A stretch of 64,000 bases of DNA from Solibacillus merdavium. GTDB taxonomy: Bacteria > Bacillota > Bacilli > Bacillales_A > Planococcaceae. Each line of letters starts with the position of its first letter. Position 1 is the stretch's first letter. The translations under genes were made by a program, and so were the position numbers. The notes beneath the pieces are model-generated. The model was not told the DNA's origin. It did not search any database and saw nothing but the letters and a program-made list of their open reading frames with translations. This document shows, in pieces, positions 1 to 64,000 of this stretch. Where the stretch lies: assembly GCF_014836935.1 (NCBI RefSeq), contig NZ_JACSPW010000013.1, forward strand, positions 1-64,000, given 5' to 3'.

Positions 1-253
1 GTTCCTCCTTTAGCGAAGCTTACGGACAATATGTAAGAAAAATCAAGAATTACAAAATAACGATAGATGTACGAGTCGAAAAAATATTTTTTGACGCTCA
101 TAAATGGCGCAAGCCATTGATACATCAACATTTATAGAGGGAGGGGGAGCTTGAAGGAAAACGAAGCTATGAAAAAATCTGAAGACACACTTATATGTAG
201 TTTGCCTCCAGATTTAAACTTTCCTATTAAAGTATTGATTACTTACTAAAAAA
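1..253. other. Intergenic edge with a possible integration scar
   Basis: No convincing full gene is visible. The first 36 bases read in frame 1 to a stop (ending ...LTDNM) and could be the tail of a gene outside the window. A 32-codon ORF with a TTG start (151-249) follows a G-rich ribosome-binding-like stretch but matches no family I know. A 29-bp motif at 113-141 recurs in nearly the same form at 4312-4338. Confidence 0.35.
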
Positions 254-727
254 TTAATTTACGGAGTCCTCAGAATTTAAATAACCTTTTATTAGATTCT
301 TCAAGTCTTCTTCATTTTCTAAGCCGTCCAGATTATTATTGTACCAATGTTGAACTTCTGTTTTTGTTACAGTGAATTCATTAGTCGAAAATTTGAATGT
401 AACCCAATCTACATTTTGGATTAAAGCAAAAAGATATGTGGCATTCGCTATAATAGTTTTCTTCATTTCTTTATCTGCATTTTTTGCAGTTATATCGTTA
501 TATTCCAAAGTAATGCCATATGGCTGTTCTTTCGTATGAAGGGAAATTTGTTTTAGTTCATTGCTGTGGTTTAATTGATTTACAATATTTCCAACCGCAC
601 TGTTGTCACCTACATATGAATTTTTATATTGAAATATATCTGCTTTTGAGTCAGCATTTTGACTGCATCCGCTTAATACATTCAATACTAGTAACATCGA
701 AATATAAAATATGCGAATACGTTTCAC
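254..727 (-). CDS. DUF4825-type lipoprotein
   Basis: The 157-residue protein has a short basic N-terminus, a hydrophobic stretch and a lipobox ending LSGC with the lipidated cysteine at residue 21, so it should be anchored on the outer face of the membrane. The rest (about 30-150) resembles the DUF4825 domain, recognised from YKNSYVGDNSAVGNIVNQL-like wording near its start. In Bacilli this domain occurs as free lipoproteins and on BlaR/MecR-type sensors; its biochemical role is unknown. It lies 30 bp downstream of the MFS gene on the same strand and may be co-transcribed with it. Confidence 0.75.
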   Translation of the reverse strand: MKRIRIFYISMLLVLNVLSGCSQNADSKADIFQYKNSYVGDNSAVGNIVNQLNHSNELKQISLHTKEQPYGITLEYNDITAKNADKEMKKTIIANATYLFALIQNVDWVTFKFSTNEFTVTKTEVQHWYNNNLDGLENEEDLKNLIKGYLNSEDSVN

Positions 728-756
728 TATTTCATCTCATTTCATTTTTTATAATA

Positions 757-1944
757 CTAGGGTTGCACCATTTCATTACCAACGGGTACAGGCTTTTTCC
801 TACTATAAAAATACCCGGCCAGTAATATTATAAGAGCTAATGTGACTGTTCCTCCAGCAAAAAGGAGGGGTGCTTTATATGTTAGGAAATAAGTTTCCAA
901 ACGACCCGCAATAACAGGACCTATTATTTGTCCGATGGCATAAAAGGTTGTCAGTATGGAAACAACGTAGGCACTTTGCTTTGGATATAACTGTCTTGCG
1001 TATGCTGTTGACATAGTAACGAGTCCAACAAATGTAAAACCAAATGAAATGGCCGATAACAATACGCTCCAAACAGATTGTGAAAGAACAGGAAGCAGGA
1101 TGCCGATTATTTGCAATGCATAGGCTAAAGCCAGCATAGAAATCGTTGAAAAACGGGACATCAATTTCATCCAAATCGGTGCAGATGGAATGGCAGCCAG
1201 TCCAGCCAATACCCAACTATAGCCTGCATATGCACTAAGTGCCTCGATATTATATATAATGTCCACAAGAAAAGTCCCTGTGATAATATAACCCAATCCT
1301 TCTAAGCCATATGCAATAATAAGCCATGGCATGAAGCCGCGCCAAATATTGCTATCCTCGGATTTTGGTGCCTTTACGTGATTAAGTACTTGTAAATGAC
1401 GCCATAAAAATAGTGTCGTCGCTAAAAACAATGCGGATAACAAACCGAGTCCAAGCCAAGAACCTTGCCAGCGGAAACTTGTTTCAAAGAATGGTACTAA
1501 AAGTCCCGATAACGCAATGCCAATGCCGATCCCACTAAATAAATAACCACTCCAGCGCGTTAGTAAATGAGCTGCCAAATAATCCATCACGATGCTTAAT
1601 GTCAGAACAAAGATAAAGCCGCTCGTTAAGCCAGCGATAAAACGTAACATGATCCAAATGATGTATGAATCTATTAATCCCATTAAAAGAATCGAAGTAA
1701 CATTCATGATAACATTTAATACTAGAAAGTTCTTTTTTGATTTATAAATAAAGCCGGCCCATAATGCCCCGATAAAATAGCCAATATAATTGCTTGAAGC
1801 GAGCCAGCCGCCTTGTGTGAAGGACAAATTTTCATCGACCCGCATGAATGGTAAAATCGGCGTGAAAGCAAAGCGGCTAATACCCATAGCAACAGCTAAA
1901 AATAGAATTCCCCCTAAAATTACACTTATATGTTGACGATTTAT
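757..1944 (-). CDS. YbfB/YjiJ-family MFS transporter, apparent ATA start
   Basis: A 12-TM major facilitator of the YbfB/YjiJ type, marked by the family N-terminal motif GISRFAFTPILPFM and a second half beginning near residue 205. The first ATG (1887) falls inside the first membrane helix and would remove about 19 residues. Reading further upstream in frame gives a normal N-terminus (NRQHISVILGGILFLAVA...) that begins at an ATA codon at 1944-1942, seven bases behind an AGGGAGG ribosome binding site. An in-frame TAG lies just upstream. I therefore annotate ATA as the start, giving 395 aa. The substrate is unknown. Confidence 0.75.
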   Translation of the reverse strand: MNRQHISVILGGILFLAVAMGISRFAFTPILPFMRVDENLSFTQGGWLASSNYIGYFIGALWAGFIYKSKKNFLVLNVIMNVTSILLMGLIDSYIIWIMLRFIAGLTSGFIFVLTLSIVMDYLAAHLLTRWSGYLFSGIGIGIALSGLLVPFFETSFRWQGSWLGLGLLSALFLATTLFLWRHLQVLNHVKAPKSEDSNIWRGFMPWLIIAYGLEGLGYIITGTFLVDIIYNIEALSAYAGYSWVLAGLAAIPSAPIWMKLMSRFSTISMLALAYALQIIGILLPVLSQSVWSVLLSAISFGFTFVGLVTMSTAYARQLYPKQSAYVVSILTTFYAIGQIIGPVIAGRLETYFLTYKAPLLFAGGTVTLALIILLAGYFYSRKKPVPVGNEMVQP

Positions 1945-2036
1945 GAAAATCCCTCCCTAAAAAAGCATATCTTTTTAGTGATTGTACCACTCTTATTTTC
2001 AAGATTAATAGAGGTAATCCCCGTAAAAACGAGAAA

Positions 2037-2074
2037 AAACCCGACTATATCACCAAAAGTCAGGTTTTGCGACC
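2037..2074 (-). terminator. Intrinsic terminator overlapping a stop codon
   Basis: On the minus strand, AACCTGACT pairs with AGTCGGGTT and is followed by a T-run. The 5' arm contains the last codons of the DUF2269-like gene. Confidence 0.7.
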
Positions 2075-2490
2075 ATAAGCCAAAGAAAGAATCCCATTAA
2101 AAAGATATATTTCCATGTAGCGCTTTTCATCATATGAATAAACTGTTCTCTTTTAAACTCTGCACTGTTGGCAAAATTCAAGGCAGGCTTAAAAGCGAGG
2201 GCCATAAAATATAAAGAAAAGCCCATAACGATATACGTCACAATAAGCCAAGGGGATGTCCAGGACCACCCACTAAAGTAAATTAAAACTAAACCGGTTG
2301 GCACAATGAAATGTCCACCGTTTGCAACAGCTCTTAGCAAACCTTGCAACGCTGTAATATAGCTAGAAAGATCTTGGGTTTGTGCCTTTTCCATACGTTT
2401 TAATATGGGGAAAATTGCGAACAGTGGGCCAGTAGCAACGATGACACTTAAAATATGTAAATAAAGCGTAATTGTAAAAAGCAATTTCAT
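2050..2490 (-). CDS. DUF2269-like integral membrane protein
   Basis: A small membrane protein of about 146 residues with four hydrophobic segments, opening with LYLHILSVIVATGPLFAIFP and carrying a mid-protein GGHFIVPTG stretch. This resembles the predicted integral membrane family DUF2269, whose function is unknown. Longer upstream starts would run into the terminator of the neighbouring gene, so I reject them. ATG at 2490 is preceded almost directly by GAGGG; a TTG two codons later (2484) is better spaced from that GAGGG and may be the real start. Confidence 0.55.
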   Translation of the reverse strand: MKLLFTITLYLHILSVIVATGPLFAIFPILKRMEKAQTQDLSSYITALQGLLRAVANGGHFIVPTGLVLIYFSGWSWTSPWLIVTYIVMGFSLYFMALAFKPALNFANSAEFKREQFIHMMKSATWKYIFLMGFFLWLMVAKPDFW

Positions 2491-2531
2491 CCCTCGCTCG
2501 AGTTTTATTGAAACAATCATACCATGAAAAA

Positions 2532-2568
2532 AAGATGATTCGGAAGTTTGTGACTTCCGAATCATCTC
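2532..2568 (-). terminator. Strong intrinsic terminator
   Basis: On the minus strand GATGATTCGGAAGT pairs with ACTTCCGAATCATC around a CACAA loop and is followed by seven T residues. It ends the OFA-family permease transcript. Confidence 0.9.
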
Positions 2569-2580
2569 TATTAAAACCCC

Positions 2581-3855
2581 TTATGAATGAGCAGCTGCTC
2601 CCTGTTTCCCTTTGTGTTTGCTTTGTTCCTCTTCTTTTACACGCTGTTTTTTCAATTTGTTTAAATCAGAACGTAATAGTAAAGAAATACCTAATGAAAT
2701 AGCGATTAAGAAGCTGAATAGATAGAATACTGGAATATAACTGTTTGTCGCTTCGTGAATTGTTGATACGATAATCGGACCAAAAATACCACCAAGTGAC
2801 CATGTAGTTAATAAATAGCCATGAATAACCCCAAGTTGCTTCGTGCCGAATAAATCACTTGCGAATGCCGGTAAGTTCGAGAAACCACCGCCATAACAAC
2901 TAACTACTAAGAATATGAATACCTGCAATAGAATAGCGTTTGTCGTAAACGGTAATGTAATAAAAGCAATTAACTGAATCGTGAAGAAAATAACAAACAC
3001 ATTGGAGCGTCCGATATAATCTGACCCAGCTGCCCAAAGTAAGCGACCACCACCATTAAATAGTCCCATCAAACCAACCATAGTTGCAGCAGCAGCTACT
3101 GACAGCCCAGCAATTTCCTGTGCCATTGGAGAAGCTACTGAAATCATCATTAAACCAGAAGTTACGTTAATTAAGTGCATAGACCAAAGCATCCAGAATT
3201 GCTTTGTACGAACTGCTTCACGAGCAGACATTTGTGCGATTTCTTGTGATTTTGCTTTTCCTGTAGCAACCATGTCTTCTACTTCACCTGGTTTAGGTGG
3301 AGCAATATAAAGTGCCCCTGCAATCATTAATAGAAAATAACTTATCCCTAAAATATAATACGTATTTGAAATCCCTACAGCCTGCATTAAGTTTGCAGCG
3401 ACTGGCGCGGTGATTAATGCACCAGATCCAAATCCTAATACAGCCATCCCTGTCGCTAAACCACGACGATTAGGGAACCATTTAACAAGCGTTGATACCG
3501 GAGCAATATAACCAATCCCCATCCCGAGACCGCTTAGTAACCCGTATGTTAGCCAATATAAAACAACTGAATCCATAGCAATCGCAATACCTGCGCCACC
3601 TTGTCCTAAACCGAATAGTACCGCCGCAACCATCGCTGCTTTTCTCGGTCCTAACTTTTCTACTGTGCTACCAAATAATGCTGCAGCAAAACCAGCTAGT
3701 CCCATCATAATTGTAAAAGCAATAGTGATTTGTGATGCATCCCAACCGAGTTCTGTTGCGATTGGATTTTTATACACACTATATGCATACGCACCACCGA
3801 TTGAAAGGTGGATAGCAATGGCAGATGCTGCAATTAACCAACGATTTTTTTTCAT
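2581..3855 (-). CDS. OFA-family MFS permease (oxalate/formate antiporter-like)
   Basis: A 424-residue, 12-TM major facilitator of the OFA family. Markers are the opening RWLIAASAIAIHLSIGGAYAYSVYKNP, a GLGMGIGYIAPVSTLVKWFP segment characteristic of oxalate:formate antiporter relatives, and a C-terminal half with GYLLTTWSLGGIFGP. The start is an ATG behind GAGGGGGAAATTAT. The C-terminus is a basic cytoplasmic tail. Members exchange small carboxylates, but many Bacillus members have no known substrate, so the specificity stays open. The gene is monocistronic: promoter-like sequence upstream and a strong terminator directly behind. Confidence 0.85.
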   Translation of the reverse strand: MKKNRWLIAASAIAIHLSIGGAYAYSVYKNPIATELGWDASQITIAFTIMMGLAGFAAALFGSTVEKLGPRKAAMVAAVLFGLGQGGAGIAIAMDSVVLYWLTYGLLSGLGMGIGYIAPVSTLVKWFPNRRGLATGMAVLGFGSGALITAPVAANLMQAVGISNTYYILGISYFLLMIAGALYIAPPKPGEVEDMVATGKAKSQEIAQMSAREAVRTKQFWMLWSMHLINVTSGLMMISVASPMAQEIAGLSVAAAATMVGLMGLFNGGGRLLWAAGSDYIGRSNVFVIFFTIQLIAFITLPFTTNAILLQVFIFLVVSCYGGGFSNLPAFASDLFGTKQLGVIHGYLLTTWSLGGIFGPIIVSTIHEATNSYIPVFYLFSFLIAISLGISLLLRSDLNKLKKQRVKEEEQSKHKGKQGAAAHS

Positions 3856-3895
3856 ATAATTTCCCCCTCACACCTATTAAAATATCGATTTTACG

Positions 3896-3940
3896 ATAAT
3901 TTTCTACTTAAAGTAGATGTGTCAAATGTTTGAACGTTCA
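3896..3940 (-). promoter_or_regulatory. Probable promoter with palindromic operator sites
   Basis: On the minus strand a TTGACA -35 box (3925-3920) is followed after about 18 bases by a weak AATTAT -10. The spacer holds a palindrome, CTACTT-A-AAGTAG (3904-3916), and a second palindrome, TGAACGTTCA, lies just upstream (3931-3940). The arrangement suggests a repressor site for the OFA permease gene; the regulator is unknown. Confidence 0.4.
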
Positions 3941-4662
3941 TGTACATAAACTTAACATTAATTTATTATTTTGTGCAAGTGAAATATATAAAATAAAATT
4001 ATCTTGAAAAAACATATATTTCTCTTTTCGGTAGTAAAATCGTACTTGATGCAATAATTTTTACTGCGGAAAAACACATCATAACCTTGATAAATCAAGG
4101 TTTTGTTAGTTGTAGAATAATGATGGTTACTAACGGGCTTGGAGAGAAGGATAATATTGTAAGTTAATGAATCTTCTAATTAAACAACTAAATTAGCTAA
4201 CTTATTCATCAAAATTCTACTAATTGTTTTGGTTATGTTAGGTGCTGAATTTTTAAATTTTATATTATAACAGTGACTAATACACAACGGGGAGACACCC
4301 AATGGCTTTATGCATTGATAAATCAACGTTTTAGAGGGGGGAATTTAAAAACAAATAGCTTTTCTCTTATAATAAATACTAATTATGCAACTGTTTATAA
4401 CAGTTTGGAAAAGATAGAATATAGGACGTTTCGCTAAAGATTTTGGGTTAAAAAAGAAATAAATTTAACAAAGGAGGTAGTTACTTTTCGAATTTCTTAG
4501 TGGTTTTTTACATTATTTTACTGAATAACGGTTCGAAATAATGCTGAAAATGAGTTTGTATAAAAATACTGATACTCTTTTTGAATAGAAATAAAATTAT
4601 TTGACGAGCCACGAACTGTTCTCTAAAGTCAAAATAGTGATTAGAAAAGAGGCGAAATTATT
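3941..4662. other. Long AT-rich intergenic region
   Basis: About 720 bp without a credible gene. It contains a hairpin-forming CCTTGATAAATCAAGG (about 4084-4099), the second copy of the motif seen at 113-141 (here 4312-4338), and a good AAAGGAGG-like ribosome binding sequence near 4471 not followed by an ORF. It may be the decayed remains of a gene or of a mobile element. Confidence 0.4.
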
Positions 4663-5274
4663 ATGAGAAAAATAGATCCCCAACAATTATCAGAACGTGA
4701 AAATTATAAATTTTTAATTGGTTCGATTATCCCGAGACCAATTGCCTTTGTGACTTCGGTAACAGAAGAAGGTGTGGTCAATGCAGCACCGTTTAGCTTT
4801 TTTAATATTGTATCTTCAAATCCCCCGATGATTTCGGTAAGCGTTCAGCGTAAGCAAGGGGAAATGAAGGATACTGCAAGAAACATTCTAGCCAACCGTC
4901 AATTTGTTGTGCATATAGTCGATACAGACAATGTTGAAAAGGTAAATAAAACGGCAGCGAGCTTACCTCCAGAGGAAAGTGAAGTGGAGATCGCAGGGAT
5001 GACATTGGTTGAAAGTACAAAAATCGGTGTTCCTGGAGTAAAAGAGGCCAAAGTTCGCTTCGAATGCGAATTAGAAACCTCATTAGAGCTTGGTGGGGGA
5101 GAAAATAACCCAGGCTGTGACCTGATTATTGGAAAAGTTGTGTATTATCATATAGAAGAAAGTATCTATGAAAATGGCCGGATCGATCCACAAGAGCTAG
5201 CTGCTATAAGTCGTTTAGCTGGTAATGATTATGCGAAAATCGGTGAGCAATTCACAATTAAGCGTCCGCTTTAA
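4663..5274 (+). CDS. Flavin reductase-like FMN-binding protein
   Basis: A 203-residue member of the flavin reductase/DIM6-NTAB family, a split beta-barrel that binds FMN. The diagnostic N-terminal run is present: LIGSIIPRPIAFVTS, then VVNAAPFSFFNIVSSNPP and ISVSVQRK with DTARNI. It should act in the cytosol as a homodimer, either reducing flavin for a partner oxygenase or acting on its own substrate. It stands 75 bp before the enolase-superfamily gene and may share its transcript. The ATG follows a moderate AAGAGGCG site. Confidence 0.85.
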   Translation: MRKIDPQQLSERENYKFLIGSIIPRPIAFVTSVTEEGVVNAAPFSFFNIVSSNPPMISVSVQRKQGEMKDTARNILANRQFVVHIVDTDNVEKVNKTAASLPPEESEVEIAGMTLVESTKIGVPGVKEAKVRFECELETSLELGGGENNPGCDLIIGKVVYYHIEESIYENGRIDPQELAAISRLAGNDYAKIGEQFTIKRPL

Positions 5275-5349
5275 CTTCATTCATGAGGTGTTGAAACACT
5301 TGCCGAATTCAAATGCAATTACACCGAGGAATATATAGGAGGAAAATAT

Positions 5350-6462
5350 ATGTTGAAAATTAAAAGCATTGAATTATTTAATATTGAATTACCATTAATC
5401 GAACCATTTATCGTAAGCTACGGTACATATCCAAATATGCCATCGATTATTGTAAAGATGACGACAGAATGCGGATTAGTAGGCTGGGGAGAAGCGGTAC
5501 CAGATGAACATGTTACGGGTGAAACATTGGAAGGTACTTTTGCAGTATTAAAAAATACATTAGCTCCTGCAATGATCGGGAGAAATCCGATGAATTTTGA
5601 AAAGGTCCATGCCAAAATGGATGCATTGATTTATAGTGCACCAGCAGCAAAGGCAGCTATTGATATTGCGTGCTTTGATTTAGTAGGGAAGAAGCTGGGT
5701 GTGCCGGCGTATCAATTAACAGGTGGCCGCTATTATGAAAAGTTCCCAATTACGCATGTACTAAGTATCGGTACCCCTGAAAAGATGGCGACTGAAGCAG
5801 CTGAGCGCGTTAATGAAGGGTATAACTCATTCAAAATGAAAGTAGGTCGTGATGTAGCTAGTGATGTAGCGCGTATTAAAGCGGTCCGTGAGAAAGTCGG
5901 CAACGATATTGCAATTCGAGTGGACGTTAACCAAGGGTGGATAAATAGCTCAACAACAATGCAGGCAGTACGCGAACTTGAACATTTAAAAATTGATTGG
6001 CTGGAGCAGCCGGTACGTGCTGATGATATTGATGGCATGGTTGAAATTAAATCAAAAACATCCATCCCTGTCATGATTGATGAAGGATTACGCGGTGTCC
6101 GAGAGATGCGGGAAATCATAGCAAAACGTGCTGCGGATAAAGTAAATATAAAATTAATGAAGTGTGGCGGGATGTATCCTGCAATGAAGCTTGCTCATAT
6201 GGCGGAAATGGCAGGCATTGAATGTCAAATCGGCTCAATGGTTGAATCATCAGTCGGATCAGCTGCAGGATTCCATGTAGCATTTTCAAATAAAGTATTT
6301 ACAAGTGTTGAATTAACAGGACCATTAAAGTTTTCTAAAGATATTGGGAACCTTCAATATAATGTACCGTTTATCCAGTTAAATGAACGAGCAGGATTAG
6401 GCGTGGATGTGGATGAGGCTATTTTGGCTGAACTGACACGTGAAAAATGTGTGGTGCGATAA
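5350..6462 (+). CDS. Enolase-superfamily epimerase/cycloisomerase (MLE subgroup)
   Basis: A 370-residue mandelate racemase/muconate lactonizing enzyme. An N-terminal capping domain (1-125) precedes a TIM barrel with all expected catalytic residues: K162-x-K164 (FKMKVG), metal ligands D192, E219 and D244 (RVDVNQGW, WLEQP, MIDEG), and K268 opposite. This Lys/Lys pattern fits dipeptide epimerases, N-succinylamino acid racemases and cycloisomerases, and I cannot choose between them. The stop overlaps the start of the next gene (TAATG), so it is probably translationally coupled to the GNAT gene; a role in amino-acid or peptide epimer recovery is inference. Confidence 0.85.
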   Translation: MLKIKSIELFNIELPLIEPFIVSYGTYPNMPSIIVKMTTECGLVGWGEAVPDEHVTGETLEGTFAVLKNTLAPAMIGRNPMNFEKVHAKMDALIYSAPAAKAAIDIACFDLVGKKLGVPAYQLTGGRYYEKFPITHVLSIGTPEKMATEAAERVNEGYNSFKMKVGRDVASDVARIKAVREKVGNDIAIRVDVNQGWINSSTTMQAVRELEHLKIDWLEQPVRADDIDGMVEIKSKTSIPVMIDEGLRGVREMREIIAKRAADKVNIKLMKCGGMYPAMKLAHMAEMAGIECQIGSMVESSVGSAAGFHVAFSNKVFTSVELTGPLKFSKDIGNLQYNVPFIQLNERAGLGVDVDEAILAELTREKCVVR

Positions 6463-7139
6463 TGATTGCGACAGGATTTTTAGGCAGAGATGAATTTAAA
6501 GTGAAATTACTAAATGAATCCTATATACCTCAGTTAATGGACCTACAGCAACAAGTTGTAGAGGCATTGCCGGATAAAGCAATTTTACAGCCGCTTGATG
6601 AAGGAGAATTAGTCTTTATATTAAAGGGAAATGGCCTTATGATTGGGGTTTTCGTCGAAGGGAAACTAATTGCATTTAGGGCATTGCTTGAACCGGTCAT
6701 TGACGAAGAACATTTAGGGTATGATATCGGTTTAAAAACAGAAGACGAACTCAAAAAGGTGCTTTATCAGGAAATTTCAAATGTACATCCGCAATATAGA
6801 GGCTTTGGATTACAACGGACAATGGCAGACATTATTATGCAGCAAGTAGATTCGGCAAAATATAATGTTGTCTGTGCAACAGTGATGCCTGGTAATATTG
6901 CGAGTATGAAGGACAAGTTCTCACAAAATATGCATATAGCTGCATTAAAGCTGAAGTACGGTGGGAAATTGCGCTATGTATTTATGAAAAAGCTGCTGGA
7001 AGTAGAGCGTCAATGGGCTGAAGAACGATTTGTTTCAATGATTGAGACAAATGCTCAACAACAGCTTCTCCAACAAGGTTATATTGGCATTTCAATGAAG
7101 AAACACCAGGACGAATGGTTTATTCAATATGTAAAATAA
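6462..7139 (+). CDS. GNAT-family N-acetyltransferase
   Basis: About 225 residues with a GNAT core: the acetyl-CoA-binding segment is visible as HPQYRGFGLQRTMADII (the Q/R-x-x-G-x-G/A loop, here R-G-F-G-L). I start it at 6462, where the ATG overlaps the preceding stop as TAATG; a longer frame from 6447 would add only five residues. The acceptor is unknown. The coupling to the epimerase suggests acetylation of a related amine or amino acid. Confidence 0.75.
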   Translation: MIATGFLGRDEFKVKLLNESYIPQLMDLQQQVVEALPDKAILQPLDEGELVFILKGNGLMIGVFVEGKLIAFRALLEPVIDEEHLGYDIGLKTEDELKKVLYQEISNVHPQYRGFGLQRTMADIIMQQVDSAKYNVVCATVMPGNIASMKDKFSQNMHIAALKLKYGGKLRYVFMKKLLEVERQWAEERFVSMIETNAQQQLLQQGYIGISMKKHQDEWFIQYVK

Positions 7140-7186
7140 AAAAGGATGTGGCGGGAAATTAATGGTCCGCCACATCCTTTTTCGAT
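7138..7186. terminator. Bidirectional intrinsic terminator
   Basis: AAAAAAGGATGTGGCGG pairs with CCGCCACATCCTTTTT. It can end the GNAT transcript on the plus strand and the small acidic ORF on the minus strand. Confidence 0.9.
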
Positions 7187-7216
7187 ATATTCAAACACAA
7201 ATCATATGGATGTTCT

Positions 7217-7324
7217 TTAAAAATCATTGTCATCAAAGCTGTCTAAATCGAAGAAATCATTATTGTCTTCGAATAAGTAGGATACGTCATTGTCATCTGT
7301 CGCTAAATAAGTGTAGTTGATCAT
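7217..7324 (-). CDS. 35-residue acidic peptide
   Basis: A small ORF with gene-like signals: ATG at 7324, an AAAGGAG site eight bases upstream, its own promoter and a terminator behind it. The peptide begins MINYTYLATDDNDVSYLF and ends in a very acidic Asp/Asn/Phe-rich tail (FDLDSFDDNDF). It has no signal peptide or membrane segment. I recognise no family; it could be a small regulatory or protein-binding peptide. Confidence 0.55.
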   Translation of the reverse strand: MINYTYLATDDNDVSYLFEDNNDFFDLDSFDDNDF

Positions 7325-7344
7325 ATTATCAGCTCCTTTTTATA

Positions 7345-7373
7345 ACTATACATTATTCAGAAAATTAAGTAAA
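7345..7373 (-). promoter_or_regulatory. SigA-type promoter for the acidic peptide
   Basis: On the minus strand TTTACT (7373-7368), 17-bp spacer, TATAGT (7350-7345), about 20 bases before the ribosome binding site. Confidence 0.6.
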
Positions 7374-7580
7374 GTTTAAATTTATGTATTTTTATTGAAT
7401 AGGGGTTCATAAAACGCTGTTAAATATATATTTGCAGCGCCTGTTTCCGCTTTCATATCTTAAATTAATATGTTTAATAATATATTTTCATACATATTTT
7501 CATACATTTTAGGGAGTGGGATTTTGAAACTTTCTTTGCTTGAAAGCTGTAGATACAGAAAAAGAAATGGAGTGAGTTTA

Positions 7581-7763
7581 TTGGAGAAAAAACCATTTAA
7601 TGATGTAGATGAGTACAATCAAAAACATATGGGTACACCAAGCTCCTATAATATGAAGCAAATGCCAAAGCCCATCCGTATCATTGGTTATATTTTAATC
7701 AGCTTTATGACTGTTGCTGCAACTTTACTTATTTTATTAATAATTCTAGATAAAATATTCTAG
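7581..7763 (+). CDS. Small single-TM membrane protein
   Basis: A 60-residue protein if started at the TTG at 7581, which has a GGAGTGAG site four bases upstream; an ATG-led frame from 7470 is possible but lacks such a site. The N-terminal half is polar (KKPFNDVDEYNQKHMG) and the C-terminal half is one strong hydrophobic helix (RIIGYILISFMTVAATLLILLIIL). Function unknown. Confidence 0.5.
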   Translation: MEKKPFNDVDEYNQKHMGTPSSYNMKQMPKPIRIIGYILISFMTVAATLLILLIILDKIF

Positions 7764-7920
7764 TCTATCCGTAGAAATAGCTTTTTTCTTAAACATCTAT
7801 AATATTCAGCACATTCTATTAATAAACTTATTGGTATAGAATTATTATGTGTAAAATTTTGTACTAAAAAGAATATTTTTCTGCTTTATGTTAATATATT
7901 TGTAATTAATTGTAGATGGG

Positions 7921-10900
7921 GTGGAAAGGATGGAGCAACATATTTTTGTCTCGAAACTTATATCTCCGACACCGGCGAATAACTATTTAAGAAGAGCAAA
8001 ATTAATGAAAAAGCTTTCTGATTGGCCACATGCAAAATGTACCATCTTACATAGTAGCGCAGGGTATGGAAAAACATCGCTTATTAGTCAATTTATAAAT
8101 GATCAAAAAACAAAATGCGCCTGGTACCAAATAACATCAGATGATGATTCAATATTTCCGTTCTTACGCCATTTCATTTTTAGTATCCAGCAGCACTTCC
8201 CTTCATTTGGTGAAAAGCTAAAGGGATGGGATGTCACGGTAAAGTTTCATAACATGGAAGAGTTATTGCAGCTTTCAAAGCAAATTGCCAATGAGCTGTA
8301 CGATATTAAAGAACCATTTTTAATTGTGCTGGACGATTATCACCATGTCTCACATGTATTTCCGATTAATTATGTTATGAATCAAATACTTCAATATTTA
8401 CCTGGCAATCTTCATATTATTGTCGCAACGAGGAAAATGCCGGAGTGGAGCTGTTTATTAACGCTACGGATGAATAATCAGTTAATCGAATGTTTAGAGC
8501 AGGAGTTTATATTTTCTGAAGATGATGTTCAATATTTATTTGAGGCCTTTTTTGAACGGCAATTAACTGATGAACAATGTGAATTTATTATGCAGATGAC
8601 GGAAGGCTGGGCGATGGCAATTATGCTGCTTGGCTATAAGGCTAAGTATAGTCACGAACAGCTCGTTGATATTGCAGAAGGAACAGTCGGTAATTTTTTT
8701 GCCTATCTATCTGCAGAAGTGTTCGACAAACTAGACGAGCAGCTTCAGCTTCAGCTTTTAAAGCTTGGTATTCATCAAGTTATTTCGCTTGAGGTAATTA
8801 CAGAGTTATATGGACCTGAATGGATTGAACAAGTAAAGCCGAAATTAGATGAGCTTGCATTTATTACACCATTAGCAGGAGGTACAAAATATCGTTTCCA
8901 TGCATTGTTCCAACAATTCCTGCAGCAGCGGTTGAGCGAATACTACCCGGACTTATATGAGGAGTTTCATGAACAGGCAGCCGAGTATTATGCTTATCAA
9001 AATTTAGGTGTACTGGCGGTCACACATGCGGCACAGCTAAAAAATCCACATTACTATATCACATTATTATTGCAATTCGCTCCCCACTTTATTGAAGCTG
9101 GTCAATTTGAATTTCTTTTGGAAAGGTTGAAAGATTTTTCAATTGATCAAAAGCCGTATCAGCTTCTATATTATGAAGGGGAATGTCAACGGTACCGCGC
9201 ACAATATGAAAGGGCGAAAAATGCATACAATGAATGTTTTATAAAAGCCCAATTGCAGCAAGATCAATTATTTTTAATGCGCTCCCAATTTGGTCTTGCC
9301 AACATTTATTTAGATACCCTTCAGCCAGTTTTCGCGGAACATCACTTGCAGCAGGCTATTGCATTATTAAATGAAGTTAAAATTAGCGATACAGAACGCC
9401 ATCTTATTAATAGCCTATATACGGAAAACCTCATTAATTTAGGGAAAGCGGGAGAGGCTCTTCGTTGGAGTAAGTCACAAAATTTACAGTTAAGTATTAA
9501 TAATATAGATGCGCGGCTTTATTTACGGCATGGTCAATTGGAAATAGCGAAAGAGTTGTTAAATGCACGTGTTTCGAAACCGTTTCAATGGGAGGAAGCA
9601 CACCGTACGACAGATTTACTGCTCGTTTTGATTGATATATTAATGGGTGAAAATGTACAGGCCTATAGCCGTATTATTGAAGGTGGCAAAGAAGAGCTCG
9701 TTGATATGCCATATACACTTGCACTTACAAAGCTACGTAAAGGGCTTGCACTTTTAAATATGGAAATGAAAGATTTTGAGCGTGCAAAAGCATGCTTTGA
9801 TGAGACACTTGAGCTATTAAATCAAATACACGTTAAGCGTATTAAAGCCGAGTGTTATATGGGGCTCATTTTATATTATCGCAGTAATGTCATTGAGGCG
9901 AAACGCCATGCTCAAATCGGTTTAAGGGAAACAAACAAAGTACAGGACTTTTGGATGTCTGCATTATTACTGACAGCATTAACGAAAGTGTTGGCCGAAA
10001 ATAGCCATTTTGAAGAGGCAATCGATACGGCAAAACAAGCTTTATCCTATTATGAACGTAGTGAAGATTCGTATGGACAAATGGTCTGTTCTTTCTGGCT
10101 TGCGTACTGTTTTTCAAAAGTGGATGATCAACAAAACGCATCTGAAAACTATCTGCATTTCTGGAATTTATGTGTGAATGATTATCCGTTTTTTATTGAG
10201 AAGAAAACACTTTTCGGACCGCAGCATTTAATCTTATTTGTACAGCTCGCTAAACAGTTGCAGCATGACGTGCCCGTATTTGGCCAATTAAAAATACAGG
10301 ATGCACCCAGTACAGAGCTATCTCTGACTTTATTCGGCCCTATCCAGATTCGACGGGATTATAATGTTATTCAAGAAAAAGAGTGGAAACGAATGAAAGC
10401 GAAGGAACTGTTTTTATATTTATATATTCACCGTGAGCAATTCGTATCGCGCCAGCAAATTTGTGAAGCAATTTGGCAACAGGATGAAGAAGCGATGCAA
10501 CGTGATTTTAAAGTAGTTTTTAATGCGATGTTAAAAACGTTGGAGCCGACCCGTTCTGCACGTGAGGAAAGCCACTTTATAACGCGTCGCCAGCATTTAT
10601 ATAAACTGGAGGATCGCTGGATTCAAAGTGATGTAGCGCACTTTACGTATTATGCGCAGCGCGGAATGGAAGAAAAGACAGCCAAGCTTTCAAATGAATG
10701 GCTAAAGCTTGCAATGAGGTTGGTGGATGGTCAGTTTTGTTCGGATTTTGAACGTGAGTGGATTGGATCGATTCAGGCTCATTACAATGAGCAAATACTG
10801 AAAATTCTGGAGCGTGTCGCACAAAACTATGTCCGGCTTCAGCAATTTGATAAAGTCATTCGTTGGGCAGAGCGCATTATTGCATTGGATGACGGTCATG

Positions 10901-11061
10901 AAGAGGGGTACCGATTGTTAATGCTTGCTCATTATTATCTAGGGAATCGCCGAGAAGCACTAAAACAGTATGAGCGCTGTGTAAATGTACTTGATGAACA
11001 ATACAAAATTACACCGATGGACCCGACCGAGCAATTGTACGAACTTGTATTAAAAATGTAA
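7921..11061 (+). CDS. Large MalT/SARP-type transcriptional activator (AAA + TPR + wHTH-BTAD)
   Basis: A 1,046-residue regulator. An N-terminal STAND/MalT-like NTPase shows Walker A SSAGYGKT (45-52) and Walker B LIVLDD (134-139), with a VATRKMPEW strand behind. Residues about 340-780 are helical, TPR-like repeats, which usually form the ligand or partner sensor. From about residue 800 an OmpR-type winged helix (LTLFGPIQIRRD...) runs into a bacterial transcriptional activator (BTAD) domain, the SARP/AfsR architecture, instead of the LuxR domain of MalT. It starts at GTG 7921 or ATG 7930. It lies just upstream of the ABC/acyl-CoA cluster on the same strand, which it very likely activates through the TGTAAC repeats. 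Confidence 0.85.
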   Translation: MERMEQHIFVSKLISPTPANNYLRRAKLMKKLSDWPHAKCTILHSSAGYGKTSLISQFINDQKTKCAWYQITSDDDSIFPFLRHFIFSIQQHFPSFGEKLKGWDVTVKFHNMEELLQLSKQIANELYDIKEPFLIVLDDYHHVSHVFPINYVMNQILQYLPGNLHIIVATRKMPEWSCLLTLRMNNQLIECLEQEFIFSEDDVQYLFEAFFERQLTDEQCEFIMQMTEGWAMAIMLLGYKAKYSHEQLVDIAEGTVGNFFAYLSAEVFDKLDEQLQLQLLKLGIHQVISLEVITELYGPEWIEQVKPKLDELAFITPLAGGTKYRFHALFQQFLQQRLSEYYPDLYEEFHEQAAEYYAYQNLGVLAVTHAAQLKNPHYYITLLLQFAPHFIEAGQFEFLLERLKDFSIDQKPYQLLYYEGECQRYRAQYERAKNAYNECFIKAQLQQDQLFLMRSQFGLANIYLDTLQPVFAEHHLQQAIALLNEVKISDTERHLINSLYTENLINLGKAGEALRWSKSQNLQLSINNIDARLYLRHGQLEIAKELLNARVSKPFQWEEAHRTTDLLLVLIDILMGENVQAYSRIIEGGKEELVDMPYTLALTKLRKGLALLNMEMKDFERAKACFDETLELLNQIHVKRIKAECYMGLILYYRSNVIEAKRHAQIGLRETNKVQDFWMSALLLTALTKVLAENSHFEEAIDTAKQALSYYERSEDSYGQMVCSFWLAYCFSKVDDQQNASENYLHFWNLCVNDYPFFIEKKTLFGPQHLILFVQLAKQLQHDVPVFGQLKIQDAPSTELSLTLFGPIQIRRDYNVIQEKEWKRMKAKELFLYLYIHREQFVSRQQICEAIWQQDEEAMQRDFKVVFNAMLKTLEPTRSAREESHFITRRQHLYKLEDRWIQSDVAHFTYYAQRGMEEKTAKLSNEWLKLAMRLVDGQFCSDFEREWIGSIQAHYNEQILKILERVAQNYVRLQQFDKVIRWAERIIALDDGHEEGYRLLMLAHYYLGNRREALKQYERCVNVLDEQYKITPMDPTEQLYELVLKM

Positions 11062-11071
11062 ATAGATTGAG

Positions 11072-11111
11072 AGCTATGTTGAAAATATAATTTCGACATA
11101 GCTTTTTTTAT
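11072..11111 (+). terminator. Intrinsic terminator after the regulator gene
   Basis: AGCTATGTTGAAA pairs with TTTCGACATAGCT, followed by seven T residues. Confidence 0.9.
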
Positions 11112-11190
11112 TGGAAAGGCAGGAGCGAGTGCGAGTTAGTAAGAGGGGTATTTTGAGGGATTAGTGGAGGGGGCGTGAAGAGTGTTTTAT

Positions 11191-11400
11191 TTAGAACAAA
11201 CGAGCCGGTTATTAGAAGAATTTAGTGTGGTATTAGAAGATTGAAAACCGATTTTAGAACAATGCAAAGCGATATTAGCACAACCGAACTATATATTAGA
11301 AAATCGTAATTATATTAGATCAAATTAATTTTTATTAGAAGATATCAACTTTTATTAGAACAAATTAATTTTTAGAAGAGCAATGCGCTGTTTATTGGAT
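11191..11400 (+). repeat. 21-bp-period TTAGAA repeat array, locus 1
   Basis: Eleven TTAGAA-like boxes start at 11191, 11212, 11233, 11254, 11275, 11296, 11315, 11335, 11355, 11372 and 11395. The first five steps are exactly 21 bp, later ones 17-23 bp. Most boxes are preceded by TTA or TA; the rest of each unit is not conserved. Stops in every frame exclude a protein. The array sits just behind the regulator's terminator and before the ABC operon. Confidence 0.8.
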
Positions 11401-11478
11401 ATCTCTTAGGTTGGGCAATGGCATAGCGACTCAAATTCTCTACGGAATTCCCCCTTTATTCCCATCCCGTTTATTGAA

Positions 11479-11534
11479 TGTAACTCATTTGTAACTTGGC
11501 GATGTTACATTACGATTAAGCAGATAGCTATGCT
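11479..11534 (+). promoter_or_regulatory. Promoter of the ABC/acyl-CoA operon with 11-bp-spaced TGTAAC operators
   Basis: TGTAAC occurs at 11479-11484 and 11490-11495, exactly 11 bp apart, and its inverse GTTACA at 11504-11509. A weak -35 (TTACAT, 11505-11510) and -10 (TATGCT, 11529-11534, 18-bp spacer) follow. SARP-family activators are known to bind heptamer direct repeats spaced by one helical turn next to a poor -35, so this layout matches the regulator encoded upstream. Confidence 0.6.
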
Positions 11535-11560
11535 GAAAATATTGCTGGGAGGGACATTGT

Positions 11561-12817
11561 ATGAAAAAGCGTTTATGGTTAATTTTTGCGGTGTTATCGG
11601 TTTTCTTATTAGTTGCATGTAACAGTGATTCAGCAGACAGTGATGATTCATCAACTACAACTACTTCAGCTGAGCAAGGTGAGAGCAGTACAAAAGAAAC
11701 GGCTGCTTCATCAGATCCGATTAAAGTTGGTGTACTTGCATCATTAACAGGAGCACTAGAATCGTACGGCAAGCAAACGAGAAATGGCTTCGAATTAGGA
11801 CTTGAATATGCAACAGACGGCACGATGGAAGTGGAAGGACGTAAAATCGAAGTCGTTTGGGAAGATACAGAAACAAAGCCGGAAGTAGCGGTGCAAAAGG
11901 CAACGAAGCTATTGGAAGATGACGCGGTAGATTTTTTAGTCGGCTCTTCAAGTTCAGGTGACACATTGGCAGTACTTCCATTAGCAGAAGAGTATGAAAA
12001 GATTATGATTGTTGAACCAGCAGTAGCAGATAGTATTACAGGTTCAGAGTTTAACCCTTACATCTTTCGAACAGCGCGAAATTCATCGCAGGATGCTTAT
12101 GCAGCGGCAGCGGCAATTGCAGGAGAAGGTGTAAAAATCGCGACATTTGCACCTGACTATTCATTCGGCTGGGATGGGGTATCGGCGTTTAAAGCAGCGG
12201 CTGAAAAATTAGGAGCTGACATCGTATTGGAAGAATATGCAGATCCAGCAGCAACTGACTTCACGTCCAATTTACAAAAAATTATAGAAGCGAAACCAGA
12301 GTTTCTATTCGTTGTATGGGCAGGGGCTAACTCTCCTTGGAACCAGATTGCAGATTTAAAGCTACAGGAAAAAGGGATTAAAATCTCAACTGGTGCACCT
12401 GACATTATTGCGCTTCAATTTATGGAACCTTTAGTAGGTATGGAAGGATTCTCGGTATACCACCATACATTACCAAACAATGAAGTGAACGATTGGTTAG
12501 TAGAAGAGCATAAAGCAAGATTCAACGGAGAGGTACCTGATTTGTTCACACCTGGAGGATTTACAGCGGCGGTTGCGATTGTAGAAGCACTGAAAAAATC
12601 AGGTGGGGATGCAGATGGAAATGCACTCATTCCTTTAATGGAAGATATGTCATTTGAAACGCCAAAAGGAACGATGACATTCCGTAAAGAAGACCACCAG
12701 GCATTGCAAACGATGTACGCTATCCGACTTGAAAAGGTAAGTGAATTTGATTATCCAGTACCGGTATTAATACGCGAACTACTTCCTGAAGAAACCGAAC
12801 CTCCTATTTTAAATTAG
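11561..12817 (+). CDS. ABC transporter substrate-binding lipoprotein (Leu/Ile/Val-type)
   Basis: A 418-residue periplasmic-binding-protein type 1 of the branched-chain amino acid family. It has a signal peptide with lipobox LLVAC (Cys20), a Ser/Thr/Asp/Glu linker (about 22-50), then PIKVGVLASLTGALESYGKQTRNG, the usual first lobe of the family. It is lipid-anchored outside the membrane and captures the substrate for the LivFGHM-type importer encoded next. Given the acyl-CoA enzymes in the unit, the ligand is more likely a carboxylate or short acyl compound than an amino acid (inference). The terminator behind it probably makes the binding protein more abundant than the importer. Confidence 0.9.
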   Translation: MKKRLWLIFAVLSVFLLVACNSDSADSDDSSTTTTSAEQGESSTKETAASSDPIKVGVLASLTGALESYGKQTRNGFELGLEYATDGTMEVEGRKIEVVWEDTETKPEVAVQKATKLLEDDAVDFLVGSSSSGDTLAVLPLAEEYEKIMIVEPAVADSITGSEFNPYIFRTARNSSQDAYAAAAAIAGEGVKIATFAPDYSFGWDGVSAFKAAAEKLGADIVLEEYADPAATDFTSNLQKIIEAKPEFLFVVWAGANSPWNQIADLKLQEKGIKISTGAPDIIALQFMEPLVGMEGFSVYHHTLPNNEVNDWLVEEHKARFNGEVPDLFTPGGFTAAVAIVEALKKSGGDADGNALIPLMEDMSFETPKGTMTFRKEDHQALQTMYAIRLEKVSEFDYPVPVLIRELLPEETEPPILN

Positions 12818-12829
12818 TAAATAAGTGAG

Positions 12830-12870
12830 GCTGTCTAAAAAGTGAAGAACTTTCAAGACAGCCTTTTGTT
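12830..12870 (+). terminator. Intrinsic terminator after the binding-protein gene
   Basis: GGCTGTCT pairs with AGACAGCC, followed by TTTTG. It lies inside the presumed operon, so it should act as an attenuator or partial stop. Confidence 0.7.
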
Positions 12871-12883
12871 ATAAGGGTTTCCA

Positions 12884-13070
12884 TGGAGTTTATACGAAAT
12901 GGAATGGAGGGGAGGCAGTTAAAAAACTTCCTTCATTTCCAAGTGGTTGTTGCTTCTGCGGTGGTCGCAATAAATTGCCACCATCCTCGGCGCAAAGAAA
13001 CAAAGACAAACAAGTTTGACTTTGTTTCTTGCCCGCGGAAAGCGTCCGACCCGTAATGGAAATCAACTAA
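12884..13070 (+). repeat. Degenerate copy of the GCGGAAAGCGTCC intergenic element
   Basis: The stretch begins near AATGGAATGGAGGGGAGG and ends with CCCGCGGAAAGCGTCC (about 13031-13047) and TGGAAATCAAC, the same landmarks as the elements at 47640 and 55174. The middle differs and carries a hairpin, CAAAGAAACAAAG pairing with CTTTGTTTCTTG. This makes the upstream part of the ATPase frame an artefact. Confidence 0.5.
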
Positions 13071-13084
13071 GAGAGGGTGAGATG

Positions 13085-13843
13085 ATGGAACCGATTATAA
13101 AAACAAGCAATTTATCGATTAAGTTTGGCGAGCATAAAGCGGTAGATAACATTAACTTTGAAATGTCAGCTAAGCATTTTAAATCCATTATTGGACCTAA
13201 TGGTGCAGGAAAAACAACTTTCTTTAATTTGATCAGTGGTGAACTGGAGCCAACAGAAGGAGATGTGTTTTTTAAAGGACTATCTCTTCGGAAAAAGTCC
13301 TCTGTTGAGCGAACTCGTTTAGGTATAGGACGATCATTTCAAATTACGAATGTATTTCCGAATTTAACGGTTCTGGAAAACGTACGCCTTGCAGTTCAGT
13401 CAAAGCGGAAAGTGCGCTTTCATATGCTCAACCACTTTCTGAAATATAAAGAGATTACGAATGAAGCGATTGGAATTTTAGAACAAGTGCTATTAACCGA
13501 CAAAATGCATCAAGTAGCGAATCAGCTGTCGCATGGCGAAAAAAGAAAGCTTGAAATAGGTATGTTACTGGCACTTGATACTGAAATTTTATTACTGGAT
13601 GAGCCGACAGCAGGCATGTCACTGGAAGAAGTACCTGCAATTTTAGATGTTATTCGTTCAATTAAGGAGCGCGGTGATAAAACGATTCTATTAATCGAGC
13701 ACAAAATGGATATGATTATCGATTTGTCCGATTCGATTATGGTGCTGTTCAATGGTGCACTGTTAGCTGATGGAACACCTGAAGAGATTATGAACAATGA
13801 AACGGTACAACAAGCGTATTTAGGAGGCCTTGCATATGACTAA
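13085..13843 (+). CDS. Branched-chain-type ABC importer ATPase, LivG-like
   Basis: About 252 residues with Walker A GPNGAGKTT, signature LSHGEKRKLEIGMLLA, Walker B ILLLDEPTAGMS and the LivG-typical GRSFQITNVFPNLTVLENV. The frame is open to 13016, but that stretch is the intergenic repeat; GAGAGGG precedes two ATGs (13082, 13085), and the second is better spaced. It pairs with the next ATPase to energise import. The end overlaps the next gene by eight bases. Confidence 0.9.
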   Translation: MEPIIKTSNLSIKFGEHKAVDNINFEMSAKHFKSIIGPNGAGKTTFFNLISGELEPTEGDVFFKGLSLRKKSSVERTRLGIGRSFQITNVFPNLTVLENVRLAVQSKRKVRFHMLNHFLKYKEITNEAIGILEQVLLTDKMHQVANQLSHGEKRKLEIGMLLALDTEILLLDEPTAGMSLEEVPAILDVIRSIKERGDKTILLIEHKMDMIIDLSDSIMVLFNGALLADGTPEEIMNNETVQQAYLGGLAYD

Positions 13844-14543
13844 TATTTTAACCTTGGAGCGTGTGGAAACGTTTATTTCACAATATCATATTTTGCAAGG
13901 TATCGATTTTGAAGCGAAAGCGGGAGAAGTATCTGTTTTATTAGGGCGAAACGGTGCCGGGAAAACGACGACACTTCGGACGATTATGGGTTTAACACCT
14001 GCATCGAAAGGTACGATTCATTTCGATGGGAAAGATATTACGAAAATGGCACCCTATGATATCGCAAATAGTGGAATTGGCTATGTGCCTGAGGATCAAG
14101 GGATTTTCGGACAGCTAACAGTCGAAGAAAATATGAAAGTGGCAATCCGAAAAGAAACCGATGCAACAATGCAAAAGCAGACATACATTTTAGAGTTATT
14201 CCCGGATTTAAAAAAATTCTGGAAAAAACAGGGCGGTAATTTATCAGGTGGTCAAAAGCAAATGCTTGCAATGGCAAGAGCGTTTGTCAATGACAGCAAG
14301 CTGCTTTTAATCGATGAACCATCAAAAGGCCTTGCACCGATTGTCATTGAGAAAGTGATGGAGGCCATTACGGAAATGAAAAAGCATACTTCGATTGTGC
14401 TAGTCGAACAGAACTTCATGATGGCCAGTAAAATCGGAGATACATTCACATTAATTGATGACGGGCGGACCGTACAGTCAGGGGAAATGCAAAATTTAAT
14501 CGAAGACGAACAGCTGAAACGCAAATATTTAGGTATAGGGTAA
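13836..14543 (+). CDS. Branched-chain-type ABC importer ATPase, LivF-like
   Basis: 235 residues: Walker A GRNGAGKTTT, signature NLSGGQKQMLAMARA, Walker B LLLIDEPSKGLAP, and the LivF-like GIGYVPEDQGIFGQLTVEENM. The start is ATG 13836, eight bases behind AGGAGG; an in-frame TTG at 13830 is too close to that site. It overlaps LivG's stop, giving translational coupling. It should form the ATPase heterodimer with the LivG-like protein. Confidence 0.9.
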   Translation: MTNILTLERVETFISQYHILQGIDFEAKAGEVSVLLGRNGAGKTTTLRTIMGLTPASKGTIHFDGKDITKMAPYDIANSGIGYVPEDQGIFGQLTVEENMKVAIRKETDATMQKQTYILELFPDLKKFWKKQGGNLSGGQKQMLAMARAFVNDSKLLLIDEPSKGLAPIVIEKVMEAITEMKKHTSIVLVEQNFMMASKIGDTFTLIDDGRTVQSGEMQNLIEDEQLKRKYLGIG

Positions 14544-14556
14544 GGAGGGGAATCAG

Positions 14557-15420
14557 ATGGAATTATTAATCAGTTTAACAATTAACGGGCTCGCAACAGG
14601 AATGCTTATTTTCCTATTGGCTGCTGGATTAACCCTTATTTTCGGTTTGATGGATGTGCTGAATTTTGCCCATGGTGGACTGTTCGTATGGGGCGCATAT
14701 ACCGGTGTTTTTACTTATGCATGGAGCAATAGTTTTCTAGTTGGAATTATTGTCGCGATTCTTACGGGTCTTGTTCTAGGATTTATTACGGAAAAGCTCA
14801 TTATTAAACCAGTTTATGGAAATCACGTACAGCAAATTTTAATCACACTTGGATTTATGCTCGTGCTCCAGGAAATGATTAAAGTTGTGTTCGGTCCAAA
14901 TGGTGTCCCTGTTAAAGTTCCTTCTTACTTGGCAGGCAGCTGGCAAATTGGCGATTTAACAATTATTAAATACCGGATTTTTATTATCGTAGTAGGCTTT
15001 GCTTTATTTGGGGTTTTGTATTTCATTTTAAATCGTACCAAAATAGGCCTGGTCGTTCGGGCTGGTGTTATGAATCGGGAAATGACACAGGCGTTAGGTA
15101 TTAATATTAAACGCGTATTTTTAATTGTCTTTATGTGTGGTGCGGCATTGGCGGCGTTGGGCGGAATGCTGATGGCTCCGTATTCAGGGGTTGTATATGC
15201 GGAAATGGGAATGGAATATGCGATTTTAGGATTTATCGTTGTAGTAATCGGCGGAATGGGGAGCTTCCAAGGTTCGTTATTGGCAGCAATTTTAGTAGGG
15301 CTTGCCGGAAGTTTCATGGCGTACTATGTCCCGTTTTTATCCGTTGCAGTCAATATGATTTTAATGGCAAGTGTACTAATTTTCCGTCCACAAGGCTTAT
15401 TTACAGTTGCGAAGGGGTGA
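14557..15420 (+). CDS. Branched-chain-type ABC importer permease, LivH-like
   Basis: A 287-residue membrane protein with about eight hydrophobic segments. The family motif GLTLIFGLMDVLNFAHGGLFVWGAY lies at the N-terminus, and GGMGSFQGSLLAAILVG forms the conserved coupling region near the C-terminus. It forms the membrane channel with the LivM-like protein. GAGGGG lies upstream and only four bases separate it from the next gene. Confidence 0.9.
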   Translation: MELLISLTINGLATGMLIFLLAAGLTLIFGLMDVLNFAHGGLFVWGAYTGVFTYAWSNSFLVGIIVAILTGLVLGFITEKLIIKPVYGNHVQQILITLGFMLVLQEMIKVVFGPNGVPVKVPSYLAGSWQIGDLTIIKYRIFIIVVGFALFGVLYFILNRTKIGLVVRAGVMNREMTQALGINIKRVFLIVFMCGAALAALGGMLMAPYSGVVYAEMGMEYAILGFIVVVIGGMGSFQGSLLAAILVGLAGSFMAYYVPFLSVAVNMILMASVLIFRPQGLFTVAKG

Positions 15421-15424
15421 TTCG

Positions 15425-16450
15425 ATGATTAAACAGCCATTATTATTATCAAAAGTGAATGTTGTGTATGCAATAGTTGTCGGGGTCATGGCCGTATTAC
15501 CGTTTGTACTGGATTCTCGAACAATGACGATTTTATTAACACAGTTTTGTATTTTTGCAATACTTGCAATGAGTTACGATATTTTACTAGGTTACACGGG
15601 TATCATTTCATTTGGTCATGCAATGTTTTTTGGGATTGGCGCCTATACGACAGCGATTATGCTTAGTGATTACGGTCCGTCAATTGGAATCTTTGCTGTT
15701 TCTATTGTTGTTGGGATTGTACTGTCGGCCATTATTAGTGTGATTAGCGGTGCACTGACATTAAGGTTAAAAAGTCACTTTTATGCAATGTTTACTCTAG
15801 CCATTTCGGGTTTGTTTTTAGTGTTAGCTGAAAAATGGCGTACGGTAACGAAAGGAAATGATGGATTTACCTTTCGTGCTCCGGAATTGTTTCGGGAGCG
15901 GTTGTATTTTTACTTTCTTGTGCTCATTTGTTTAGTTGTAGTTTTCATTTTACTGAAACGTATTGTTGCATCTCCATTTGGAAAAGTGCTTGTAGCGATT
16001 CGGGAAAATGAACAACGCACTCGTTCATTGGGCTATAAAACGCTAGGGTATAAAATTATTGCTTCAGTAATAGCGGGTGCAGTTGCGAGTTTGGCAGGGT
16101 CGCTTTATGCTATTTCGTTACGATTCGTAAATACGAGTGTCATGACGATGGATATTACACTGGATGCACTGATGATGACAATTATTGGTGGAGTTGGGAC
16201 ATTAATTGGGCCAATTATTGGTGCAGGGGTCATTGAATTTGCCCAACATTACTTATCAGGTCTTGCAAGAGAGTACCCGATTTTTGAACGATGGATTATT
16301 TTCTTCGGTATTTTATATATTTTAGCTGTTATTTTCTTCCCTCGAGGCATCGTAGGTACAGTTTCTTTGCGCTACCATGAATGGAAACTGAAAAAAGGGC
16401 AAAAAACAAAGGCATCTGTAAAGCTTCGTGAAAAGGAGATACAGCGATGA
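15425..16450 (+). CDS. Branched-chain-type ABC importer permease, LivM-like
   Basis: A 341-residue permease with around ten hydrophobic segments. LivM markers are SYDILLGYTGIISFGHAMFFG and GGVGTLIGPIIGA. I start it at ATG 15425 behind AAGGGGTGA; the TTG at 15407 would lie inside LivH. Its TGA overlaps the ATG of the KAS III-like gene (ATGA). The basic C-terminal tail is cytoplasmic. Confidence 0.9.
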   Translation: MIKQPLLLSKVNVVYAIVVGVMAVLPFVLDSRTMTILLTQFCIFAILAMSYDILLGYTGIISFGHAMFFGIGAYTTAIMLSDYGPSIGIFAVSIVVGIVLSAIISVISGALTLRLKSHFYAMFTLAISGLFLVLAEKWRTVTKGNDGFTFRAPELFRERLYFYFLVLICLVVVFILLKRIVASPFGKVLVAIRENEQRTRSLGYKTLGYKIIASVIAGAVASLAGSLYAISLRFVNTSVMTMDITLDALMMTIIGGVGTLIGPIIGAGVIEFAQHYLSGLAREYPIFERWIIFFGILYILAVIFFPRGIVGTVSLRYHEWKLKKGQKTKASVKLREKEIQR

Positions 16451-17451
16451 TAGGAATAACAGGACTAGGAATGTACTTACCTGAAGGAAGAATGACTGGT
16501 GCTCAGATTGCAGTGAAAGCAAATATTCCAGTAGCGGTTGTTGAAAAGAAAATGGGTATTATTGAAAAAGTTGTAGCCGGACAGAATGATCATCCAGTCG
16601 AAATGAGTGTGAAAGCAGCAAAGGAAGCCCTCGCCGAAGCGCAAGTGGATGCCAAGGAGATTGATGTTGTGATCTATATTGGGGAAGAACATAAAGAGTA
16701 CCCTTTATGGACAGCTGCCATAAAAATTCAGGAAGAAATAGGTGCAGTAAATGCATGGGCTTTTGATGTGCAGCTTCGTTGTGGTACAGCGATTATGGCG
16801 ATGAAAGTGGCAAAAAGCTTAATGTTATCGGATGATTCCATCAAGACAGTGCTATTAGCTGGGGGGTACCGGAACCATGATTTCATCGATTATGAAAATG
16901 AGCGGACTCGCTTTATGTTCAATTTAGGTGCAGGTGCAGGTGCAATGATTTTGCAAAAAAATGCGGGCGGGCATGAAGTACTTGAAGCAGCCCTTATTAC
17001 AGACGGCTCATTTTCTGAGGATGTTGTGGTCCCGGTAGGCGGTACAAAGGAGCCGCTAACAATTGAGCATCTTCAAGCAGGGCGTTTTATATTGGATGTA
17101 CTTGATCCAGAAGGCATGAAGCTTCGGTTGGAACAAAAATCATTAAGCAATTTTTTAAAGGTAATTCGTCAATCATTGCAGAAAAGTGGATATAGTCAAG
17201 AAAATTTACATTACGTTGCGATGCTCCATATGAAAAAATCCGCACATGATTATGTATTAAAAGAGCTTGGTCTTTTAGAAGGGAATTCAATCTATTTGTC
17301 ACATTACGGTCATATTGGACAAATCGATCAAATTTTATCGCTTTGTCTTGCCCGAAAAGAAGGCAAGCTTCAGGAAGGTCAAATTGTTTCATTAGTTAGT
17401 GCAGGTATAGGCTATGCATGGGGTGCTATTACAGTAAAGTGGGGGGCTTAA
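16447..17451 (+). CDS. KAS III-like (thiolase-superfamily) enzyme
   Basis: A 334-residue thiolase-fold protein related to 3-oxoacyl-ACP synthase III. The nucleophile is C112 (LRCGTAIMA), at the same index as C112 of classical FabH. The second catalytic residue appears to be H261 (MLHMKKSAH). Where FabH has the Asn of the N-x-G-N motif, the sequence reads SHYGHIGQ, giving H289 and so a Cys-His-His set. Embedded in an importer/acyl-CoA operon, it is more likely a degradative or acyl-transfer thiolase-like enzyme than a fatty-acid initiator. The substrate is unknown. Confidence 0.75.
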   Translation: MIGITGLGMYLPEGRMTGAQIAVKANIPVAVVEKKMGIIEKVVAGQNDHPVEMSVKAAKEALAEAQVDAKEIDVVIYIGEEHKEYPLWTAAIKIQEEIGAVNAWAFDVQLRCGTAIMAMKVAKSLMLSDDSIKTVLLAGGYRNHDFIDYENERTRFMFNLGAGAGAMILQKNAGGHEVLEAALITDGSFSEDVVVPVGGTKEPLTIEHLQAGRFILDVLDPEGMKLRLEQKSLSNFLKVIRQSLQKSGYSQENLHYVAMLHMKKSAHDYVLKELGLLEGNSIYLSHYGHIGQIDQILSLCLARKEGKLQEGQIVSLVSAGIGYAWGAITVKWGA

Positions 17452-17452
17452 T

Positions 17453-18352
17453 ATGAATAAGCTGGACGTTTTGGCGAAAGTGGAATTATCAAATGGTGAA
17501 ACATTATCGTATCGTAAGCGTGAAGGTGGCGATGAACTGGTTTTATTAGTGCATGGCAATATGACAAGTTCAAAGCATTGGGATTTACTGATGGAATCAA
17601 TGGATGAACGATTCACAATTTATGCGGTGGATATGCGCGGCTTTGGGGGATCAACCTATAATGAACGGATTACGTCGATTAAAGATTTTAGTGATGATAT
17701 TAAGCTTTTTGTTGATGTAATCGGGTTGAAGGATTTTACAATCATTGGCTGGTCAACAGGTGGTAATGTAGCGATGCAGTTTTGTGCGGATTATCCGGAT
17801 TACAGTAAAAAGCTTGTGCTATTCGCATCTGGATCTACGCGTGGCTACCCGTTTTATAGTTCAAATGCAGATGGTACACCGGATTTTTCAAATCGATTAA
17901 CGACGATTGAACAAATCGAGCAAGATCCTGTCAAAACAATACCGATGCAGCAAATGTATGATACAAAAAATCGTGACGGTCTAAAGTTTGTTTGGAACAG
18001 TGCGATTTATACGCACAATCAACCGGATGAGGCACGCTATGAACAATATGTGGATGATATGCTAACACAGCGCAATTTGGCAGATGTGTACCATGCATTA
18101 AATACATTTAATATAAGTGCGGTCGATAATGAAGTGACTGAAAGCACAAACCAAGTGAAAGATATTCAAATACCGATATTCATTTTATACGGTGACCGTG
18201 ATTTTGTAGTGATTGAAGCAATGACAAATGAAATTATTGAAGATTTTGAGGGCCGTGCTCAAATCATGAAACTAGCAAACTGTGGACATTCACCTCTAGT
18301 TGATTGTTTAGGTGAAACAAAAGATGCAATTGAAACATTTATTTTATCGTAA
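17453..18352 (+). CDS. Alpha/beta hydrolase, PHB-depolymerase-like
   Basis: A 299-residue alpha/beta-hydrolase without a signal peptide, hence cytosolic. The oxyanion segment HGNMTSS follows strand 3; the nucleophile elbow is GWSTGG (S101), the acid lies in LYGDRDFV and the histidine in NCGHSPLVD. A GWSxG elbow is also known from the intracellular PHB depolymerase of Bacillus thuringiensis, so an oligoester or thioester substrate is plausible. It is separated by one base from the previous gene and clearly belongs to the same operon. Confidence 0.75.
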   Translation: MNKLDVLAKVELSNGETLSYRKREGGDELVLLVHGNMTSSKHWDLLMESMDERFTIYAVDMRGFGGSTYNERITSIKDFSDDIKLFVDVIGLKDFTIIGWSTGGNVAMQFCADYPDYSKKLVLFASGSTRGYPFYSSNADGTPDFSNRLTTIEQIEQDPVKTIPMQQMYDTKNRDGLKFVWNSAIYTHNQPDEARYEQYVDDMLTQRNLADVYHALNTFNISAVDNEVTESTNQVKDIQIPIFILYGDRDFVVIEAMTNEIIEDFEGRAQIMKLANCGHSPLVDCLGETKDAIETFILS

Positions 18353-18368
18353 AAGGGGTCGTGGAGAA

Positions 18369-19100
18369 ATGCGTTTAGAAAATAAAGTAGCAATCATTAC
18401 AGGCGGTGCCGGAGGAATTGGCTATGCAGCCGTAAAGCGTTTTTTGAAAGAAGGAGCAAAAGTGGCCGTTGTTGATTACGACAAAGAACAGGGAGAAAAA
18501 ATAGCAGCAGATTTAGGCGAAAACGTTGCCTTTTTTGCAGTAGATGTTTCCAAACTGACTGAAGTTAAGCAAATGGTTGAACAAGTTGTTGCTCATTTTG
18601 GCAAAATCGATATCTTGGTAAATAATGCGGGTATTACGCGTGATGCAACGCTTGTAAAGATGAGTGAAGAGGATTTTGAAAAAGTGATTCAAATTAATCT
18701 AAACGGGGTTTATTACTGCACACAGTCGGTAGCTCCGCATATGATTGCACAAGGGTCAGGCAAAATTATCAGTACTTCATCAGTAAGTGGGGTTTACGGT
18801 AATTTTGGTCAAACAAACTATGCTGCAACTAAAGCAGCGATTATCGGTATGACGAAAACGTGGGCAAAGGAGCTTGGACGCAAAGGAATCAACGTAAATG
18901 CTGTAGCTCCTGGATTTACAGCGACGCCTATGGTAGAAAAAATGCCGGAAAAGGTATTACAGCAAATGCAAGGTATTACAAGCCTGCAGCGTTTAGGAAA
19001 ACCAGAAGATATCGCAAATGCGTATTTATTTTTAGCTTCGGATGAGGCAAGTTATATTACAGGTCATGTTCTTCAAGTTGATGGCGGTATTATGATGTAG
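18369..19100 (+). CDS. FabG/PhaB-like short-chain dehydrogenase
   Basis: A 243-residue classical SDR. The cofactor motif is TGGAGGIG, followed by NNAG, a catalytic serine in STSSVSG and the YAATK catalytic Tyr/Lys pair; the C-terminus VDGGIMM is typical of 3-oxoacyl-ACP/acetoacetyl-CoA reductases. It should interconvert 3-oxoacyl and 3-hydroxyacyl thioesters with NAD(P)H. The start is ATG 18369, behind a GTGGAG site; the frame is open upstream, but that part overlaps the hydrolase gene. Confidence 0.85.
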   Translation: MRLENKVAIITGGAGGIGYAAVKRFLKEGAKVAVVDYDKEQGEKIAADLGENVAFFAVDVSKLTEVKQMVEQVVAHFGKIDILVNNAGITRDATLVKMSEEDFEKVIQINLNGVYYCTQSVAPHMIAQGSGKIISTSSVSGVYGNFGQTNYAATKAAIIGMTKTWAKELGRKGINVNAVAPGFTATPMVEKMPEKVLQQMQGITSLQRLGKPEDIANAYLFLASDEASYITGHVLQVDGGIMM

Positions 19101-19115
19101 AAGGTGGGATGGCTT

Positions 19116-20606
19116 ATGCAACAGCTAGATTTTTGGATTGCAAAACGAGCGTCCCAAACACCCGATAAAACAGCTTTAATTCAAATTGAAACGGGTGAAG
19201 CGTGGACGTATAAAGAGCTGATGCAGCATGCAGGCTGGTGGAGCAATATATTTTCCAAACAGCAGTTGCAGCAGGGGGATCGGGTAGCAACATTAATGGA
19301 AAATTCAATCGAAAGCTTTGCTATTTTAATTGCTTGCCGATTAAACGAATTAATCTATGTACCATTAAATACAAAGTTATCTATATCAGAATTACAGGCG
19401 GTTTTATCCGATTGCACGCCGGCTTTATTCATTGCTGATAATGCACATAGTGACCGCGCAGAACTGCTTTCGCCAGCCAAGCTCCTAACATGCGGTAGCT
19501 CGGAGTTAGTTGAGCCTCCTACATACAGCTGGCATGATGATCCGCAGCTACCGTGGATGATAATTTATACCGGAGGAACAACAGGAAAACCAAAAGGTGT
19601 TGTACTCTCGTATGAAGCGGTTACTGTGAATGCGATGAATACTGTCATTAGTTGGGGGTTAAATGACAAAGATTGTACATTAAATTATATGCCTCTTTTT
19701 CATACTGGCGGCATTAATGCACTTGCATTACCCATTCTTCTGGCAGGTGGAATGGTAATAATCGGTCAAAAATTTGATCCGGAAAAAGCGGTTCGTGCGG
19801 TGGATGAATATAAAACAACCCTCTCGTTATTTGTGCCGACAATGTATCAGCTTATGATTGAAACCGAATACTTTAAGAAATCCGATTTTCCTACAGTGAG
19901 AGTATTTTTATCGGGAGGGGCACCTTGTCCAAAACCAATTTATGAATGCTTTCAAAGGAAAGGGCTGTTATTTAAAGAGGGATACGGTTTAACGGAAGCA
20001 GGACCGAATAACTTTTTCATTGATGCAGAAGTTGCAATGAAGAAAAAGGGAGCCATCGGAAAAAGTATGCTTTTCAATGAAGTGAAAATTATAGATAAGG
20101 AAGGAAAGCGATGCGCGCTAGGTAAAGTTGGCGAACTATATTTAAAAGGCAGTCATGTTTTTAAACATTACTGGAATGATAAAGAAGCAACGGCTAATAC
20201 TTTTGATGAGGGCTGGTTAAAAACAGGGGATTTGGCGAAAATTGATAAAGACGGCGATTATTATATCGTAGGTCGGAAAAAAGAAATGATTATATCGGGG
20301 GGGGAAAATGTTTACCCCCAGGAAGTCGAACAATGCCTAATCGCCCATGAAGCAGTACAGGAGGTATCAGTTATTGGTGTTCCGAATGAAAAGTGGGGCG
20401 AATGTGTTGTGGCATTTATAATTGTGGAAAATCCTTCAGAACAGCTTCAACACCAACTTTTCCAGTATTGTAAAGAACAACTGGCTAATTACAAAGTCCC
20501 GAAGCAAATTCATTTTCTGCAGGAATTACCGAAAACAGCCGTCGGGAAAATCGACAAAAAGCAGCTCATCGAATATATATTAATAAAAAAACAAAATATT
20601 GTATAA
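19116..20606 (+). CDS. Acyl-CoA synthetase (AMP-binding)
   Basis: A 496-residue ANL-family ligase with the P-loop YTGGTTGKPKGV, A5 motif EGYGLTEAGP, A7/A8 TGDLAKIDKDGDYYIVGRKKEMIISGGENVYP, and a C-terminal catalytic lysine in KTAVGKIDKKQL. It activates a carboxylic acid to its CoA thioester via an acyl-adenylate. As the last gene of the importer operon it likely primes the imported acid for the reductase and thiolase-like enzyme. ATG 19116 is preceded by AAGGTGG at the right distance. Confidence 0.9.
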   Translation: MQQLDFWIAKRASQTPDKTALIQIETGEAWTYKELMQHAGWWSNIFSKQQLQQGDRVATLMENSIESFAILIACRLNELIYVPLNTKLSISELQAVLSDCTPALFIADNAHSDRAELLSPAKLLTCGSSELVEPPTYSWHDDPQLPWMIIYTGGTTGKPKGVVLSYEAVTVNAMNTVISWGLNDKDCTLNYMPLFHTGGINALALPILLAGGMVIIGQKFDPEKAVRAVDEYKTTLSLFVPTMYQLMIETEYFKKSDFPTVRVFLSGGAPCPKPIYECFQRKGLLFKEGYGLTEAGPNNFFIDAEVAMKKKGAIGKSMLFNEVKIIDKEGKRCALGKVGELYLKGSHVFKHYWNDKEATANTFDEGWLKTGDLAKIDKDGDYYIVGRKKEMIISGGENVYPQEVEQCLIAHEAVQEVSVIGVPNEKWGECVVAFIIVENPSEQLQHQLFQYCKEQLANYKVPKQIHFLQELPKTAVGKIDKKQLIEYILIKKQNIV

Positions 20607-20620
20607 ACTAACTAAATACA

Positions 20621-20678
20621 AGATATTACAAAGACCGGAATGCTGTTAATTCAACATTTCGGTCTTTGTAATATCTTC
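20621..20678. terminator. Long symmetric hairpin terminator
   Basis: AGATATTACAAAGACCG pairs with CGGTCTTTGTAATATCT over 17 bp. It closes the ABC/acyl-CoA operon. Confidence 0.8.
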
Positions 20679-20764
20679 CGAACTAAAGGATAAATTCATT
20701 TGAGTTTATATAGAGTTCATATAGTTGTTTTACAATGCAGAAGTGTGAAAAAAGGAGGAATACA

Positions 20765-22867
20765 ATGAACAAGCTATTAAGGCCAATAACAGATTGGGTA
20801 TCAACGAAACGCGGAGCATGGATTACGCTTATTGTATGGCTTGTGCTAATGATTGGTTTAAGCGCCGGTCCAATGCTAAGTGAATACAAAGTATCAAACT
20901 TCCAATCGCTGCCGGATGATGCACAGTCGATTATCGCTGAAAATAAATTAAGCGAGTACTTCCCGAACGATGAAGGTACCCCAGGTATACTAGTTTTCCA
21001 TAATGAAGATGGGGAAATTAATGTAGACAGTGTAAAAGAGATTTTAAATGCAATGATTACGGAAAATATTGAAGGTATCGATCAAATTATCGACATCTCG
21101 CAATTACCGCCGCAAGCTTTAGCAGGTTTCACGTCTGAAGACAAAACGACAATGATCGTGCCAATGACGTTGGAAAAAGGTCTTGGTAATGCTGATTATG
21201 CGGAAATTAACGATTTTGCATCTGAAATTGGGAATGAAGCAGCTGAAAAAACTGGAGATACACAGTTTTATATTACAGGTCCTGCGGGGATTGCTGGAGA
21301 TACAGTAAAGCTGTTTGAGCAAGCAGACTTACAATTGTTATTCGCGACAATCGGAATTATTTTAGTTTTATTAATTATTATTTATCGTTCACCGCTATTA
21401 GCAATTATTCCATTACTTGCAACGGTGATTGTTTATCAAGTAGTAAATCAGTCGGTTGCTTTAATGGGTGCAGCTGGTCTAGAAATTAATAATTCAACAA
21501 CATCGATTATGAGTATTTTATTATTTGCAGCTGTAATCGATTATTCGTTATTCGTATTCTCACGTTACCGTGAAGAATTAAATCATTATGAAGATAAATA
21601 TGAAGCAATGAAATACGCAATGCGTGCAACTGGTGAGCCGGTATTCTTTGCAGGTGGAACAGTGCTTGCAGCTATGCTTGTTTTATTCTTCGCGGACTTC
21701 CGTGACTATCAAAACTTCGCACCAATTTTTGGTACGGCTGTATTTGTGATCATGATTGGATCGATTACATTAGTGCCAGCGTTATTTGCGTTATTTGGAC
21801 GTAAAGCATTCTGGCCAAAAGTTCCGAAATACGGTCAAGCAAAAGAAGTAAAACATGGTATTTGGGGACCGATTGCAAAGTTTGTTGTAAACAAACCTTA
21901 CCTATCAGGTGGATTAGTATTAATCTTCATGTTAATTACTTCGTTTAACGTACTCAACTTAGAATATGAGTATGATACGGTAAAATCATTCCCGGAAGAA
22001 TTGCCGTCACGTGTTGGTTATGAAATTGTTGAGTCGCGCTTTGATAAAGGGGAACTTGCACCGACTTCACTATTCGTTGAAAGCGAGCAACCATTAACAG
22101 AGGAACAAAAACAAGCTTTAACTGAAGCGTTATCAACAGAAGAAAATATTGCATCTGTTCGTACATCTGCTGTATCAGATGATGAAACTAAAATGAAATT
22201 ATCGATGGCATTTGATGTAAGTCCATATTCACCAGAAGCGATTGAAAAGCTTGAAGATATGCGTGAAAACAGCGCAGATTATTTAGCTGCAGCTGGTATT
22301 AATGGGGAATTACTTTTTGCGGGTACGACAGCAAAATTAGTAGATGAGCGAAATGTGAATAACGATGACATCATTAAAATTGTTGTTTTAGAAACAATCT
22401 TAATTTTAGTTCTGTTATTCGTATTAACGAAATCTTGGAGAATGCCGATTTATATGATGGCAACAATTTTAGTGTCTTATTTATCGGCACTAGGACTAGG
22501 TATATTCTTAGTTGATGCATTATTTGGATATGATGCCATCAGTACACGAGTACCAGTGTATGCCTTCATATTCTTAGTAGCTTTAGGAATCGACTACAAT
22601 ATTATTTTAGTATCCCGATTCCTTGAAGAGCGCAAACGTATGAATGTGAAAGAGGCGCTTGAAATTGCAATCCGTAATACGGGTGGCGTAATTTCATCAG
22701 CAGGTATTATTTTAGCAGCAACTTTTGCGGCATTAATGACAATGCCGATTGCCGATTTGTTCGTCTTTGGCTTTATCGTATCTGTAGGGATTATTATTGA
22801 TACATTCCTAGTACGTGGTATGCTATTACCAATGCTGATCTTAACGTTTGAAAAAGACAAAAAGTAA
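20765..22867 (+). CDS. MMPL/RND-family membrane transporter
   Basis: A 700-residue, 12-TM MmpL-type protein made of two homologous halves. Each half has one helix, a large extracellular loop and five helices. The transmembrane signature is VIDYSLFVFSRYREE in the first half and GIDYNIILVSRFLEE in the second, with the paired Asp-Tyr used for proton relay. The start is ATG 20765 behind AAAGGAGG. Such proteins export lipids, siderophores or drugs; the substrate is unknown. A two-component system follows directly. Confidence 0.9.
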   Translation: MNKLLRPITDWVSTKRGAWITLIVWLVLMIGLSAGPMLSEYKVSNFQSLPDDAQSIIAENKLSEYFPNDEGTPGILVFHNEDGEINVDSVKEILNAMITENIEGIDQIIDISQLPPQALAGFTSEDKTTMIVPMTLEKGLGNADYAEINDFASEIGNEAAEKTGDTQFYITGPAGIAGDTVKLFEQADLQLLFATIGIILVLLIIIYRSPLLAIIPLLATVIVYQVVNQSVALMGAAGLEINNSTTSIMSILLFAAVIDYSLFVFSRYREELNHYEDKYEAMKYAMRATGEPVFFAGGTVLAAMLVLFFADFRDYQNFAPIFGTAVFVIMIGSITLVPALFALFGRKAFWPKVPKYGQAKEVKHGIWGPIAKFVVNKPYLSGGLVLIFMLITSFNVLNLEYEYDTVKSFPEELPSRVGYEIVESRFDKGELAPTSLFVESEQPLTEEQKQALTEALSTEENIASVRTSAVSDDETKMKLSMAFDVSPYSPEAIEKLEDMRENSADYLAAAGINGELLFAGTTAKLVDERNVNNDDIIKIVVLETILILVLLFVLTKSWRMPIYMMATILVSYLSALGLGIFLVDALFGYDAISTRVPVYAFIFLVALGIDYNIILVSRFLEERKRMNVKEALEIAIRNTGGVISSAGIILAATFAALMTMPIADLFVFGFIVSVGIIIDTFLVRGMLLPMLILTFEKDKK

Positions 22868-22881
22868 GGCGTAATAGATAA

Positions 22882-22918
22882 AAGGGAGGCATCGAGTAAT
22901 TCGGTGTCTCTTTTTAGT
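22882..22918 (+). terminator. Intrinsic terminator
   Basis: GAGGCATCGA pairs with TCGGTGTCTC, followed by TTTTTA. Confidence 0.85.
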
Positions 22919-22938
22919 ATAAGAAGGCGGTGTAATTA

Positions 22939-23607
22939 ATGCGGATTTTAGTTGTAGATGATGATGGATTTATACGGAAATTAATTGGTATTCATCTGAA
23001 AAAAGAAGGCTACGAAGCATTATTTGCGAGTAATGGCTTAGAGGCATTGACTATTTTACAGCAGGAATTAGTGGATTTGGCGATTGTAGATGTGATGATG
23101 CCGAAAATGGATGGCATTTCTTTGACGAAGCGCTTAACTGAAGTTGGTGTTCCGGTATTAATGTTAACCGCTAAGACAACGCTGGAAGATAAGGAAAAAG
23201 GTTTTTTGGCAGGTGCGGATGATTATATGGTAAAGCCATTTGAACCGAAAGAACTTTTATTTAGAGTGCGTGCAATTTTACGGCGTTTTCAAAAACTTGA
23301 ACGTAGTCAAACAAAAATTTCTAATATGCTAATTGACCGCCAGACATTTGAAGTTAAAGTAGGGGAGCAAGTATTATTATTACCTTTAAAGGAATTTGAA
23401 CTGCTAAGCATTTTAACTACGAGGCCGGAAGTGGTGTTTACGCGTGACCAGCTTATGGAGCAAGTATGGGGCTATGATTATGATGGGGATGACTTCACGC
23501 TGACAACCCATATTAAACGTTTACGAAGTCGATTGGAAGAAGTAAATGCACACGTAAAAATTCAAACAGTACGAGGCATTGGCTATAAAATAGAGGAATT
23601 AAAATGA
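22939..23607 (+). CDS. OmpR-family response regulator
   Basis: 222 residues. The receiver domain has acidic residues in VVDDDG, phospho-acceptor D51 (IVDVMMP), the T/K switch residues in MLTAKTT and MVKPFEP. A winged-helix DNA-binding domain runs from about 125 to the end (LPLKEFELLSIL...VRGIGYKIEEL). It overlaps the kinase gene by four bases (ATGA), so the two are co-translated. The target is unknown; the upstream MMPL exporter is a natural candidate, as similar systems often control adjacent exporters. Confidence 0.9.
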   Translation: MRILVVDDDGFIRKLIGIHLKKEGYEALFASNGLEALTILQQELVDLAIVDVMMPKMDGISLTKRLTEVGVPVLMLTAKTTLEDKEKGFLAGADDYMVKPFEPKELLFRVRAILRRFQKLERSQTKISNMLIDRQTFEVKVGEQVLLLPLKEFELLSILTTRPEVVFTRDQLMEQVWGYDYDGDDFTLTTHIKRLRSRLEEVNAHVKIQTVRGIGYKIEELK

Positions 23608-24974
23608 AAACATTGTATAAGCAATATATTGTTGTAACTTTGGCCGTAATTGTTGTAAGTATTACTATGTCTATGTTGTTGATTGGTCAAATTTATCAAT
23701 CACAAATTCGGCCGAATACGGATGCTAAAAATTATGAGGTAGCACAGGAAGTAAAAAATATTGTAACGACGATGCCGAGTGAAAGCTATGAAGCCTATTT
23801 TGAAGCGGTTGCCAAGCTTGGCTATCAAATTGCAGTGGTTGATCAGTCGGGAAGTGTGTCAATATACGGAAATAATTTCAACAAGGTCGAATTAAACGAT
23901 AACATGCTGAATATTATTGGTTCTGATAATGTATATCACGGAATTCAGGAGTATAAAGGATCTTCTTTATTTATGGATCATTTTGCGAATGATATTCAAA
24001 ATACAGTTGGGTTGGCCTTTAGCCTTAATAATGAAAATTATGCATTTTTCATTCGGCCAGCTAACGCAACGCTCTTTTCTGAAATGCATTTATTACTCGT
24101 CAGTTTTATTATTATTACTGCAGTTGTAATTCTTTTGACAATGATTTTACTCGCACGCCAGCTTGTAAGACCGTTAAAACAACTGCAAGAAGCAACCGAG
24201 CAAATTGCACAGGAAGACTATGATATTCATTTGGAAATTGATCGGAACGATGAACTCGGCCAACTTGCAACACAGTTTCAAAAGATGGCAAATCGTTTAG
24301 CGGAAAACGATCAGATTAAGAAGGATTTTATAAACAATGTATCGCATGATTTTCAATCGCCGTTACTTAATATTCAAGGGTACGCAAATGTCTTGAAAGA
24401 TGCGGAGAATACTGAAGAAGAACGTGTGCAGTATTTAGAAATAATTGAGCAGGAAACGAAGCGTCTTTCAGCATTGACAAAGCAGTTGCTGCTGTTGAGC
24501 TCATTGGATCAGAAAAACCTGCCGATTGAAAAAAAGCGTTATTCGTTGGAAAAACAATTAAAGGAACGTCTGTTTTCAAAACGCTGGAAGCTGGATGATA
24601 AGCAGATGGAGCTTGTATATGAGCTGGAACCAATTGAAGTATTTGCTGATGAGCAATTATTTGAGCAAGTGTGGGATAACTTATTGTCAAATGCAATTCG
24701 ATATAGTGAAGATAAGGGGAAAATTATTGTAACCTGCAGTAAAAAAGACGATGCCATAATCGTTGTTATACAGGATTACGGCATTGGAATTCCTGAGGAA
24801 GCACTGGAAAAGGTAAAGGAACGTTTTTACCGCGTTGACCCATCGCGCTCAAGCCAAAGCAGTGGTCTTGGTTTGGCAATTGTCACGGAAATTGTAAAAC
24901 GTCATGAAGGGCAATTTAATATAGAGAGCAAGCTAGGGAAGGGAACAAAAGTAGAAATAATACTTCCTAATTAG
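23604..24974 (+). CDS. Sensor histidine kinase with SHDFQSPL phospho-box
   Basis: 456 residues: TM1 (about 8-30), an extracellular sensor of about 125 residues, TM2 (160-183), HAMP (184-236), a HisKA box VSHDFQSPLLNIQGY with H248, and an HATPase domain with N-box NLLSNAIRYS, G1 DYGIGIPEE and G2 SGLGLAIV. The box reads DFQSPL instead of the common ELRTPL, a variant known in a Firmicutes subgroup. Cognate partner of the regulator immediately upstream. Confidence 0.9.
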   Translation: MKTLYKQYIVVTLAVIVVSITMSMLLIGQIYQSQIRPNTDAKNYEVAQEVKNIVTTMPSESYEAYFEAVAKLGYQIAVVDQSGSVSIYGNNFNKVELNDNMLNIIGSDNVYHGIQEYKGSSLFMDHFANDIQNTVGLAFSLNNENYAFFIRPANATLFSEMHLLLVSFIIITAVVILLTMILLARQLVRPLKQLQEATEQIAQEDYDIHLEIDRNDELGQLATQFQKMANRLAENDQIKKDFINNVSHDFQSPLLNIQGYANVLKDAENTEEERVQYLEIIEQETKRLSALTKQLLLLSSLDQKNLPIEKKRYSLEKQLKERLFSKRWKLDDKQMELVYELEPIEVFADEQLFEQVWDNLLSNAIRYSEDKGKIIVTCSKKDDAIIVVIQDYGIGIPEEALEKVKERFYRVDPSRSSQSSGLGLAIVTEIVKRHEGQFNIESKLGKGTKVEIILPN

Positions 24975-24981
24975 CTGGTAT

Positions 24982-25027
24982 AGAAGGTATGTTAAAGGAA
25001 AAAATTTTAGCATACCTTCTTTTTCTT
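24982..25027 (+). terminator. Intrinsic terminator after the two-component operon
   Basis: AAGGTATGTTAAA pairs with TTTTAGCATACCTT, followed by a T-rich stretch. It abuts the convergent sugar kinase gene. Confidence 0.85.
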
Positions 25028-25968
25028 TATTTTTGTAAGTCTTCTAATGCTAAAAGTGCATCAATTGCACCGACTTTTTCACAAACTTTTGAAGCGACAA
25101 AGTTGGCAAATCCAATAATGTTCACCCACTCATTAAAAGAAAGGTTCATTTCATCACGTTTACTCAGCTCATATAAAACGGCACCAACAAAAGCATCGCC
25201 AGCCCCTGTTGAATCGATACAGTTTACTGGATTTGCCGGTACAGTTGTTATTTTTCCGTTTTGTACGAGGAGTGTCCCGTCAGCTCCTTGTGTAATGGCA
25301 ATTGTTTTGTCGGTAAACTGATTCAGCCATTCAATTGCTTGTTCAAAGCTCTCTGCCCGGGACAATAACATTAATTCTTCATTACTCATTTTAATGAAGT
25401 AAGCTGCTTCGATAAACGGTTCGCATTTTTGAATAAACTGTTCAGTATCGTGTTTCCATAAGTCAGCACGGTAATTTGGATCGAATGAAATAAAATGATT
25501 TTGTAATAATAAAGTTTGCATTAACTGTTCGTAAGTTCTGCTAAAGGGTTCACTTAATAGAGCTGTTGCTGAACCGAAATGGATCATATCAATGGACATT
25601 AAATGTTGGAGATTGAGGTCTTCAATGCGAAGCAACTCATCAGCGCCTCGGTTAAAGATAAAATCCCGTTCGCCATCCGCCTGTCTGGATACGAAAGCTA
25701 AAGTAGTGGATGTAGTTGAATCAAATATAAGCTGGTCTGTATGAACACCTGCATGCTCTAAAGTTTGTTTCAGAAAGTGACCAAATGCATCGTCACCAAC
25801 TTTTCCGCAAAAATACGCCTGTCCCCCGAGCTTGGCAATAGCAGTTGCGACATTAGCTGGAGCTCCGCCTGCTTGTTTTTCAAATGTAGTTGCTTCTATT
25901 ATTGATTGCTCGGTTTGAGTTGTAAAAAAGTCGATTAATAGCTCGCCAATACATAAAATTTTCTTCAT
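25027..25968 (-). CDS. PfkB-family carbohydrate kinase (fructokinase-like)
   Basis: A 313-residue ribokinase-family sugar kinase. The glycine-rich N-terminal signature is GGAPANVATAIAKLGG (34-49) and the second PfkB signature DSTGAGDAFVGAV carries the catalytic base D258. The order and length fit fructokinases, though other sugar or nucleoside substrates are possible. A TTGATA-N17-TTATAA promoter lies at about 25995-26025 on the minus strand and GGAGG precedes the ATG. No transporter or sugar regulator is adjacent. Confidence 0.85.
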   Translation of the reverse strand: MKKILCIGELLIDFFTTQTEQSIIEATTFEKQAGGAPANVATAIAKLGGQAYFCGKVGDDAFGHFLKQTLEHAGVHTDQLIFDSTTSTTLAFVSRQADGERDFIFNRGADELLRIEDLNLQHLMSIDMIHFGSATALLSEPFSRTYEQLMQTLLLQNHFISFDPNYRADLWKHDTEQFIQKCEPFIEAAYFIKMSNEELMLLSRAESFEQAIEWLNQFTDKTIAITQGADGTLLVQNGKITTVPANPVNCIDSTGAGDAFVGAVLYELSKRDEMNLSFNEWVNIIGFANFVASKVCEKVGAIDALLALEDLQK

Positions 25969-26062
25969 ATCGGTTCCTCCAAAATGATGTCATTTTATAA
26001 ATTTTGTCATAGATGAATATCAATTGTAAATATTTACCCTATTTCATGTTAAGAAAACAAAA

Positions 26063-26093
26063 AAGCATATTCGCATTAAATGAGAATATGCTT
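26063..26093 (-). terminator. Orphan terminator-like hairpin upstream of the sugar kinase
   Basis: AAGCATATTC pairs with GAATATGCTT; on the minus strand a run of six T follows. No minus-strand gene lies directly upstream and the kinase promoter seems to be downstream of it, so it may insulate against antisense transcription. Confidence 0.45.
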
Positions 26094-26190
26094 GATGTGA
26101 CCTATTTGCTGACGGCTTTTTATTATTTAAGATATATTAGTGACAATAATTTCCATTTGTATTATGATTACTGTGAATGGAGGTATAGTT

Positions 26191-26388
26191 ATGAGTTTAA
26201 TTTTACGATTAAGTAATGGTGAAAAGATAGAGATGAAAGCAAGTCTTGAGGAATTTGAAGAAATGTATTTAAAGGATGACGGTTACTTTCATTATGGTTA
26301 TATAAGATTCGTTTTAAATAATGGAAAAGAAGAGCAATCAGAACTAATATTTACAAACCACATTGTTTCCATAGAAGAAGTAAAGTGA
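26191..26388 (+). CDS. Small uncharacterised protein
   Basis: A 65-residue soluble protein (MSLILRLSNGEKIEMKASLEEF...) with a TGGAGG site seven bases before ATG 26191; the frame is open further upstream, but no other start has a site. The pattern of short strands with a Glu-rich middle looks like a small beta-fold. I do not recognise the family. It is monocistronic with its own terminator. Confidence 0.55.
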   Translation: MSLILRLSNGEKIEMKASLEEFEEMYLKDDGYFHYGYIRFVLNNGKEEQSELIFTNHIVSIEEVK

Positions 26389-26392
26389 TATT

Positions 26393-26426
26393 CGAAGTCA
26401 CAACCAATCGGGTGTGGCTTTTTATT
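26393..26426 (+). terminator. Intrinsic terminator
   Basis: AGTCACA pairs (with one G-U) with TGTGGCT, followed by TTTTTA. Confidence 0.65.
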
Positions 26427-26544
26427 ATGCATAAAAGGCTGTGAACACATGGAATTTTACAATTTAATCGATGATGATACGCGACATAAATTAAATGTAA
26501 TATTTTTGGGTTAATAAGGCCTTTTTTTATTTTTTAAATAAAAT

Positions 26545-26797
26545 GAAAAAAGCACCTCAACCAATTTGGTTAAGATGCTGTATAAACCTTGATATGACGC
26601 TACTTATGTAAGCAGCCACATTGCCGTAGTTATTATAGAAAGTTTTAAACCACCACTCCTCAAAGTGGGTGTTCGCAAATGCTATCCTGTCTATCCTGAA
26701 GTCAAAAGAGTCCAGGCACGCCATTCCAACATCGATGTAAAACTCCCTGTATAAGTATAAAGGTTAAAACTTAATATTCGTACGTACAACGTAGCCT
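26545..26797 (-). ncRNA. Structured non-coding RNA, candidate 6S RNA
   Basis: On the minus strand a strong promoter (TTGCAC 26833-26828, 17-bp spacer, TATTAT 26810-26805) is followed by about 250 nt with no ORF and a good terminator (AGCATCTTAACC pairing with TTGAGGTGCT, then six T). The 5' end GCTAC...TGTA pairs with TACA...GTAGC near 26599-26612, closing a roughly 197-nt core. Inside are a CCACT/AGTGG hairpin and a CCTGGA/TTCAGG hairpin. Length, closing stem and largely unpaired middle fit 6S RNA (SsrS), but I could not align it to a reference. Confidence 0.55.
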
Positions 26798-26804
26798 TAT
26801 TCAT

Positions 26805-26833
26805 ATAATATAACAACTTTTTGCTATGTGCAA
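26805..26833 (-). promoter_or_regulatory. Strong SigA-type promoter of the ncRNA
   Basis: TTGCAC, 17 bp, TATTAT on the minus strand; predicted start near 26797. Confidence 0.65.
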
Positions 26834-26875
26834 GAAAGTACGTTTCATAAAAAAAGTCAAATGATTTGAACCGTC

Positions 26876-27589
26876 TTAATGAATATCATCTATCGTAACG
26901 GGTACATTCGCCTGAAACTCTACATTGTACTTTCGTTCATAATAAATGGATGCATAGCCCTCTTTTTTGCCGTCACGGTTATCAATTTTTTCATCCATAT
27001 AAATAAAAACAGTATCATACTTAATATTATCTGCGTCTAACACAGATTGAATTTCTTGAACAATTTTAATAAATTCCTCTTCTGTTTCACCTTTATATAA
27101 AGGAAACTCCATTGTAATCGAAGGTGGAACGATAACATTTACAGTAGGAGTCCACTTCGTTTGAGAAAATTGATTCGGGACGTCGATAGAGTAAAATATG
27201 TTACCAACCGGGAATGTTTCTAATAAGTTTTTTACATATTGTGAACCTTGATCGCTCCAGTCATTCGATTTTGTTTCATCCCTTGAATCATAATGCATCA
27301 TCTTAGCTTCAATCGTAGTTGGTACATATTTAGGACCTACTTCAAATGTATAGTTCCAATAATTAGGTTCTTCGTTGAAAGTTACATCAAAATCATAGGT
27401 ATTAAATTTAAAATTAAAGGAGCCTTTTTCTACTCGAAAACTGGTATTTGGATAATGTTCGGTTAAGTATGCCTTTAACGTAGACTTAGCAATTTGTTTT
27501 GAAATGAAATTGCCGTTAAATTCGCTATAACCGAACAGTACGGAACCTGTAATAACGAGGGCCAGTAGAATTGAGAGCCACTTTTTCAT
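26876..27589 (-). CDS. Uncharacterised membrane-anchored protein of the sigma/anti-sigma operon
   Basis: 237 residues with an N-terminal membrane anchor or uncleaved signal (KKWLSILLALVITGSVLFG) and an extracytoplasmic domain rich in aromatic and charged residues. It loosely resembles the YfjL-like group of Bacillus; I am not sure. Its ATG overlaps the anti-sigma stop by four bases, so it is the third gene of an ECF operon and could modulate sensing or be an effector. Start supported by AAGGAGG. Confidence 0.6.
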   Translation of the reverse strand: MKKWLSILLALVITGSVLFGYSEFNGNFISKQIAKSTLKAYLTEHYPNTSFRVEKGSFNFKFNTYDFDVTFNEEPNYWNYTFEVGPKYVPTTIEAKMMHYDSRDETKSNDWSDQGSQYVKNLLETFPVGNIFYSIDVPNQFSQTKWTPTVNVIVPPSITMEFPLYKGETEEEFIKIVQEIQSVLDADNIKYDTVFIYMDEKIDNRDGKKEGYASIYYERKYNVEFQANVPVTIDDIH

Positions 27590-28176
27590 ATCGCATCCTC
27601 CTTTTTAAAAGCTTGAATAAGTAATTTGACCACGAGAATTCCCAGAACAGTAAAGATAGTGTGAATAAAAGCAGTAAATAGACCTCCCAAAGTAATTTCC
27701 CATAAAAGTGAAAGGGTAGAGGAGTGGTATATGATTTGGTTGGCATACCAATTCGAATAGGAGCCGAAAGAATCGATTGTCGTATAAATTGACCAAATAA
27801 ACACAGGGACGAATGCCAACAATAGTGTAAGAATTGTATGACGATAAAAGTAAAATGTTACAATCCCTAAAATAAAATAAGACAAAATAAATGTTAAGCT
27901 TTCATTTAATAAGGAAGTGTTTATGGCAAAGACAAAAGAAAGAATGACGAATAAAAGCTGATAAACAGTAAGTTTTAAATGAGTGTGCTTTATCATTTTC
28001 GAAGCTGCCTTTTTAGGTGACGGTAGCGCTGGTAATTCTCCCATTGTGGCGGAAGTAAGCTTTTGGCAAGTTGGACAACTGGCTAAATGTTGCTCAATCC
28101 ATTGTTTTGTTTCAGGCTGGACAAGATTTTCTTCATATAAAGGCAATAAGTCCTCGGTAATTTTACATGAATTCAT
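27586..28176 (-). CDS. Anti-sigma factor with zinc-finger N-terminus
   Basis: 196 residues. The N-terminus carries the ZAS/zf-HC2 pattern, with C4 and the H-x-x-x-C-x-x-C of EQHLASCPTC, which wraps the ECF sigma factor in the cytosol. Four hydrophobic segments (about 68-190) form a multi-pass membrane part. It overlaps the sigma gene upstream by four bases, the usual coupling of a sigma factor to its inhibitor. Signal unknown. Confidence 0.85.
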   Translation of the reverse strand: MNSCKITEDLLPLYEENLVQPETKQWIEQHLASCPTCQKLTSATMGELPALPSPKKAASKMIKHTHLKLTVYQLLFVILSFVFAINTSLLNESLTFILSYFILGIVTFYFYRHTILTLLLAFVPVFIWSIYTTIDSFGSYSNWYANQIIYHSSTLSLLWEITLGGLFTAFIHTIFTVLGILVVKLLIQAFKKEDAI

Positions 28177-28664
28177 AACAATTCCTCCTCTCGTTGTAGC
28201 TTAATTTTTTGCCGGTGAAAATTAACACGTACATAGTTTTCGCTTAGCTCCAGCAGCTCACCAATTTCCTTAAAACTTAGTTCACCAATAATTCGAAGCA
28301 ATACAATATCCTTAAATGGAGGACCGAGCTGTTCAATCTTTGACAGGAGCCGTTTGGATTCATCTTTTAGTTCAATAATTTGTTCGGTAGTAAATAATGT
28401 TATCGAAGGTTGTGCCTCTATTTTGGATGCTAAGCTCTTTTCATAACTTTTTTTACGGTAATACTTTTTTAATAAGTTATTTGCAATATGAAAAAGCCAT
28501 GTCGATAGTGCCGCTTCACCGCGATATGTATGGATCGATTTTGCTGCTTCGTAAAAAACATCCTGTGTAAGATCTTCAGCGATGGCTGAATTGGATGTTT
28601 TAATATAAAAATAAGCGTATATTTTCGGTTGCAGCTCCCGGTATATTTGTTCTAGCGCATCCAC
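28173..28664 (-). CDS. ECF-family RNA polymerase sigma factor
   Basis: About 163 residues with sigma region 2 (YAYFYIKTSNSAIAEDLTQDVFYEAAKSI) and region 4.2 (FKEIGELLELSENYVRVNFHRQKIKL). The best start is GTG 28664, six bases behind GAGGTG; the GTG three codons earlier overlaps that site. Upstream on the minus strand TGTAAC (28726-28721), 16 bp, GTAC (28704-28701) has ECF-promoter spacing, suggesting autoregulation. It heads a three-gene operon with the anti-sigma factor and the anchored unknown. Confidence 0.85.
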   Translation of the reverse strand: MDALEQIYRELQPKIYAYFYIKTSNSAIAEDLTQDVFYEAAKSIHTYRGEAALSTWLFHIANNLLKKYYRKKSYEKSLASKIEAQPSITLFTTEQIIELKDESKRLLSKIEQLGPPFKDIVLLRIIGELSFKEIGELLELSENYVRVNFHRQKIKLQREEELL

Positions 28665-28786
28665 CCAGTTCACCTCACAAAATGATGGTTTATTATTATA
28701 GTACCTTCAAAATTGAATTCGTTACAAAAAAGAAAAAAAAAAGAGCCTCACCATTTCCAAGAACTAGTGGGGAACATGCCCTCATT

Positions 28787-28980
28787 AAATAAGGGGAGAT
28801 TTTACCGTTATTTGAATGATGGCGCTTATTTTTGAATAAATAAGGGAACATTTTACCGTTATTTTAAATAAAATCCCGAAATTTTATGTTTTTTAGGTCA
28901 ATAACGGAAATCCCTTCCCTTATTTTTACTATTTTTTATTTTATTTTCGAAATAAGGGAAATTCATTCCTCTATTTACCT
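28787..28980. repeat. AAATAAGGGA...ACCGTTATT intergenic repeat cluster
   Basis: Four related units. Two direct copies (28787-28816 and 28838-28868, 51 bp apart) share AAATAAGGG and ATTTTACCGTTATTT. An inverted copy lies at 28898-28926 and a partial direct copy (AAATAAGGGAAATTC) at about 28950-28978. The stretch has no ORF and lies between the HD gene's terminator and the ECF promoter. Confidence 0.65.
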
Positions 28981-29004
28981 CATTACACAATTCGAGTGGT
29001 GAGT

Positions 29005-29046
29005 CCAAAAAAAAAAAGCCTTCCTTATAATTCGGAAGCCTTCTGT
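29005..29046 (-). terminator. Intrinsic terminator of the HD gene
   Basis: On the minus strand AAGGCTTCCG... pairs with GGAAGGCTT and is followed by ten T residues. Confidence 0.85.
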
Positions 29047-29048
29047 CG

Positions 29049-29684
29049 TTAGTCAGTATGCTGCTGTAGAATATTTTCTGTTAATAAAGCAATATCAATC
29101 ACAGTTTTTTCCGTCACAACATCTGATAAAATTTCATTGCGGAAGTAAGCAACAGATACCGGTAAATTTATTAATAGGAGCTTACTTAACGCACTTTCAT
29201 ACATATAGACAAATTCCTTATCGGTGTTTCCACGCTTAAGTTCTGAAAATGATTCATAAAACTGATCAAGCTTATCAGAGAATTCAAGTAAACGACCTTC
29301 TATCGTCTGATCTTTACCTTCTTTCATTCGGTCAAAGAATACTTCTTGCAAATCAGATGGTATTTCTTCTAGTATAAACTTTTCCATCATTTTTTCTTCG
29401 ACATGGGCAAGCATTTGTTTTAACTCGACACTCGCATGCTTGACTGGTGTTTTTATATCCCCAATAAATACTTCAGCGAAATCATGATTGATTGTTTTCT
29501 CATATAAAGATTTCCAGTCAATTTTACTGCCTGCACGTTCCTCCAATGTTGCAAAAAACATGGCATACTGAGATACCTTCCATGAATGTGCCGCTACGTT
29601 ATGTTCTTCAAATTTAAACCGACCGGGACAACGAATGATGCGTTCTAAATCATTTAAACTTGTAAAAAACGTATGGATTCCTAT
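29049..29684 (-). CDS. YfbR-like HD-domain phosphohydrolase, apparent ATA start
   Basis: A 211-residue HD-domain protein related to 5'-deoxynucleotidase YfbR. The sequence SLNDLERIIRCPGRFKFEEHNVAAHSWKV begins the family, NHDFAEVFIGD carries the HD pair, and SDKLDQF is a later metal-binding segment. The only ATG candidates lie far inside. A GTG at 29693 overlaps the AAAGGAG site and so cannot use it, whereas an ATA at 29684-29682 is eight bases behind it and gives the family-like N-terminus (x)GIHTFF. I take ATA as the start. Confidence 0.75.
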   Translation of the reverse strand: MGIHTFFTSLNDLERIIRCPGRFKFEEHNVAAHSWKVSQYAMFFATLEERAGSKIDWKSLYEKTINHDFAEVFIGDIKTPVKHASVELKQMLAHVEEKMMEKFILEEIPSDLQEVFFDRMKEGKDQTIEGRLLEFSDKLDQFYESFSELKRGNTDKEFVYMYESALSKLLLINLPVSVAYFRNEILSDVVTEKTVIDIALLTENILQQHTD

Positions 29685-29833
29685 AAGAATCACTCCTTTT
29701 AGTTGATACTTTAATTGTACTATTAGTTATACCCGAAAAATGAATTTATAAAAGTAATTTATGAAACTTTAACATGATGTTTACAGATAAAAGATAAGCA
29801 AATGGTATGTAAAAATATATTAATATGGCAAGC

Positions 29834-29881
29834 AAAATAGAAAAAGCGCTCATTGAAAAAAATTCAAGAGCGTTTTTTCTT
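29834..29881. terminator. Bidirectional intrinsic terminator
   Basis: AAAAAGCGCTCATTGAA pairs with TTCAAGAGCGTTTTTT. It ends the YjfB-like gene on the minus strand. Confidence 0.8.
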
Positions 29882-29887
29882 TCCAGC

Positions 29888-30076
29888 CTAAACTTGGACG
29901 TCAATCGATTGTCCTTTATAAGGATGGGCTGCTGGAACTGTCTGAGCTTGGGGTAGTGATTCCATCATCTCAACAACAGTGGCTGCCCCCGTATTCATCG
30001 CTTTGTCAAGAATGCTCAATTGCACCGTTTGCTGTAAAGATGCAACTTGAGCTGCCATCATAGAGCTGATTTCCAA
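29888..30076 (-). CDS. YjfB-family putative motility protein
   Basis: A 62-residue helical protein (MEISSMMAAQVASLQQTVQLSILDKAMNTGA...) matching the YjfB family, small proteins associated with motility regulons in Bacillus (SigD-controlled in B. subtilis). It starts at TTG 30076 with AGGAGGGG five bases upstream. The molecular role is unknown. It is a single-gene unit with a terminator behind. Confidence 0.75.
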   Translation of the reverse strand: MEISSMMAAQVASLQQTVQLSILDKAMNTGAATVVEMMESLPQAQTVPAAHPYKGQSIDVQV

Positions 30077-30380
30077 AGTAACCCCTCCTTTTCTTTATTA
30101 TCGACGGAATTTAAAAATGTTGAGTTGATTGAAGTATTTGTAACATGCTTGAAAACAAAATGGCAACTTCTATATTCATCTTTGTTGTTACTCCACAAAA
30201 AAATGATAACTCTATGTATAATTCCCTTCAATATTAGTAATAATTATCCAAAAGCTCTGAAATATGCTTGTAATGGAGGGTTCATGGAAGCGACATAAAA
30301 TTGCAATGTATTTGCGGTAAATTTGGAGCAGGGTGAAAATGAGTAAACTTAGTTGCAAAGAATATGGAGGGAAAAAAGAT
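30077..30380 (+). promoter_or_regulatory. Leader region of the LysM-3D gene
   Basis: About 300 bp without a gene. TGTAAC-N5-TGAAAA at 30139-30155 partly matches the WalR box (two TGTWAH hexamers, five bases apart; the second half here is imperfect). WalR is known to activate the similar B. subtilis gene yocH. No c-di-AMP (ydaO) riboswitch consensus is visible. Confidence 0.3.
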
Positions 30381-31139
30381 TTGAGACATAAAAACCTATT
30401 AGTATTTTTATTGGCTGGAGTAATTGCTTCAAGTGGAGTTTTTACAAATGGAGCAGCTGCTTACACAATTGAATCGGATGATACGCTTTATAGTATTAGT
30501 CAACAATTCGAGACGTCCGTCGCCGCTTTAAAAGAAATTAATAATTACCCGAATGATGTAATATATGTTGGTGATACAATGGATGTTACAATAGAAGATC
30601 CCCTATATACAATTGAACAAGGGGATACATTATATAGAATTGCATTAGAACATGATATTACAGTGGACCAATTACAGGAATGGAATGGTCTCAATTCAAA
30701 TATGATTTATGCGGGCGATACACTCGCTGTTTCCGGACCTTTGGAAGAGGAAGTGGCGGCTAGTGAAGTTAAAAGTGCATCAGGAGAAGAGAGTTGGACA
30801 CCGCCAGAAATAGAGACGCCGACATATTCAGGTGAAGCACCTAGTGAAGGAAAAACAATGACTGTTGAAGCAACAGCATATACTGCATATTGTGAGGGCT
30901 GTTCGGGTACAACCGCAAATGGTACAAACTTACGTGCAAACCCCCATTTGAAAGTAATAGCGGTAGACCCACGCATTATACCATTAGGGACAAAGGTTTG
31001 GGTGGAAGGTTATGGTGAAGCCATTGCTGCCGATACAGGTGGAGCAATTAAAGGTAATAAAATCGATGTATTTATCCCAAACCTAAACAATGCCTATGAA
31101 TGGGGACGTCGTACAGTAACGATAAAAGTTTTAGATTAA
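30381..31139 (+). CDS. Secreted LysM-LysM-3D cell-wall hydrolase
   Basis: 252 residues from a TTG start at 30381, eight bases behind GGAGGG. This start gives a clean signal peptide (LLVFLLAGVIASSGVFTNGAAA). Two LysM repeats follow (YTIESDDTLYSISQQF..., YTIEQGDTLYRIALEH...), then a Pro/Glu linker and a C-terminal 3D domain whose aspartates lie in AVDPRIIPLGT, AADTGGAIKG and KIDVFIP. This is the YocH/Sps-type arrangement, a lytic transglycosylase-like wall enzyme acting outside the cell. Frames starting at 30333 lack a ribosome site. Confidence 0.88.
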   Translation: MRHKNLLVFLLAGVIASSGVFTNGAAAYTIESDDTLYSISQQFETSVAALKEINNYPNDVIYVGDTMDVTIEDPLYTIEQGDTLYRIALEHDITVDQLQEWNGLNSNMIYAGDTLAVSGPLEEEVAASEVKSASGEESWTPPEIETPTYSGEAPSEGKTMTVEATAYTAYCEGCSGTTANGTNLRANPHLKVIAVDPRIIPLGTKVWVEGYGEAIAADTGGAIKGNKIDVFIPNLNNAYEWGRRTVTIKVLD

Positions 31140-31144
31140 TACTG

Positions 31145-31177
31145 AATGAGCCACTCACTTTTGGGTGGCTTTTTGTA
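31145..31177 (+). terminator. Intrinsic terminator
   Basis: GAGCCACTCA pairs with GGGTGGCT, followed by TTTTTG. Confidence 0.8.
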
Positions 31178-31223
31178 TATTTACCCTCCTTTTTTGAAAT
31201 ACTAGCTTCAAGGAGGAGATATT

Positions 31224-31763
31224 GTGCGAATTATAATCTTATTTTTAAGTGTACTCATGTTAGGCGGATGTAACTTCTTTCAAAAAGAAAAGATACCTGT
31301 AAGTGCACCTGAAGCATTGTCGGCAAAGGCAATTATGTATGATACGAATGAAAAGTTAGTTGGTGAAATTGTTTTTACGGAGACAACTAAAGGAGTGGAA
31401 CTAACAGCTATTTTAAACAGTTTGCCTCCAGGTGACCACGGAATCCATTTACATGAGTTTGGTAAATGTGAACCTCCTAAATTCGAATCAGCGGGAGCAC
31501 ACTTTAATCCGACCGATAAAAAGCATGGGGTGGAGAATCCTTCAGGGCCACATGTTGGTGATTTGCCGAATATAACTGCGGATGAATCAGGTGAAGTACA
31601 TTTAAACTTTATAACAGCTGATTTCACACTAAAAAAAGGTGAGAAAAATTCTTTATTTGATGAAGATGGCACGTCTGTCGTCATTCATGAAAAAGCAGAT
31701 GACTATAAAACAGATCCAGCCGGTAATTCGGGAGCCCGTATAGTTTGCGGGGTCGTCGAATAA
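31224..31763 (+). CDS. sodC: Cu/Zn superoxide dismutase lipoprotein
   Basis: 179 residues from GTG 31224 (AAGGAGGAG upstream). Signal peptide with lipobox LGGC (Cys16) anchors it outside the membrane. The SOD fold has a complete ligand set: copper H75, H77, H93, H155; zinc H93, H101, H110, D113; C82 and C175 can form the intramolecular disulfide. The B. subtilis relative YojM is known to have lost a copper ligand, so this protein, unlike YojM, should be active. It disposes of extracellular superoxide. Monocistronic. Confidence 0.9.
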   Translation: MRIIILFLSVLMLGGCNFFQKEKIPVSAPEALSAKAIMYDTNEKLVGEIVFTETTKGVELTAILNSLPPGDHGIHLHEFGKCEPPKFESAGAHFNPTDKKHGVENPSGPHVGDLPNITADESGEVHLNFITADFTLKKGEKNSLFDEDGTSVVIHEKADDYKTDPAGNSGARIVCGVVE

Positions 31764-31785
31764 ATAATCTGAAATTCTATATAAA

Positions 31786-31823
31786 GATATATCATGTGCC
31801 AACTCGTACATGATATTTTTTTA
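31786..31823 (+). terminator. Intrinsic terminator after sodC
   Basis: ATATCATGT pairs with ACATGATAT, followed by a run of T. Confidence 0.85.
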
Positions 31824-31944
31824 TGGGACAAATTTACTTAATATAAACATGAAATAGTTTATTAGTAAAAATACCTCGAGTGAAAAACTACATTTAACAG
31901 CATTTTTACGGTTTTTTTAGAAAAATATAATTATCGGAATAATG

Positions 31945-31992
31945 AGACTTTTGAAATATTAATTGACTTTTGAATATTATTCTATGTAAAAT
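31945..31992 (+). promoter_or_regulatory. TAXI-TRAP promoter with direct-repeat operator
   Basis: TTGACT (31963-31968), 18 bp, TAAAAT (31987-31992). The sequence GACTTTTGAAATATT at 31945 recurs as GACTTTTGAATATT at 31966, a 21-bp-spaced direct repeat covering the -35 box, which looks like a regulator site. Confidence 0.5.
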
Positions 31993-32024
31993 GTATCCAT
32001 ATTAGGTGTAAAGGGGGAATTTTT

Positions 32025-33032
32025 ATGTTCAAATCTAAAAATATGCTATTTGTATTAGTACTAAGTGTATTTATGTTAGTGCTAGCTGCTTGTGGCAGTG
32101 ATGATGAAGAGACATCTACGGATACTGGTTCTAACACTGGAGATTCAAATACAGAGGTAGATTATGGTGTTGATTACTTAAGTATTTTAACAGGTGGTAC
32201 GCAAGGGACTTACTATCCATTAGGCGGTACATTTGCGGACTTAATCACAACTGAGACTGGGGTAAAAACAACTGCGGAAGTATCACAGGCTTCTGCTGCT
32301 AATATGACGGCGTTAGCTGGTGGCAAGGGAGAAATCGCCTTCGTTCAGACAGATATCGCATACTATGCAACACAAGGTACTTTAATGTTTGAAGGGCAAA
32401 AAATCGACTCTGTAGTAGCATTAGGTGCTTTATATCCGGAAACAGTTCAATTAGTAACATTAGCAGATTCAGGGATTAAATCATTTGCAGACTTAAAAGG
32501 TAAAAAAGTTTCTGTAGGTGCACCAGGTTCAGGTACTTATGCAAACGCTGAGCAATTATTAGAAATCCATGGCTTATCAATTAAAGATGATATCCAAGCG
32601 CAAAATTTAGACTTCGGTGAATCAACTGACGGTATTCAATCAGGTCAAATTGATGCAGCATTCATCACAGCTGGTTACCCAACCGGTGCTGTAGAAGCAT
32701 TAAATGCAACAAATGGTGTAACTATTATACCGGTTGAAGCAGATAAAGCAAAAGAATTAATCGCGAAATACCCTTATTATGCAGTGGATAAGATCCCTTC
32801 AGGAACATATGGTTTGGAATCTGACGTTCCAGCTGTATCAGTAGGTGCGATGTTAGCAGTTAATAAAGACCTTTCGGAAGAACTAGTGTATGCCATGACT
32901 AAAGCTATTTATGACAACACGGATAAAATTGGTCATGCTAAAGGCGAGTTCATTAAAGCTGAAACAGGCTTAGACGGAATCGGTATTGAAGTTCACCCAG
33001 GTGCTCAAAAATACTTTGACGAAGTTAAGTAG
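32025..33032 (+). CDS. TAXI-family TRAP transporter substrate-binding lipoprotein
   Basis: 335 residues; lipobox LVLAAC (Cys23), an acidic/Thr linker, then the TAXI solute receptor with LSILTGGTQGTYYPLGG near the N-terminus and VSVGAPGSGTYANAEQLLE in the middle. It captures a carboxylate (glutamate, 2-oxoglutarate or similar in studied members) outside the membrane and passes it to the fused permease encoded downstream. It is followed by a partial terminator, which should keep the receptor in excess. Confidence 0.92.
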   Translation: MFKSKNMLFVLVLSVFMLVLAACGSDDEETSTDTGSNTGDSNTEVDYGVDYLSILTGGTQGTYYPLGGTFADLITTETGVKTTAEVSQASAANMTALAGGKGEIAFVQTDIAYYATQGTLMFEGQKIDSVVALGALYPETVQLVTLADSGIKSFADLKGKKVSVGAPGSGTYANAEQLLEIHGLSIKDDIQAQNLDFGESTDGIQSGQIDAAFITAGYPTGAVEALNATNGVTIIPVEADKAKELIAKYPYYAVDKIPSGTYGLESDVPAVSVGAMLAVNKDLSEELVYAMTKAIYDNTDKIGHAKGEFIKAETGLDGIGIEVHPGAQKYFDEVK

Positions 33033-33042
33033 TAACGAGAAA

Positions 33043-33083
33043 CTAGGGCCTCTGTTGCAAAAAAATGCTTCAGAGGTCTTTTG
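33043..33083 (+). terminator. Attenuating terminator within the TRAP operon
   Basis: GGCCTCTG pairs with CAGAGGTC, followed by TTTTGT. It separates the abundant receptor from the membrane components. Confidence 0.65.
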
Positions 33084-33133
33084 TATATATACCCCTATTT
33101 AATGTAAAAGGAGTTTTGAAGCGAGGGATGTAG

Positions 33134-33640
33134 ATGAGAAAATGGTTGTTTATAATCCTTGCTTTGCTCGGTATTGCTCTTTTGTTTGTTCCTTTTGACC
33201 GTAGCCTAACTTTTTATGAAACGCGAACTGAAAAACCGGTGCCGTTTTATTTGCCGTTAAAAAATGAGGATGTATTCCATTTGATCTTTACGCATTCCAT
33301 TCACTTAACAGATGTAAAAGAGAGCTATCAAGCACTTCCAACAGACGAATTTCAATTGCTTTCAATGGAGTATTCGGATGTGGCTATTGGAATGCCGAGT
33401 TATGCAGAAGAAGGGCAAACCCTTCACTACGAAAATGGCATCTATAAACTTAAATATACGGATGCTAAATTAAAAGAATTCACGCTACATATTGGGGATG
33501 TCGACTATAAATTGAATCTCCAGCATAAAGGTAGAATTATACCTTTAAAGGAGCTTTTAATACCGGGGAAATCCTATTTAGTAAAACTTAAAAGCTTGTC
33601 TTTATATGACAAAATGAAAGGAGTCGAATTGGATGACTAA
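33134..33640 (+). CDS. DUF1850 protein of the TAXI-TRAP system
   Basis: 168 residues with an N-terminal membrane anchor (WLFIILALLGIALLFVPF) and a DUF1850 domain recognisable by FHLIFTHSIHLTDVKESYQ. DUF1850 proteins are almost always encoded between a TAXI receptor and its TRAP permease, as here, and are thought to be an accessory membrane component of unknown mechanism. Its end overlaps the permease start by eight bases. Confidence 0.85.
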   Translation: MRKWLFIILALLGIALLFVPFDRSLTFYETRTEKPVPFYLPLKNEDVFHLIFTHSIHLTDVKESYQALPTDEFQLLSMEYSDVAIGMPSYAEEGQTLHYENGIYKLKYTDAKLKEFTLHIGDVDYKLNLQHKGRIIPLKELLIPGKSYLVKLKSLSLYDKMKGVELDD

Positions 33641-35648
33641 TAAAACAGTGGCGGCAAATTCAGAAAACCTACATGAAGCACTTACTTTAGAACAGCAACA
33701 GCAGCTATTGGAAAAATACGATATTGAATCGAATCAGCGTAACCCGCAAAATATAATGAAGCATTTCATCTATTTTGGTTTGCTGGCATTTACATTGTTC
33801 CAAGTTTATACAGCCATTTTCGGACAATTTCCAGCGCAAATTCAGCGTACAGTGCATATAGGATTTGCCTTAACCTTTGTATTTTTATTATTCCCAGCAA
33901 GTCGTAAGCTATCAAAAAGCTCTATTCCATTTTACGATTACATTTTGGCGCTTTTTGCCATCTTTGTAGGTAGCTATTGGGTATTGAATTATGAGCGACT
34001 TGTTCAAAGTTTAGGACAGTTGGAAACATTGGATTTCATAGTGGGACTTTTGGCAATTATTATAGTATTGGAAGGGGCACGTCGAGCGGTAGGATTACCA
34101 ATCGCCATTATTGCAGGAATGTTTTTACTTTACGCATTTTATGGCCCTTATATGCCGGAATTTATGGCACACCGTGGTCAAAGCTTAGATAGCATTGTTA
34201 ATTTAATGTTTTTCTCTACAGATGGGATTTTAGGTACACCATTGGCAGTGTCGTCAACGTTTATTTTTGCGTTCCTTTTATTCGGAGCGTTTCTTGTAAA
34301 AACAGGTGTAGGGGAATACTTCAATGACTTGGCAATTTCAGTTGCGGGAAAGTTAGTTGGGGGTCCTGCGAAGGTAGCGATATTCTCATCTGCATTGCAA
34401 GGGACGATTTCAGGAAGCTCCGTAGCAAACGTTGTTACGTCGGGCGCGTATACAATCCCTATGATGAAACGTCTTGGGTACAATAAAAACTTCGCCGGTG
34501 CTGTAGAAGCTTCAGCATCAACAGGTGGTCAGTTGATGCCTCCGATTATGGGAGCGGCCGCGTTCTTAATGGTTGAATTTATTGGCCGTGGAGTAACGTA
34601 TTGGGATATCGCCAAAGCAGCTGCTATCCCGGCAGTCTTATACTTTGCTGGTATCTGGATTATGACGCATTTTGAAGCGAAACGATTAGGCTTACGCGGT
34701 TTAACGGATGAGGAGATGCCGGACCGTTCGAATGTATTAAAGAAAATTTATTTACTTGTTCCAATCGTGTTAATCATTGTTCTGATGATGTCGGGTGTAC
34801 CAGTTATTCATTCTGCACTTTACGGAATATTAGCATGTATAATTGTAGGGTTTATTAATCCTGATGTGAAATTCGGTTTCAAGGAAATTGTTGACGGTTT
34901 GGTCGATGGTGCACGTTCAGCATTGGCAGTAGCAGCTGCAACTGCATGTGCGGGTATCATTGTAGGGGTTGTTGTAAAGACTGGATTAGGACTATCACTA
35001 GCAAACAGTTTAGTTAAGCTGGCAGGTGGCAGCATTATTATTACGCTGTTCTTCGTAATGATTGCATCGTTAATTTTAGGTATGGGTGCACCGACGACAG
35101 CAAACTATGTTATTACATCAACAATTGCGGCTCCGGCTATTATTGCATTATTGGCACCGGATGTACCAGCAAGTGCAGCGCCAATTATTGTAGTTTTATC
35201 AGCGCATTTCTTCGTATTCTATTTCGGAATTATCGCAGATATAACACCGCCAGTCGCACTCGCCGCCTTTGCAGCATCCGGTATCTCAGGTGGAGATCCG
35301 ATTCGTACAGGTGTGAACTCTGCTAAACTGGCAATTGCAGCTTTCATTATTCCATATATGATCATTTTCTCACCGGCATTGCTTATGATTGACGTAACAG
35401 TTTGGCAAATTGGTTGGGTAGTATTTACGGCATTAATGGGTATGATTGCAATCGGTGTTGGGGTTATCGGCTATTGGTATCGTCCGGTAAATTGGATGGA
35501 ACGCATTGTTTTATTGGCTGCAGGTCTAGCAATGATTTACCCAGAATCAATGTCTGATACATTAGGCTTGATTGCCTTTGGAATTATGTTTGTTATTCAA
35601 TGGATGACAAAAAATAAAGAGACCACATCAAAAGTAGCGGTTTCTTAA
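33633..35648 (+). CDS. Fused TRAP transporter permease (DctQM-like, 4TM-12TM)
   Basis: A 671-residue membrane protein combining the small and large TRAP subunits. Residues about 40-170 hold four helices (DctQ part), and from about 180 the DctM part carries SGSSVANVVTSGAYTIP, ASASTGGQLMPPIMGAAAFLM and LGMGAPTTANYVITSTIAAPA. It uses an ion gradient to import the carboxylate delivered by the TAXI receptor. The arrangement TAXI-DUF1850-fused permease is complete. Confidence 0.92.
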   Translation: MTNKTVAANSENLHEALTLEQQQQLLEKYDIESNQRNPQNIMKHFIYFGLLAFTLFQVYTAIFGQFPAQIQRTVHIGFALTFVFLLFPASRKLSKSSIPFYDYILALFAIFVGSYWVLNYERLVQSLGQLETLDFIVGLLAIIIVLEGARRAVGLPIAIIAGMFLLYAFYGPYMPEFMAHRGQSLDSIVNLMFFSTDGILGTPLAVSSTFIFAFLLFGAFLVKTGVGEYFNDLAISVAGKLVGGPAKVAIFSSALQGTISGSSVANVVTSGAYTIPMMKRLGYNKNFAGAVEASASTGGQLMPPIMGAAAFLMVEFIGRGVTYWDIAKAAAIPAVLYFAGIWIMTHFEAKRLGLRGLTDEEMPDRSNVLKKIYLLVPIVLIIVLMMSGVPVIHSALYGILACIIVGFINPDVKFGFKEIVDGLVDGARSALAVAAATACAGIIVGVVVKTGLGLSLANSLVKLAGGSIIITLFFVMIASLILGMGAPTTANYVITSTIAAPAIIALLAPDVPASAAPIIVVLSAHFFVFYFGIIADITPPVALAAFAASGISGGDPIRTGVNSAKLAIAAFIIPYMIIFSPALLMIDVTVWQIGWVVFTALMGMIAIGVGVIGYWYRPVNWMERIVLLAAGLAMIYPESMSDTLGLIAFGIMFVIQWMTKNKETTSKVAVS

Positions 35649-35651
35649 AAT

Positions 35652-35694
35652 ATGGAAGAGCGCTTGAATACTAAATTCAGGCGCTCTTTTAATT
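35652..35694 (+). terminator. Intrinsic terminator of the TRAP operon
   Basis: AAGAGCGCTTGAAT pairs with ATTCAGGCGCTCTT, followed by T-rich sequence. Confidence 0.9.
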
Positions 35695-35821
35695 TATCTC
35701 AAAACAAGATGGATTTAATACTAATTATGCATAAACAGCTAATAATAGTTGATTTTATTAAAAATCCATTATATTATTTAAATTAACTAAAAATTCTAAT
35801 AATTAAAAGAGGTGGATGTGG

Positions 35822-35959
35822 ATGACAACAATTTTAAAATCAATGCTTGAGACATATTTGTTCGATGAAGAAATGGATTTCGAATCATCGGAGCAACAAG
35901 AGGTGTCTGAAAATGAAGAGCGTACTCAATATCCAAATGGATTTTTCTCAAGCCTATAA
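35822..35959 (+). CDS. 45-residue acidic peptide
   Basis: A small ORF (MTTILKSMLETYLFDEEMDFE..., ending NGFFSSL) with AGAGGTGG upstream of the ATG and its own terminator behind. It is strongly acidic in the middle and has no membrane segment. I recognise no family. A start two codons earlier (35816) is also possible. Confidence 0.5.
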   Translation: MTTILKSMLETYLFDEEMDFESSEQQEVSENEERTQYPNGFFSSL

Positions 35960-35995
35960 TATAATTTTTGATATGCATACTTTTTTCAGAACTTA

Positions 35996-36037
35996 TCGGT
36001 GTCTATCCAATTAAGCAATTGGGATAGATGCCATTTT
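35996..36037 (+). terminator. Intrinsic terminator
   Basis: GGTGTCTATCC pairs with GGGATAGATGCC, followed by ATTTTTA. It supports a real transcript for the 45-residue peptide. Confidence 0.75.
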
Positions 36038-36159
36038 TAATTTTATGCGATTCTTGAAACTTTGGCAGTTGAAGTTTCACTTTATTGGGCAGTAATAATG
36101 TAGAATATAAATTTTGTACTGTATAATAGGGATACTAAATAATATTTGAGGTGCGTTTC

Positions 36160-37272
36160 ATGTTAGCAGTAAATTCAACGGAACAAATGATTTTTGATTG
36201 GTTTCAGTATTTCCATGCAAATCCTGAAATAAGCTGGAAGGAAGATAATACGACAGCTAAAATAGCTGAAATACTAGATGAGATGGGCGTAAACTATAAA
36301 AGGTTTGACGATGTGACAGGGCTTGTCGCAGAAATCGGGCAAGGTGACGAGACAGTCGCGGTTCGTGCAGATATTGATGCACTTTGGCAAGAAGTAGACG
36401 GCGTGATGCAGGCGAACCATTCTTGTGGACATGATGCAAATATATCAATCGTTTTAGGGGCGCTCTATGCATTAAAGAATGAATCGTTAAAGAAGAAAAT
36501 TCGATTTATTTTCCAACCTGCAGAAGAAACAGGTGGTGGGGCGCTAGCAATGATTGAGCGTGGTGTTATAGAAGATGTAACACATTTATTTGGAGTGCAT
36601 TTACGTCCAATGGAAGAGCTCCCTTTAGGAAAAGTTGCTCCGGCCATTTATCATGGGGCTGCTGCATTTTTATCCGGAACAATTACTGGAATTGATGCAC
36701 ATGGTGCTCGTCCCCATCAAGGGAAAAATGCGATAGATGTAATTGTAGCGATTCAGCACATGCTGAAAAATATTCATATTGATCCATTTGAAGTGTATTC
36801 CGCTAAGCTAACGAAGATTGTAGCGGATGGCGGAAGTGTGAATATTATTCCGGGCAATGCAAGCTTTTCGATTGATGTGCGCGCTCAAAAAAATGAAGTC
36901 CTGACAAAAGTGCAAAACTATGTGGAAAAAGGTTTAAAGCAAATCGCAGAAATGTTCGATATTGATGTTGCTTCGGACTGGTTAGATGTCACACCGGGTG
37001 CAGAAGTATCTAAGGAGGCGGCTGCTTTGGCAGAGCGTTCAATTATTGAGGCGCTTGGAAAACAAAGTTTGGCCCAGGCCGTCGTCACACCGGGTAGCGA
37101 TGACTTCCACTTTTATACGATAAAAAATCCACAATTGAAGGCTACGATGATTGGTGTCGGTGCAAATCTTGGACCGGGTCTTCATCATCCGAAAATGTCG
37201 TTTGATGAAAAGGCATTAATTGATGGAGTGAAAGTAATTGCCACGACGTTAAAAAATTGCGCAAATGAATAA
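36160..37272 (+). CDS. M20-family amidohydrolase
   Basis: 370 residues of the M20D amidohydrolase/carboxypeptidase type. Metal-binding motifs are NHSCGHDANISIV, QPAEETGGG and GVHLRPM, with a late GLHHPKMSFDE; a dimerisation domain sits at about 175-285. It hydrolyses N-acyl or N-carbamoyl amino acids or small amides in the cytosol; the substrate is unknown. The start ATG 36160 has GAGGTG six bases upstream; the GTG at 36151 overlaps that site. Confidence 0.88.
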   Translation: MLAVNSTEQMIFDWFQYFHANPEISWKEDNTTAKIAEILDEMGVNYKRFDDVTGLVAEIGQGDETVAVRADIDALWQEVDGVMQANHSCGHDANISIVLGALYALKNESLKKKIRFIFQPAEETGGGALAMIERGVIEDVTHLFGVHLRPMEELPLGKVAPAIYHGAAAFLSGTITGIDAHGARPHQGKNAIDVIVAIQHMLKNIHIDPFEVYSAKLTKIVADGGSVNIIPGNASFSIDVRAQKNEVLTKVQNYVEKGLKQIAEMFDIDVASDWLDVTPGAEVSKEAAALAERSIIEALGKQSLAQAVVTPGSDDFHFYTIKNPQLKATMIGVGANLGPGLHHPKMSFDEKALIDGVKVIATTLKNCANE

Positions 37273-37273
37273 T

Positions 37274-37313
37274 GATTTGAAGCGATGCTATGAAATGTAG
37301 CATCGTTTTTGTT
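37274..37313 (+). terminator. Intrinsic terminator
   Basis: GCGATGCTA pairs with TAGCATCG, followed by TTTTTG. The TTAGAA array starts about 35 bp further on. Confidence 0.85.
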
Positions 37314-37347
37314 TGGAAGAAGCAGGAGGGAGTGCTTGCTACGGATA

Positions 37348-37525
37348 TTAGAAAAGTTGAAGCGGTTATTAGAAAACTTGGAATGTTTATTAGAAGGTAC
37401 TTAGTATTTATTTGAACTTTTGACCACTTTATTAGCACATAGGCAAAGTTTATTAGCAACTCAGAAATTTATTAGAACTTTTCAGATTTTATTAGAAAAA
37501 GCAATTCACTTATTAGAAAACATCT
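37348..37525 (+). repeat. 21-bp-period TTAGAA repeat array, locus 2
   Basis: Nine boxes start at 37348, 37369, 37390, 37411 (TTTGAA), 37432 (TTAGCA), 37453 (TTAGCA), 37472, 37492 and 37513. Steps are 21, 21, 21, 21, 21, 19, 20 and 21 bp. Nearly all are preceded by TTA. The left flank (GGAAGAAGCAGGAGGGAGTG) resembles the left flank of locus 1 (GGAAAGGCAGGAGCGAGTG). It lies between convergent genes, behind a terminator. Confidence 0.85.
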
Positions 37526-37543
37526 ACGCTCCAACACCCTAAA

Positions 37544-37580
37544 TTAAAAAAGTGCCGTTATTGAACGACACTTAAATTGG
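37544..37580 (-). terminator. Intrinsic terminator of the FhuF-like gene
   Basis: On the minus strand AAGTGTCGTTCAATAACGGCACTT forms a stem-loop followed by six T residues. Confidence 0.8.
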
Positions 37581-37583
37581 AAA

Positions 37584-38291
37584 TTATTTTATCGGGCAGA
37601 ATCCGCAAGCGATTAGCCCCGGAATGTCTTTCGAGAAGCAACAGCTTTTCCTAACTGGCTGATTAATTAGTGCAGAAGGACTTTTCCCGCCTGTGTAATT
37701 TAAAAACAGGGATTTATCCGAGAAATAGCGCCAAACCTCTTTACCTTCAAGCAATTCTAAGTCCTCAAAGGCACGGTCGGCAAGTGCCGGATTCTCGAGT
37801 AATGTATGATAGTGCCATAGCATATACCCGAAGATGTTCTCCCATAAAATAAGTGGGGAAATCGACGTCGTTTTACGTAATTGACCAATAATAACAGATG
37901 TTTTATATAAAATATCCGTCATCACACGCTCGCGCTCATCATCTTCCACATAGCGAAAATCATTCGGGTTGATATACATACCGAGTGTATGTATCCCATA
38001 TTCCTGAACAATGGCGAATCTTAAATTTTCTGGCTTGCCATCCCAGATTTCATCATAAGTTGTCAGCATATAAAACTGCATTGCCACAAACATGCCATAG
38101 CGACGACCAAAGTGAGAAATGGCCGCAGTTTCTGTTGCAGCATTCGTTATCCCCATCATTAAATTACGAAAGTCCGTTAAATAAAAGTCTTTATGAAGAT
38201 TGGCCAATGTAAATAATGGACGGTCTGGTTCTTCCGTAAAAATACTGTAAGAATTTAATTGACGAACTTGATCGTATGAAAGTGCAGGCAT
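37584..38291 (-). CDS. FhuF-like iron-sulfur protein
   Basis: 235 residues ending in a C-C-x10-C-x2-C cluster (residues CCFSKDIPGLIACGFC), the unusual 2Fe-2S motif of FhuF-type ferric-siderophore reductases. The body is helical and resembles the IucA/IucC-FhuF fold. It should act in the cytosol, releasing iron from ferric complexes. The start ATG 38291 follows AAAGGTGA; the GTG three codons earlier overlaps that site. No siderophore transport genes are adjacent and no Fur box lies directly upstream, although one occurs 570 bp away. Confidence 0.75.
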   Translation of the reverse strand: MPALSYDQVRQLNSYSIFTEEPDRPLFTLANLHKDFYLTDFRNLMMGITNAATETAAISHFGRRYGMFVAMQFYMLTTYDEIWDGKPENLRFAIVQEYGIHTLGMYINPNDFRYVEDDERERVMTDILYKTSVIIGQLRKTTSISPLILWENIFGYMLWHYHTLLENPALADRAFEDLELLEGKEVWRYFSDKSLFLNYTGGKSPSALINQPVRKSCCFSKDIPGLIACGFCPIK

Positions 38292-38399
38292 TTCAATCAC
38301 CTTTTCTTAAAAATTGTTTACCTTTACTATAACATTTCTCTTCACAAACGAGTGGAAAAACGCTACGATAAACTAAACATATAAGAAAGGTTGGTTTTT

Positions 38400-38828
38400 A
38401 TGGCAAAACCTATTTCTATTCCTAGACCGTTAGTTCGAGTGAATCAGTGGACTATTTTTCTCTCCGTCATATTAACGTGGGTGACGGGACAATATTGGCT
38501 TTTGGCAATTCCTTTAGTAGCAAATTTGCTTGGGATCTTTACGGGATTTAACCCGATTATGCGATTGGCCAAATTATTTTTAACGAAAGATGTGAAATCT
38601 TATATCCCGGAAGATGTTGCTCAGCAAAAGTTTAACTCAACGATTGCAAGCATTTGTTTGGCAGGCGGATTATTAGGATTTGTCTTTCAAATGCCGGTCG
38701 TCGCTTATAGCTTTACAATTATGGTCGCGCTCGCATCATTTATTGCGATTTTAGGATTTTGTATAGGTTGCTTTATTCATTTTCAATGGAAACAGTTCCA
38801 ATACCGTCGTTCTATTAGAAATACTTAA
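38400..38828 (+). CDS. DUF4395 membrane protein
   Basis: 142 residues with four hydrophobic segments in two pairs. It opens with PISIPRPLVRVNQWTIF and has a GFNPIMRLAK loop and GFCIGCFIHF near the end, all typical of DUF4395. The C-x-x-C in the last segment could be redox-active; DUF4395 proteins are often found near thioredoxin-like genes, but none is next to it here. Function unknown. Confidence 0.8.
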   Translation: MAKPISIPRPLVRVNQWTIFLSVILTWVTGQYWLLAIPLVANLLGIFTGFNPIMRLAKLFLTKDVKSYIPEDVAQQKFNSTIASICLAGGLLGFVFQMPVVAYSFTIMVALASFIAILGFCIGCFIHFQWKQFQYRRSIRNT

Positions 38829-38845
38829 AAAGTTTTTGAATTATA

Positions 38846-38874
38846 TTGACAATGATAGTGATAATCATTATCAT
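38846..38874 (+). promoter_or_regulatory. SigA promoter overlapped by a perfect Fur box
   Basis: TTGACA (38846-38851), 17-bp spacer, TATCAT (38869-38874). TGATAATCATTATCA at 38859-38873 matches the Bacillus 7-1-7 Fur consensus (TGATAATNATTATCA) at every position, and hexamers extend on both sides (GATAGT, ATTATA). Fur with iron would block RNA polymerase here. Confidence 0.85.
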
Positions 38875-38880
38875 TATAAA

Positions 38881-39105
38881 TGTAGCAAGAGCTTATTTGT
38901 AATACAGTACAAGTAAGTCTGAGCTAACCGCTTTCTCCAGGAGCTAGTTAGCTCAGAAAATATTATTCTAAACCCCCTCATTTAGAATGTAAGTTTGACT
39001 GTGTGTCAGACTCTGAGTTTTTCACCCTTTGTTTTTTCATCTAGTTTACTTCCTTTTTGGAAGACCCGTTACCCGTATCAGCAAATTGATACGGGTATTT
39101 TTATT
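38881..39105 (+). ncRNA. Candidate Fur-regulated structured small RNA
   Basis: No start codon with a usable reading frame occurs between the Fur-box promoter and the terminator at 39072-39105. The predicted RNA folds into four consecutive hairpins: H1 38892-38917 (10 bp), H2 38918-38957 (11 bp, TCTGAGCTAAC with GTTAGCTCAGA), H3 38965-38988 (8 bp, loop CCCCCTCA) and H4 38992-39012 (8 bp) followed by CTGAGTTTTTC. It may end at H4 (about 144 nt) or at the distal terminator (about 225 nt). A C-rich loop under Fur control recalls FsrA of B. subtilis, but sequence homology was not tested. Confidence 0.6.
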
Positions 39106-39106
39106 G
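39068..39106 (+). terminator. Intrinsic terminator between the sRNA and the deacetylase operon
   Basis: ACCCGTATCA pairs with TGATACGGGT, followed by ATTTTTATT. Confidence 0.85.
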
Positions 39107-39127
39107 TAAAAAAAAATAAAAATTTTT

Positions 39128-39153
39128 TGAAACTAATTTTGAATTTCTCCGTC
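39128..39153 (+). promoter_or_regulatory. ECF-sigma promoter of the deacetylase-sigma-anti-sigma operon
   Basis: TGAAAC (39128-39133), 16-bp spacer, CGTC (39150-39153): an exact match to the AAC-N16-CGTC pattern of the Bacillus SigW/X/M/V group. It strongly suggests that the operon is transcribed by the sigma factor it encodes. Confidence 0.75.
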
Positions 39154-39191
39154 TGTACGTTGCTTTAAAAGAAAAGCTAACGGAGGAAATT

Positions 39192-40466
39192 ATGAAAAAG
39201 GTTATTACTGTAGGGGTATTTGCTGCTTGTGTATTATTGATAGCAATTCAATATAAAAGTTTTGGTCAAAATATCGAACGGGCTGTCGCCAATGAAAACG
39301 ATGTTGTTCAAGTGGATAATGAATTACAAATTGAACAAGCGACACATCTGTTTGAAAAAGTGCTTCTTATAGAAGAAGCACAGCCAATTTATATGAAAGG
39401 GAAGGCGCTTGTTGAAATTGGAACTGTGCAGCCAGGTGCATCTTTTGCCATTGCAGGGGAAGATGAGCTTTTTTATGAATTGCGGTTCGGTAAAATAACG
39501 GCATTTATAAAAAAGGGAAGTGCAACCGTTGAAAAACGGGAAATTCAAGCATTAGTCAATAAAGAGGTGACAGGTTCAGTCAAGGCAGATGAAAGAGTGG
39601 CTGTCTATGAAGAAACAAGCTTTGATAGCGCGGTTATGCTCCAGCTTGCACAAGGGTTCCGCTTTCCGATAGTGGGAGAAATAGGGGATTGGTTTATTCT
39701 AAAAATTGGCGAGCGTGCGGGTTATATACATAGTCAATCAGTTGAAATAGATGAAGGTATTCCGGTTTTAGTGTATCATCATATTTTACCGCAAGATGAG
39801 ATGGTGACAGAGGTGAGTACTGTTTCGGTTGAATCATTTGAGCAGCAAATGGTCTTTTTGGCCGAAGAGAATTTTGAAACGATTACAACAGCACAGCTTT
39901 ATGATTATTTGGAAGGTCGCCAGATTCTATCGACCAATTCGGTACTTATTACTTTTGATGATGGCTTATTATCGACGAAGGAATATGCCTACCCGATTTT
40001 AAAGAAACATGGGTTTACAGCGGTACAGCATATTATCTCTTCTCGAACGAATCGTTTTGAAGGCGAGCAGGTTTTTAATAGTGAAGGACCGCTTCAGTTT
40101 TTTACGGAATATGAGATGGAACAATTAGCAGATGTGTTTTATTATGAAGCACATACAGAAGATTTGCATCGCCTCAATAGTGAAACAGGGCTTGGTGTAG
40201 CACTTGAACTGTCGGCTTCTGAAATTGCAGACGACTTAAAACGAAATGTTGCGACGCTTAAAAATGCGACATCGTTAGCGTATCCGTTCGGTCATTATAA
40301 TGAAGAGATGGTTAAAGCGATGAAGGAAGTCGGGCTATTGATCGGCTTTACGACAAATGAAGGCTATGCAAATATTGAGCAATCAAATTATGAAGTAAAT
40401 CGTTTTGGGGTAACAGAAAAGAAAACATATGAACAGTTCACTTCTTATGTAAAGGGGGTGTTCTGA
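39192..40466 (+). CDS. Membrane-anchored polysaccharide deacetylase
   Basis: 424 residues: an N-terminal membrane segment (about 4-24), a bacterial SH3-like region (about 55-185) and a NodB-type deacetylase domain (about 190-424). NodB motifs are LITFDDG (motif 1, two Asp), YEAHTEDLHRL (motif 2, metal His-x4-His) and SLAYPFGHYNE (motif 3). It should remove N-acetyl groups from peptidoglycan or another wall glycan outside the cell, which typically gives lysozyme resistance. CGGAGG lies before the ATG. First gene of an ECF-controlled operon. Confidence 0.85.
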   Translation: MKKVITVGVFAACVLLIAIQYKSFGQNIERAVANENDVVQVDNELQIEQATHLFEKVLLIEEAQPIYMKGKALVEIGTVQPGASFAIAGEDELFYELRFGKITAFIKKGSATVEKREIQALVNKEVTGSVKADERVAVYEETSFDSAVMLQLAQGFRFPIVGEIGDWFILKIGERAGYIHSQSVEIDEGIPVLVYHHILPQDEMVTEVSTVSVESFEQQMVFLAEENFETITTAQLYDYLEGRQILSTNSVLITFDDGLLSTKEYAYPILKKHGFTAVQHIISSRTNRFEGEQVFNSEGPLQFFTEYEMEQLADVFYYEAHTEDLHRLNSETGLGVALELSASEIADDLKRNVATLKNATSLAYPFGHYNEEMVKAMKEVGLLIGFTTNEGYANIEQSNYEVNRFGVTEKKTYEQFTSYVKGVF

Positions 40467-40498
40467 AAATAGAAAGATAGAAGGTGTTAATAGCTAAT

Positions 40499-40993
40499 AT
40501 GAAAGATTTTGACGCCATATTAGATGAGCATACGCGTTATTTAGTGCGCATCGCATATTTGTACGTGAAAAATTGGGCTACCGCAGAGGATATCGTACAG
40601 GAAGTATTTTTGACATACTATCAAAAGAGCGATCAATTTCGCAACGAATCATCGTTGAAAACGTATTTAACTAAAATGACTGCCAACCGGGCAAAAGACT
40701 ATTTACGTTCGTGGAAACATAAAAAGGATGTTTTCTTCGATACGGTTTTTGCACAGACAAAGGGTGCAGATGAAGAAGTTATACAAAAACAGCAGCTCGC
40801 TTCTCTCGAACAAAAGTTATTCCAGCTACCACTGAAATACCGTGAGCCACTCATTTTATATTATTATAACGAGCAGTCGATTGTGGAAATTGCCTTATTT
40901 TTAGAGCTTAATGAAAATACGGTGAAAACGCGTCTGCGTCGAGCAAAGCAGCAATTAAAAGAGTTTTTTAACGAAGAGGAAATGGAGGGATGA
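40499..40993 (+). CDS. ECF-family RNA polymerase sigma factor
   Basis: 164 residues (if ATG 40499) with region 2 (YLYVKNWATAEDIVQEVFLTYYQ), NRAKDYLRSW and region 4.2 (IVEIALFLELNENTVKTRLRRAKQQLKEF). Upstream GAAGGTG is rather far from the ATG (12 bases); a GTG at 40484 is possible but overlaps that site. It lies 32 bp behind the deacetylase and 3 bp before its likely anti-sigma factor. The operon promoter matches the ECF consensus, so it probably drives its own synthesis. Confidence 0.88.
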   Translation: MKDFDAILDEHTRYLVRIAYLYVKNWATAEDIVQEVFLTYYQKSDQFRNESSLKTYLTKMTANRAKDYLRSWKHKKDVFFDTVFAQTKGADEEVIQKQQLASLEQKLFQLPLKYREPLILYYYNEQSIVEIALFLELNENTVKTRLRRAKQQLKEFFNEEEMEG

Positions 40994-40996
40994 TGC

Positions 40997-42067
40997 ATGG
41001 ATCCATTTAAAAAGCAGCTGGAAGACATGATGGGTGATACAAACTTGCAGGAAAGCCGAATAAAACAGCGTGTGAAAAAAGATTTAACGACACCAAAGAC
41101 AAAGCGTTCATGGCATGTGCAAGTGGTGACAGCAGCGGTTGCAGCGGTTGCGGTATTCCTATTTATGACAGCAGCTCCTTTTACCCAAAATTCAGCAAAT
41201 GAAGGGCGGGGTGTCCCTTATGATCCGCTTGATGATTTGGCGCAAATCGCTACCCTTCAAAAATCAAAGCAACTTTCAACAATTGATTATGATGCTTTCG
41301 CACAGCTACCAGTGCTTGAAGAATTAACAGATTTACAATATATCGATAAGGATTCCTTTTCAATTGCAGGGAAAGAGGAACTTTATCATACGGTTATTGA
41401 ACGAAAATCTAATTTATTTGATGAAGTTGTATATAAAGCAGGCGATATTGTTCGAACGATGACAAATACGAGCAGTCATTTGCCTATTTATGAAAATGCC
41501 TACTATGAAGTGATCGCTGTGCCGGGAGACCGGGTCGTTTTGCAGAACGGCAAGCTAACAGTGAATGGTAAGCCTGTCCAATCGGAACTAATGGCATTGT
41601 ATGAGGAAAACGGCAATACGATTGCAGGCGGCTATGACCAATTATTAAATGCACGAGAATATTTTTTAGTAAACCATTTCCCAGCTGAAAATACTTTGCA
41701 GGCAGGAACGATTACCGCTGTGCATAAAATTTATGGGGAAGTAGTAGGGTTGGCACAGCAAAATAAGACGGATTCCATTTATTTTGAGTTGTCAAATGGC
41801 TATACACCGGACCAATATTTCGATTTATATTTATATGACCAGATTTTTGGAGAAGGAACAATGAGTGAAAGGTTGTCAGCCCAAGATAGTGCATTTCCGC
41901 ATGCCAATCGCTTAGGGGAGCTGTTTTTAGAGGCATCTTACCGCAGTGTTACGTATCTATCCGACACAGAAGTAGAAATTCGCTACCAATATGGTCGTGA
42001 AGGGGTAGGGGAATATGTATTTAAAATGTATAAAGATCAGACAGGCGTATGGCAATGGGGATTATAA
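40997..42067 (+). CDS. Membrane anti-sigma factor with degenerate S26 (signal peptidase I-like) domain
   Basis: 356 residues. A charged N-terminus (1-36) could bind the sigma factor, and one TM (about 39-60) places the rest outside. Residues about 147-250 follow signal peptidase I box order: AGDIV, then YYEVIAVPGDRVVLQNGKL and TVNGKPV, then REYFLVNH and IYGEVVG. The catalytic lysine and arginine that precede V-I-G-x-P-G-D are replaced by Tyr and Glu, and no Ser-Met box is seen, so the domain should be inactive. The anti-sigma role is inferred from position and topology; the domain may be a sensor. Confidence 0.65.
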   Translation: MDPFKKQLEDMMGDTNLQESRIKQRVKKDLTTPKTKRSWHVQVVTAAVAAVAVFLFMTAAPFTQNSANEGRGVPYDPLDDLAQIATLQKSKQLSTIDYDAFAQLPVLEELTDLQYIDKDSFSIAGKEELYHTVIERKSNLFDEVVYKAGDIVRTMTNTSSHLPIYENAYYEVIAVPGDRVVLQNGKLTVNGKPVQSELMALYEENGNTIAGGYDQLLNAREYFLVNHFPAENTLQAGTITAVHKIYGEVVGLAQQNKTDSIYFELSNGYTPDQYFDLYLYDQIFGEGTMSERLSAQDSAFPHANRLGELFLEASYRSVTYLSDTEVEIRYQYGREGVGEYVFKMYKDQTGVWQWGL

Positions 42068-42108
42068 AAAATGGGTAGTGACAAAAACTGTCGCTACCCA
42101 TTTTCGTT
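42066..42108. terminator. Bidirectional intrinsic terminator
   Basis: AAAATGGGTAGTGACA pairs with TGTCGCTACCCATTTT between convergent genes; the right arm includes the end of the minus-strand gene. Confidence 0.9.
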
Positions 42109-43062
42109 TTTCAGCTGCAATCTTTTTCTATTTACTAGTACTGTATGATAACTATGTAACAGCAATCCGACGATGATGACAGTTAAACCTGCTAAAGCGA
42201 GTGGCTTTGGTAACGGGACATTAAGCAACATCATTTCACCAATCACAACAAAGAGTACTTGGATGGATTGGGTTGCTTCCACAGCGGCAAGTTTCCCTTG
42301 ATCATGTCGTACGCGGTCAGTAGCGATAAAGAATAATACAGTAGCAATTACACCGGATGATACCGCCACAAGAAGCGATTGGTATAGTTGACTGGCAGAT
42401 GGTAAACCAACTGTAAAGAAAGCATAAACTGCGAGTAGCACCCAAATCGGTAAAGAAGCAATTGTCATACCGAGCACACGTTGGAATGGATCAACTCTTC
42501 CGCCACAAAGTGCCATCATTTTTCGATTGCCAAGTGGATAAGCAAAGGCTGCTATAATGACAGGGATTGTTCCAAGAAGAAGGCTTTTCGTTGAAACCGT
42601 TTGTGATTGTGGAATTTGTATCATAAAAATACCGATTAAAATAATACCCGAAATACTTAACGATATCAGTGGTATTTTTGCCCGTACTATCTTTCCGGCA
42701 ATGGTGGAAAGGAAAAGTGGTGCAAGAAGTAGACCAGCTACAATGGTAAATTGCCATGTACCCGATACGAGCCACCCGGGTCCATACGCAGCAGCAAATG
42801 TAAGAGGGGCATAAAATAGTACAAAGCCTATAAAGCTCCATCCAACCCATGCAACGGGGCTTTCCTTCATTTCAGTTGATAAAATACGAAATCCATTTTT
42901 TCCTCGAATAGCCACGATTGCTATTAAAAAGGGGACCATAAAGAAGTAACGAAGGGAAGAGCTCCAAAGCCAGCTGCCCCCTTCCAGTTCCATGGAACGG
43001 TTTAAAATAAACGTAACAGCAAAAAATAATGAAGCTAAAATGCCAATGAATATCTCCTTCAT
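42094..43062 (-). CDS. Multidrug-resistance efflux family (EmrE-like DMT) membrane protein
   Basis: 322 residues with about ten hydrophobic segments in two internally similar halves, opening with ILASLFFAVTFILNRSMELEGGSWLWSS-like sequence typical of the DMT superfamily branch called multidrug resistance efflux transporter. VEATQSIQVLFVVIGEMMLL marks the second half. The substrate is unknown. Start ATG 43062 with GGTGGTG upstream. Monocistronic. Confidence 0.8.
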   Translation of the reverse strand: MKEIFIGILASLFFAVTFILNRSMELEGGSWLWSSSLRYFFMVPFLIAIVAIRGKNGFRILSTEMKESPVAWVGWSFIGFVLFYAPLTFAAAYGPGWLVSGTWQFTIVAGLLLAPLFLSTIAGKIVRAKIPLISLSISGIILIGIFMIQIPQSQTVSTKSLLLGTIPVIIAAFAYPLGNRKMMALCGGRVDPFQRVLGMTIASLPIWVLLAVYAFFTVGLPSASQLYQSLLVAVSSGVIATVLFFIATDRVRHDQGKLAAVEATQSIQVLFVVIGEMMLLNVPLPKPLALAGLTVIIVGLLLHSYHTVLVNRKRLQLKNENG

Positions 43063-43105
43063 TTCACACCACCTGAATAGTTATAATTTTCCGTCTATTA
43101 AGTGT

Positions 43106-43140
43106 ACAAAAAATGGAGCGAATTCAATCGCTCCATTAAT
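43106..43140 (-). terminator. Intrinsic terminator of pepT
   Basis: On the minus strand AATGGAGCGA pairs with TCGCTCCATT, followed by TTTTTG. Confidence 0.85.
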
Positions 43141-43141
43141 T

Positions 43142-44368
43142 TTAGTTGCGTTGTTCAAACAGCTGAACGATTTCAATAATGACTTCAGCAGCCTTTTCCA
43201 TCGTTTCTGCAGATACGAATTCATATTTTCCGTGCATATTTTCTCCACCTGCAAAAATATTTGGCGTTGGCAAGCCCATGTATGAGAGCTGCGAACCATC
43301 TGTACCACCACGAATTGGTTCTACAATTGGAGTAATATCGAATTTAGCAAAGGCATCTTTTACGATATCGACAATTTCCATTACGGGCTCAATTTTTTCA
43401 CCCATATTGTAGTATTGGTCTTCAATTGCTACAGTGATTGCCTCTTTGCCATACTTTGCTTGCATCTCTTGCCCTACTTTTGCCATATACGCTTTTTTCT
43501 CTTCGAATTTTGCGCGGTCATGGTCACGGATAATATATGACATCGATGATTCTTCAATGCCACCATTAAAGTGCATTAAATGAATAAAGCCTTCGTAGCC
43601 GTCTGTTTTTTCAGGAACGGCATCTTTTGGCATTTCGTTCTGGAACTCGATGGCCATTGTAATCGAGTTGACCATTTTATTTTTTGCTGAGCCTGGATGG
43701 ATATTCGTGCCGCTCGTCGTTACTTTTACACCAGCAGCATTAAAGCTTTCGTATTGTAATTCTCCTAAAGGTCCGCCGTCCATTGTATAGGCATAATCTG
43801 CGCCGAACTTTTCCACGTCGAACTTATGTGGACCACGCCCGATTTCTTCGTCAGGTGTGAAGGCAACACGAATTTTACCGTGCTTAATTTCAGGGTTGTT
43901 AACTAAGTATTCCATCGCCGTCATAATTTCTGCGATGCCGGCTTTATCGTCTGCACCTAGTAATGTATTTCCATCTGTCGTAATTAATGTTTGGCCTACA
44001 TAGTTTTTTAAATTCGGGAAGTAGTCTGGTTCCATCACCAAGCCATTTTTCAATGTAATTGCTTCACCATCGTAGTTATCGATACGCTGTGGCTGTACAT
44101 TTGTCCCTGTATAGTCGGATGTTGTATCAACATGTGCTAAAAAGCCAAGCGTCGGGACTTCTTTATCTGTGTTTGATTCCAATGTTGCGAAAAGGTAGCC
44201 GTTTTCATCTAATGTAATCTCTGTTAAGCCAATCTCCGCTAATTCGTCCTTTAATACATTTAATAAATCAAACTGCTTCATTGTAGAAGGTGTGGTGTCT
44301 GAGTTGAAATCTGATTGTGTATCGATTTTTACATAGCGTACTAAACGTTCAATTACTTTTTCTTTCAT
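43142..44368 (-). CDS. pepT: Peptidase T (tripeptide aminopeptidase)
   Basis: 408 residues of the M20B family. Metal site residues lie in [12 protein letters not shown] (H79, D81), [12 protein letters not shown] and [25 protein letters not shown] and the late [12 protein letters not shown] are also conserved. It removes N-terminal residues from tripeptides in the cytosol, using two zinc ions. The start ATG 44368 has TAGGAGG upstream; the frame is open for 14 more codons but without a ribosome site. It follows the lysoplasmalogenase gene by 31 bp, probably in one operon. Confidence 0.95.
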
Positions 44369-44399
44369 ATGAAAAAGACCTCCTAAATACATATTGCTT

Positions 44400-45062
44400 T
44401 TATTGTACACTCTTTATTTCGGTTTTTGAACTAATTTTGAAGTATTGTGCAATGCTGAGCATCAAGAAAAACTGGGCAGCGTAATAAGTGAACATAATAA
44501 GCTCATGTGCATAGGCAACATCAAACATAAAGCGGTTGATTGCCAAAATGGAATCGGACGCAATAAATAAGAATGCACCGATAATTGCAAATGCACTCCC
44601 TGTGCGAAACGAAGTCCAGCCCATTGTCAAAATAACTAAAATATATGCCGTTACAGCAATTGCCAAAATCGTATCCCCTTTTTGGAATAGACTCCCCGCA
44701 ATCCAAATCATCATGGCAGCTCCATATAAACCTAAAACAATTTTCACATAAAGCGGTGTTTTTGCTTTATTCACAGAACGGAAAGCAAAAATATAAAAAA
44801 TATGTCCCGTTAGGAAAAAGCTCAGCCCGATGATAAACCATTGTAATGTATAATCACCAATCGCGCAGAAGATTAATCCAATTAATATAAGCCAGTAATA
44901 ACGGGATTTAACAGGAACTTTTGTTAAATACGCCAACGCTATTAATAAAAGCATTGGCAACAGTTTAAATACCATCTTCAACGAACTATCAATCGTCTGA
45001 AAAAGAAAAACGTAATAAAGACCTAGACCAAAGAACAAAATAATTAGTATTTTACGAGCCAT
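44400..45062 (-). CDS. YhhN-family lysoplasmalogenase-like membrane protein
   Basis: 220 residues with about eight hydrophobic segments. [34 protein letters not shown] and [13 protein letters not shown] are the conserved YhhN/TMEM86 stretches, including the paired acidic residues in the GDxxL and SD-x2-L motifs. Animal TMEM86 members hydrolyse lysoplasmalogen; the role in bacteria is not settled. AGGAGG lies before the ATG. It is likely co-transcribed with pepT. Confidence 0.85.
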
Positions 45063-45280
45063 CCATTTACCTCCTAAAAGAATATTAAAAAGGGCAAAAC
45101 AATAATGATTATGAATAATAGCACTACACTCGTATTATAGTATATAAATCTATTTATTGAATAATTTACCAAACAAAAAACGTAATATATAGTTTTTTTA
45201 TTACTGTAATGAATTTTTCCTAATGTTTATGAATCTTTTTTTTTACTTATTCGTAAATAGAACAGAGAGAGGTGAGTAAT

Positions 45281-46957
45281 ATGGGACAGTTATTGCTAAT
45301 AACGGCAATTGGTTCACTTTTAATAACATTACTTTTAGTACCGCTAACAAAACAAGTTAAAAATAATGAGCTATCAACAAAAACATTTTCCATACTAGCG
45401 ATTACAACATTTATTTTAAGTTTTATTTCTGTGTTTTTAACGGTTTATATATCTAAAATTGATCTGAGCTGGACAATATTCTTATATGTATTACCCGTAG
45501 TGGCGATTGCAGGGGCAATATTTGCAGTCGGTGTTGAACAAAAAATAAAATCGGCTATCGTGCTTGGTGGGATAATCGGAATAGGCTATTTAGTAAGTGC
45601 ACCATTTTTTAATGCTGATGAGAAATATGAATCTGCTCAAATGAAAGAGCAAACAGAAATTTCGCCGTTTGATGAGAAGAAAACACCGGCGAGTGTGCCA
45701 CCACAATTCGTAAGAAACAAAATGAAAAAAGCCTTTGGTCAAGTACCAAACACAAGCTACTATGAATTAGGAAGCTTACAAATTCAAAAAGTAAATGATA
45801 AGTATGTGTATATTGCACCTGTGGAATTTTCCGGTGTATTTAAATGGTTCAATGGAAAAACGACACCAGGTTATTTCACAATGAGTGCGACGGATTCCAG
45901 TGATAATCCGAAATTTATTAAATCGGAAATGAGCTATGTTCCATCGGCCTACTTTAATAAAAATCTGGAACGCCACATTCGATTAAATTATCCTACGTTG
46001 ATTTTTTACGGTGATCCTCAATTGGAAATCGACGAAGATGGTCATCCTTATTACATTCGATCATTTGGGGAATTTATTTCTGCGCGTAACGGCTTTGACG
46101 TAAAAGGTATTGTACTTGTCGATGCAAAAACAGGTCAATCTGAAATGATTGCGACGGCGGATGTTCCGGAATTTATTGATGGCGCAGTATCTCCAGAGAC
46201 AGTAAGCTTACAGAACAGTTACTACGGAAACTATGTCCATGGCTTTTGGAATAGTCTTGTCGGTAAAAAGGATGTAAAATTACCGAGTGATGAAGGTACA
46301 GAAGCAAATGTAAGCCCAATCTTTATGGAAGATGGAGAAATGTATTATTTCACTGATTTCACTAGTCCTAAAGAGGGCGTTGATTCAATGCTTGGCTATG
46401 CATTAACACATGCACGTTCAGGTGAAGCAACTTATTATACGGGGAATTTGGAAGAGTCCTACATGGATTCACAAGGGGCTCTAGATATAATTGAGAAAAA
46501 ATTCATCGAAAAAGAATGGAACGGTGAAATGCCGATTCTTTATAATTTTTACGGAGAAGCAAGCTGGCTATCGGCTGTTTTAGATGCAAATGGCTTCTTA
46601 CAAAACTATTTCATCGTTTCCGCGGCTAATCCGGAAATTTCAGCATTCGGTACAACACCTAACGAAGCGCTAAGACTATATAAAACAGCCCTCAGCAGGG
46701 GTGGAAGTACGGTAGATGGCTCTTCGAATGCCGAGGAAGCACAGTTGGCATCAGAAGTTGTCCGTGTTTATAAAGAACGTGTAGGGGATTTCACAATTGT
46801 ATCGTTCTTAACAAAAACTGGTGAAAGCTTTATTGTAAGCTCAGAAACAGCACCTTTTGCGATTTACTTGCAGGAAGGCGATAAAGTAGTGCTGACATAT
46901 GCAAAAACAGGGGAAGATTTCCAACCTGTAAAAGCACTGCAGATTGTAGGATTATAA
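45281..46957 (+). CDS. Large uncharacterised membrane protein with extracytoplasmic domain
   Basis: 558 residues. Four hydrophobic segments (about 1-22, 34-58, 64-84, 90-108) are followed by a 450-residue soluble part rich in Tyr, Phe, Gly and Asp with repeating beta-strand patterns. Two stretches (around SALDIIEKKFIEKEW-like 400s and the PepSY-like middle) hint at tandem small domains. I do not recognise the family. The start is ATG 45281, with AGAGAGGTGA upstream; a GTG three codons earlier overlaps that site. Monocistronic. Confidence 0.7.
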   Translation: MGQLLLITAIGSLLITLLLVPLTKQVKNNELSTKTFSILAITTFILSFISVFLTVYISKIDLSWTIFLYVLPVVAIAGAIFAVGVEQKIKSAIVLGGIIGIGYLVSAPFFNADEKYESAQMKEQTEISPFDEKKTPASVPPQFVRNKMKKAFGQVPNTSYYELGSLQIQKVNDKYVYIAPVEFSGVFKWFNGKTTPGYFTMSATDSSDNPKFIKSEMSYVPSAYFNKNLERHIRLNYPTLIFYGDPQLEIDEDGHPYYIRSFGEFISARNGFDVKGIVLVDAKTGQSEMIATADVPEFIDGAVSPETVSLQNSYYGNYVHGFWNSLVGKKDVKLPSDEGTEANVSPIFMEDGEMYYFTDFTSPKEGVDSMLGYALTHARSGEATYYTGNLEESYMDSQGALDIIEKKFIEKEWNGEMPILYNFYGEASWLSAVLDANGFLQNYFIVSAANPEISAFGTTPNEALRLYKTALSRGGSTVDGSSNAEEAQLASEVVRVYKERVGDFTIVSFLTKTGESFIVSSETAPFAIYLQEGDKVVLTYAKTGEDFQPVKALQIVGL

Positions 46958-46959
46958 TA

Positions 46960-47008
46960 AAAATAAAGGAGTATGCCGTTAGTTTCGGCACGCTCCTTTA
47001 TTCTTTAG
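46960..47008 (+). terminator. Intrinsic terminator
   Basis: AATAAAGGAGTATGCCG pairs with CGGCACGCTCCTTTATT. Confidence 0.85.
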
Positions 47009-47038
47009 GTAAAACATATTTTTAACAATTTGCTGCAT

Positions 47039-47452
47039 CTAATACTCTTGAATAAAATGCAGCATTTTTTTATAACGTTCTTCAATATGATTATCCGAAT
47101 AAAGTGTAATTGACATGAATTTTTCGTTTTGTTCTTTTAAAATTTCACGCAATTTCGCAAATTTCTCTCCTTGTTCACGTTCGAGAATATAATGTAAGTG
47201 GAAAATTTGCAATAGGGCCACTTCCGGGTCTTCCAAATTGCAAACAAATTTAATCTGCCAAATATGTGTATAGGAGATATATTGATTTACATAAGCAGTT
47301 ATTGCTTCATATTTTTCTTTATTAATATGTGATTCAATCTGATTGTGGAGATCTCTTAGTGCAGTGTTAATATCAATTATTTGCAATAAATGTTTGCGCA
47401 CTGTTTTTAAATGTTGATGTTCCAAGGATTTTGCTACAAGGCTAGAGGTCAT
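47039..47452 (-). CDS. Uncharacterised helical protein
   Basis: 137 residues, almost wholly alpha-helical by eye, with many His, Glu and Leu and no signal peptide or membrane segment. AAAGGAAGGAATTAAA precedes the ATG. I recognise no family; the length and helical pattern would suit a four-helix bundle. It is a single-gene unit with the previous gene's terminator just beyond its 3' end. Confidence 0.6.
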   Translation of the reverse strand: MTSSLVAKSLEHQHLKTVRKHLLQIIDINTALRDLHNQIESHINKEKYEAITAYVNQYISYTHIWQIKFVCNLEDPEVALLQIFHLHYILEREQGEKFAKLREILKEQNEKFMSITLYSDNHIEERYKKMLHFIQEY

Positions 47453-47639
47453 TTTAATTCCTTCCTTTTATTAAAGAGGTGACATTATTTTAACAAAACT
47501 TAGTATAAAAATCTTAGGTATTAAAGATCGAATTAACTGCGGCAATAAAATTAATTTCCATTATGCTTATATAGAAAGAACTAACGAGAAAAAATCCACT
47601 AGTATAATGGAAACCAATGTTAGCGTTGTAGAAAAATAA

Positions 47640-47923
47640 AAAGAGGGTAGGACATAAGTAGAAATCTCATAGAATAAGAAGAAAACCCTCACTAAGAAAT
47701 GGATATTTAATAAAATTGATTGGAGGGGCGAGTGTAGCTGACGGCTATCACCTTTCGCTACAAGCAAAGCTTCCTGCGGGAGTAGCGTGATGCCTGAGGC
47801 TACAGGCTCTGGCCACGCCCGTGGAAAGCGTCCCCGGAATGGGAATCAATTGTGTGTACAGCAAAAAAACATCATTTTTCTCTCAGAGAAAAATGATGTT
47901 TTTGATTTTGTTCCAGCCTCTTT
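47640..47923. repeat. MITE-like intergenic element, copy with GCGGAAAGCGTCC-type core
   Basis: Imperfect terminal inverted repeats (AAAGAGGGTAGGACATAAG at the left, TTTTGTTCCAGCCTCTTT at the right) bound about 284 bp. Inside lie AAATTGATTGGA, a CCTGAGGCTACAGGCTC palindrome, GGAAAGCGTCCCCGGAATGG and AATCAATT. The right end holds a hairpin, ACATCATTTTTCTC with GAGAAAAATGATGT (47869-47899). No transposase. The same design recurs at 55174-55400. The 180 bp before it (47453-47639) shows no gene. Confidence 0.7.
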
Positions 47924-47933
47924 AAACTTTCTA

Positions 47934-48668
47934 TTACTTCCAGTTAAATCCTTTAGAAGCTAAGAAATTCTTAATATGCGGTCGTTTTTGTTCAATTAAA
48001 TAGTCAGCCATTTGCTTCGTCCATGTAGCCATTTTTTGATTGGAAGAACGGCTTGCGTAATAGCTTTCCATTATTGCATCGTATTCATCTAAAAGAGTTT
48101 CATACTTTTCAACGTTATAGCTGTTTTCGTGTAACACGGCATCTACTGGTAAACGTGGTTTTGTTTCGTTTCGTTTTGTAGGTGTCCCGATTGTCATTGC
48201 AAATAGTGGGAATACATTTTCCGGCAAGTTGAATAGGTCGCTAATCTCATTTGGATTTGTACGTGCACCGCCAATATAGCAAATACCGTAGCCCATTGCT
48301 TCTGCTGCAACAACGAAGTTTTGAGCAAATAGTGAAACATCTGCAACCCCTACAAGTAAGTTTTCCGCTGAGTCTGTGACGATGTTAACACCGTGCTTTT
48401 GACCTGCTGCTTGTAATCGCTTGAAGTCTACGCAAAATAGAAATGAGGCACCAGCTGTTTGGAATTGGAATTCATTCTTCGATAGCTCACCTAATTTTGC
48501 TTTCTTTTCTTCATCCGTTACCCATATAACACTATATGCTTGAACAAAGTGTGAGCTTGCTGCCATTTGGGCCGTTTCGATTAAATCAATGACCGTATCT
48601 TTTGAAATTACTTCACCTGTATATTTCCGAACAGATGAGTGACTACGTAACAATTCTCTCGTTTCCAC
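47934..48668 (-). CDS. Oxygen-insensitive NADPH nitroreductase/flavin reductase (NfsA/NfrA family)
   Basis: 244 residues with the nitroreductase fold of the NfsA/FRP type: SHSSVRKYTGE at the N-terminus, AQMAASSHFVQAYSVIWV, and GYGICYIGGARTNPNEISDLFNLPENVFPLFAMTIG. It binds FMN and reduces nitro compounds, quinones or FMN with NADPH. GTG start at 48668, eight bases behind GGGAG. It may be co-transcribed from the permease gene upstream if the hairpin between them is leaky. Confidence 0.9.
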   Translation of the reverse strand: METRELLRSHSSVRKYTGEVISKDTVIDLIETAQMAASSHFVQAYSVIWVTDEEKKAKLGELSKNEFQFQTAGASFLFCVDFKRLQAAGQKHGVNIVTDSAENLLVGVADVSLFAQNFVVAAEAMGYGICYIGGARTNPNEISDLFNLPENVFPLFAMTIGTPTKRNETKPRLPVDAVLHENSYNVEKYETLLDEYDAIMESYYASRSSNQKMATWTKQMADYLIEQKRPHIKNFLASKGFNWK

Positions 48669-48697
48669 ATGAACATCTCCCTTTGTATGTATTAGAA

Positions 48698-48728
48698 AAG
48701 CTTAAAGGAACGATCCCTTTAAGCTTAT
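48698..48728 (-). terminator. Terminator of the DASS permease gene
   Basis: AAGCTTAAAGG pairs with CCTTTAAGCTT; on the minus strand TTTTC follows. Confidence 0.7.
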
Positions 48729-48755
48729 TTTAGTCAATTTTCTATGTGAAGTCGA

Positions 48756-50237
48756 TTATAATAGCCCAATCCATTTCCAGTAGGTTGCACTAAGAAGAAG
48801 TATTAAAATATAGCCAACGATTGTTAGCGGAATACCTGACTTCAAAAAATCCTTTGTTGTAAATGCGCCTGTACCATAAGCAAGCATGTTTTGTGGTGCG
48901 CTTACTGGTAATAGGAATCCGAAACAAATAACAAATTGCTGGATTAACACAAATCCAATTTGGTTTTCTACAGGCATCGGTAAACTAATGGCCAATGCAA
49001 TAAATACGGGAATTAGTGCGGAAGCCAAGCTCGTCGCAGATGCAAAACCTAAATGAATGACAATGTTGAAAACAGTAACTAATGCAATGGTAGCTAAAAT
49101 AGGCATTGTATCTAATCCAAGAGAACCGAAAATCGTATCGGACAGCCATGCGGCACCTTTTGTACTTAAAAGCGTCGTTCCGAGTGAAATACCAACTGCA
49201 AAAACAATCAATGTACCCCAATCAATACGGCTAGAAGCTTCTTTCCAATTGAATACACCAATTTTAGGTGTCAGTAAAAAGGCAATTGCCAATATGGTGA
49301 TTGTTGTTGTATCAAATGGATGCAATTTTCCTTCTGTAGACCAGAAGAATAATAATAAAATAGATGTAATGATTAACGTGATTTCTTTGCGTTTTAATGG
49401 ACCTAGCTCTTGTAATTGCACACCGATAATTTCTTTTCCGCCAGCGATATTATCCGTTTCTGGTTTTATTAATTTAATCATAACGAAGAATAATACAAAT
49501 GACATGATAATAGAAAACGGCGCAGCATACATAAACCACCTGCCCCAGGAAATATCGACTCCAAATTCAGAGTTAATAAAACCAAGTGCTACTAGGTTTT
49601 GCGCAGCAGCAGTTTTAATCCCTACATTCCAAATTGAAACAGCTTGAGTAGCGGTAATAACTAACAACGCCGCAAGTCTACTTTCTTTTGATAAACCAAA
49701 TGCAGCGACAACCCCTAATAGAATGGGTACAACTGCACCAGCACGAGCGGTCGCGCTTGGTACAACAAAGGCTAATACAATTGCTACTAAAATTGCGCCA
49801 ACTACTAATGCTTTCGTTTTTGTTCCAACCAACGATAAAACCCACAGTGCAATACGCTTATGTAAGTTTGTAATTTGCATCGCTGCCGCTAAAAATAATG
49901 CGGCTCCGACTAATGCAACGGAGGAGCTACTAAATCCACCTAATGCTAATTTTAATGCTTCATTTGTACCCATTTGTACAGAAGGATCTTCCATACTCGG
50001 AGCCAAACCCAATAAAACAGCGATGGATGCCAAAATCATTGCAGAACTAACCGGATAGGCTACGGCTTCGGTTACCCATAATATAACGGCAAATGCTAAA
50101 ATAGCTAATGCTCGTTGTCCAACAACGGGAAGATCTCCACCACTATTTGGAAGTAAAACAATTGTAATGAGTGCTGCAAACGCTAAAACTATCCATACAG
50201 GTTTTAAATTTCGTTTACTTGTCGCTTCTGTTGCCAT
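48756..50237 (-). CDS. DASS/SLC13-family anion:sodium symporter or antiporter
   Basis: 493 residues with about 12 hydrophobic segments. Family hallmarks: ILAFAVILWVTEAVAYPVSSAMIL, the first SNT-like region at FVVPSATARAGAVVPIL, and the second half VSAPQNMLAYGTGAFTTKDFLKSGIPLTIVGYILILL. The family transports dicarboxylates, citrate or sulfate. The usual first Ser-Asn-Thr reads S-A-T here and the second N lies in P-Q-N-M, so substrate choice is uncertain. GTGAGGCG lies before ATG 50237. Confidence 0.88.
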   Translation of the reverse strand: MATEATSKRNLKPVWIVLAFAALITIVLLPNSGGDLPVVGQRALAILAFAVILWVTEAVAYPVSSAMILASIAVLLGLAPSMEDPSVQMGTNEALKLALGGFSSSSVALVGAALFLAAAMQITNLHKRIALWVLSLVGTKTKALVVGAILVAIVLAFVVPSATARAGAVVPILLGVVAAFGLSKESRLAALLVITATQAVSIWNVGIKTAAAQNLVALGFINSEFGVDISWGRWFMYAAPFSIIMSFVLFFVMIKLIKPETDNIAGGKEIIGVQLQELGPLKRKEITLIITSILLLFFWSTEGKLHPFDTTTITILAIAFLLTPKIGVFNWKEASSRIDWGTLIVFAVGISLGTTLLSTKGAAWLSDTIFGSLGLDTMPILATIALVTVFNIVIHLGFASATSLASALIPVFIALAISLPMPVENQIGFVLIQQFVICFGFLLPVSAPQNMLAYGTGAFTTKDFLKSGIPLTIVGYILILLLSATYWKWIGLL

Positions 50238-50532
50238 ACGTAACGCCTCACTTCATTTAAAGTTTTAGTTAAATAATAAATTAATAAGAAAAAATATACC
50301 CATTTTTCTAAAAGTCAAACGTATTCTTTATTTCCAATTGTAGGGGAAATCCTTTAACAATTATGATTATAGCACTTCCGAAAAATGATTAATGTTAATA
50401 TTTGGTGAATAAATATCTTGAGAAAAATCTTGTTTTAAGCAGAAATTGTATAGAAGAGTATAATTATTTTAGTGTAGGGAGATAAACCATTTTTGAGAAT
50501 AAAATTAAAATCAGAAAATTTTAATTTTTTGG

Positions 50533-50562
50533 TTGACTTATAGAATTACTCTGTTTTATACT
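50533..50562 (+). promoter_or_regulatory. SigA promoter of the SAM-riboswitch transcript
   Basis: TTGACT (50533-50538), 18 bp, TATACT (50557-50562). The start lies about 25 bases before the riboswitch P1 stem. The preceding 290 bp show only the DASS gene's upstream region. Confidence 0.7.
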
Positions 50563-50593
50563 GAAAATCAACGATGGAACATAAATCACATAT

Positions 50594-50765
50594 CTCTTAT
50601 CAAGAGCGGCGGAGGGAATAGGCCCTGAGATGCCCGGCAACCAGTGAGTGATCAACTGACTAAGGTGCTACATCCTACAAAATGGACAGTCATTTTGAAA
50701 GATAAGAGGAGGCAAACTTGCTCATACGCAAAACCCTCTTCTTAACTGAAGGGGGTTTTTTTCAT
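50594..50765 (+). promoter_or_regulatory. SAM-I (S-box) riboswitch with terminator
   Basis: P1 is CTCTTATC (50594-50601) with GATAAGAG (50701-50708). Between them are the conserved S-box elements AGAGCGGCGGAGGGAA, GGCCCTGAGATGCCCGGCAACC and GGTGCTACATCC. The expression platform is an intrinsic terminator at 50730-50765 (AAAACCCTCTTC with GAAGGGGGTTTTTT); the GAGGAGG after P1 can pair with CCCTCTT as antiterminator. High S-adenosylmethionine should stop transcription before metY. Confidence 0.95.
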
Positions 50766-50827
50766 TTAAAAAATCCTCCTCAAAAACACCGATTTCACCA
50801 TCGAATAATTTTTAGGAGGTTATTAGA

Positions 50828-52132
50828 GTGACGAATTTAAGACCAGAAACTTTATTATTGCACGGGGGGCAAAAGCCAGATCCTGTGACGGGGGCAATTG
50901 CAGTTCCCGTATATCGTACAACTGCCTATGCATTCAATGACACTGCTCATGCGCAACGTCTATTTGCATTACAGGAAACGGGCAATATTTATTCTCGTAT
51001 TATGAATCCGACAGTTGGGGCATTTGAAGAACGTGTTGCTTTACTTGAGGGTGGCACAGCTGCAGTAGGGCTATCATCTGGCGCAGCAGCAGTGGCATTC
51101 TCCATTTTAAATGTAGCCGGTGCAGGAGATGAAATTGTCGCAGCAGGTTCTCTTTACGGAGGGACATACAATTTATTCGCAACAACATTGCCACGCTACG
51201 GCATTACGGTCAAGTTTGTAGACGAATCAAATCCGGAAAATTTCCTAGCGGCAATTACTGATAAGACGAAAGCAATCTTTGCTGAAATTATCGGAAATCC
51301 AAGCTTGAAAGTACTGGATATTGAAGCGGTAGCAAACATCGCTCATGACAATGGTCTTCCTTTATTAATCGACAGCACATTTGCTTCCCCATATGGAAGT
51401 AATCCGATTGAATTCGGCGCGGATATTGTCATTCATTCTGCAACAAAATGGATTGGCGGTCATGGAACGACGATTGGCGGGATTGTCGTTGATGCCGGGA
51501 AATTCGACTGGACGCAAGGAAGACATCCAGGATTTACGGAACCGGATACTTCTTACCATGGCCTACGCTACGGGATTGACACAGCAGGCGCTGCATTTGC
51601 GACAAAGCTTCGTGTTCAACTATTGCGTGATTTTGGTCCAACATTATCTGCTGACGCGGCATTTAATTTCCTACAAGGACTAGAAACGCTTCATTTGCGT
51701 ATTGTCCGACATAACGAAAATACACAAAAAGTTGCAGAGTATTTAAGAAACCACCCATTTGTGGAATATGTAAATTACAACGGCTTTGAAGATTTTGCAA
51801 CACATGATTTGGCGAAGAAATATTTGAAAAACGGCTTTGGATCGATTATTACGTTCGGCATTAAAGGCGGACGTGAAGCAGGTCGCCAAGTAATTGATAA
51901 CGTGGAATTGTTCTCGCATGTAGCAAACGTTGGGGATGCCCGTTCATTAATTATCCATCCTGCTAGTACAACACACCAACAATTATCTGCAGAAGAATTA
52001 AAAGTAGCCGGTGTTTCAGAGGAGCTCATTCGCTTATCAATCGGTTTAGAGGCAGCAGAAGATATTATCGCGGATTTAGAACAGGCATTAGCGAAAGTTG
52101 CGGCTGAAGTAGGCGCAGAAACAAACGCATAA
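50828..52132 (+). CDS. metY: O-acetylhomoserine sulfhydrylase (homocysteine synthase)
   Basis: 434 residues of the Cys/Met gamma-family PLP enzymes, longer than the roughly 390-residue MetB/MetC types, as expected for O-acetylhomoserine aminocarboxypropyltransferase. The PLP lysine is K207 in HSATKWIGGHGT; the N-terminal RPETLLLHGGQKPDPVTGA and the SIGLEAAEDIIADLEQAL C-terminus are typical of the group. It makes homocysteine from O-acetylhomoserine and sulfide. The upstream SAM riboswitch gives methionine-dependent control. Confidence 0.95.
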   Translation: MTNLRPETLLLHGGQKPDPVTGAIAVPVYRTTAYAFNDTAHAQRLFALQETGNIYSRIMNPTVGAFEERVALLEGGTAAVGLSSGAAAVAFSILNVAGAGDEIVAAGSLYGGTYNLFATTLPRYGITVKFVDESNPENFLAAITDKTKAIFAEIIGNPSLKVLDIEAVANIAHDNGLPLLIDSTFASPYGSNPIEFGADIVIHSATKWIGGHGTTIGGIVVDAGKFDWTQGRHPGFTEPDTSYHGLRYGIDTAGAAFATKLRVQLLRDFGPTLSADAAFNFLQGLETLHLRIVRHNENTQKVAEYLRNHPFVEYVNYNGFEDFATHDLAKKYLKNGFGSIITFGIKGGREAGRQVIDNVELFSHVANVGDARSLIIHPASTTHQQLSAEELKVAGVSEELIRLSIGLEAAEDIIADLEQALAKVAAEVGAETNA

Positions 52133-52136
52133 AACT

Positions 52137-52184
52137 TTAAAAAAGGCTTAGCTTTTCCCATTCGAGAAGCTAAGCAATTTTTAG
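52137..52184 (+). terminator. Intrinsic terminator of metY
   Basis: GCTTAGCTTTTC pairs with GAGAAGCTAAGC, followed by AATTTTTAG. Confidence 0.8.
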
Positions 52185-52320
52185 AAAATTAATCCCTACT
52201 ATTTATATAAGTTTTATTGACAAAGTTAATACCTAGTAATACAATTGGAATAATAAAACTACCAACCAAAATATTTGAAATAATGTTGCAGCATTATTGA
52301 AAGAAAAGGAGTTGTTCGAC

Positions 52321-52719
52321 ATGGGGAAAGTATACAGTGCACAAAATGTAGCAGCCTATATTATTTATGAATTAAACGAAGTAAAGGAATATATAAACGC
52401 TTGTGCAATTCAGCAAATTTTAGCGGATGTAAATGTCATGTGGCAAAAGGTTTTTGGGCATAGTGCTTTCTCAGAACAAACTCACAATCTAGAAACAACA
52501 GGCTATGTCATAAAGGAAGTGGATGAGGAGTATAACATTCATGGAAGTGCACATATTTTAACTCCTGCACGCGAATGGTTTTTAAAATACGGCGAGTTCC
52601 AGTTAGTGCAACGTCCATATGCGGTGCCAAATTACTCCGTAAAAGAAGAACTTGTTATGACAAAAATTTTAAATGCGCATCGTTTGCGCGTATATAATTC
52701 CGTAAATGTAGCAGTATAA
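52321..52719 (+). CDS. Panacea/SocA-like domain protein
   Basis: 132 residues from ATG 52321, nine bases behind AAGGAG. YSAQNVAAYIIYELNEVKEYINACAIQQILADVNVMWQKVFGHSAF resembles the start of Panacea (SocA/GepA-like) domains (A-x2-Y-I, then L-Q-K-L-x-Y-x-x-Q). Panacea domains act as antitoxin or chaperone-like modules of toxin-antitoxin pairs in phages and bacteria. No toxin candidate flanks it: metY and hom are its neighbours. The assignment is weak. Confidence 0.5.
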   Translation: MGKVYSAQNVAAYIIYELNEVKEYINACAIQQILADVNVMWQKVFGHSAFSEQTHNLETTGYVIKEVDEEYNIHGSAHILTPAREWFLKYGEFQLVQRPYAVPNYSVKEELVMTKILNAHRLRVYNSVNVAV

Positions 52720-52727
52720 AATAACTT

Positions 52728-52767
52728 TAAACACTAGCCAGAGAATTTCTGCTAGTGTTTTTGTTTA
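52728..52767 (+). terminator. Intrinsic terminator
   Basis: AAACACTAGC pairs with GCTAGTGTTT, followed by TTG. Confidence 0.85.
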
Positions 52768-52947
52768 CCCAATTTAGCTATTAAACAATAGAATTTAAAT
52801 GAAATTTGACCGTTTACAGTAAACAAATGTCCTTCTAGGAGAGATTCTCCTTGTTTTCATGTATTATATAGGATAGAATTTCTTTAAGATAAATTATTTG
52901 AATTATTCGTCAATATATATGTGTTAAGAATTTGGAGGAGAAAGGCA

Positions 52948-53934
52948 ATGGCAACAATCAAGGCAGCGATCTTAGGATTTGGCACAGTAGGTCAGGGAAT
53001 TTACCATATTTTAAATGAGAAGAGGCAGGAGCTTCGCGAAAAGCTAGGTGTAGAACTGGAGGTCGCGAAGATTTTAGTGACTGATGCTAGTCGCGAGCGT
53101 GTACCGGGAACGATGCATTTAATGACCGAATCGATGGATAACGTACTGGAGGAAAGTGGCCTGCAAGTTGTATTTGAAGCGATTGTAAATGAAGAACCTG
53201 CATTCACTTACTTAAAACGAGCTGTTGAGGCTAAATGTCATGTCATTACAGCAAATAAAGTCATGCTTGCTAAACGGGGCGAAGAGCTTGAAGCATTAGC
53301 AAAGTTAAATGGTGTATTCATTGGCTTTGAGGCAACTGTAGCAGGTGGTGTACCTATTATAAAAACGATGAAAAATATCCTGCTTGTAAATGAAGTAAGA
53401 TGCGTACAGGGAATCTTGAACGGAACAACAAACTACATCTTAACGAAAATGCGTGCGGAGGGCTGGAGCTTTGAAAAGGCATTAAATGAAGCACAGCAAT
53501 TAGGATATGCAGAAGCAGATCCATTTAATGATATTTCGGGTCAAGATGCCTTTAAAAAGCTGATGATTTTATCAAGCTTAGCATTTGGAGAACAACCAAA
53601 CTGGGCAGATGTAGAAGTGATTGGCATTGATACAATATCAGCCGAGCAAGTAGCCGATGCGAAAGCGCAAGGGCTACGATACCGTCATGTGGCAGAAGTT
53701 GAAAAGCTGGAAGATGGTACAATTCATGCAAAAGTTGCACCGCTCTTAGTAAATAATGAACATCCACTTTATCCGGTAGATGATGTCTTTAATGCCGTAA
53801 CGATGGAAACAGACTATATCGGCACATTATCCGTAATCGGACCAGGAGCAGGTATGTATCCGACAGCAAGTGTCATGGTAGAAGATTATGCGGAGATTAT
53901 TGGCAAACGGGCAGGTTTTACAGTAACAATTTAA
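52948..53934 (+). CDS. hom: Short homoserine dehydrogenase without ACT domain
   Basis: 328 residues. Rossmann GFGTVGQGIY, ATVAGGVPIIKTMKN, NGTTNYILTKM and AEADPFNDISGQDAFKKLMIL are homoserine dehydrogenase signatures. Common Bacillus Hom proteins are about 430 residues with a C-terminal ACT domain; this one ends after the catalytic domain, so it should not be feedback-inhibited through ACT. It stands alone, not with thrC-thrB, and lies near metY, suggesting service to the methionine branch. GGAGGAG lies before ATG 52948. Confidence 0.9.
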   Translation: MATIKAAILGFGTVGQGIYHILNEKRQELREKLGVELEVAKILVTDASRERVPGTMHLMTESMDNVLEESGLQVVFEAIVNEEPAFTYLKRAVEAKCHVITANKVMLAKRGEELEALAKLNGVFIGFEATVAGGVPIIKTMKNILLVNEVRCVQGILNGTTNYILTKMRAEGWSFEKALNEAQQLGYAEADPFNDISGQDAFKKLMILSSLAFGEQPNWADVEVIGIDTISAEQVADAKAQGLRYRHVAEVEKLEDGTIHAKVAPLLVNNEHPLYPVDDVFNAVTMETDYIGTLSVIGPGAGMYPTASVMVEDYAEIIGKRAGFTVTI

Positions 53935-53985
53935 CAAAAGAGAAGCTATCTCACTTAATGAATTAAATATTATCCATGAAGTATA

Positions 53986-54028
53986 AGACACCATTGTTCC
54001 TCTTTAGAAACAATGGTGTCTTTAGGTT
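53986..54028. terminator. Bidirectional intrinsic terminator
   Basis: GACACCATTGTT pairs with AACAATGGTGTC between the convergent hom and lipoprotein genes. Confidence 0.9.
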
Positions 54029-54032
54029 GCTG

Positions 54033-55046
54033 TTACGAACTCTGCTGTACATTAAGGGTAGAATCAAATTTTTGAAACAGGTCTCTAACAGATGGGTGTA
54101 GTTGATTGTTTTCTTCTATAATTAACTCTTGTATCTCACTCTCTTTTATCATCCTATAAATCGTTTTTAACTGATCCACTTGAACGGCTGTTGGTGTGTT
54201 GATAATCATTTCGTTAAGAAAGGTAATGGGACCGTTTAAAGAAACATTTAGTTCAGGATTCAAGGTAAAGGCTAGCTCGAACAGATGTTGAGCATTTCTA
54301 AATTCCTGTAAGACCGGCTCTATGATATACCATATCTCCTGAGGGTCCTGAAGGGTATTTTCACTGGCTTCTTGTATTGGGACCGTTTTCTCAAAGGCTA
54401 TGCCCATAAGTTCATAAGCATCTTTAAAAAGAGCATAGGAAGCGGGTGGATTATAATAATCGTTCATATTCTCTTTTTTATAAAAGGTTTCCTTTTGAAG
54501 TCCCTTTACCTTTTGATCGTAAGTGATTTTTTGGATAATGATATTACTGTGCTGCGTCATATGCATCACAATTCCCGGCTTTCCATCAAAAGTTGCGGTA
54601 CTAAAATCCAGGGAGCCTAGTTGAATATAATCATCAAATAGCGGGTAAGAATTTTCACCATCTTGCACTAACAACAACCAGTTCTGACCATCGTCCCAAG
54701 CGAATAATCCATTCTCCATTTTTCCTGCATTTACGTACAATTCAATAATTTCCTCTTCACCATCTTCATCAATATCTAAGCTTTTTTTCTTATAAAGAGT
54801 CTGGGGATACTTTTCGATATTTTTTGATGAAATAGTTGAATAATCACTGTTTGCTTGTTCATTCATTGCTACCTCGAGTGCTTCTCTTTCATCCGTTATC
54901 GTTTTTCTGAGAGCCTCATTTTCTAGTGACATCTGGTCCACTTGTTTTTTTAAATCATGTATCTCTTTAGTCTGATCTGTATTTGATTGAGTGCATCCAC
55001 TCAGTATACCTGCAAAGCATACTGCTCCTAATAAAAACTTTCTCAT
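54033..55046 (-). CDS. Uncharacterised lipoprotein with coiled coil
   Basis: 337 residues. Lipobox LSGC (Cys18) after a short signal; residues about 25-65 form a heptad coiled coil (EIHDLKKQVDQMSLENEALRK...); then a globular domain with DIDEDGEEEIIELYV, an FG-GAP/EF-hand-like D-x-D-x-D-G calcium-binding loop. The rest is helical. Located outside the membrane; function unknown. AAGGGGG lies upstream of the ATG. Confidence 0.7.
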   Translation of the reverse strand: MRKFLLGAVCFAGILSGCTQSNTDQTKEIHDLKKQVDQMSLENEALRKTITDEREALEVAMNEQANSDYSTISSKNIEKYPQTLYKKKSLDIDEDGEEEIIELYVNAGKMENGLFAWDDGQNWLLLVQDGENSYPLFDDYIQLGSLDFSTATFDGKPGIVMHMTQHSNIIIQKITYDQKVKGLQKETFYKKENMNDYYNPPASYALFKDAYELMGIAFEKTVPIQEASENTLQDPQEIWYIIEPVLQEFRNAQHLFELAFTLNPELNVSLNGPITFLNEMIINTPTAVQVDQLKTIYRMIKESEIQELIIEENNQLHPSVRDLFQKFDSTLNVQQSS

Positions 55047-55173
55047 TACAATCCCCCTTATAGAGCTTTTAATGTAAATTAGAATTCCACCTAGTTATTT
55101 TTATGTAAATAATACTTAATATTAACATAAATTGGTTAAGTAAGCTTCTTAGAATTAGATAAATTAAATTACG

Positions 55174-55400
55174 AAAAGAGCTTGGATAAGGAAAAGACTC
55201 TTATTAAGAAACGGATATTTTATAAAATTGATTGGAATGGAGGGCGACTCCTGCGGGAAAAGCACGACGCCTGAGACTACAGGCTCAGGCCGTGCCCGCG
55301 GAAAGCGTCCCGGAATGGAAATCAATTTTACGCCAGCAAAAAAACGCCATTTTTCTCAGGGAGAAAAATGGCGTTTTTGGCTTATGTCCGAGGCTCTTTT
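55174..55400. repeat. MITE-like intergenic element with GCGGAAAGCGTCC core
   Basis: About 227 bp bounded by AAAAGAGCTTGGATAAG (left) and CTTATGTCCGAGGCTCTTTT (right), imperfect inverted repeats. The interior contains nested complementary segments: AAATTGATT/AATCAATT, GGAATGGAGGGCG/CGTCCCGGAATGG (in part), GCACG/CGTGC and GCCTGAG/CTCAGGC. The right end is a 17-bp hairpin (55341-55377). It shares design and long stretches with 47640-47923. Confidence 0.75.
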
Positions 55401-55425
55401 CTAAGAGTAGATTTTGCATTTTTCT

Positions 55426-55659
55426 TTAGTCCTCATCCTTAATATCCACATCTTCTGGGATAGGAGTGTTTTTCCAAATTTCGATTTCCTCTTTAATTCG
55501 CTCAAGTTGCTGATGGTACGTTTCAAATTGCGCACTGTTAATTAAAAAGTTTTCACCATCATGCACTGCTTTAATACGACCAGCATAAATGTATTGTAGA
55601 ATCTGGTGCTCCGGCATGCCTATATCATTTGCAGTTTGTTCGACTGATTTATACATCAT
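55426..55659 (-). CDS. Excisionase/MerR-type helix-turn-helix protein
   Basis: 77 residues: MYKSVEQTANDIGMPEHQILQYIYAGRIKAVHDGENFLINSAQFETY is a winged helix-turn-helix of the excisionase (xis/BldC) family, followed by a charged C-terminal helix. AAAGGAGG lies upstream of two adjacent ATGs (55659, 55656). Such stand-alone proteins bind DNA, sometimes controlling mobile elements or sporulation-like programmes. No integrase is nearby. Confidence 0.75.
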   Translation of the reverse strand: MMYKSVEQTANDIGMPEHQILQYIYAGRIKAVHDGENFLINSAQFETYHQQLERIKEEIEIWKNTPIPEDVDIKDED

Positions 55660-55774
55660 GATGCCTCCTTTTAATTTTGGGTTAATTCTATTATAAATAT
55701 AATTTAGAGAAAGTTCATCTCGATTGGCTATTCAACGTATGATAGCATAATGGTTATAAAAGCGGGGTGTAATA

Positions 55775-56641
55775 GTGAATATTTTACCGTACATATTTGT
55801 TTTATTGGCTGCGATGCTTTGGGGGACAGTCGGTACGACACAAACATTTTTAACAGAAGGTATTTCCTCATTCGCAGTTGCTGGTATTCGTTCAGCAATT
55901 GGCGGGGGAGTTTTACTGATCGCAGTTATTATTATGAAGAAAATTTCGTTTCGTCAATGGTCATGGAAGTGGACTATTCTGGCTGCGATTGCGATTGCTT
56001 TATTTCAAAGCTTGTTTTTCACATCTGTCCGTTTTACAGGTGTGGCGGTAGGGACTGTTGTGACAATAGGAAGCTCACCAGTATTTGCAGGAATAATCGA
56101 ATGGGCCTTTTGGAAAGTACGCCCAACACTTGTTTGGGCAATTGCCACCGTGTTGGCGATTGTCGGCTGCTTACTGTTGTTTATGAATCAGGGAGATACA
56201 ACGATAAACCCTGTTGGAATTGCATTGGCGCTGGCAGCAGGCTTCATGTTTGCCCTGTATACGAATGTAAGTAAGCAGCTGATGAAACGCGAGGAAACGT
56301 TACCCGCGGTTGCGATGACCTTTATACTTTGCGCATTATTTTTATTGCCATTGGCAGCGAAGGATGGTTTCAGTTGGGTAACAGAAGGCGTAAACCTTTG
56401 GGCAATGCTATTTATGGCGCTTGCTGCAACGAGTTTGGCGTACATATTATTTTTAGGCGGATTAAAGAAAATCAGTTCGTCCGCTGCAGTGACATTAAGC
56501 TTGGCCGAACCTTTAACAGCAGCATTACTTGGCGTATTTTTAGTAGGCGAGCATTTAACATTTGTAGCTTGGATTGGCGTTGGTTTATTATTAGGTGGAA
56601 TTGTAGTATTAACAATAGGTGCAAAAAAAGCTGCTTCATAA
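55775..56641 (+). CDS. EamA/DMT-family transporter
   Basis: 288 residues with ten hydrophobic segments in two EamA repeats (LLAAMLWGTVGTTQTFL... and GIALALAAGFMFALYTNVSKQL...). SSAAVTLSLAEPLTAALLGVFLVGE is the conserved ninth-helix region. It is a drug/metabolite exporter of unknown substrate. GTG start with GGGGTG upstream. The terminator stem begins within its last codons. Confidence 0.85.
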   Translation: MNILPYIFVLLAAMLWGTVGTTQTFLTEGISSFAVAGIRSAIGGGVLLIAVIIMKKISFRQWSWKWTILAAIAIALFQSLFFTSVRFTGVAVGTVVTIGSSPVFAGIIEWAFWKVRPTLVWAIATVLAIVGCLLLFMNQGDTTINPVGIALALAAGFMFALYTNVSKQLMKREETLPAVAMTFILCALFLLPLAAKDGFSWVTEGVNLWAMLFMALAATSLAYILFLGGLKKISSSAAVTLSLAEPLTAALLGVFLVGEHLTFVAWIGVGLLLGGIVVLTIGAKKAAS

Positions 56642-56659
56642 GAGGTAGCTTTTTTCTGT
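56622..56659 (+). terminator. Terminator overlapping the EamA stop codon
   Basis: AAAAAAGCTGC and GTAGCTTTTTT pair around the stop codon, followed by T-rich sequence. Confidence 0.7.
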
Positions 56660-56770
56660 ATGATCAAAGACTAAAGATAATCTTAAGAAATTCTTCAGAT
56701 TTTGAGTAGGTAGATGTTAAGAAGTTCCATTTATTATAAAGTTATAAGAAAAAGTTGTGAGGTGAGTAGG

Positions 56771-57463
56771 ATGGATCAACTGACGGTGCTCGTGACTGAT
56801 GACGATCAGGATATACGGGACGGTATAGAAATTTATTTAAAAAATGAAGGATATAGGGTGTTGAAGGCAGCAGACGGGAATGAGGCAATCGAGCTGCTGA
56901 AACAAAATGAAGTGCATTGTATAATTTTGGACGTGATGATGCCGAATATGGATGGAATTACCGCAACGTTCAAAATTCGTGCAGAGCGTAATATTCCAAT
57001 TATTATGCTTAGTGCAAAGGCGGAACAGACAGATAAAATCCACGGCCTTTCAGTTGGGGCGGATGATTACATTACGAAACCTTTCCACCCGCTAGAATTG
57101 TTGGCACGTGTAAAATCTCAGCTTCGACGCTATGTCAATTTCGGAACACTTGGACTTGGGGAAACAACTCCGCTAGTCGAAGGACTTGAGCTTGATGCGG
57201 CAGCAAGGGAAGTAAGAGTTGACGGGGAGCCTGTCAAACTAACGCCGACGGAGTATAAAATCACCGAGCTATTATTAAAAAATGCAGGACGTGTTTTTTC
57301 GATTAGTGAAATTTACGAAATGGTTTGGAATGAACCTGCATACAACGCTGAAAATATTGTAGCAGTCCATATCCGTAAAATCCGTGAAAAAATTGAAGCT
57401 GATCCTAAAAATCCCCGCTATTTAAAAGTTGTATGGGGCTTAGGGTATAAAATTGAAAAGTAA
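56771..57463 (+). CDS. OmpR-family response regulator (VanR-like)
   Basis: 230 residues. The receiver has the acidic pocket TDDDQDI, phospho-acceptor D54 (ILDVMMP), and switch residues in MLSAKAE and ITKPFHP. The winged helix (LTPTEYKITELLLKNAGRVFS...) ends LKVVWGLGYKIEK. The start is ATG 56771 behind GTGAGGTGAG; a longer frame lacks a ribosome site. A tiny membrane-protein gene overlaps its end, and the kinase follows. Confidence 0.9.
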   Translation: MDQLTVLVTDDDQDIRDGIEIYLKNEGYRVLKAADGNEAIELLKQNEVHCIILDVMMPNMDGITATFKIRAERNIPIIMLSAKAEQTDKIHGLSVGADDYITKPFHPLELLARVKSQLRRYVNFGTLGLGETTPLVEGLELDAAAREVRVDGEPVKLTPTEYKITELLLKNAGRVFSISEIYEMVWNEPAYNAENIVAVHIRKIREKIEADPKNPRYLKVVWGLGYKIEK

Positions 57464-57593
57464 AGTTTTTACATGTATTGGGGCAATGAGCGCGGTAGTC
57501 GGATTTTATTATCTCGGAACGTATTTTTTTGATTATTATACAGGGCGGTTTGTCCCTTTAGTCAAACAGATTTTATATTTTTTATCAATATAA
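57453..57593 (+). CDS. 46-residue membrane protein between regulator and kinase genes
   Basis: TTG start at 57453 overlapping the last 11 bases of the response regulator gene, ending 57593, 56 bp before the kinase. The peptide (KSKVFTCIGAMSAVVGFYYLGTYFFDYYTGRFV..., ending QILYFLSI) has a likely TM helix (about 6-24) and a second hydrophobic end. The overlap and its place inside the operon argue that it is real; it could tune the kinase, as small membrane proteins do elsewhere. No family recognised. Confidence 0.5.
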   Translation: MKSKVFTCIGAMSAVVGFYYLGTYFFDYYTGRFVPLVKQILYFLSI

Positions 57594-57649
57594 AAAAGAA
57601 CATTTGCTGAATGATGGGTAGATGTTCATTCCATTAGGAGGAATAACGA

Positions 57650-59839
57650 ATGAAGAACAATAAAATTTACCTCCAGCTTTTTCTTATGTTTGTGGTGGCG
57701 ACCGCAGTCATTTTAATTTTTACAAGTGGTAGTAGTTATTTTGGGAAAACATTTAATGAATCACAAGATTTTAAGCGTGATTCGGAACGATTAGTATCCG
57801 AGCTTTCACAAAACTTATTTAATGTACCGACAGAACAAGATTTTGAAGGAGCCTTAACCGTTTCGGAAGAAGAAATTTATAGTTATCGTACACATTACGG
57901 TTCCCTGGCGGAGCAAATTCAAAATATTAAAGAGCAATATAAAGGTGACATAGAGGTAGCACAAGACTCGGATGTTATTGAAGTACTTGAGCAAGAGCGT
58001 GATTCAAAAATCGAGGATATTAGGAAAAATTTCGAAGACGATGACTATGTAAAGTCAAAAATAATCGCAATAAAGAAAAAAGCGATACAAGAAGAGTTGA
58101 AAAACATTAACAGCGAAAGAAAAAATACATTAAGTCAATATAGTCACTTCGCTTACGAATTTACAGATGAAAAAACGGGAGAAGTTTACCGTAATGGCGA
58201 TGTCGATGAGCAGGCGGTCTTTGAGAATACGTTTAATAATGTAGGGAAAGATTTCAATAGTAATTATACGATTCATTTTTCGGACCATGATAATCTAGGT
58301 ATTATTAGAGACAGTTATACGCTTGACCGGGATTTAAAAAGTATTTCGGGTGTTGTGACGGTTCCAAAATCCTGGTTTGATAACTCGTATTTAGGAACAG
58401 ACAAGAAAGCATTTAATATTATTAAATATATATATTATGGAATTGTTCTTGCAGGAATTATTAGCTTTGTATTATTAATGACTTATTTAGAACCAACGCG
58501 GGAGCACTTCAACCGGAAATTCCCACTGCGTGATCAATTTGAACGCTTACCGATTGATATCCGTATTGTAGCAATGGTTATTGTTGCTTACTTCGCGATT
58601 ATTACGAATGAGATGTTTATAAGATCTATTCAGTCACAAGTTTATATAACCGGTCGTTATAGTCAGATTATTGATTTATTCATAACGGGAATAATCAGTT
58701 TTGTGTTTATTGCCGCAGTTATTTTTATGATAGTTTCGATTGTGGAAAGTTTAAAGAACGAGCGAGATTTAGAAAAAATTTGGCCTCAAACTTTTTCTTC
58801 GCAAGTAGTAGACGCTGCAAAATCAATGTTTGAGAATCGATCTGTAGGGATGCAGTCGCTAATCTTACTTACTGTTGTGTTCCTTGGAGGATTTGGACTT
58901 GCAGTTGTGATGGCAACAGCAAGTGGAGGAGTATTTTTCTTTTATATGTTTTTATTTGTAGTGTTCTTTTTGCCAACACTTTATATTTTCATGCGCCGTA
59001 TGGGCTACCTAAACCGTATTATGAAGCATACAGAAGATATGGCAAATGGACGCTTAACAAAGGATCTGAAAGTGAAGGGGAAATCTCCATTAGCAAGTCA
59101 TGCACGAAATTTAAATGGTCTGCGTGAAGGTGTTCGTACTAGTATGAATGAGCAGGCTAAAAGTGAACAAATGAAAACAGAACTGATTACGAATGTAAGC
59201 CATGATCTGCGTACACCGTTAACTTCTATTATTACGTACACGGATTTACTGAAAAATCCATCGATTTCCGAGGAAGAACGCAGTAAGTATATTGGAATTT
59301 TAGATGCAAAATCGAATCGTTTAAAAACATTGATAGAGGATTTGTTTGAAGTATCGAAAATGGCGAGTGGCAATATAGAAATTTCCAAGCAGCGCATCGA
59401 TTTAGCCCAACTGTTGCAGCAGGCGGCTGGTGAGCATGGGGAAGATTTCGCGACAGCAAATTTAGATTTACGTGTAAATATTTCGGAGCAGCCAATCTAT
59501 GCTTATGTGGATGGGCAAAAGTGGTGGCGTGTAATCGATAATTTAATCGTCAATGCTCGTAAGTATTCATTAGAAGGTACACGCGTTTACGTAAATTTAA
59601 AATTAGTTGACGGAAACGCAGAGTTAACGGTTAAAAATGTTGCAAAGTATGAGCTATATGAAGAGGCATCACAATTAATTGAACGCTTTAAACGTGCAGA
59701 TACATCGCGTCATACAGAAGGCTCGGGGCTAGGCCTTGCGATTGCACAGTCAATTGTTGACCTTCATGGTGGGCAGTTGGAAATAGCTGTAGATGGAGAT
59801 CTTTTTAAAGTAACGGTTAGTGTTCAAACAGAAAAATAA
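57650..59839 (+). CDS. Large multi-pass sensor histidine kinase
   Basis: 729 residues. TM1 (6-26), a 230-residue extracellular part with a charged coiled-coil stretch (about 85-165), then five more helices (about 258-278, 303-323, 341-363, 402-423, 428-447), a HAMP-like linker, the phospho-box ITNVSHDLRTPLTSIITY with H518, and an HATPase domain (IDNLIVNARKYS, SGLGLAIAQS). The catalytic half resembles VanS/PhoR-type kinases. AGGAGG lies before the ATG. It is the partner of the regulator upstream. Confidence 0.9.
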   Translation: MKNNKIYLQLFLMFVVATAVILIFTSGSSYFGKTFNESQDFKRDSERLVSELSQNLFNVPTEQDFEGALTVSEEEIYSYRTHYGSLAEQIQNIKEQYKGDIEVAQDSDVIEVLEQERDSKIEDIRKNFEDDDYVKSKIIAIKKKAIQEELKNINSERKNTLSQYSHFAYEFTDEKTGEVYRNGDVDEQAVFENTFNNVGKDFNSNYTIHFSDHDNLGIIRDSYTLDRDLKSISGVVTVPKSWFDNSYLGTDKKAFNIIKYIYYGIVLAGIISFVLLMTYLEPTREHFNRKFPLRDQFERLPIDIRIVAMVIVAYFAIITNEMFIRSIQSQVYITGRYSQIIDLFITGIISFVFIAAVIFMIVSIVESLKNERDLEKIWPQTFSSQVVDAAKSMFENRSVGMQSLILLTVVFLGGFGLAVVMATASGGVFFFYMFLFVVFFLPTLYIFMRRMGYLNRIMKHTEDMANGRLTKDLKVKGKSPLASHARNLNGLREGVRTSMNEQAKSEQMKTELITNVSHDLRTPLTSIITYTDLLKNPSISEEERSKYIGILDAKSNRLKTLIEDLFEVSKMASGNIEISKQRIDLAQLLQQAAGEHGEDFATANLDLRVNISEQPIYAYVDGQKWWRVIDNLIVNARKYSLEGTRVYVNLKLVDGNAELTVKNVAKYELYEEASQLIERFKRADTSRHTEGSGLGLAIAQSIVDLHGGQLEIAVDGDLFKVTVSVQTEK

Positions 59840-59846
59840 ACAGAAG

Positions 59847-59888
59847 AAACTGCGGTGAGGGGATAAACCTTGCTGCAGTTTTTTTGCA
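59847..59888 (+). terminator. Intrinsic terminator after the kinase gene
   Basis: AAACTGCGG pairs (with a small bulge) with GCTGCAGTTT, followed by TTTT. Confidence 0.8.
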
Positions 59889-59901
59889 GTAGGGTGAGAT
59901 A

Positions 59902-60012
59902 TTAGAAAATATGGAAAGGATATTTGAAGAGTTCAGTAATATTTTAAAAGAAATAAGTAACATATAGAACAGCTCACAGCGATATTGGAAGATAATTAAA
60001 TATAGTAGAAAA
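59902..60012 (+). repeat. 21-bp-period TTAGAA repeat array, locus 3 (degenerate)
   Basis: Six boxes at 59902 (TTAGAA), 59923 (TTTGAA), 59944 (TTAAAA), 59964 (ATAGAA), 59985 (TTGGAA) and 60005 (GTAGAA), spaced 21, 21, 20, 21 and 20 bp. The phase is kept although each box has drifted. Like loci 1 and 2 it follows a terminator of a plus-strand gene. Confidence 0.65.
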
Positions 60013-60117
60013 GCCTAGGCTTGGAATGATTTTTATACAAATAATCTTCTTTACTAACGTTAAAATGTTGAAATGTAGTAAAATAGCAACATTAAATATG
60101 TGAGGGGTTTAAGTATA

Positions 60118-61188
60118 ATGCGAATATTATTCGGCATCTTGGCGATAGCAATATATAGTGGTATTACGTTTTATCTCGGTTGGAATTTAAGGGCATGGCT
60201 ACTGTCCATTCAGCAATTCCGCTGGCCAATAGTTTATTGGACATTTTTATTTTTTGTTTCTTACGGTTATTTTATAGGAAAGCTCCACCCATTATTGACG
60301 CCTTTAACAGTACTAGGTAGTTATTGGATGTTCTTTTTGCAGTATGGGCTGATTCTATGTATTATAGCTAATCTGATAATTAAGTTTTCACCTCTTTCGA
60401 CGAAAATGGTTGGAACAGGTGTTGTAGGTTTACTAGTCATTTTATTGATTGCAGGTACATATTTTGCATACTCTCCAGTAGTACGGAATGCTACTATTGA
60501 GATAAATAAGCCTGGAGAAGATATGCGCATTGTTATGGCATCGGATTTCCACCTCGGTCTGTTATCCGGGACAGGACATTTAGAAAAATTTGTTAAGCTC
60601 TCCAATGAACAAAAACCGGATTTAGTGCTATTACCGGGAGATCTTGTTGATGACAGTCCACAGCGCTTTATTAATAAAGGCATGGGGGAAGTGATGAAAA
60701 ATCTTCAGGCAACATATGGTGTTTATGGAGTACCGGGAAATCATGAGTATTATGGCAATGAAATTCCTGAATTTAAACAAGCAATGGCTGAATCGGATGT
60801 TCGTATTTTAATGGATGAAACAATTTTGGTGGATAATCGTTTTTATTTAACAGGACGTGAAGATTTAACAAATAAGAATCGGTTGGCATTAAATGAGCTA
60901 CAGCCAGAAAATCAGGAACTTCCTTGGTTTGTTATGAATCATACGCCAATGGATTTGGATGAGCCAGCTAATTTAGGTGTAGATTTTCACGTATCTGGAC
61001 ATACCCATCGAGGACAGATGTGGCCAAATCATTTCATAACGGAACGTATCTTTGAATTGGATTATGGTCATCGTCAAAAGGAACAAATGCATGCGCTTGT
61101 CTCAAGTGGCTTTGGATTCTGGGGGCCCCCTACACGTTTAGGGAGTCAATCCGAACTATGGGTAATTGATGTGAAATTTAGCGAATAA
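60118..61188 (+). CDS. Membrane-anchored metallophosphoesterase (YkuE/YaeI-like)
   Basis: 356 residues. Four N-terminal hydrophobic segments (about 1-140) are followed by a calcineurin-like phosphoesterase domain with DFHLG, GDLVDD, GNHEYYG, VMNHTP and SGHTHRGQ, the full two-metal ligand set. Relatives act on UDP-linked lipids or phospholipids; the substrate here is unknown. ATG 60118 lies behind GAGGGG; the GTG at 60100 overlaps that site. It stands 23 bp before uppP and probably shares its mRNA. Confidence 0.88.
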   Translation: MRILFGILAIAIYSGITFYLGWNLRAWLLSIQQFRWPIVYWTFLFFVSYGYFIGKLHPLLTPLTVLGSYWMFFLQYGLILCIIANLIIKFSPLSTKMVGTGVVGLLVILLIAGTYFAYSPVVRNATIEINKPGEDMRIVMASDFHLGLLSGTGHLEKFVKLSNEQKPDLVLLPGDLVDDSPQRFINKGMGEVMKNLQATYGVYGVPGNHEYYGNEIPEFKQAMAESDVRILMDETILVDNRFYLTGREDLTNKNRLALNELQPENQELPWFVMNHTPMDLDEPANLGVDFHVSGHTHRGQMWPNHFITERIFELDYGHRQKEQMHALVSSGFGFWGPPTRLGSQSELWVIDVKFSE

Positions 61189-61211
61189 TCGTTTGTAAAA
61201 GGAGCAAGTAT

Positions 61212-62036
61212 ATGGAATGGATAGAGCTATTAAAAGCTTTAATCTTAGGGTTTGTGGAAGGAATGACTGAGTTTGCGCCAGTTTCTTCAACAGGACATAT
61301 GATTATTGTTGATGATATGTGGCTGCAGACGAAGGAATTTTTAGGGTCGGGTTCTGCCAATACGTTTAAAATTGTAATTCAGCTAGGGTCGATATTGGCA
61401 GTAGTTTTTGTAATGTGGAAACGCATTTTGAGCTTAGTCGGACTATATAAAATGGAAGGGCAGCAATCGACCCGGTTTAATTTAGGGCATGTGCTAATCG
61501 GTATTATTCCAGCAGGAGTTTTTGGTCTGTTATTTGAAGATTTTATAGACGAAAATTTGTTCAGCATTAAAACAGTAATCATTGGGCTGATAATCGGAGC
61601 AATATTTATGATTATTGCTGATAAATTTGGACCTAAAAAACCTGCAATTACTTCTTTAGACAATATATCTTACAGTAAAGCCTTCAAAATTGGGGTTATT
61701 CAATGTTTGTCGCTTTGGCCAGGGTTTTCGCGTTCGGGATCGACCATTTCAGGAGGCGTCTTACTTGGGCTAGATCATAAAACAGCTGCAGATTTTACAT
61801 TTATTATGGCGGTACCAATAATGGCTGGGGCAAGTGGTTTGTCACTTGTGAAAAACTGGGATCAAATTAATGCCGATCACTTTTCCTTTTATGCAGTAGG
61901 CTTTATAAGCGCATTTATATTTGCCCTTATTTCGATAAAGTTCTTTCTGAAGCTAATTTCCAAGGTAAAGCTCACACCCTTTGCAGTATATCGAATTGTA
62001 TTGGCTTTAGTTTTAATTTTTATTCTATCTATATAA
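61212..62036 (+). CDS. uppP: Undecaprenyl-diphosphatase
   Basis: 274 residues with about eight helices. Both catalytic regions of UppP/BacA are present: EGMTEFAPVSSTGHMII near the N-terminus and LWPGFSRSGSTISGG in the middle. It dephosphorylates undecaprenyl pyrophosphate to recycle the lipid carrier for wall synthesis; extra copies give bacitracin resistance. AAAGGAG lies upstream of the ATG. It lies downstream of the metallophosphoesterase. Confidence 0.95.
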   Translation: MEWIELLKALILGFVEGMTEFAPVSSTGHMIIVDDMWLQTKEFLGSGSANTFKIVIQLGSILAVVFVMWKRILSLVGLYKMEGQQSTRFNLGHVLIGIIPAGVFGLLFEDFIDENLFSIKTVIIGLIIGAIFMIIADKFGPKKPAITSLDNISYSKAFKIGVIQCLSLWPGFSRSGSTISGGVLLGLDHKTAADFTFIMAVPIMAGASGLSLVKNWDQINADHFSFYAVGFISAFIFALISIKFFLKLISKVKLTPFAVYRIVLALVLIFILSI

Positions 62037-62042
62037 TAATTC

Positions 62043-62084
62043 CATGGACGTCAAATATTTGTAATAATTTGGCGTCTTTTTGTC
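62043..62084 (+). terminator. Intrinsic terminator of uppP
   Basis: GACGTCAAAT pairs with ATTTGGCGTC, followed by TTTTTG. Confidence 0.85.
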
Positions 62085-62161
62085 GAATTTTGAGGTGTGA
62101 TATTAAGTAATTTAAATGGAGTGAATTAGGAAAACGATTCAAACATTTTAAATGCAATTGG

Positions 62162-62194
62162 GGCATATTCTGAAAGAGGGTTCAGAATATGCCT
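62162..62194. terminator. Hairpin between convergent genes, possible terminator
   Basis: GGCATATTCTGAA pairs with TTCAGAATATGCC. It lacks a clear T-run on either strand. Confidence 0.4.
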
Positions 62195-62202
62195 TGTTTA
62201 TG

Positions 62203-63000
62203 CTATTTATTGAACATATCAAATAATCCGCCGATGCCGCCTTCTCCAGCATCTTTACCGCCACCGCCTTGAGAAACTGGGGCAGCTGCGAACACGCGGC
62301 TAGCTAAACGGCTAAATGGCAATGACTGCACCCAGACTGTTCCTGGACCAGATAGTGTGGCGAAGAATAAACCTTCTCCACCGAAAAGCGCTGTTTTAAT
62401 ACCGCGTACCATTTCGATATCGTAACGGACGTCTTGTGTCATCGCAACTAAACATCCTGTATCAATACGCAATGTTTCGCCTGGCTGAAGTTTGCGTTCA
62501 TAAATCGTTCCACCTGCGTGGACGAAAGCCATCCCATCTCCTTCAAGTTTCTGCATGATGAAACCTTCTCCACCGAAGAAGCCAGTTCCTAATTTTCGCT
62601 GGAATTCTACGCCTACTGAAACACCTTTTGCTGCAGCTAAAAATGCATCCTTTTGACAAATAATTTTGCCGTCTAATTGGCTTAAATCCATTGGAATAAT
62701 TTTACCTGGATATGGTGAGGCGAAATAAACTTTACGTTTACTGGAGCCATTGTTCGTAAACATCGTCATGAACAAACTTTCGCCTGTGATTAATCGTTTT
62801 CCTGCACCTAGTAATTTCCCCATAAGACCAGAACCTTGGTTTGCAGATCCATCGCCAAATACAGTTTCCATTTGAATCTGATCTTCCATCATCATTAAAC
62901 TTCCTGCTTCAGCCACAACCGTTTCCTGAGGGTCGAGCTCTACTTCTACAAACTGCATGTCATCTCCATGTAATACATAATCAATTTCGTGGTTTTTCAT
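62203..63000 (-). CDS. TIGR00266/AIM24-family protein
   Basis: 265 residues of the AIM24 (DUF124) beta-rich fold. [27 protein letters not shown] at the start, [24 protein letters not shown] in the middle and [33 protein letters not shown] near the end match TIGR00266. A Gly-rich tail ends in GGLFDMFNK. Cytosolic; function unknown, with links in some bacteria to stress or membrane biology. The second ATG (63000) is spaced eight bases from AAGGGG; the first (63006) is too close. Confidence 0.88.
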
Positions 63001-63260
63001 ATACATATCCCCTTAATAAACTAAATTTATTTACAACATACATACGCTTATAAGTTTCAAAAGTTTCAAAGTAACGGAAATATATTGGGCAAATTTTTAA
63101 GCAAATTAATAATTAACGGGATTGATAGGTTGTCTCATTTTGATTCATCTACCCTAGCATTTGTCGGAATTTTATGTATATTCTTTCGTAGAAAAAAAGG
63201 GTATAAAGTAGAAAATGTCGAATCATATAAAGGGAAAACTAGAATTTGTGAGGTGGGGTA

Positions 63261-64000
63261 ATGAAACTGTTAAATTTTATTGGTGGAGAGTGGATGGAAG
63301 ATACTTCATTGCAAACAATGTCTGTGATAAATCCTGCAAATGGTGAACAGTTAGGAACAATACCACTTTCGACAAAATTTCAAGTCGAATTAGCTGCACA
63401 AAAGGCGAAAGAGGCACAAAAAGAGTGGGCACTTGTCCCAGCACCAAAGCGTGCCGATTATTTATATGAAATTGCATTTAAATTAAAAGAGAAAAAAGAA
63501 CATCTGGCACAAACGCTGACAAAAGAGATGGGCAAAGTAATCGAAGAAGCACGTGGCGAAGTACAGGAAGGTATTGATATGGCACTGTATATGGCGGCTG
63601 AAGGGAGACGTTTGTTTGGTGAAACTGTTCCTTCGGAGTTGCCAAATAAATTTGCGATGAGTGTGCGTGCACCAATTGGGGTAGCGGGGCTGATTACACC
63701 GTGGAATTTCCCTATTGCGATTGCAACATGGAAGGCTTTCCCAGCTCTTGTGGCAGGCAATACGGTTGTATGGAAGCCTTCAAACGAAACGCCTTTTATG
63801 GCATATGAATTAGCTAAAATCTTTGAAGAGGTAGGGTTACCGCCAGGCGTTGTAAACGTAGTATTTGGCTCTGGACCTACAGTCGGTACTGCAATGGTTG
63901 AGCATCCGGACATACGCATTATTTCCTTTACGGGCTCTACAACCACAGGAAGCAAAGTAGCGGAGCTTGGCGGAAAACATTTGAAAAAAGTATCGCTTGA
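63261..64000 (+). CDS. Aldehyde dehydrogenase, 5' part (runs off the window)
   Basis: The ATG at 63261 follows GAGGTGGGG and opens a frame with no stop to the window end. The first 246 residues show the ALDH superfamily N-terminus (NFIGGEW), APIGVAGLITPWNFPIAIATWKAFPALVAGN with the catalytic Asn, and the NAD-site VWKPSNETP and SFTGSTTTGS. The active cysteine lies beyond the window. The pattern fits 2-oxoglutarate semialdehyde, succinate semialdehyde or similar dehydrogenases; no substrate can be fixed. Confidence 0.9.
   Translation, partial: MKLLNFIGGEWMEDTSLQTMSVINPANGEQLGTIPLSTKFQVELAAQKAKEAQKEWALVPAPKRADYLYEIAFKLKEKKEHLAQTLTKEMGKVIEEARGEVQEGIDMALYMAAEGRRLFGETVPSELPNKFAMSVRAPIGVAGLITPWNFPIAIATWKAFPALVAGNTVVWKPSNETPFMAYELAKIFEEVGLPPGVVNVVFGSGPTVGTAMVEHPDIRIISFTGSTTTGSKVAELGGKHLKKVSL

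Follow-up and report, generated by a model that had tools for sequence, protein, structure and literature searches.

We describe here an RNA of ~220 nt in Solibacillus merdavium which, with a probability of about 0.83, is a Fur-repressed, trans-acting, iron-sparing antisense sRNA whose loop would pair with the Shine-Dalgarno sites of iron-enzyme mRNAs. The RNA lies in a window of 64,000 nucleotides, which is the whole stretch of DNA analysed, and its sequence has the features expected of a non-coding unit, namely a promoter overlapped by a Fur box and an intrinsic terminator (Table 1). The best reading of the locus is a previously undescribed sRNA that would resemble FsrA or IsrR in its mode of action, and an antisense, iron-sparing role is its best-supported mechanism. 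The first-pass annotation of the window had proposed a Fur-controlled sRNA with a C-rich loop, and this reading passed tests of conservation, covariation, Fur-box presence and target complementarity, as laid out below.

The promoter is of the SigA type, with TTGACA and TATCAT separated by 17 nt, as claimed at first pass, and matches 11 of 12 consensus positions. Overlapping it is the perfect 15-mer TGATAATCATTATCA, a 7-1-7 Fur box at 38859-38873, which had also been described correctly. The two overlapping 19-mer Fur sites found here (four matches when both strands are counted) are the sole ones in the 64 kb at up to three mismatches; 0.07 matches are expected in a shuffled sequence of this length, and none of 100 shuffles reached four.

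The 221-nt transcript has a predicted folding energy of -70.8 kcal/mol (z = -7.3), and none of 200 shuffled sequences was as stable. Its predicted fold contains the four hairpins of the first-pass annotation, including the C-rich loop CCCCCUCA of hairpin 3, which is predicted to be unpaired with a probability of ~1.0; a terminator-like site follows. In most of the predicted folds the loop closed by the apical stem of hairpin 2 is CUCC; in the S. merdavium sequence it is CUCCA. The conserved core of the sRNA spans 38890-38991, and its pyrimidine elements, in an RNA whose promoter also has the Fur array, comprise two near-invariant loops and a third, CACCC-containing stretch conserved at the level of the genus.

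Table 1. Features of the sRNA locus and its neighbours in the window
Feature	Position	Strand	Basis and remarks
-35 hexamer TTGACA	38846..38851	+	Promoter scan; TTGACA in 17/17 loci aligned (including L014)
-10 hexamer TATCAT	38869..38874	+	17-nt spacer from -35
Fur-box array	38854..38878	+	Two overlapping 19-mers around the perfect 7-1-7 TGATAATCATTATCA
sRNA transcript, ~220 nt (221 nt folded)	38881..39105	+	Predicted; 5' end from promoter spacing, 3' end from terminator
Hairpin 1	38891..38918	+	Predicted fold and alignment of 41 sequences
Hairpin 2, CUCC(A) loop at 38935-38939	38919..38956	+	Predicted folds and covariation
Hairpin 3, C-rich seed loop CCCCCUCA at 38973-38980	38964..38989	+	Fold and covariation
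Hairpin 4, weaker stem, mainly within Solibacillus	38992..39012	+	Predicted fold, 16-locus alignment
Third pyrimidine stretch UUUUUCACCCUUU	39018..39030	+	Kept in 14/16 Solibacillus loci (L015 and L016 differ)
Intrinsic terminator, 12-bp stem and T run	39070..39105	+	Terminator-like site 39070-39097 in sequence scan
FhuF-like siderophore-iron reductase gene, divergent neighbour	37584..38300	-	TIGR03951 profile match
DUF4395 membrane protein gene, directly upstream	38400..38828	+	Homologue at 38/83 loci

Homologues of the sRNA were detected by BLAST in all 15 genomes of the same genus (E <= 2.3e-17) and in one further genus, g15. A covariance model built from 17 sequences (R1) matched 76 of 261 family genomes (E <= 0.1), and a second model of three hairpins, built from 41 sequences (R2), matched 89 of the 261 (E <= 0.05) in 13 of 19 genera, although such genome comparisons overstate independence because the genomes are related. 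Eleven of these 13 genera had contributed sequences to R2 while g5 and g12 had contributed none; the genera g2, g3, g4, g8, g9 and g13 gave no R2 match. An order-wide search with R2 comprised the same 261 genomes and added nothing, and among 299 genomes drawn from the class there were seven matches, all of them in the Planococcaceae. A pattern consisting of the loops only (CTTTTCTCCA and CCCCCTC, 24-54 bases apart) was found in 97 of the 261 genomes, with a single match in total for the reversed control; it misses S. merdavium itself as well as G005, the nearest genome, and G003, where the T or C run differs, and one of its matches, in G280, looks like chance. A degenerate form of the pattern returned 66 named loci. 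Half of these were confirmed by R2, and all 33 come from Lysinibacillus, Solibacillus, Metasolibacillus, Metalysinibacillus or Bacillus ndiopicus; the other 33 belong to other taxa and look like chance. The record of Solibacillus faecavium A46 scored 75.9 bits with R2. Some genomes carry more than one match to R2: seven g14 (Lysinibacillus) genomes have two and one has three, while each of the three g16 genomes has a pair close together.

A covariance alignment against Planococcaceae genomes, proposed at first pass as a check, revealed structural covariation. The alignment (A3) includes 41 of 55 matches, leaving out near-duplicates, L086, L087 and the cut second copy in L079, and covariation was counted on this MAFFT alignment with L017 supplying the structure. 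Changes on both sides are seen in 143 cells, compared with a mean of 68.8 in shuffled alignments (none of 500 reaching 143) and 52-69 for slid structures, and 79.4% of cells are paired, compared with 38.8-50.8% for slid structures, a control in which a structure taken from a single member leans towards itself. Two of the five measures are weak, namely the number of pairs changed on both sides (22 of 36; shuffled 18.4, reached by 13 of 500) and the number of further pair types (66; shuffled 61.5, reached by 65 of 500). In the helix of hairpin 1, all 10 pairs have changes on both sides among the 41 sequences. The three hairpins thus covary while their CUCC (hairpin 2) and C5-6UCA (hairpin 3) loops stay nearly constant: TTTCTCCA of hairpin 2 is invariant in 41/41 aligned sequences, and hairpin 3 keeps its C run and UC nearly unchanged across all 41, while the stems vary.

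The Fur box is conserved together with the RNA. The 83 loci scanned correspond to 81 distinct rows, or 80 after setting aside L062, which lies inside a coding region. A box matching at least 17 of 19 positions (best of two consensus strings) is present in 75 of these 80 members, each of the 75 with a TTGA[CT] element just upstream of it, and none of 3000 background windows contained a box of at least 16/19. Thirteen weak R2 matches that were fetched afterwards all have a box of 16-18/19, located 21-35 bases before the match. The five remaining members score 12-14/19. Four of them are copies from the g16 pairs (L075, L077, L079), whose weakened boxes could set different iron thresholds. The fifth is the third copy in G106 (Lysinibacillus; L073, ~1501-1612), which lacks a recognisable Fur box; its hairpin 1 is altered, but both seed loops are kept.

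The protein encoded divergently at 37584-38300 matches the TIGR03951 profile with E = 1.1e-12 and 48.4 bits, below the cut-off of 63.85, and Pfam FhuF with E = 0.066 only. It ends in a CC-x10-C-x2-C pattern, which we take to be the FhuF cluster motif, and may possibly represent a distinct subfamily of siderophore-iron reductases. A homologue is found at 68 of the 83 loci, 13 of which are only ~700 bases long, and the gene is divergent and upstream of the sRNA in 65 of the 65 loci where both were placed; in three the sRNA was not placed automatically. The cysteine pattern occurs at 57 of the 83 loci in some open frame, a count in which the frame is not tied to the FhuF-like homologue. We take the sRNA locus to be orthologous across genera. 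Elsewhere in the window, Rfam models identify a SAM riboswitch (RF00162) at 50594-50708 (+) with 83 bits and a 6S RNA (RF00013) at 26609-26800 (-) with 69.6 bits.

No Rfam model in the release used recognised the sRNA at threshold, either here or in the loci of nine relatives. The gene belongs to a kind already known elsewhere, but the family it forms goes unrecognised at threshold by that release in all sequences examined. Membership in FsrA was rejected: the FsrA model (RF02273) did not reach its gathering threshold in any of 37 family genomes, S. merdavium among them, while the control B. subtilis and the relative G049 were detected in the same search (run with stricter filters), and R2 in turn scored the FsrA locus at no more than 8.5 bits (E = 0.82). 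The two RNAs are alike in promoter layout and, by prediction, in the way they would pair. The FsrA-bearing relative G049 has a TTGACA and Fur-box promoter of the same layout, and FsrA, according to PMC8216469, acts through C-rich stretches on its targets (gltD, gltAB, sdhC, citB, qcrB, leuABCD, lutABC and resABC), of which gltAB, sdhC, citB and qcrB make up the overlap with the candidate targets here. They differ in that the sRNA described here is ~220 nt long with three conserved hairpins, whereas the FsrA model has 83 positions, and the FsrA locus of G049 (3 kb) shares none of the three neighbour genes. The likeness to IsrR of Staphylococcus is by description only: as portrayed in PMC9410917, IsrR has Fur boxes, several hairpins, three C-rich regions lying in loops, and iron-sulphur enzyme targets including gltB2, and is conserved among staphylococci, the range reported there, without being orthologous to FsrA or RyhB. 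The best-scoring of the weak Rfam matches was to the rli22/LhrC clan of Listeria, with weak similarity around UAAAC-CCCU; at 25 bits, compared with a gathering score of 80, membership in this clan was rejected as well, and the LhrC abstract attributes induction to LisRK, not Fur. None of the full-text literature matches listed, in a search whose scope lay outside bioRxiv and most subscription papers, concerned an sRNA under Fur control in the Planococcaceae, Solibacillus and Lysinibacillus included.

Complementarity between the C-rich loop and ribosome-binding sites, a further check proposed at first pass, was found for gltB, qcrA, sdhC and acnA. The S. merdavium genome contains 39 GAGGGGG-N4..12-ATG sites, compared with 18 in the reversed control. 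Twenty-eight of the 39 precede an ORF of at least 40 codons, and among the 20 of these ORFs that were scanned for families, the only recognised iron enzymes are gltB (a 501-aa fragment that matches the large subunit of glutamate synthase with 497 bits, where the cut-off for the whole protein is 1047) and a Rieske protein, named qcrA here, whose best matches of ~60 bits are below cut-offs. The sequence AATGAGGGGG before gltB is identical in 14/14 Solibacillus genomes with a gltB match; two of the 16 have no match at threshold. Pairing of the gltB leader with the CCCCCUCA loop gives the best duplex, of 11 bp and -19.9 kcal/mol, stronger than those of all 53 window start sites and of 1000/1000 shuffled loops. 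For qcrA (-16.7 kcal/mol), sdhC (-14.1) and acnA (-12.3, a modest value), respectively, 1, 3 and 6 of the 53 window sites give a stronger duplex, a comparison that rests on ranks and on a background that is rough because the sites were called by a simple script; among 1000 shuffled loops, 6, 32 and 23 do as well or better. The best loop match among the 53 window sites belongs to an L-lactate MFS transporter gene at 2581-3855 (-), with a GAGGGGG ribosome-binding site and a duplex of -18.2 kcal/mol. We regard this transporter as a candidate target because FsrA, according to PMC8216469, controls lutABC.

We compared family genomes with and without the sRNA for a run of five or more G before the start codon. 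The run precedes acnA in 24 of 26 sRNA-positive genomes when read by eye (22 of 26 automatically; the leaders of G005 and G033 read AGGGGG) versus 2 of 11 sRNA-negative ones, and gltB in 17 of 21 versus 0 of 3, a count that leaves out G018, G025, the outgroups and G027, in which the start was not placed. For sdhC the numbers are 26/26 versus 6/10, leaving out G025, and the run is also present in 8 of 12 genomes examined outside the family. For qcrA they are 25/25 versus 5/5, not counting G016, G017, G018, G023, G027 and G035, six members of the family that have a qcrA match but no sRNA match. Therefore, in these related genomes, the sites of acnA and, on few negatives, of gltB track the sRNA, those of sdhC do so partly and those of qcrA do not. 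Since G-runs before qcrA and sdhC also occur where the sRNA was not found, these two sites need not have evolved for it. For both sRNA-negative genomes with a run before acnA, G025 and G031, the sRNA is found in other species of the genus concerned. GGAGG precedes acnA in G027 and in the sRNA-positive G019 (g5) and G026 (g12), the one genome examined in each of these genera, and the sRNA-positive genomes without the run before gltB are G019, G020, G024 and G026.

The rival that deserves most weight, though we consider it unlikely, is that the RNA is a Fur-controlled sRNA whose main partners are something other than iron enzymes: mRNAs for lactate transport, the envelope or uptake, or a sequestered protein. 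It would account for the L-lactate transporter having the second-best duplex of the 57 start sites, for the G-rich sites that also precede larA, metA, phoU and dnaB, and for the sequence of hairpin 1, which within Solibacillus is almost invariant, more than pairing requires. Against it, the gltB duplex is the best of all and the four iron-enzyme sites rank 1, 3, 6 and 10 among the 57, bearing in mind that these four were chosen, two because they fit GAGGGGG and two because they are targets of the type known for FsrA. Much less probable is a Fur-controlled 5' leader or attenuator of the polysaccharide deacetylase gene that begins at 39192 on the same strand, with ~90 bases between terminator and start codon. 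The terminator stands between the two, and a deacetylase homologue occurs at only 7 of 83 loci, whereas the RNA, together with a promoter of its own, persists across 13 genera.

The first-pass annotation had also suggested two mutually exclusive folds, in which CTCAGA pairs with TCTGAG either at 38918 or at 39012, as the S. merdavium sequence indeed allows. We rejected such a conformational switch on energy and conservation and give it very little credence: the pairing at 39012 is 5.6 kcal/mol worse with a pairing probability of 0, the exact second TCTGAG is present in only 2 of 16 aligned loci (CTGAG is kept in four more), and the covariation in hairpin 2 is that of a simple stem. Least probable of all is an unrecognised small protein gene. 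A 57-aa frame with a TTG start does overlap 38995-39168, but no ORF of at least 18 codons with a ribosome-binding motif was found in the 31 homologous loci scanned, in keeping with the earlier claim that no usable ORF follows the promoter; the sole frame met twice is an 18-codon GTG frame in L076 and L081, from one genus. Variation in the core, moreover, takes the form of single-base indels and of compensated changes in the stems, and a coding gene was rejected.

Based on our findings, we favour the iron-sparing antisense sRNA and propose that it acts as follows. When iron is plentiful, Fur would bind and repress the promoter; upon iron starvation Fur would leave it, and the sRNA would be transcribed and accumulate. 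Its stems would then expose two single-stranded pyrimidine seeds, CUCC and CCCCCUCA, and probably CACCC as a third. In the cell, the CCCCCUCA loop is predicted to pair with G-rich Shine-Dalgarno sites, above all that of gltB (glutamate synthase), with qcrA (Rieske protein), sdhC and acnA (aconitase) as likely further partners. Such pairing would block ribosome entry and repress translation, and iron would be spared.

To our knowledge, post-transcriptional iron sparing in Bacilli outside Bacillus and Staphylococcus is largely open. Our results make it fairly probable that the Planococcaceae have an iron-sparing sRNA of their own, not recognisably related to FsrA and located beside a siderophore-iron reductase gene, and that there has been independent convergence within the Bacilli on the same enzymes by way of loops complementary to Shine-Dalgarno sites, with IsrR compared by description only; the acnA and gltB sites are mostly G-rich in genomes with the sRNA and mostly GGAGG-like in those without a detected copy (with few negatives for gltB). 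A family-wide RNA that combines a Fur box with covarying stems and with seed loops that hardly change provides Lysinibacillus and Solibacillus with an iron-sparing regulator that can be tested at once. It also allows a comparative study of the possible joint evolution of an sRNA seed and ribosome-binding sites.
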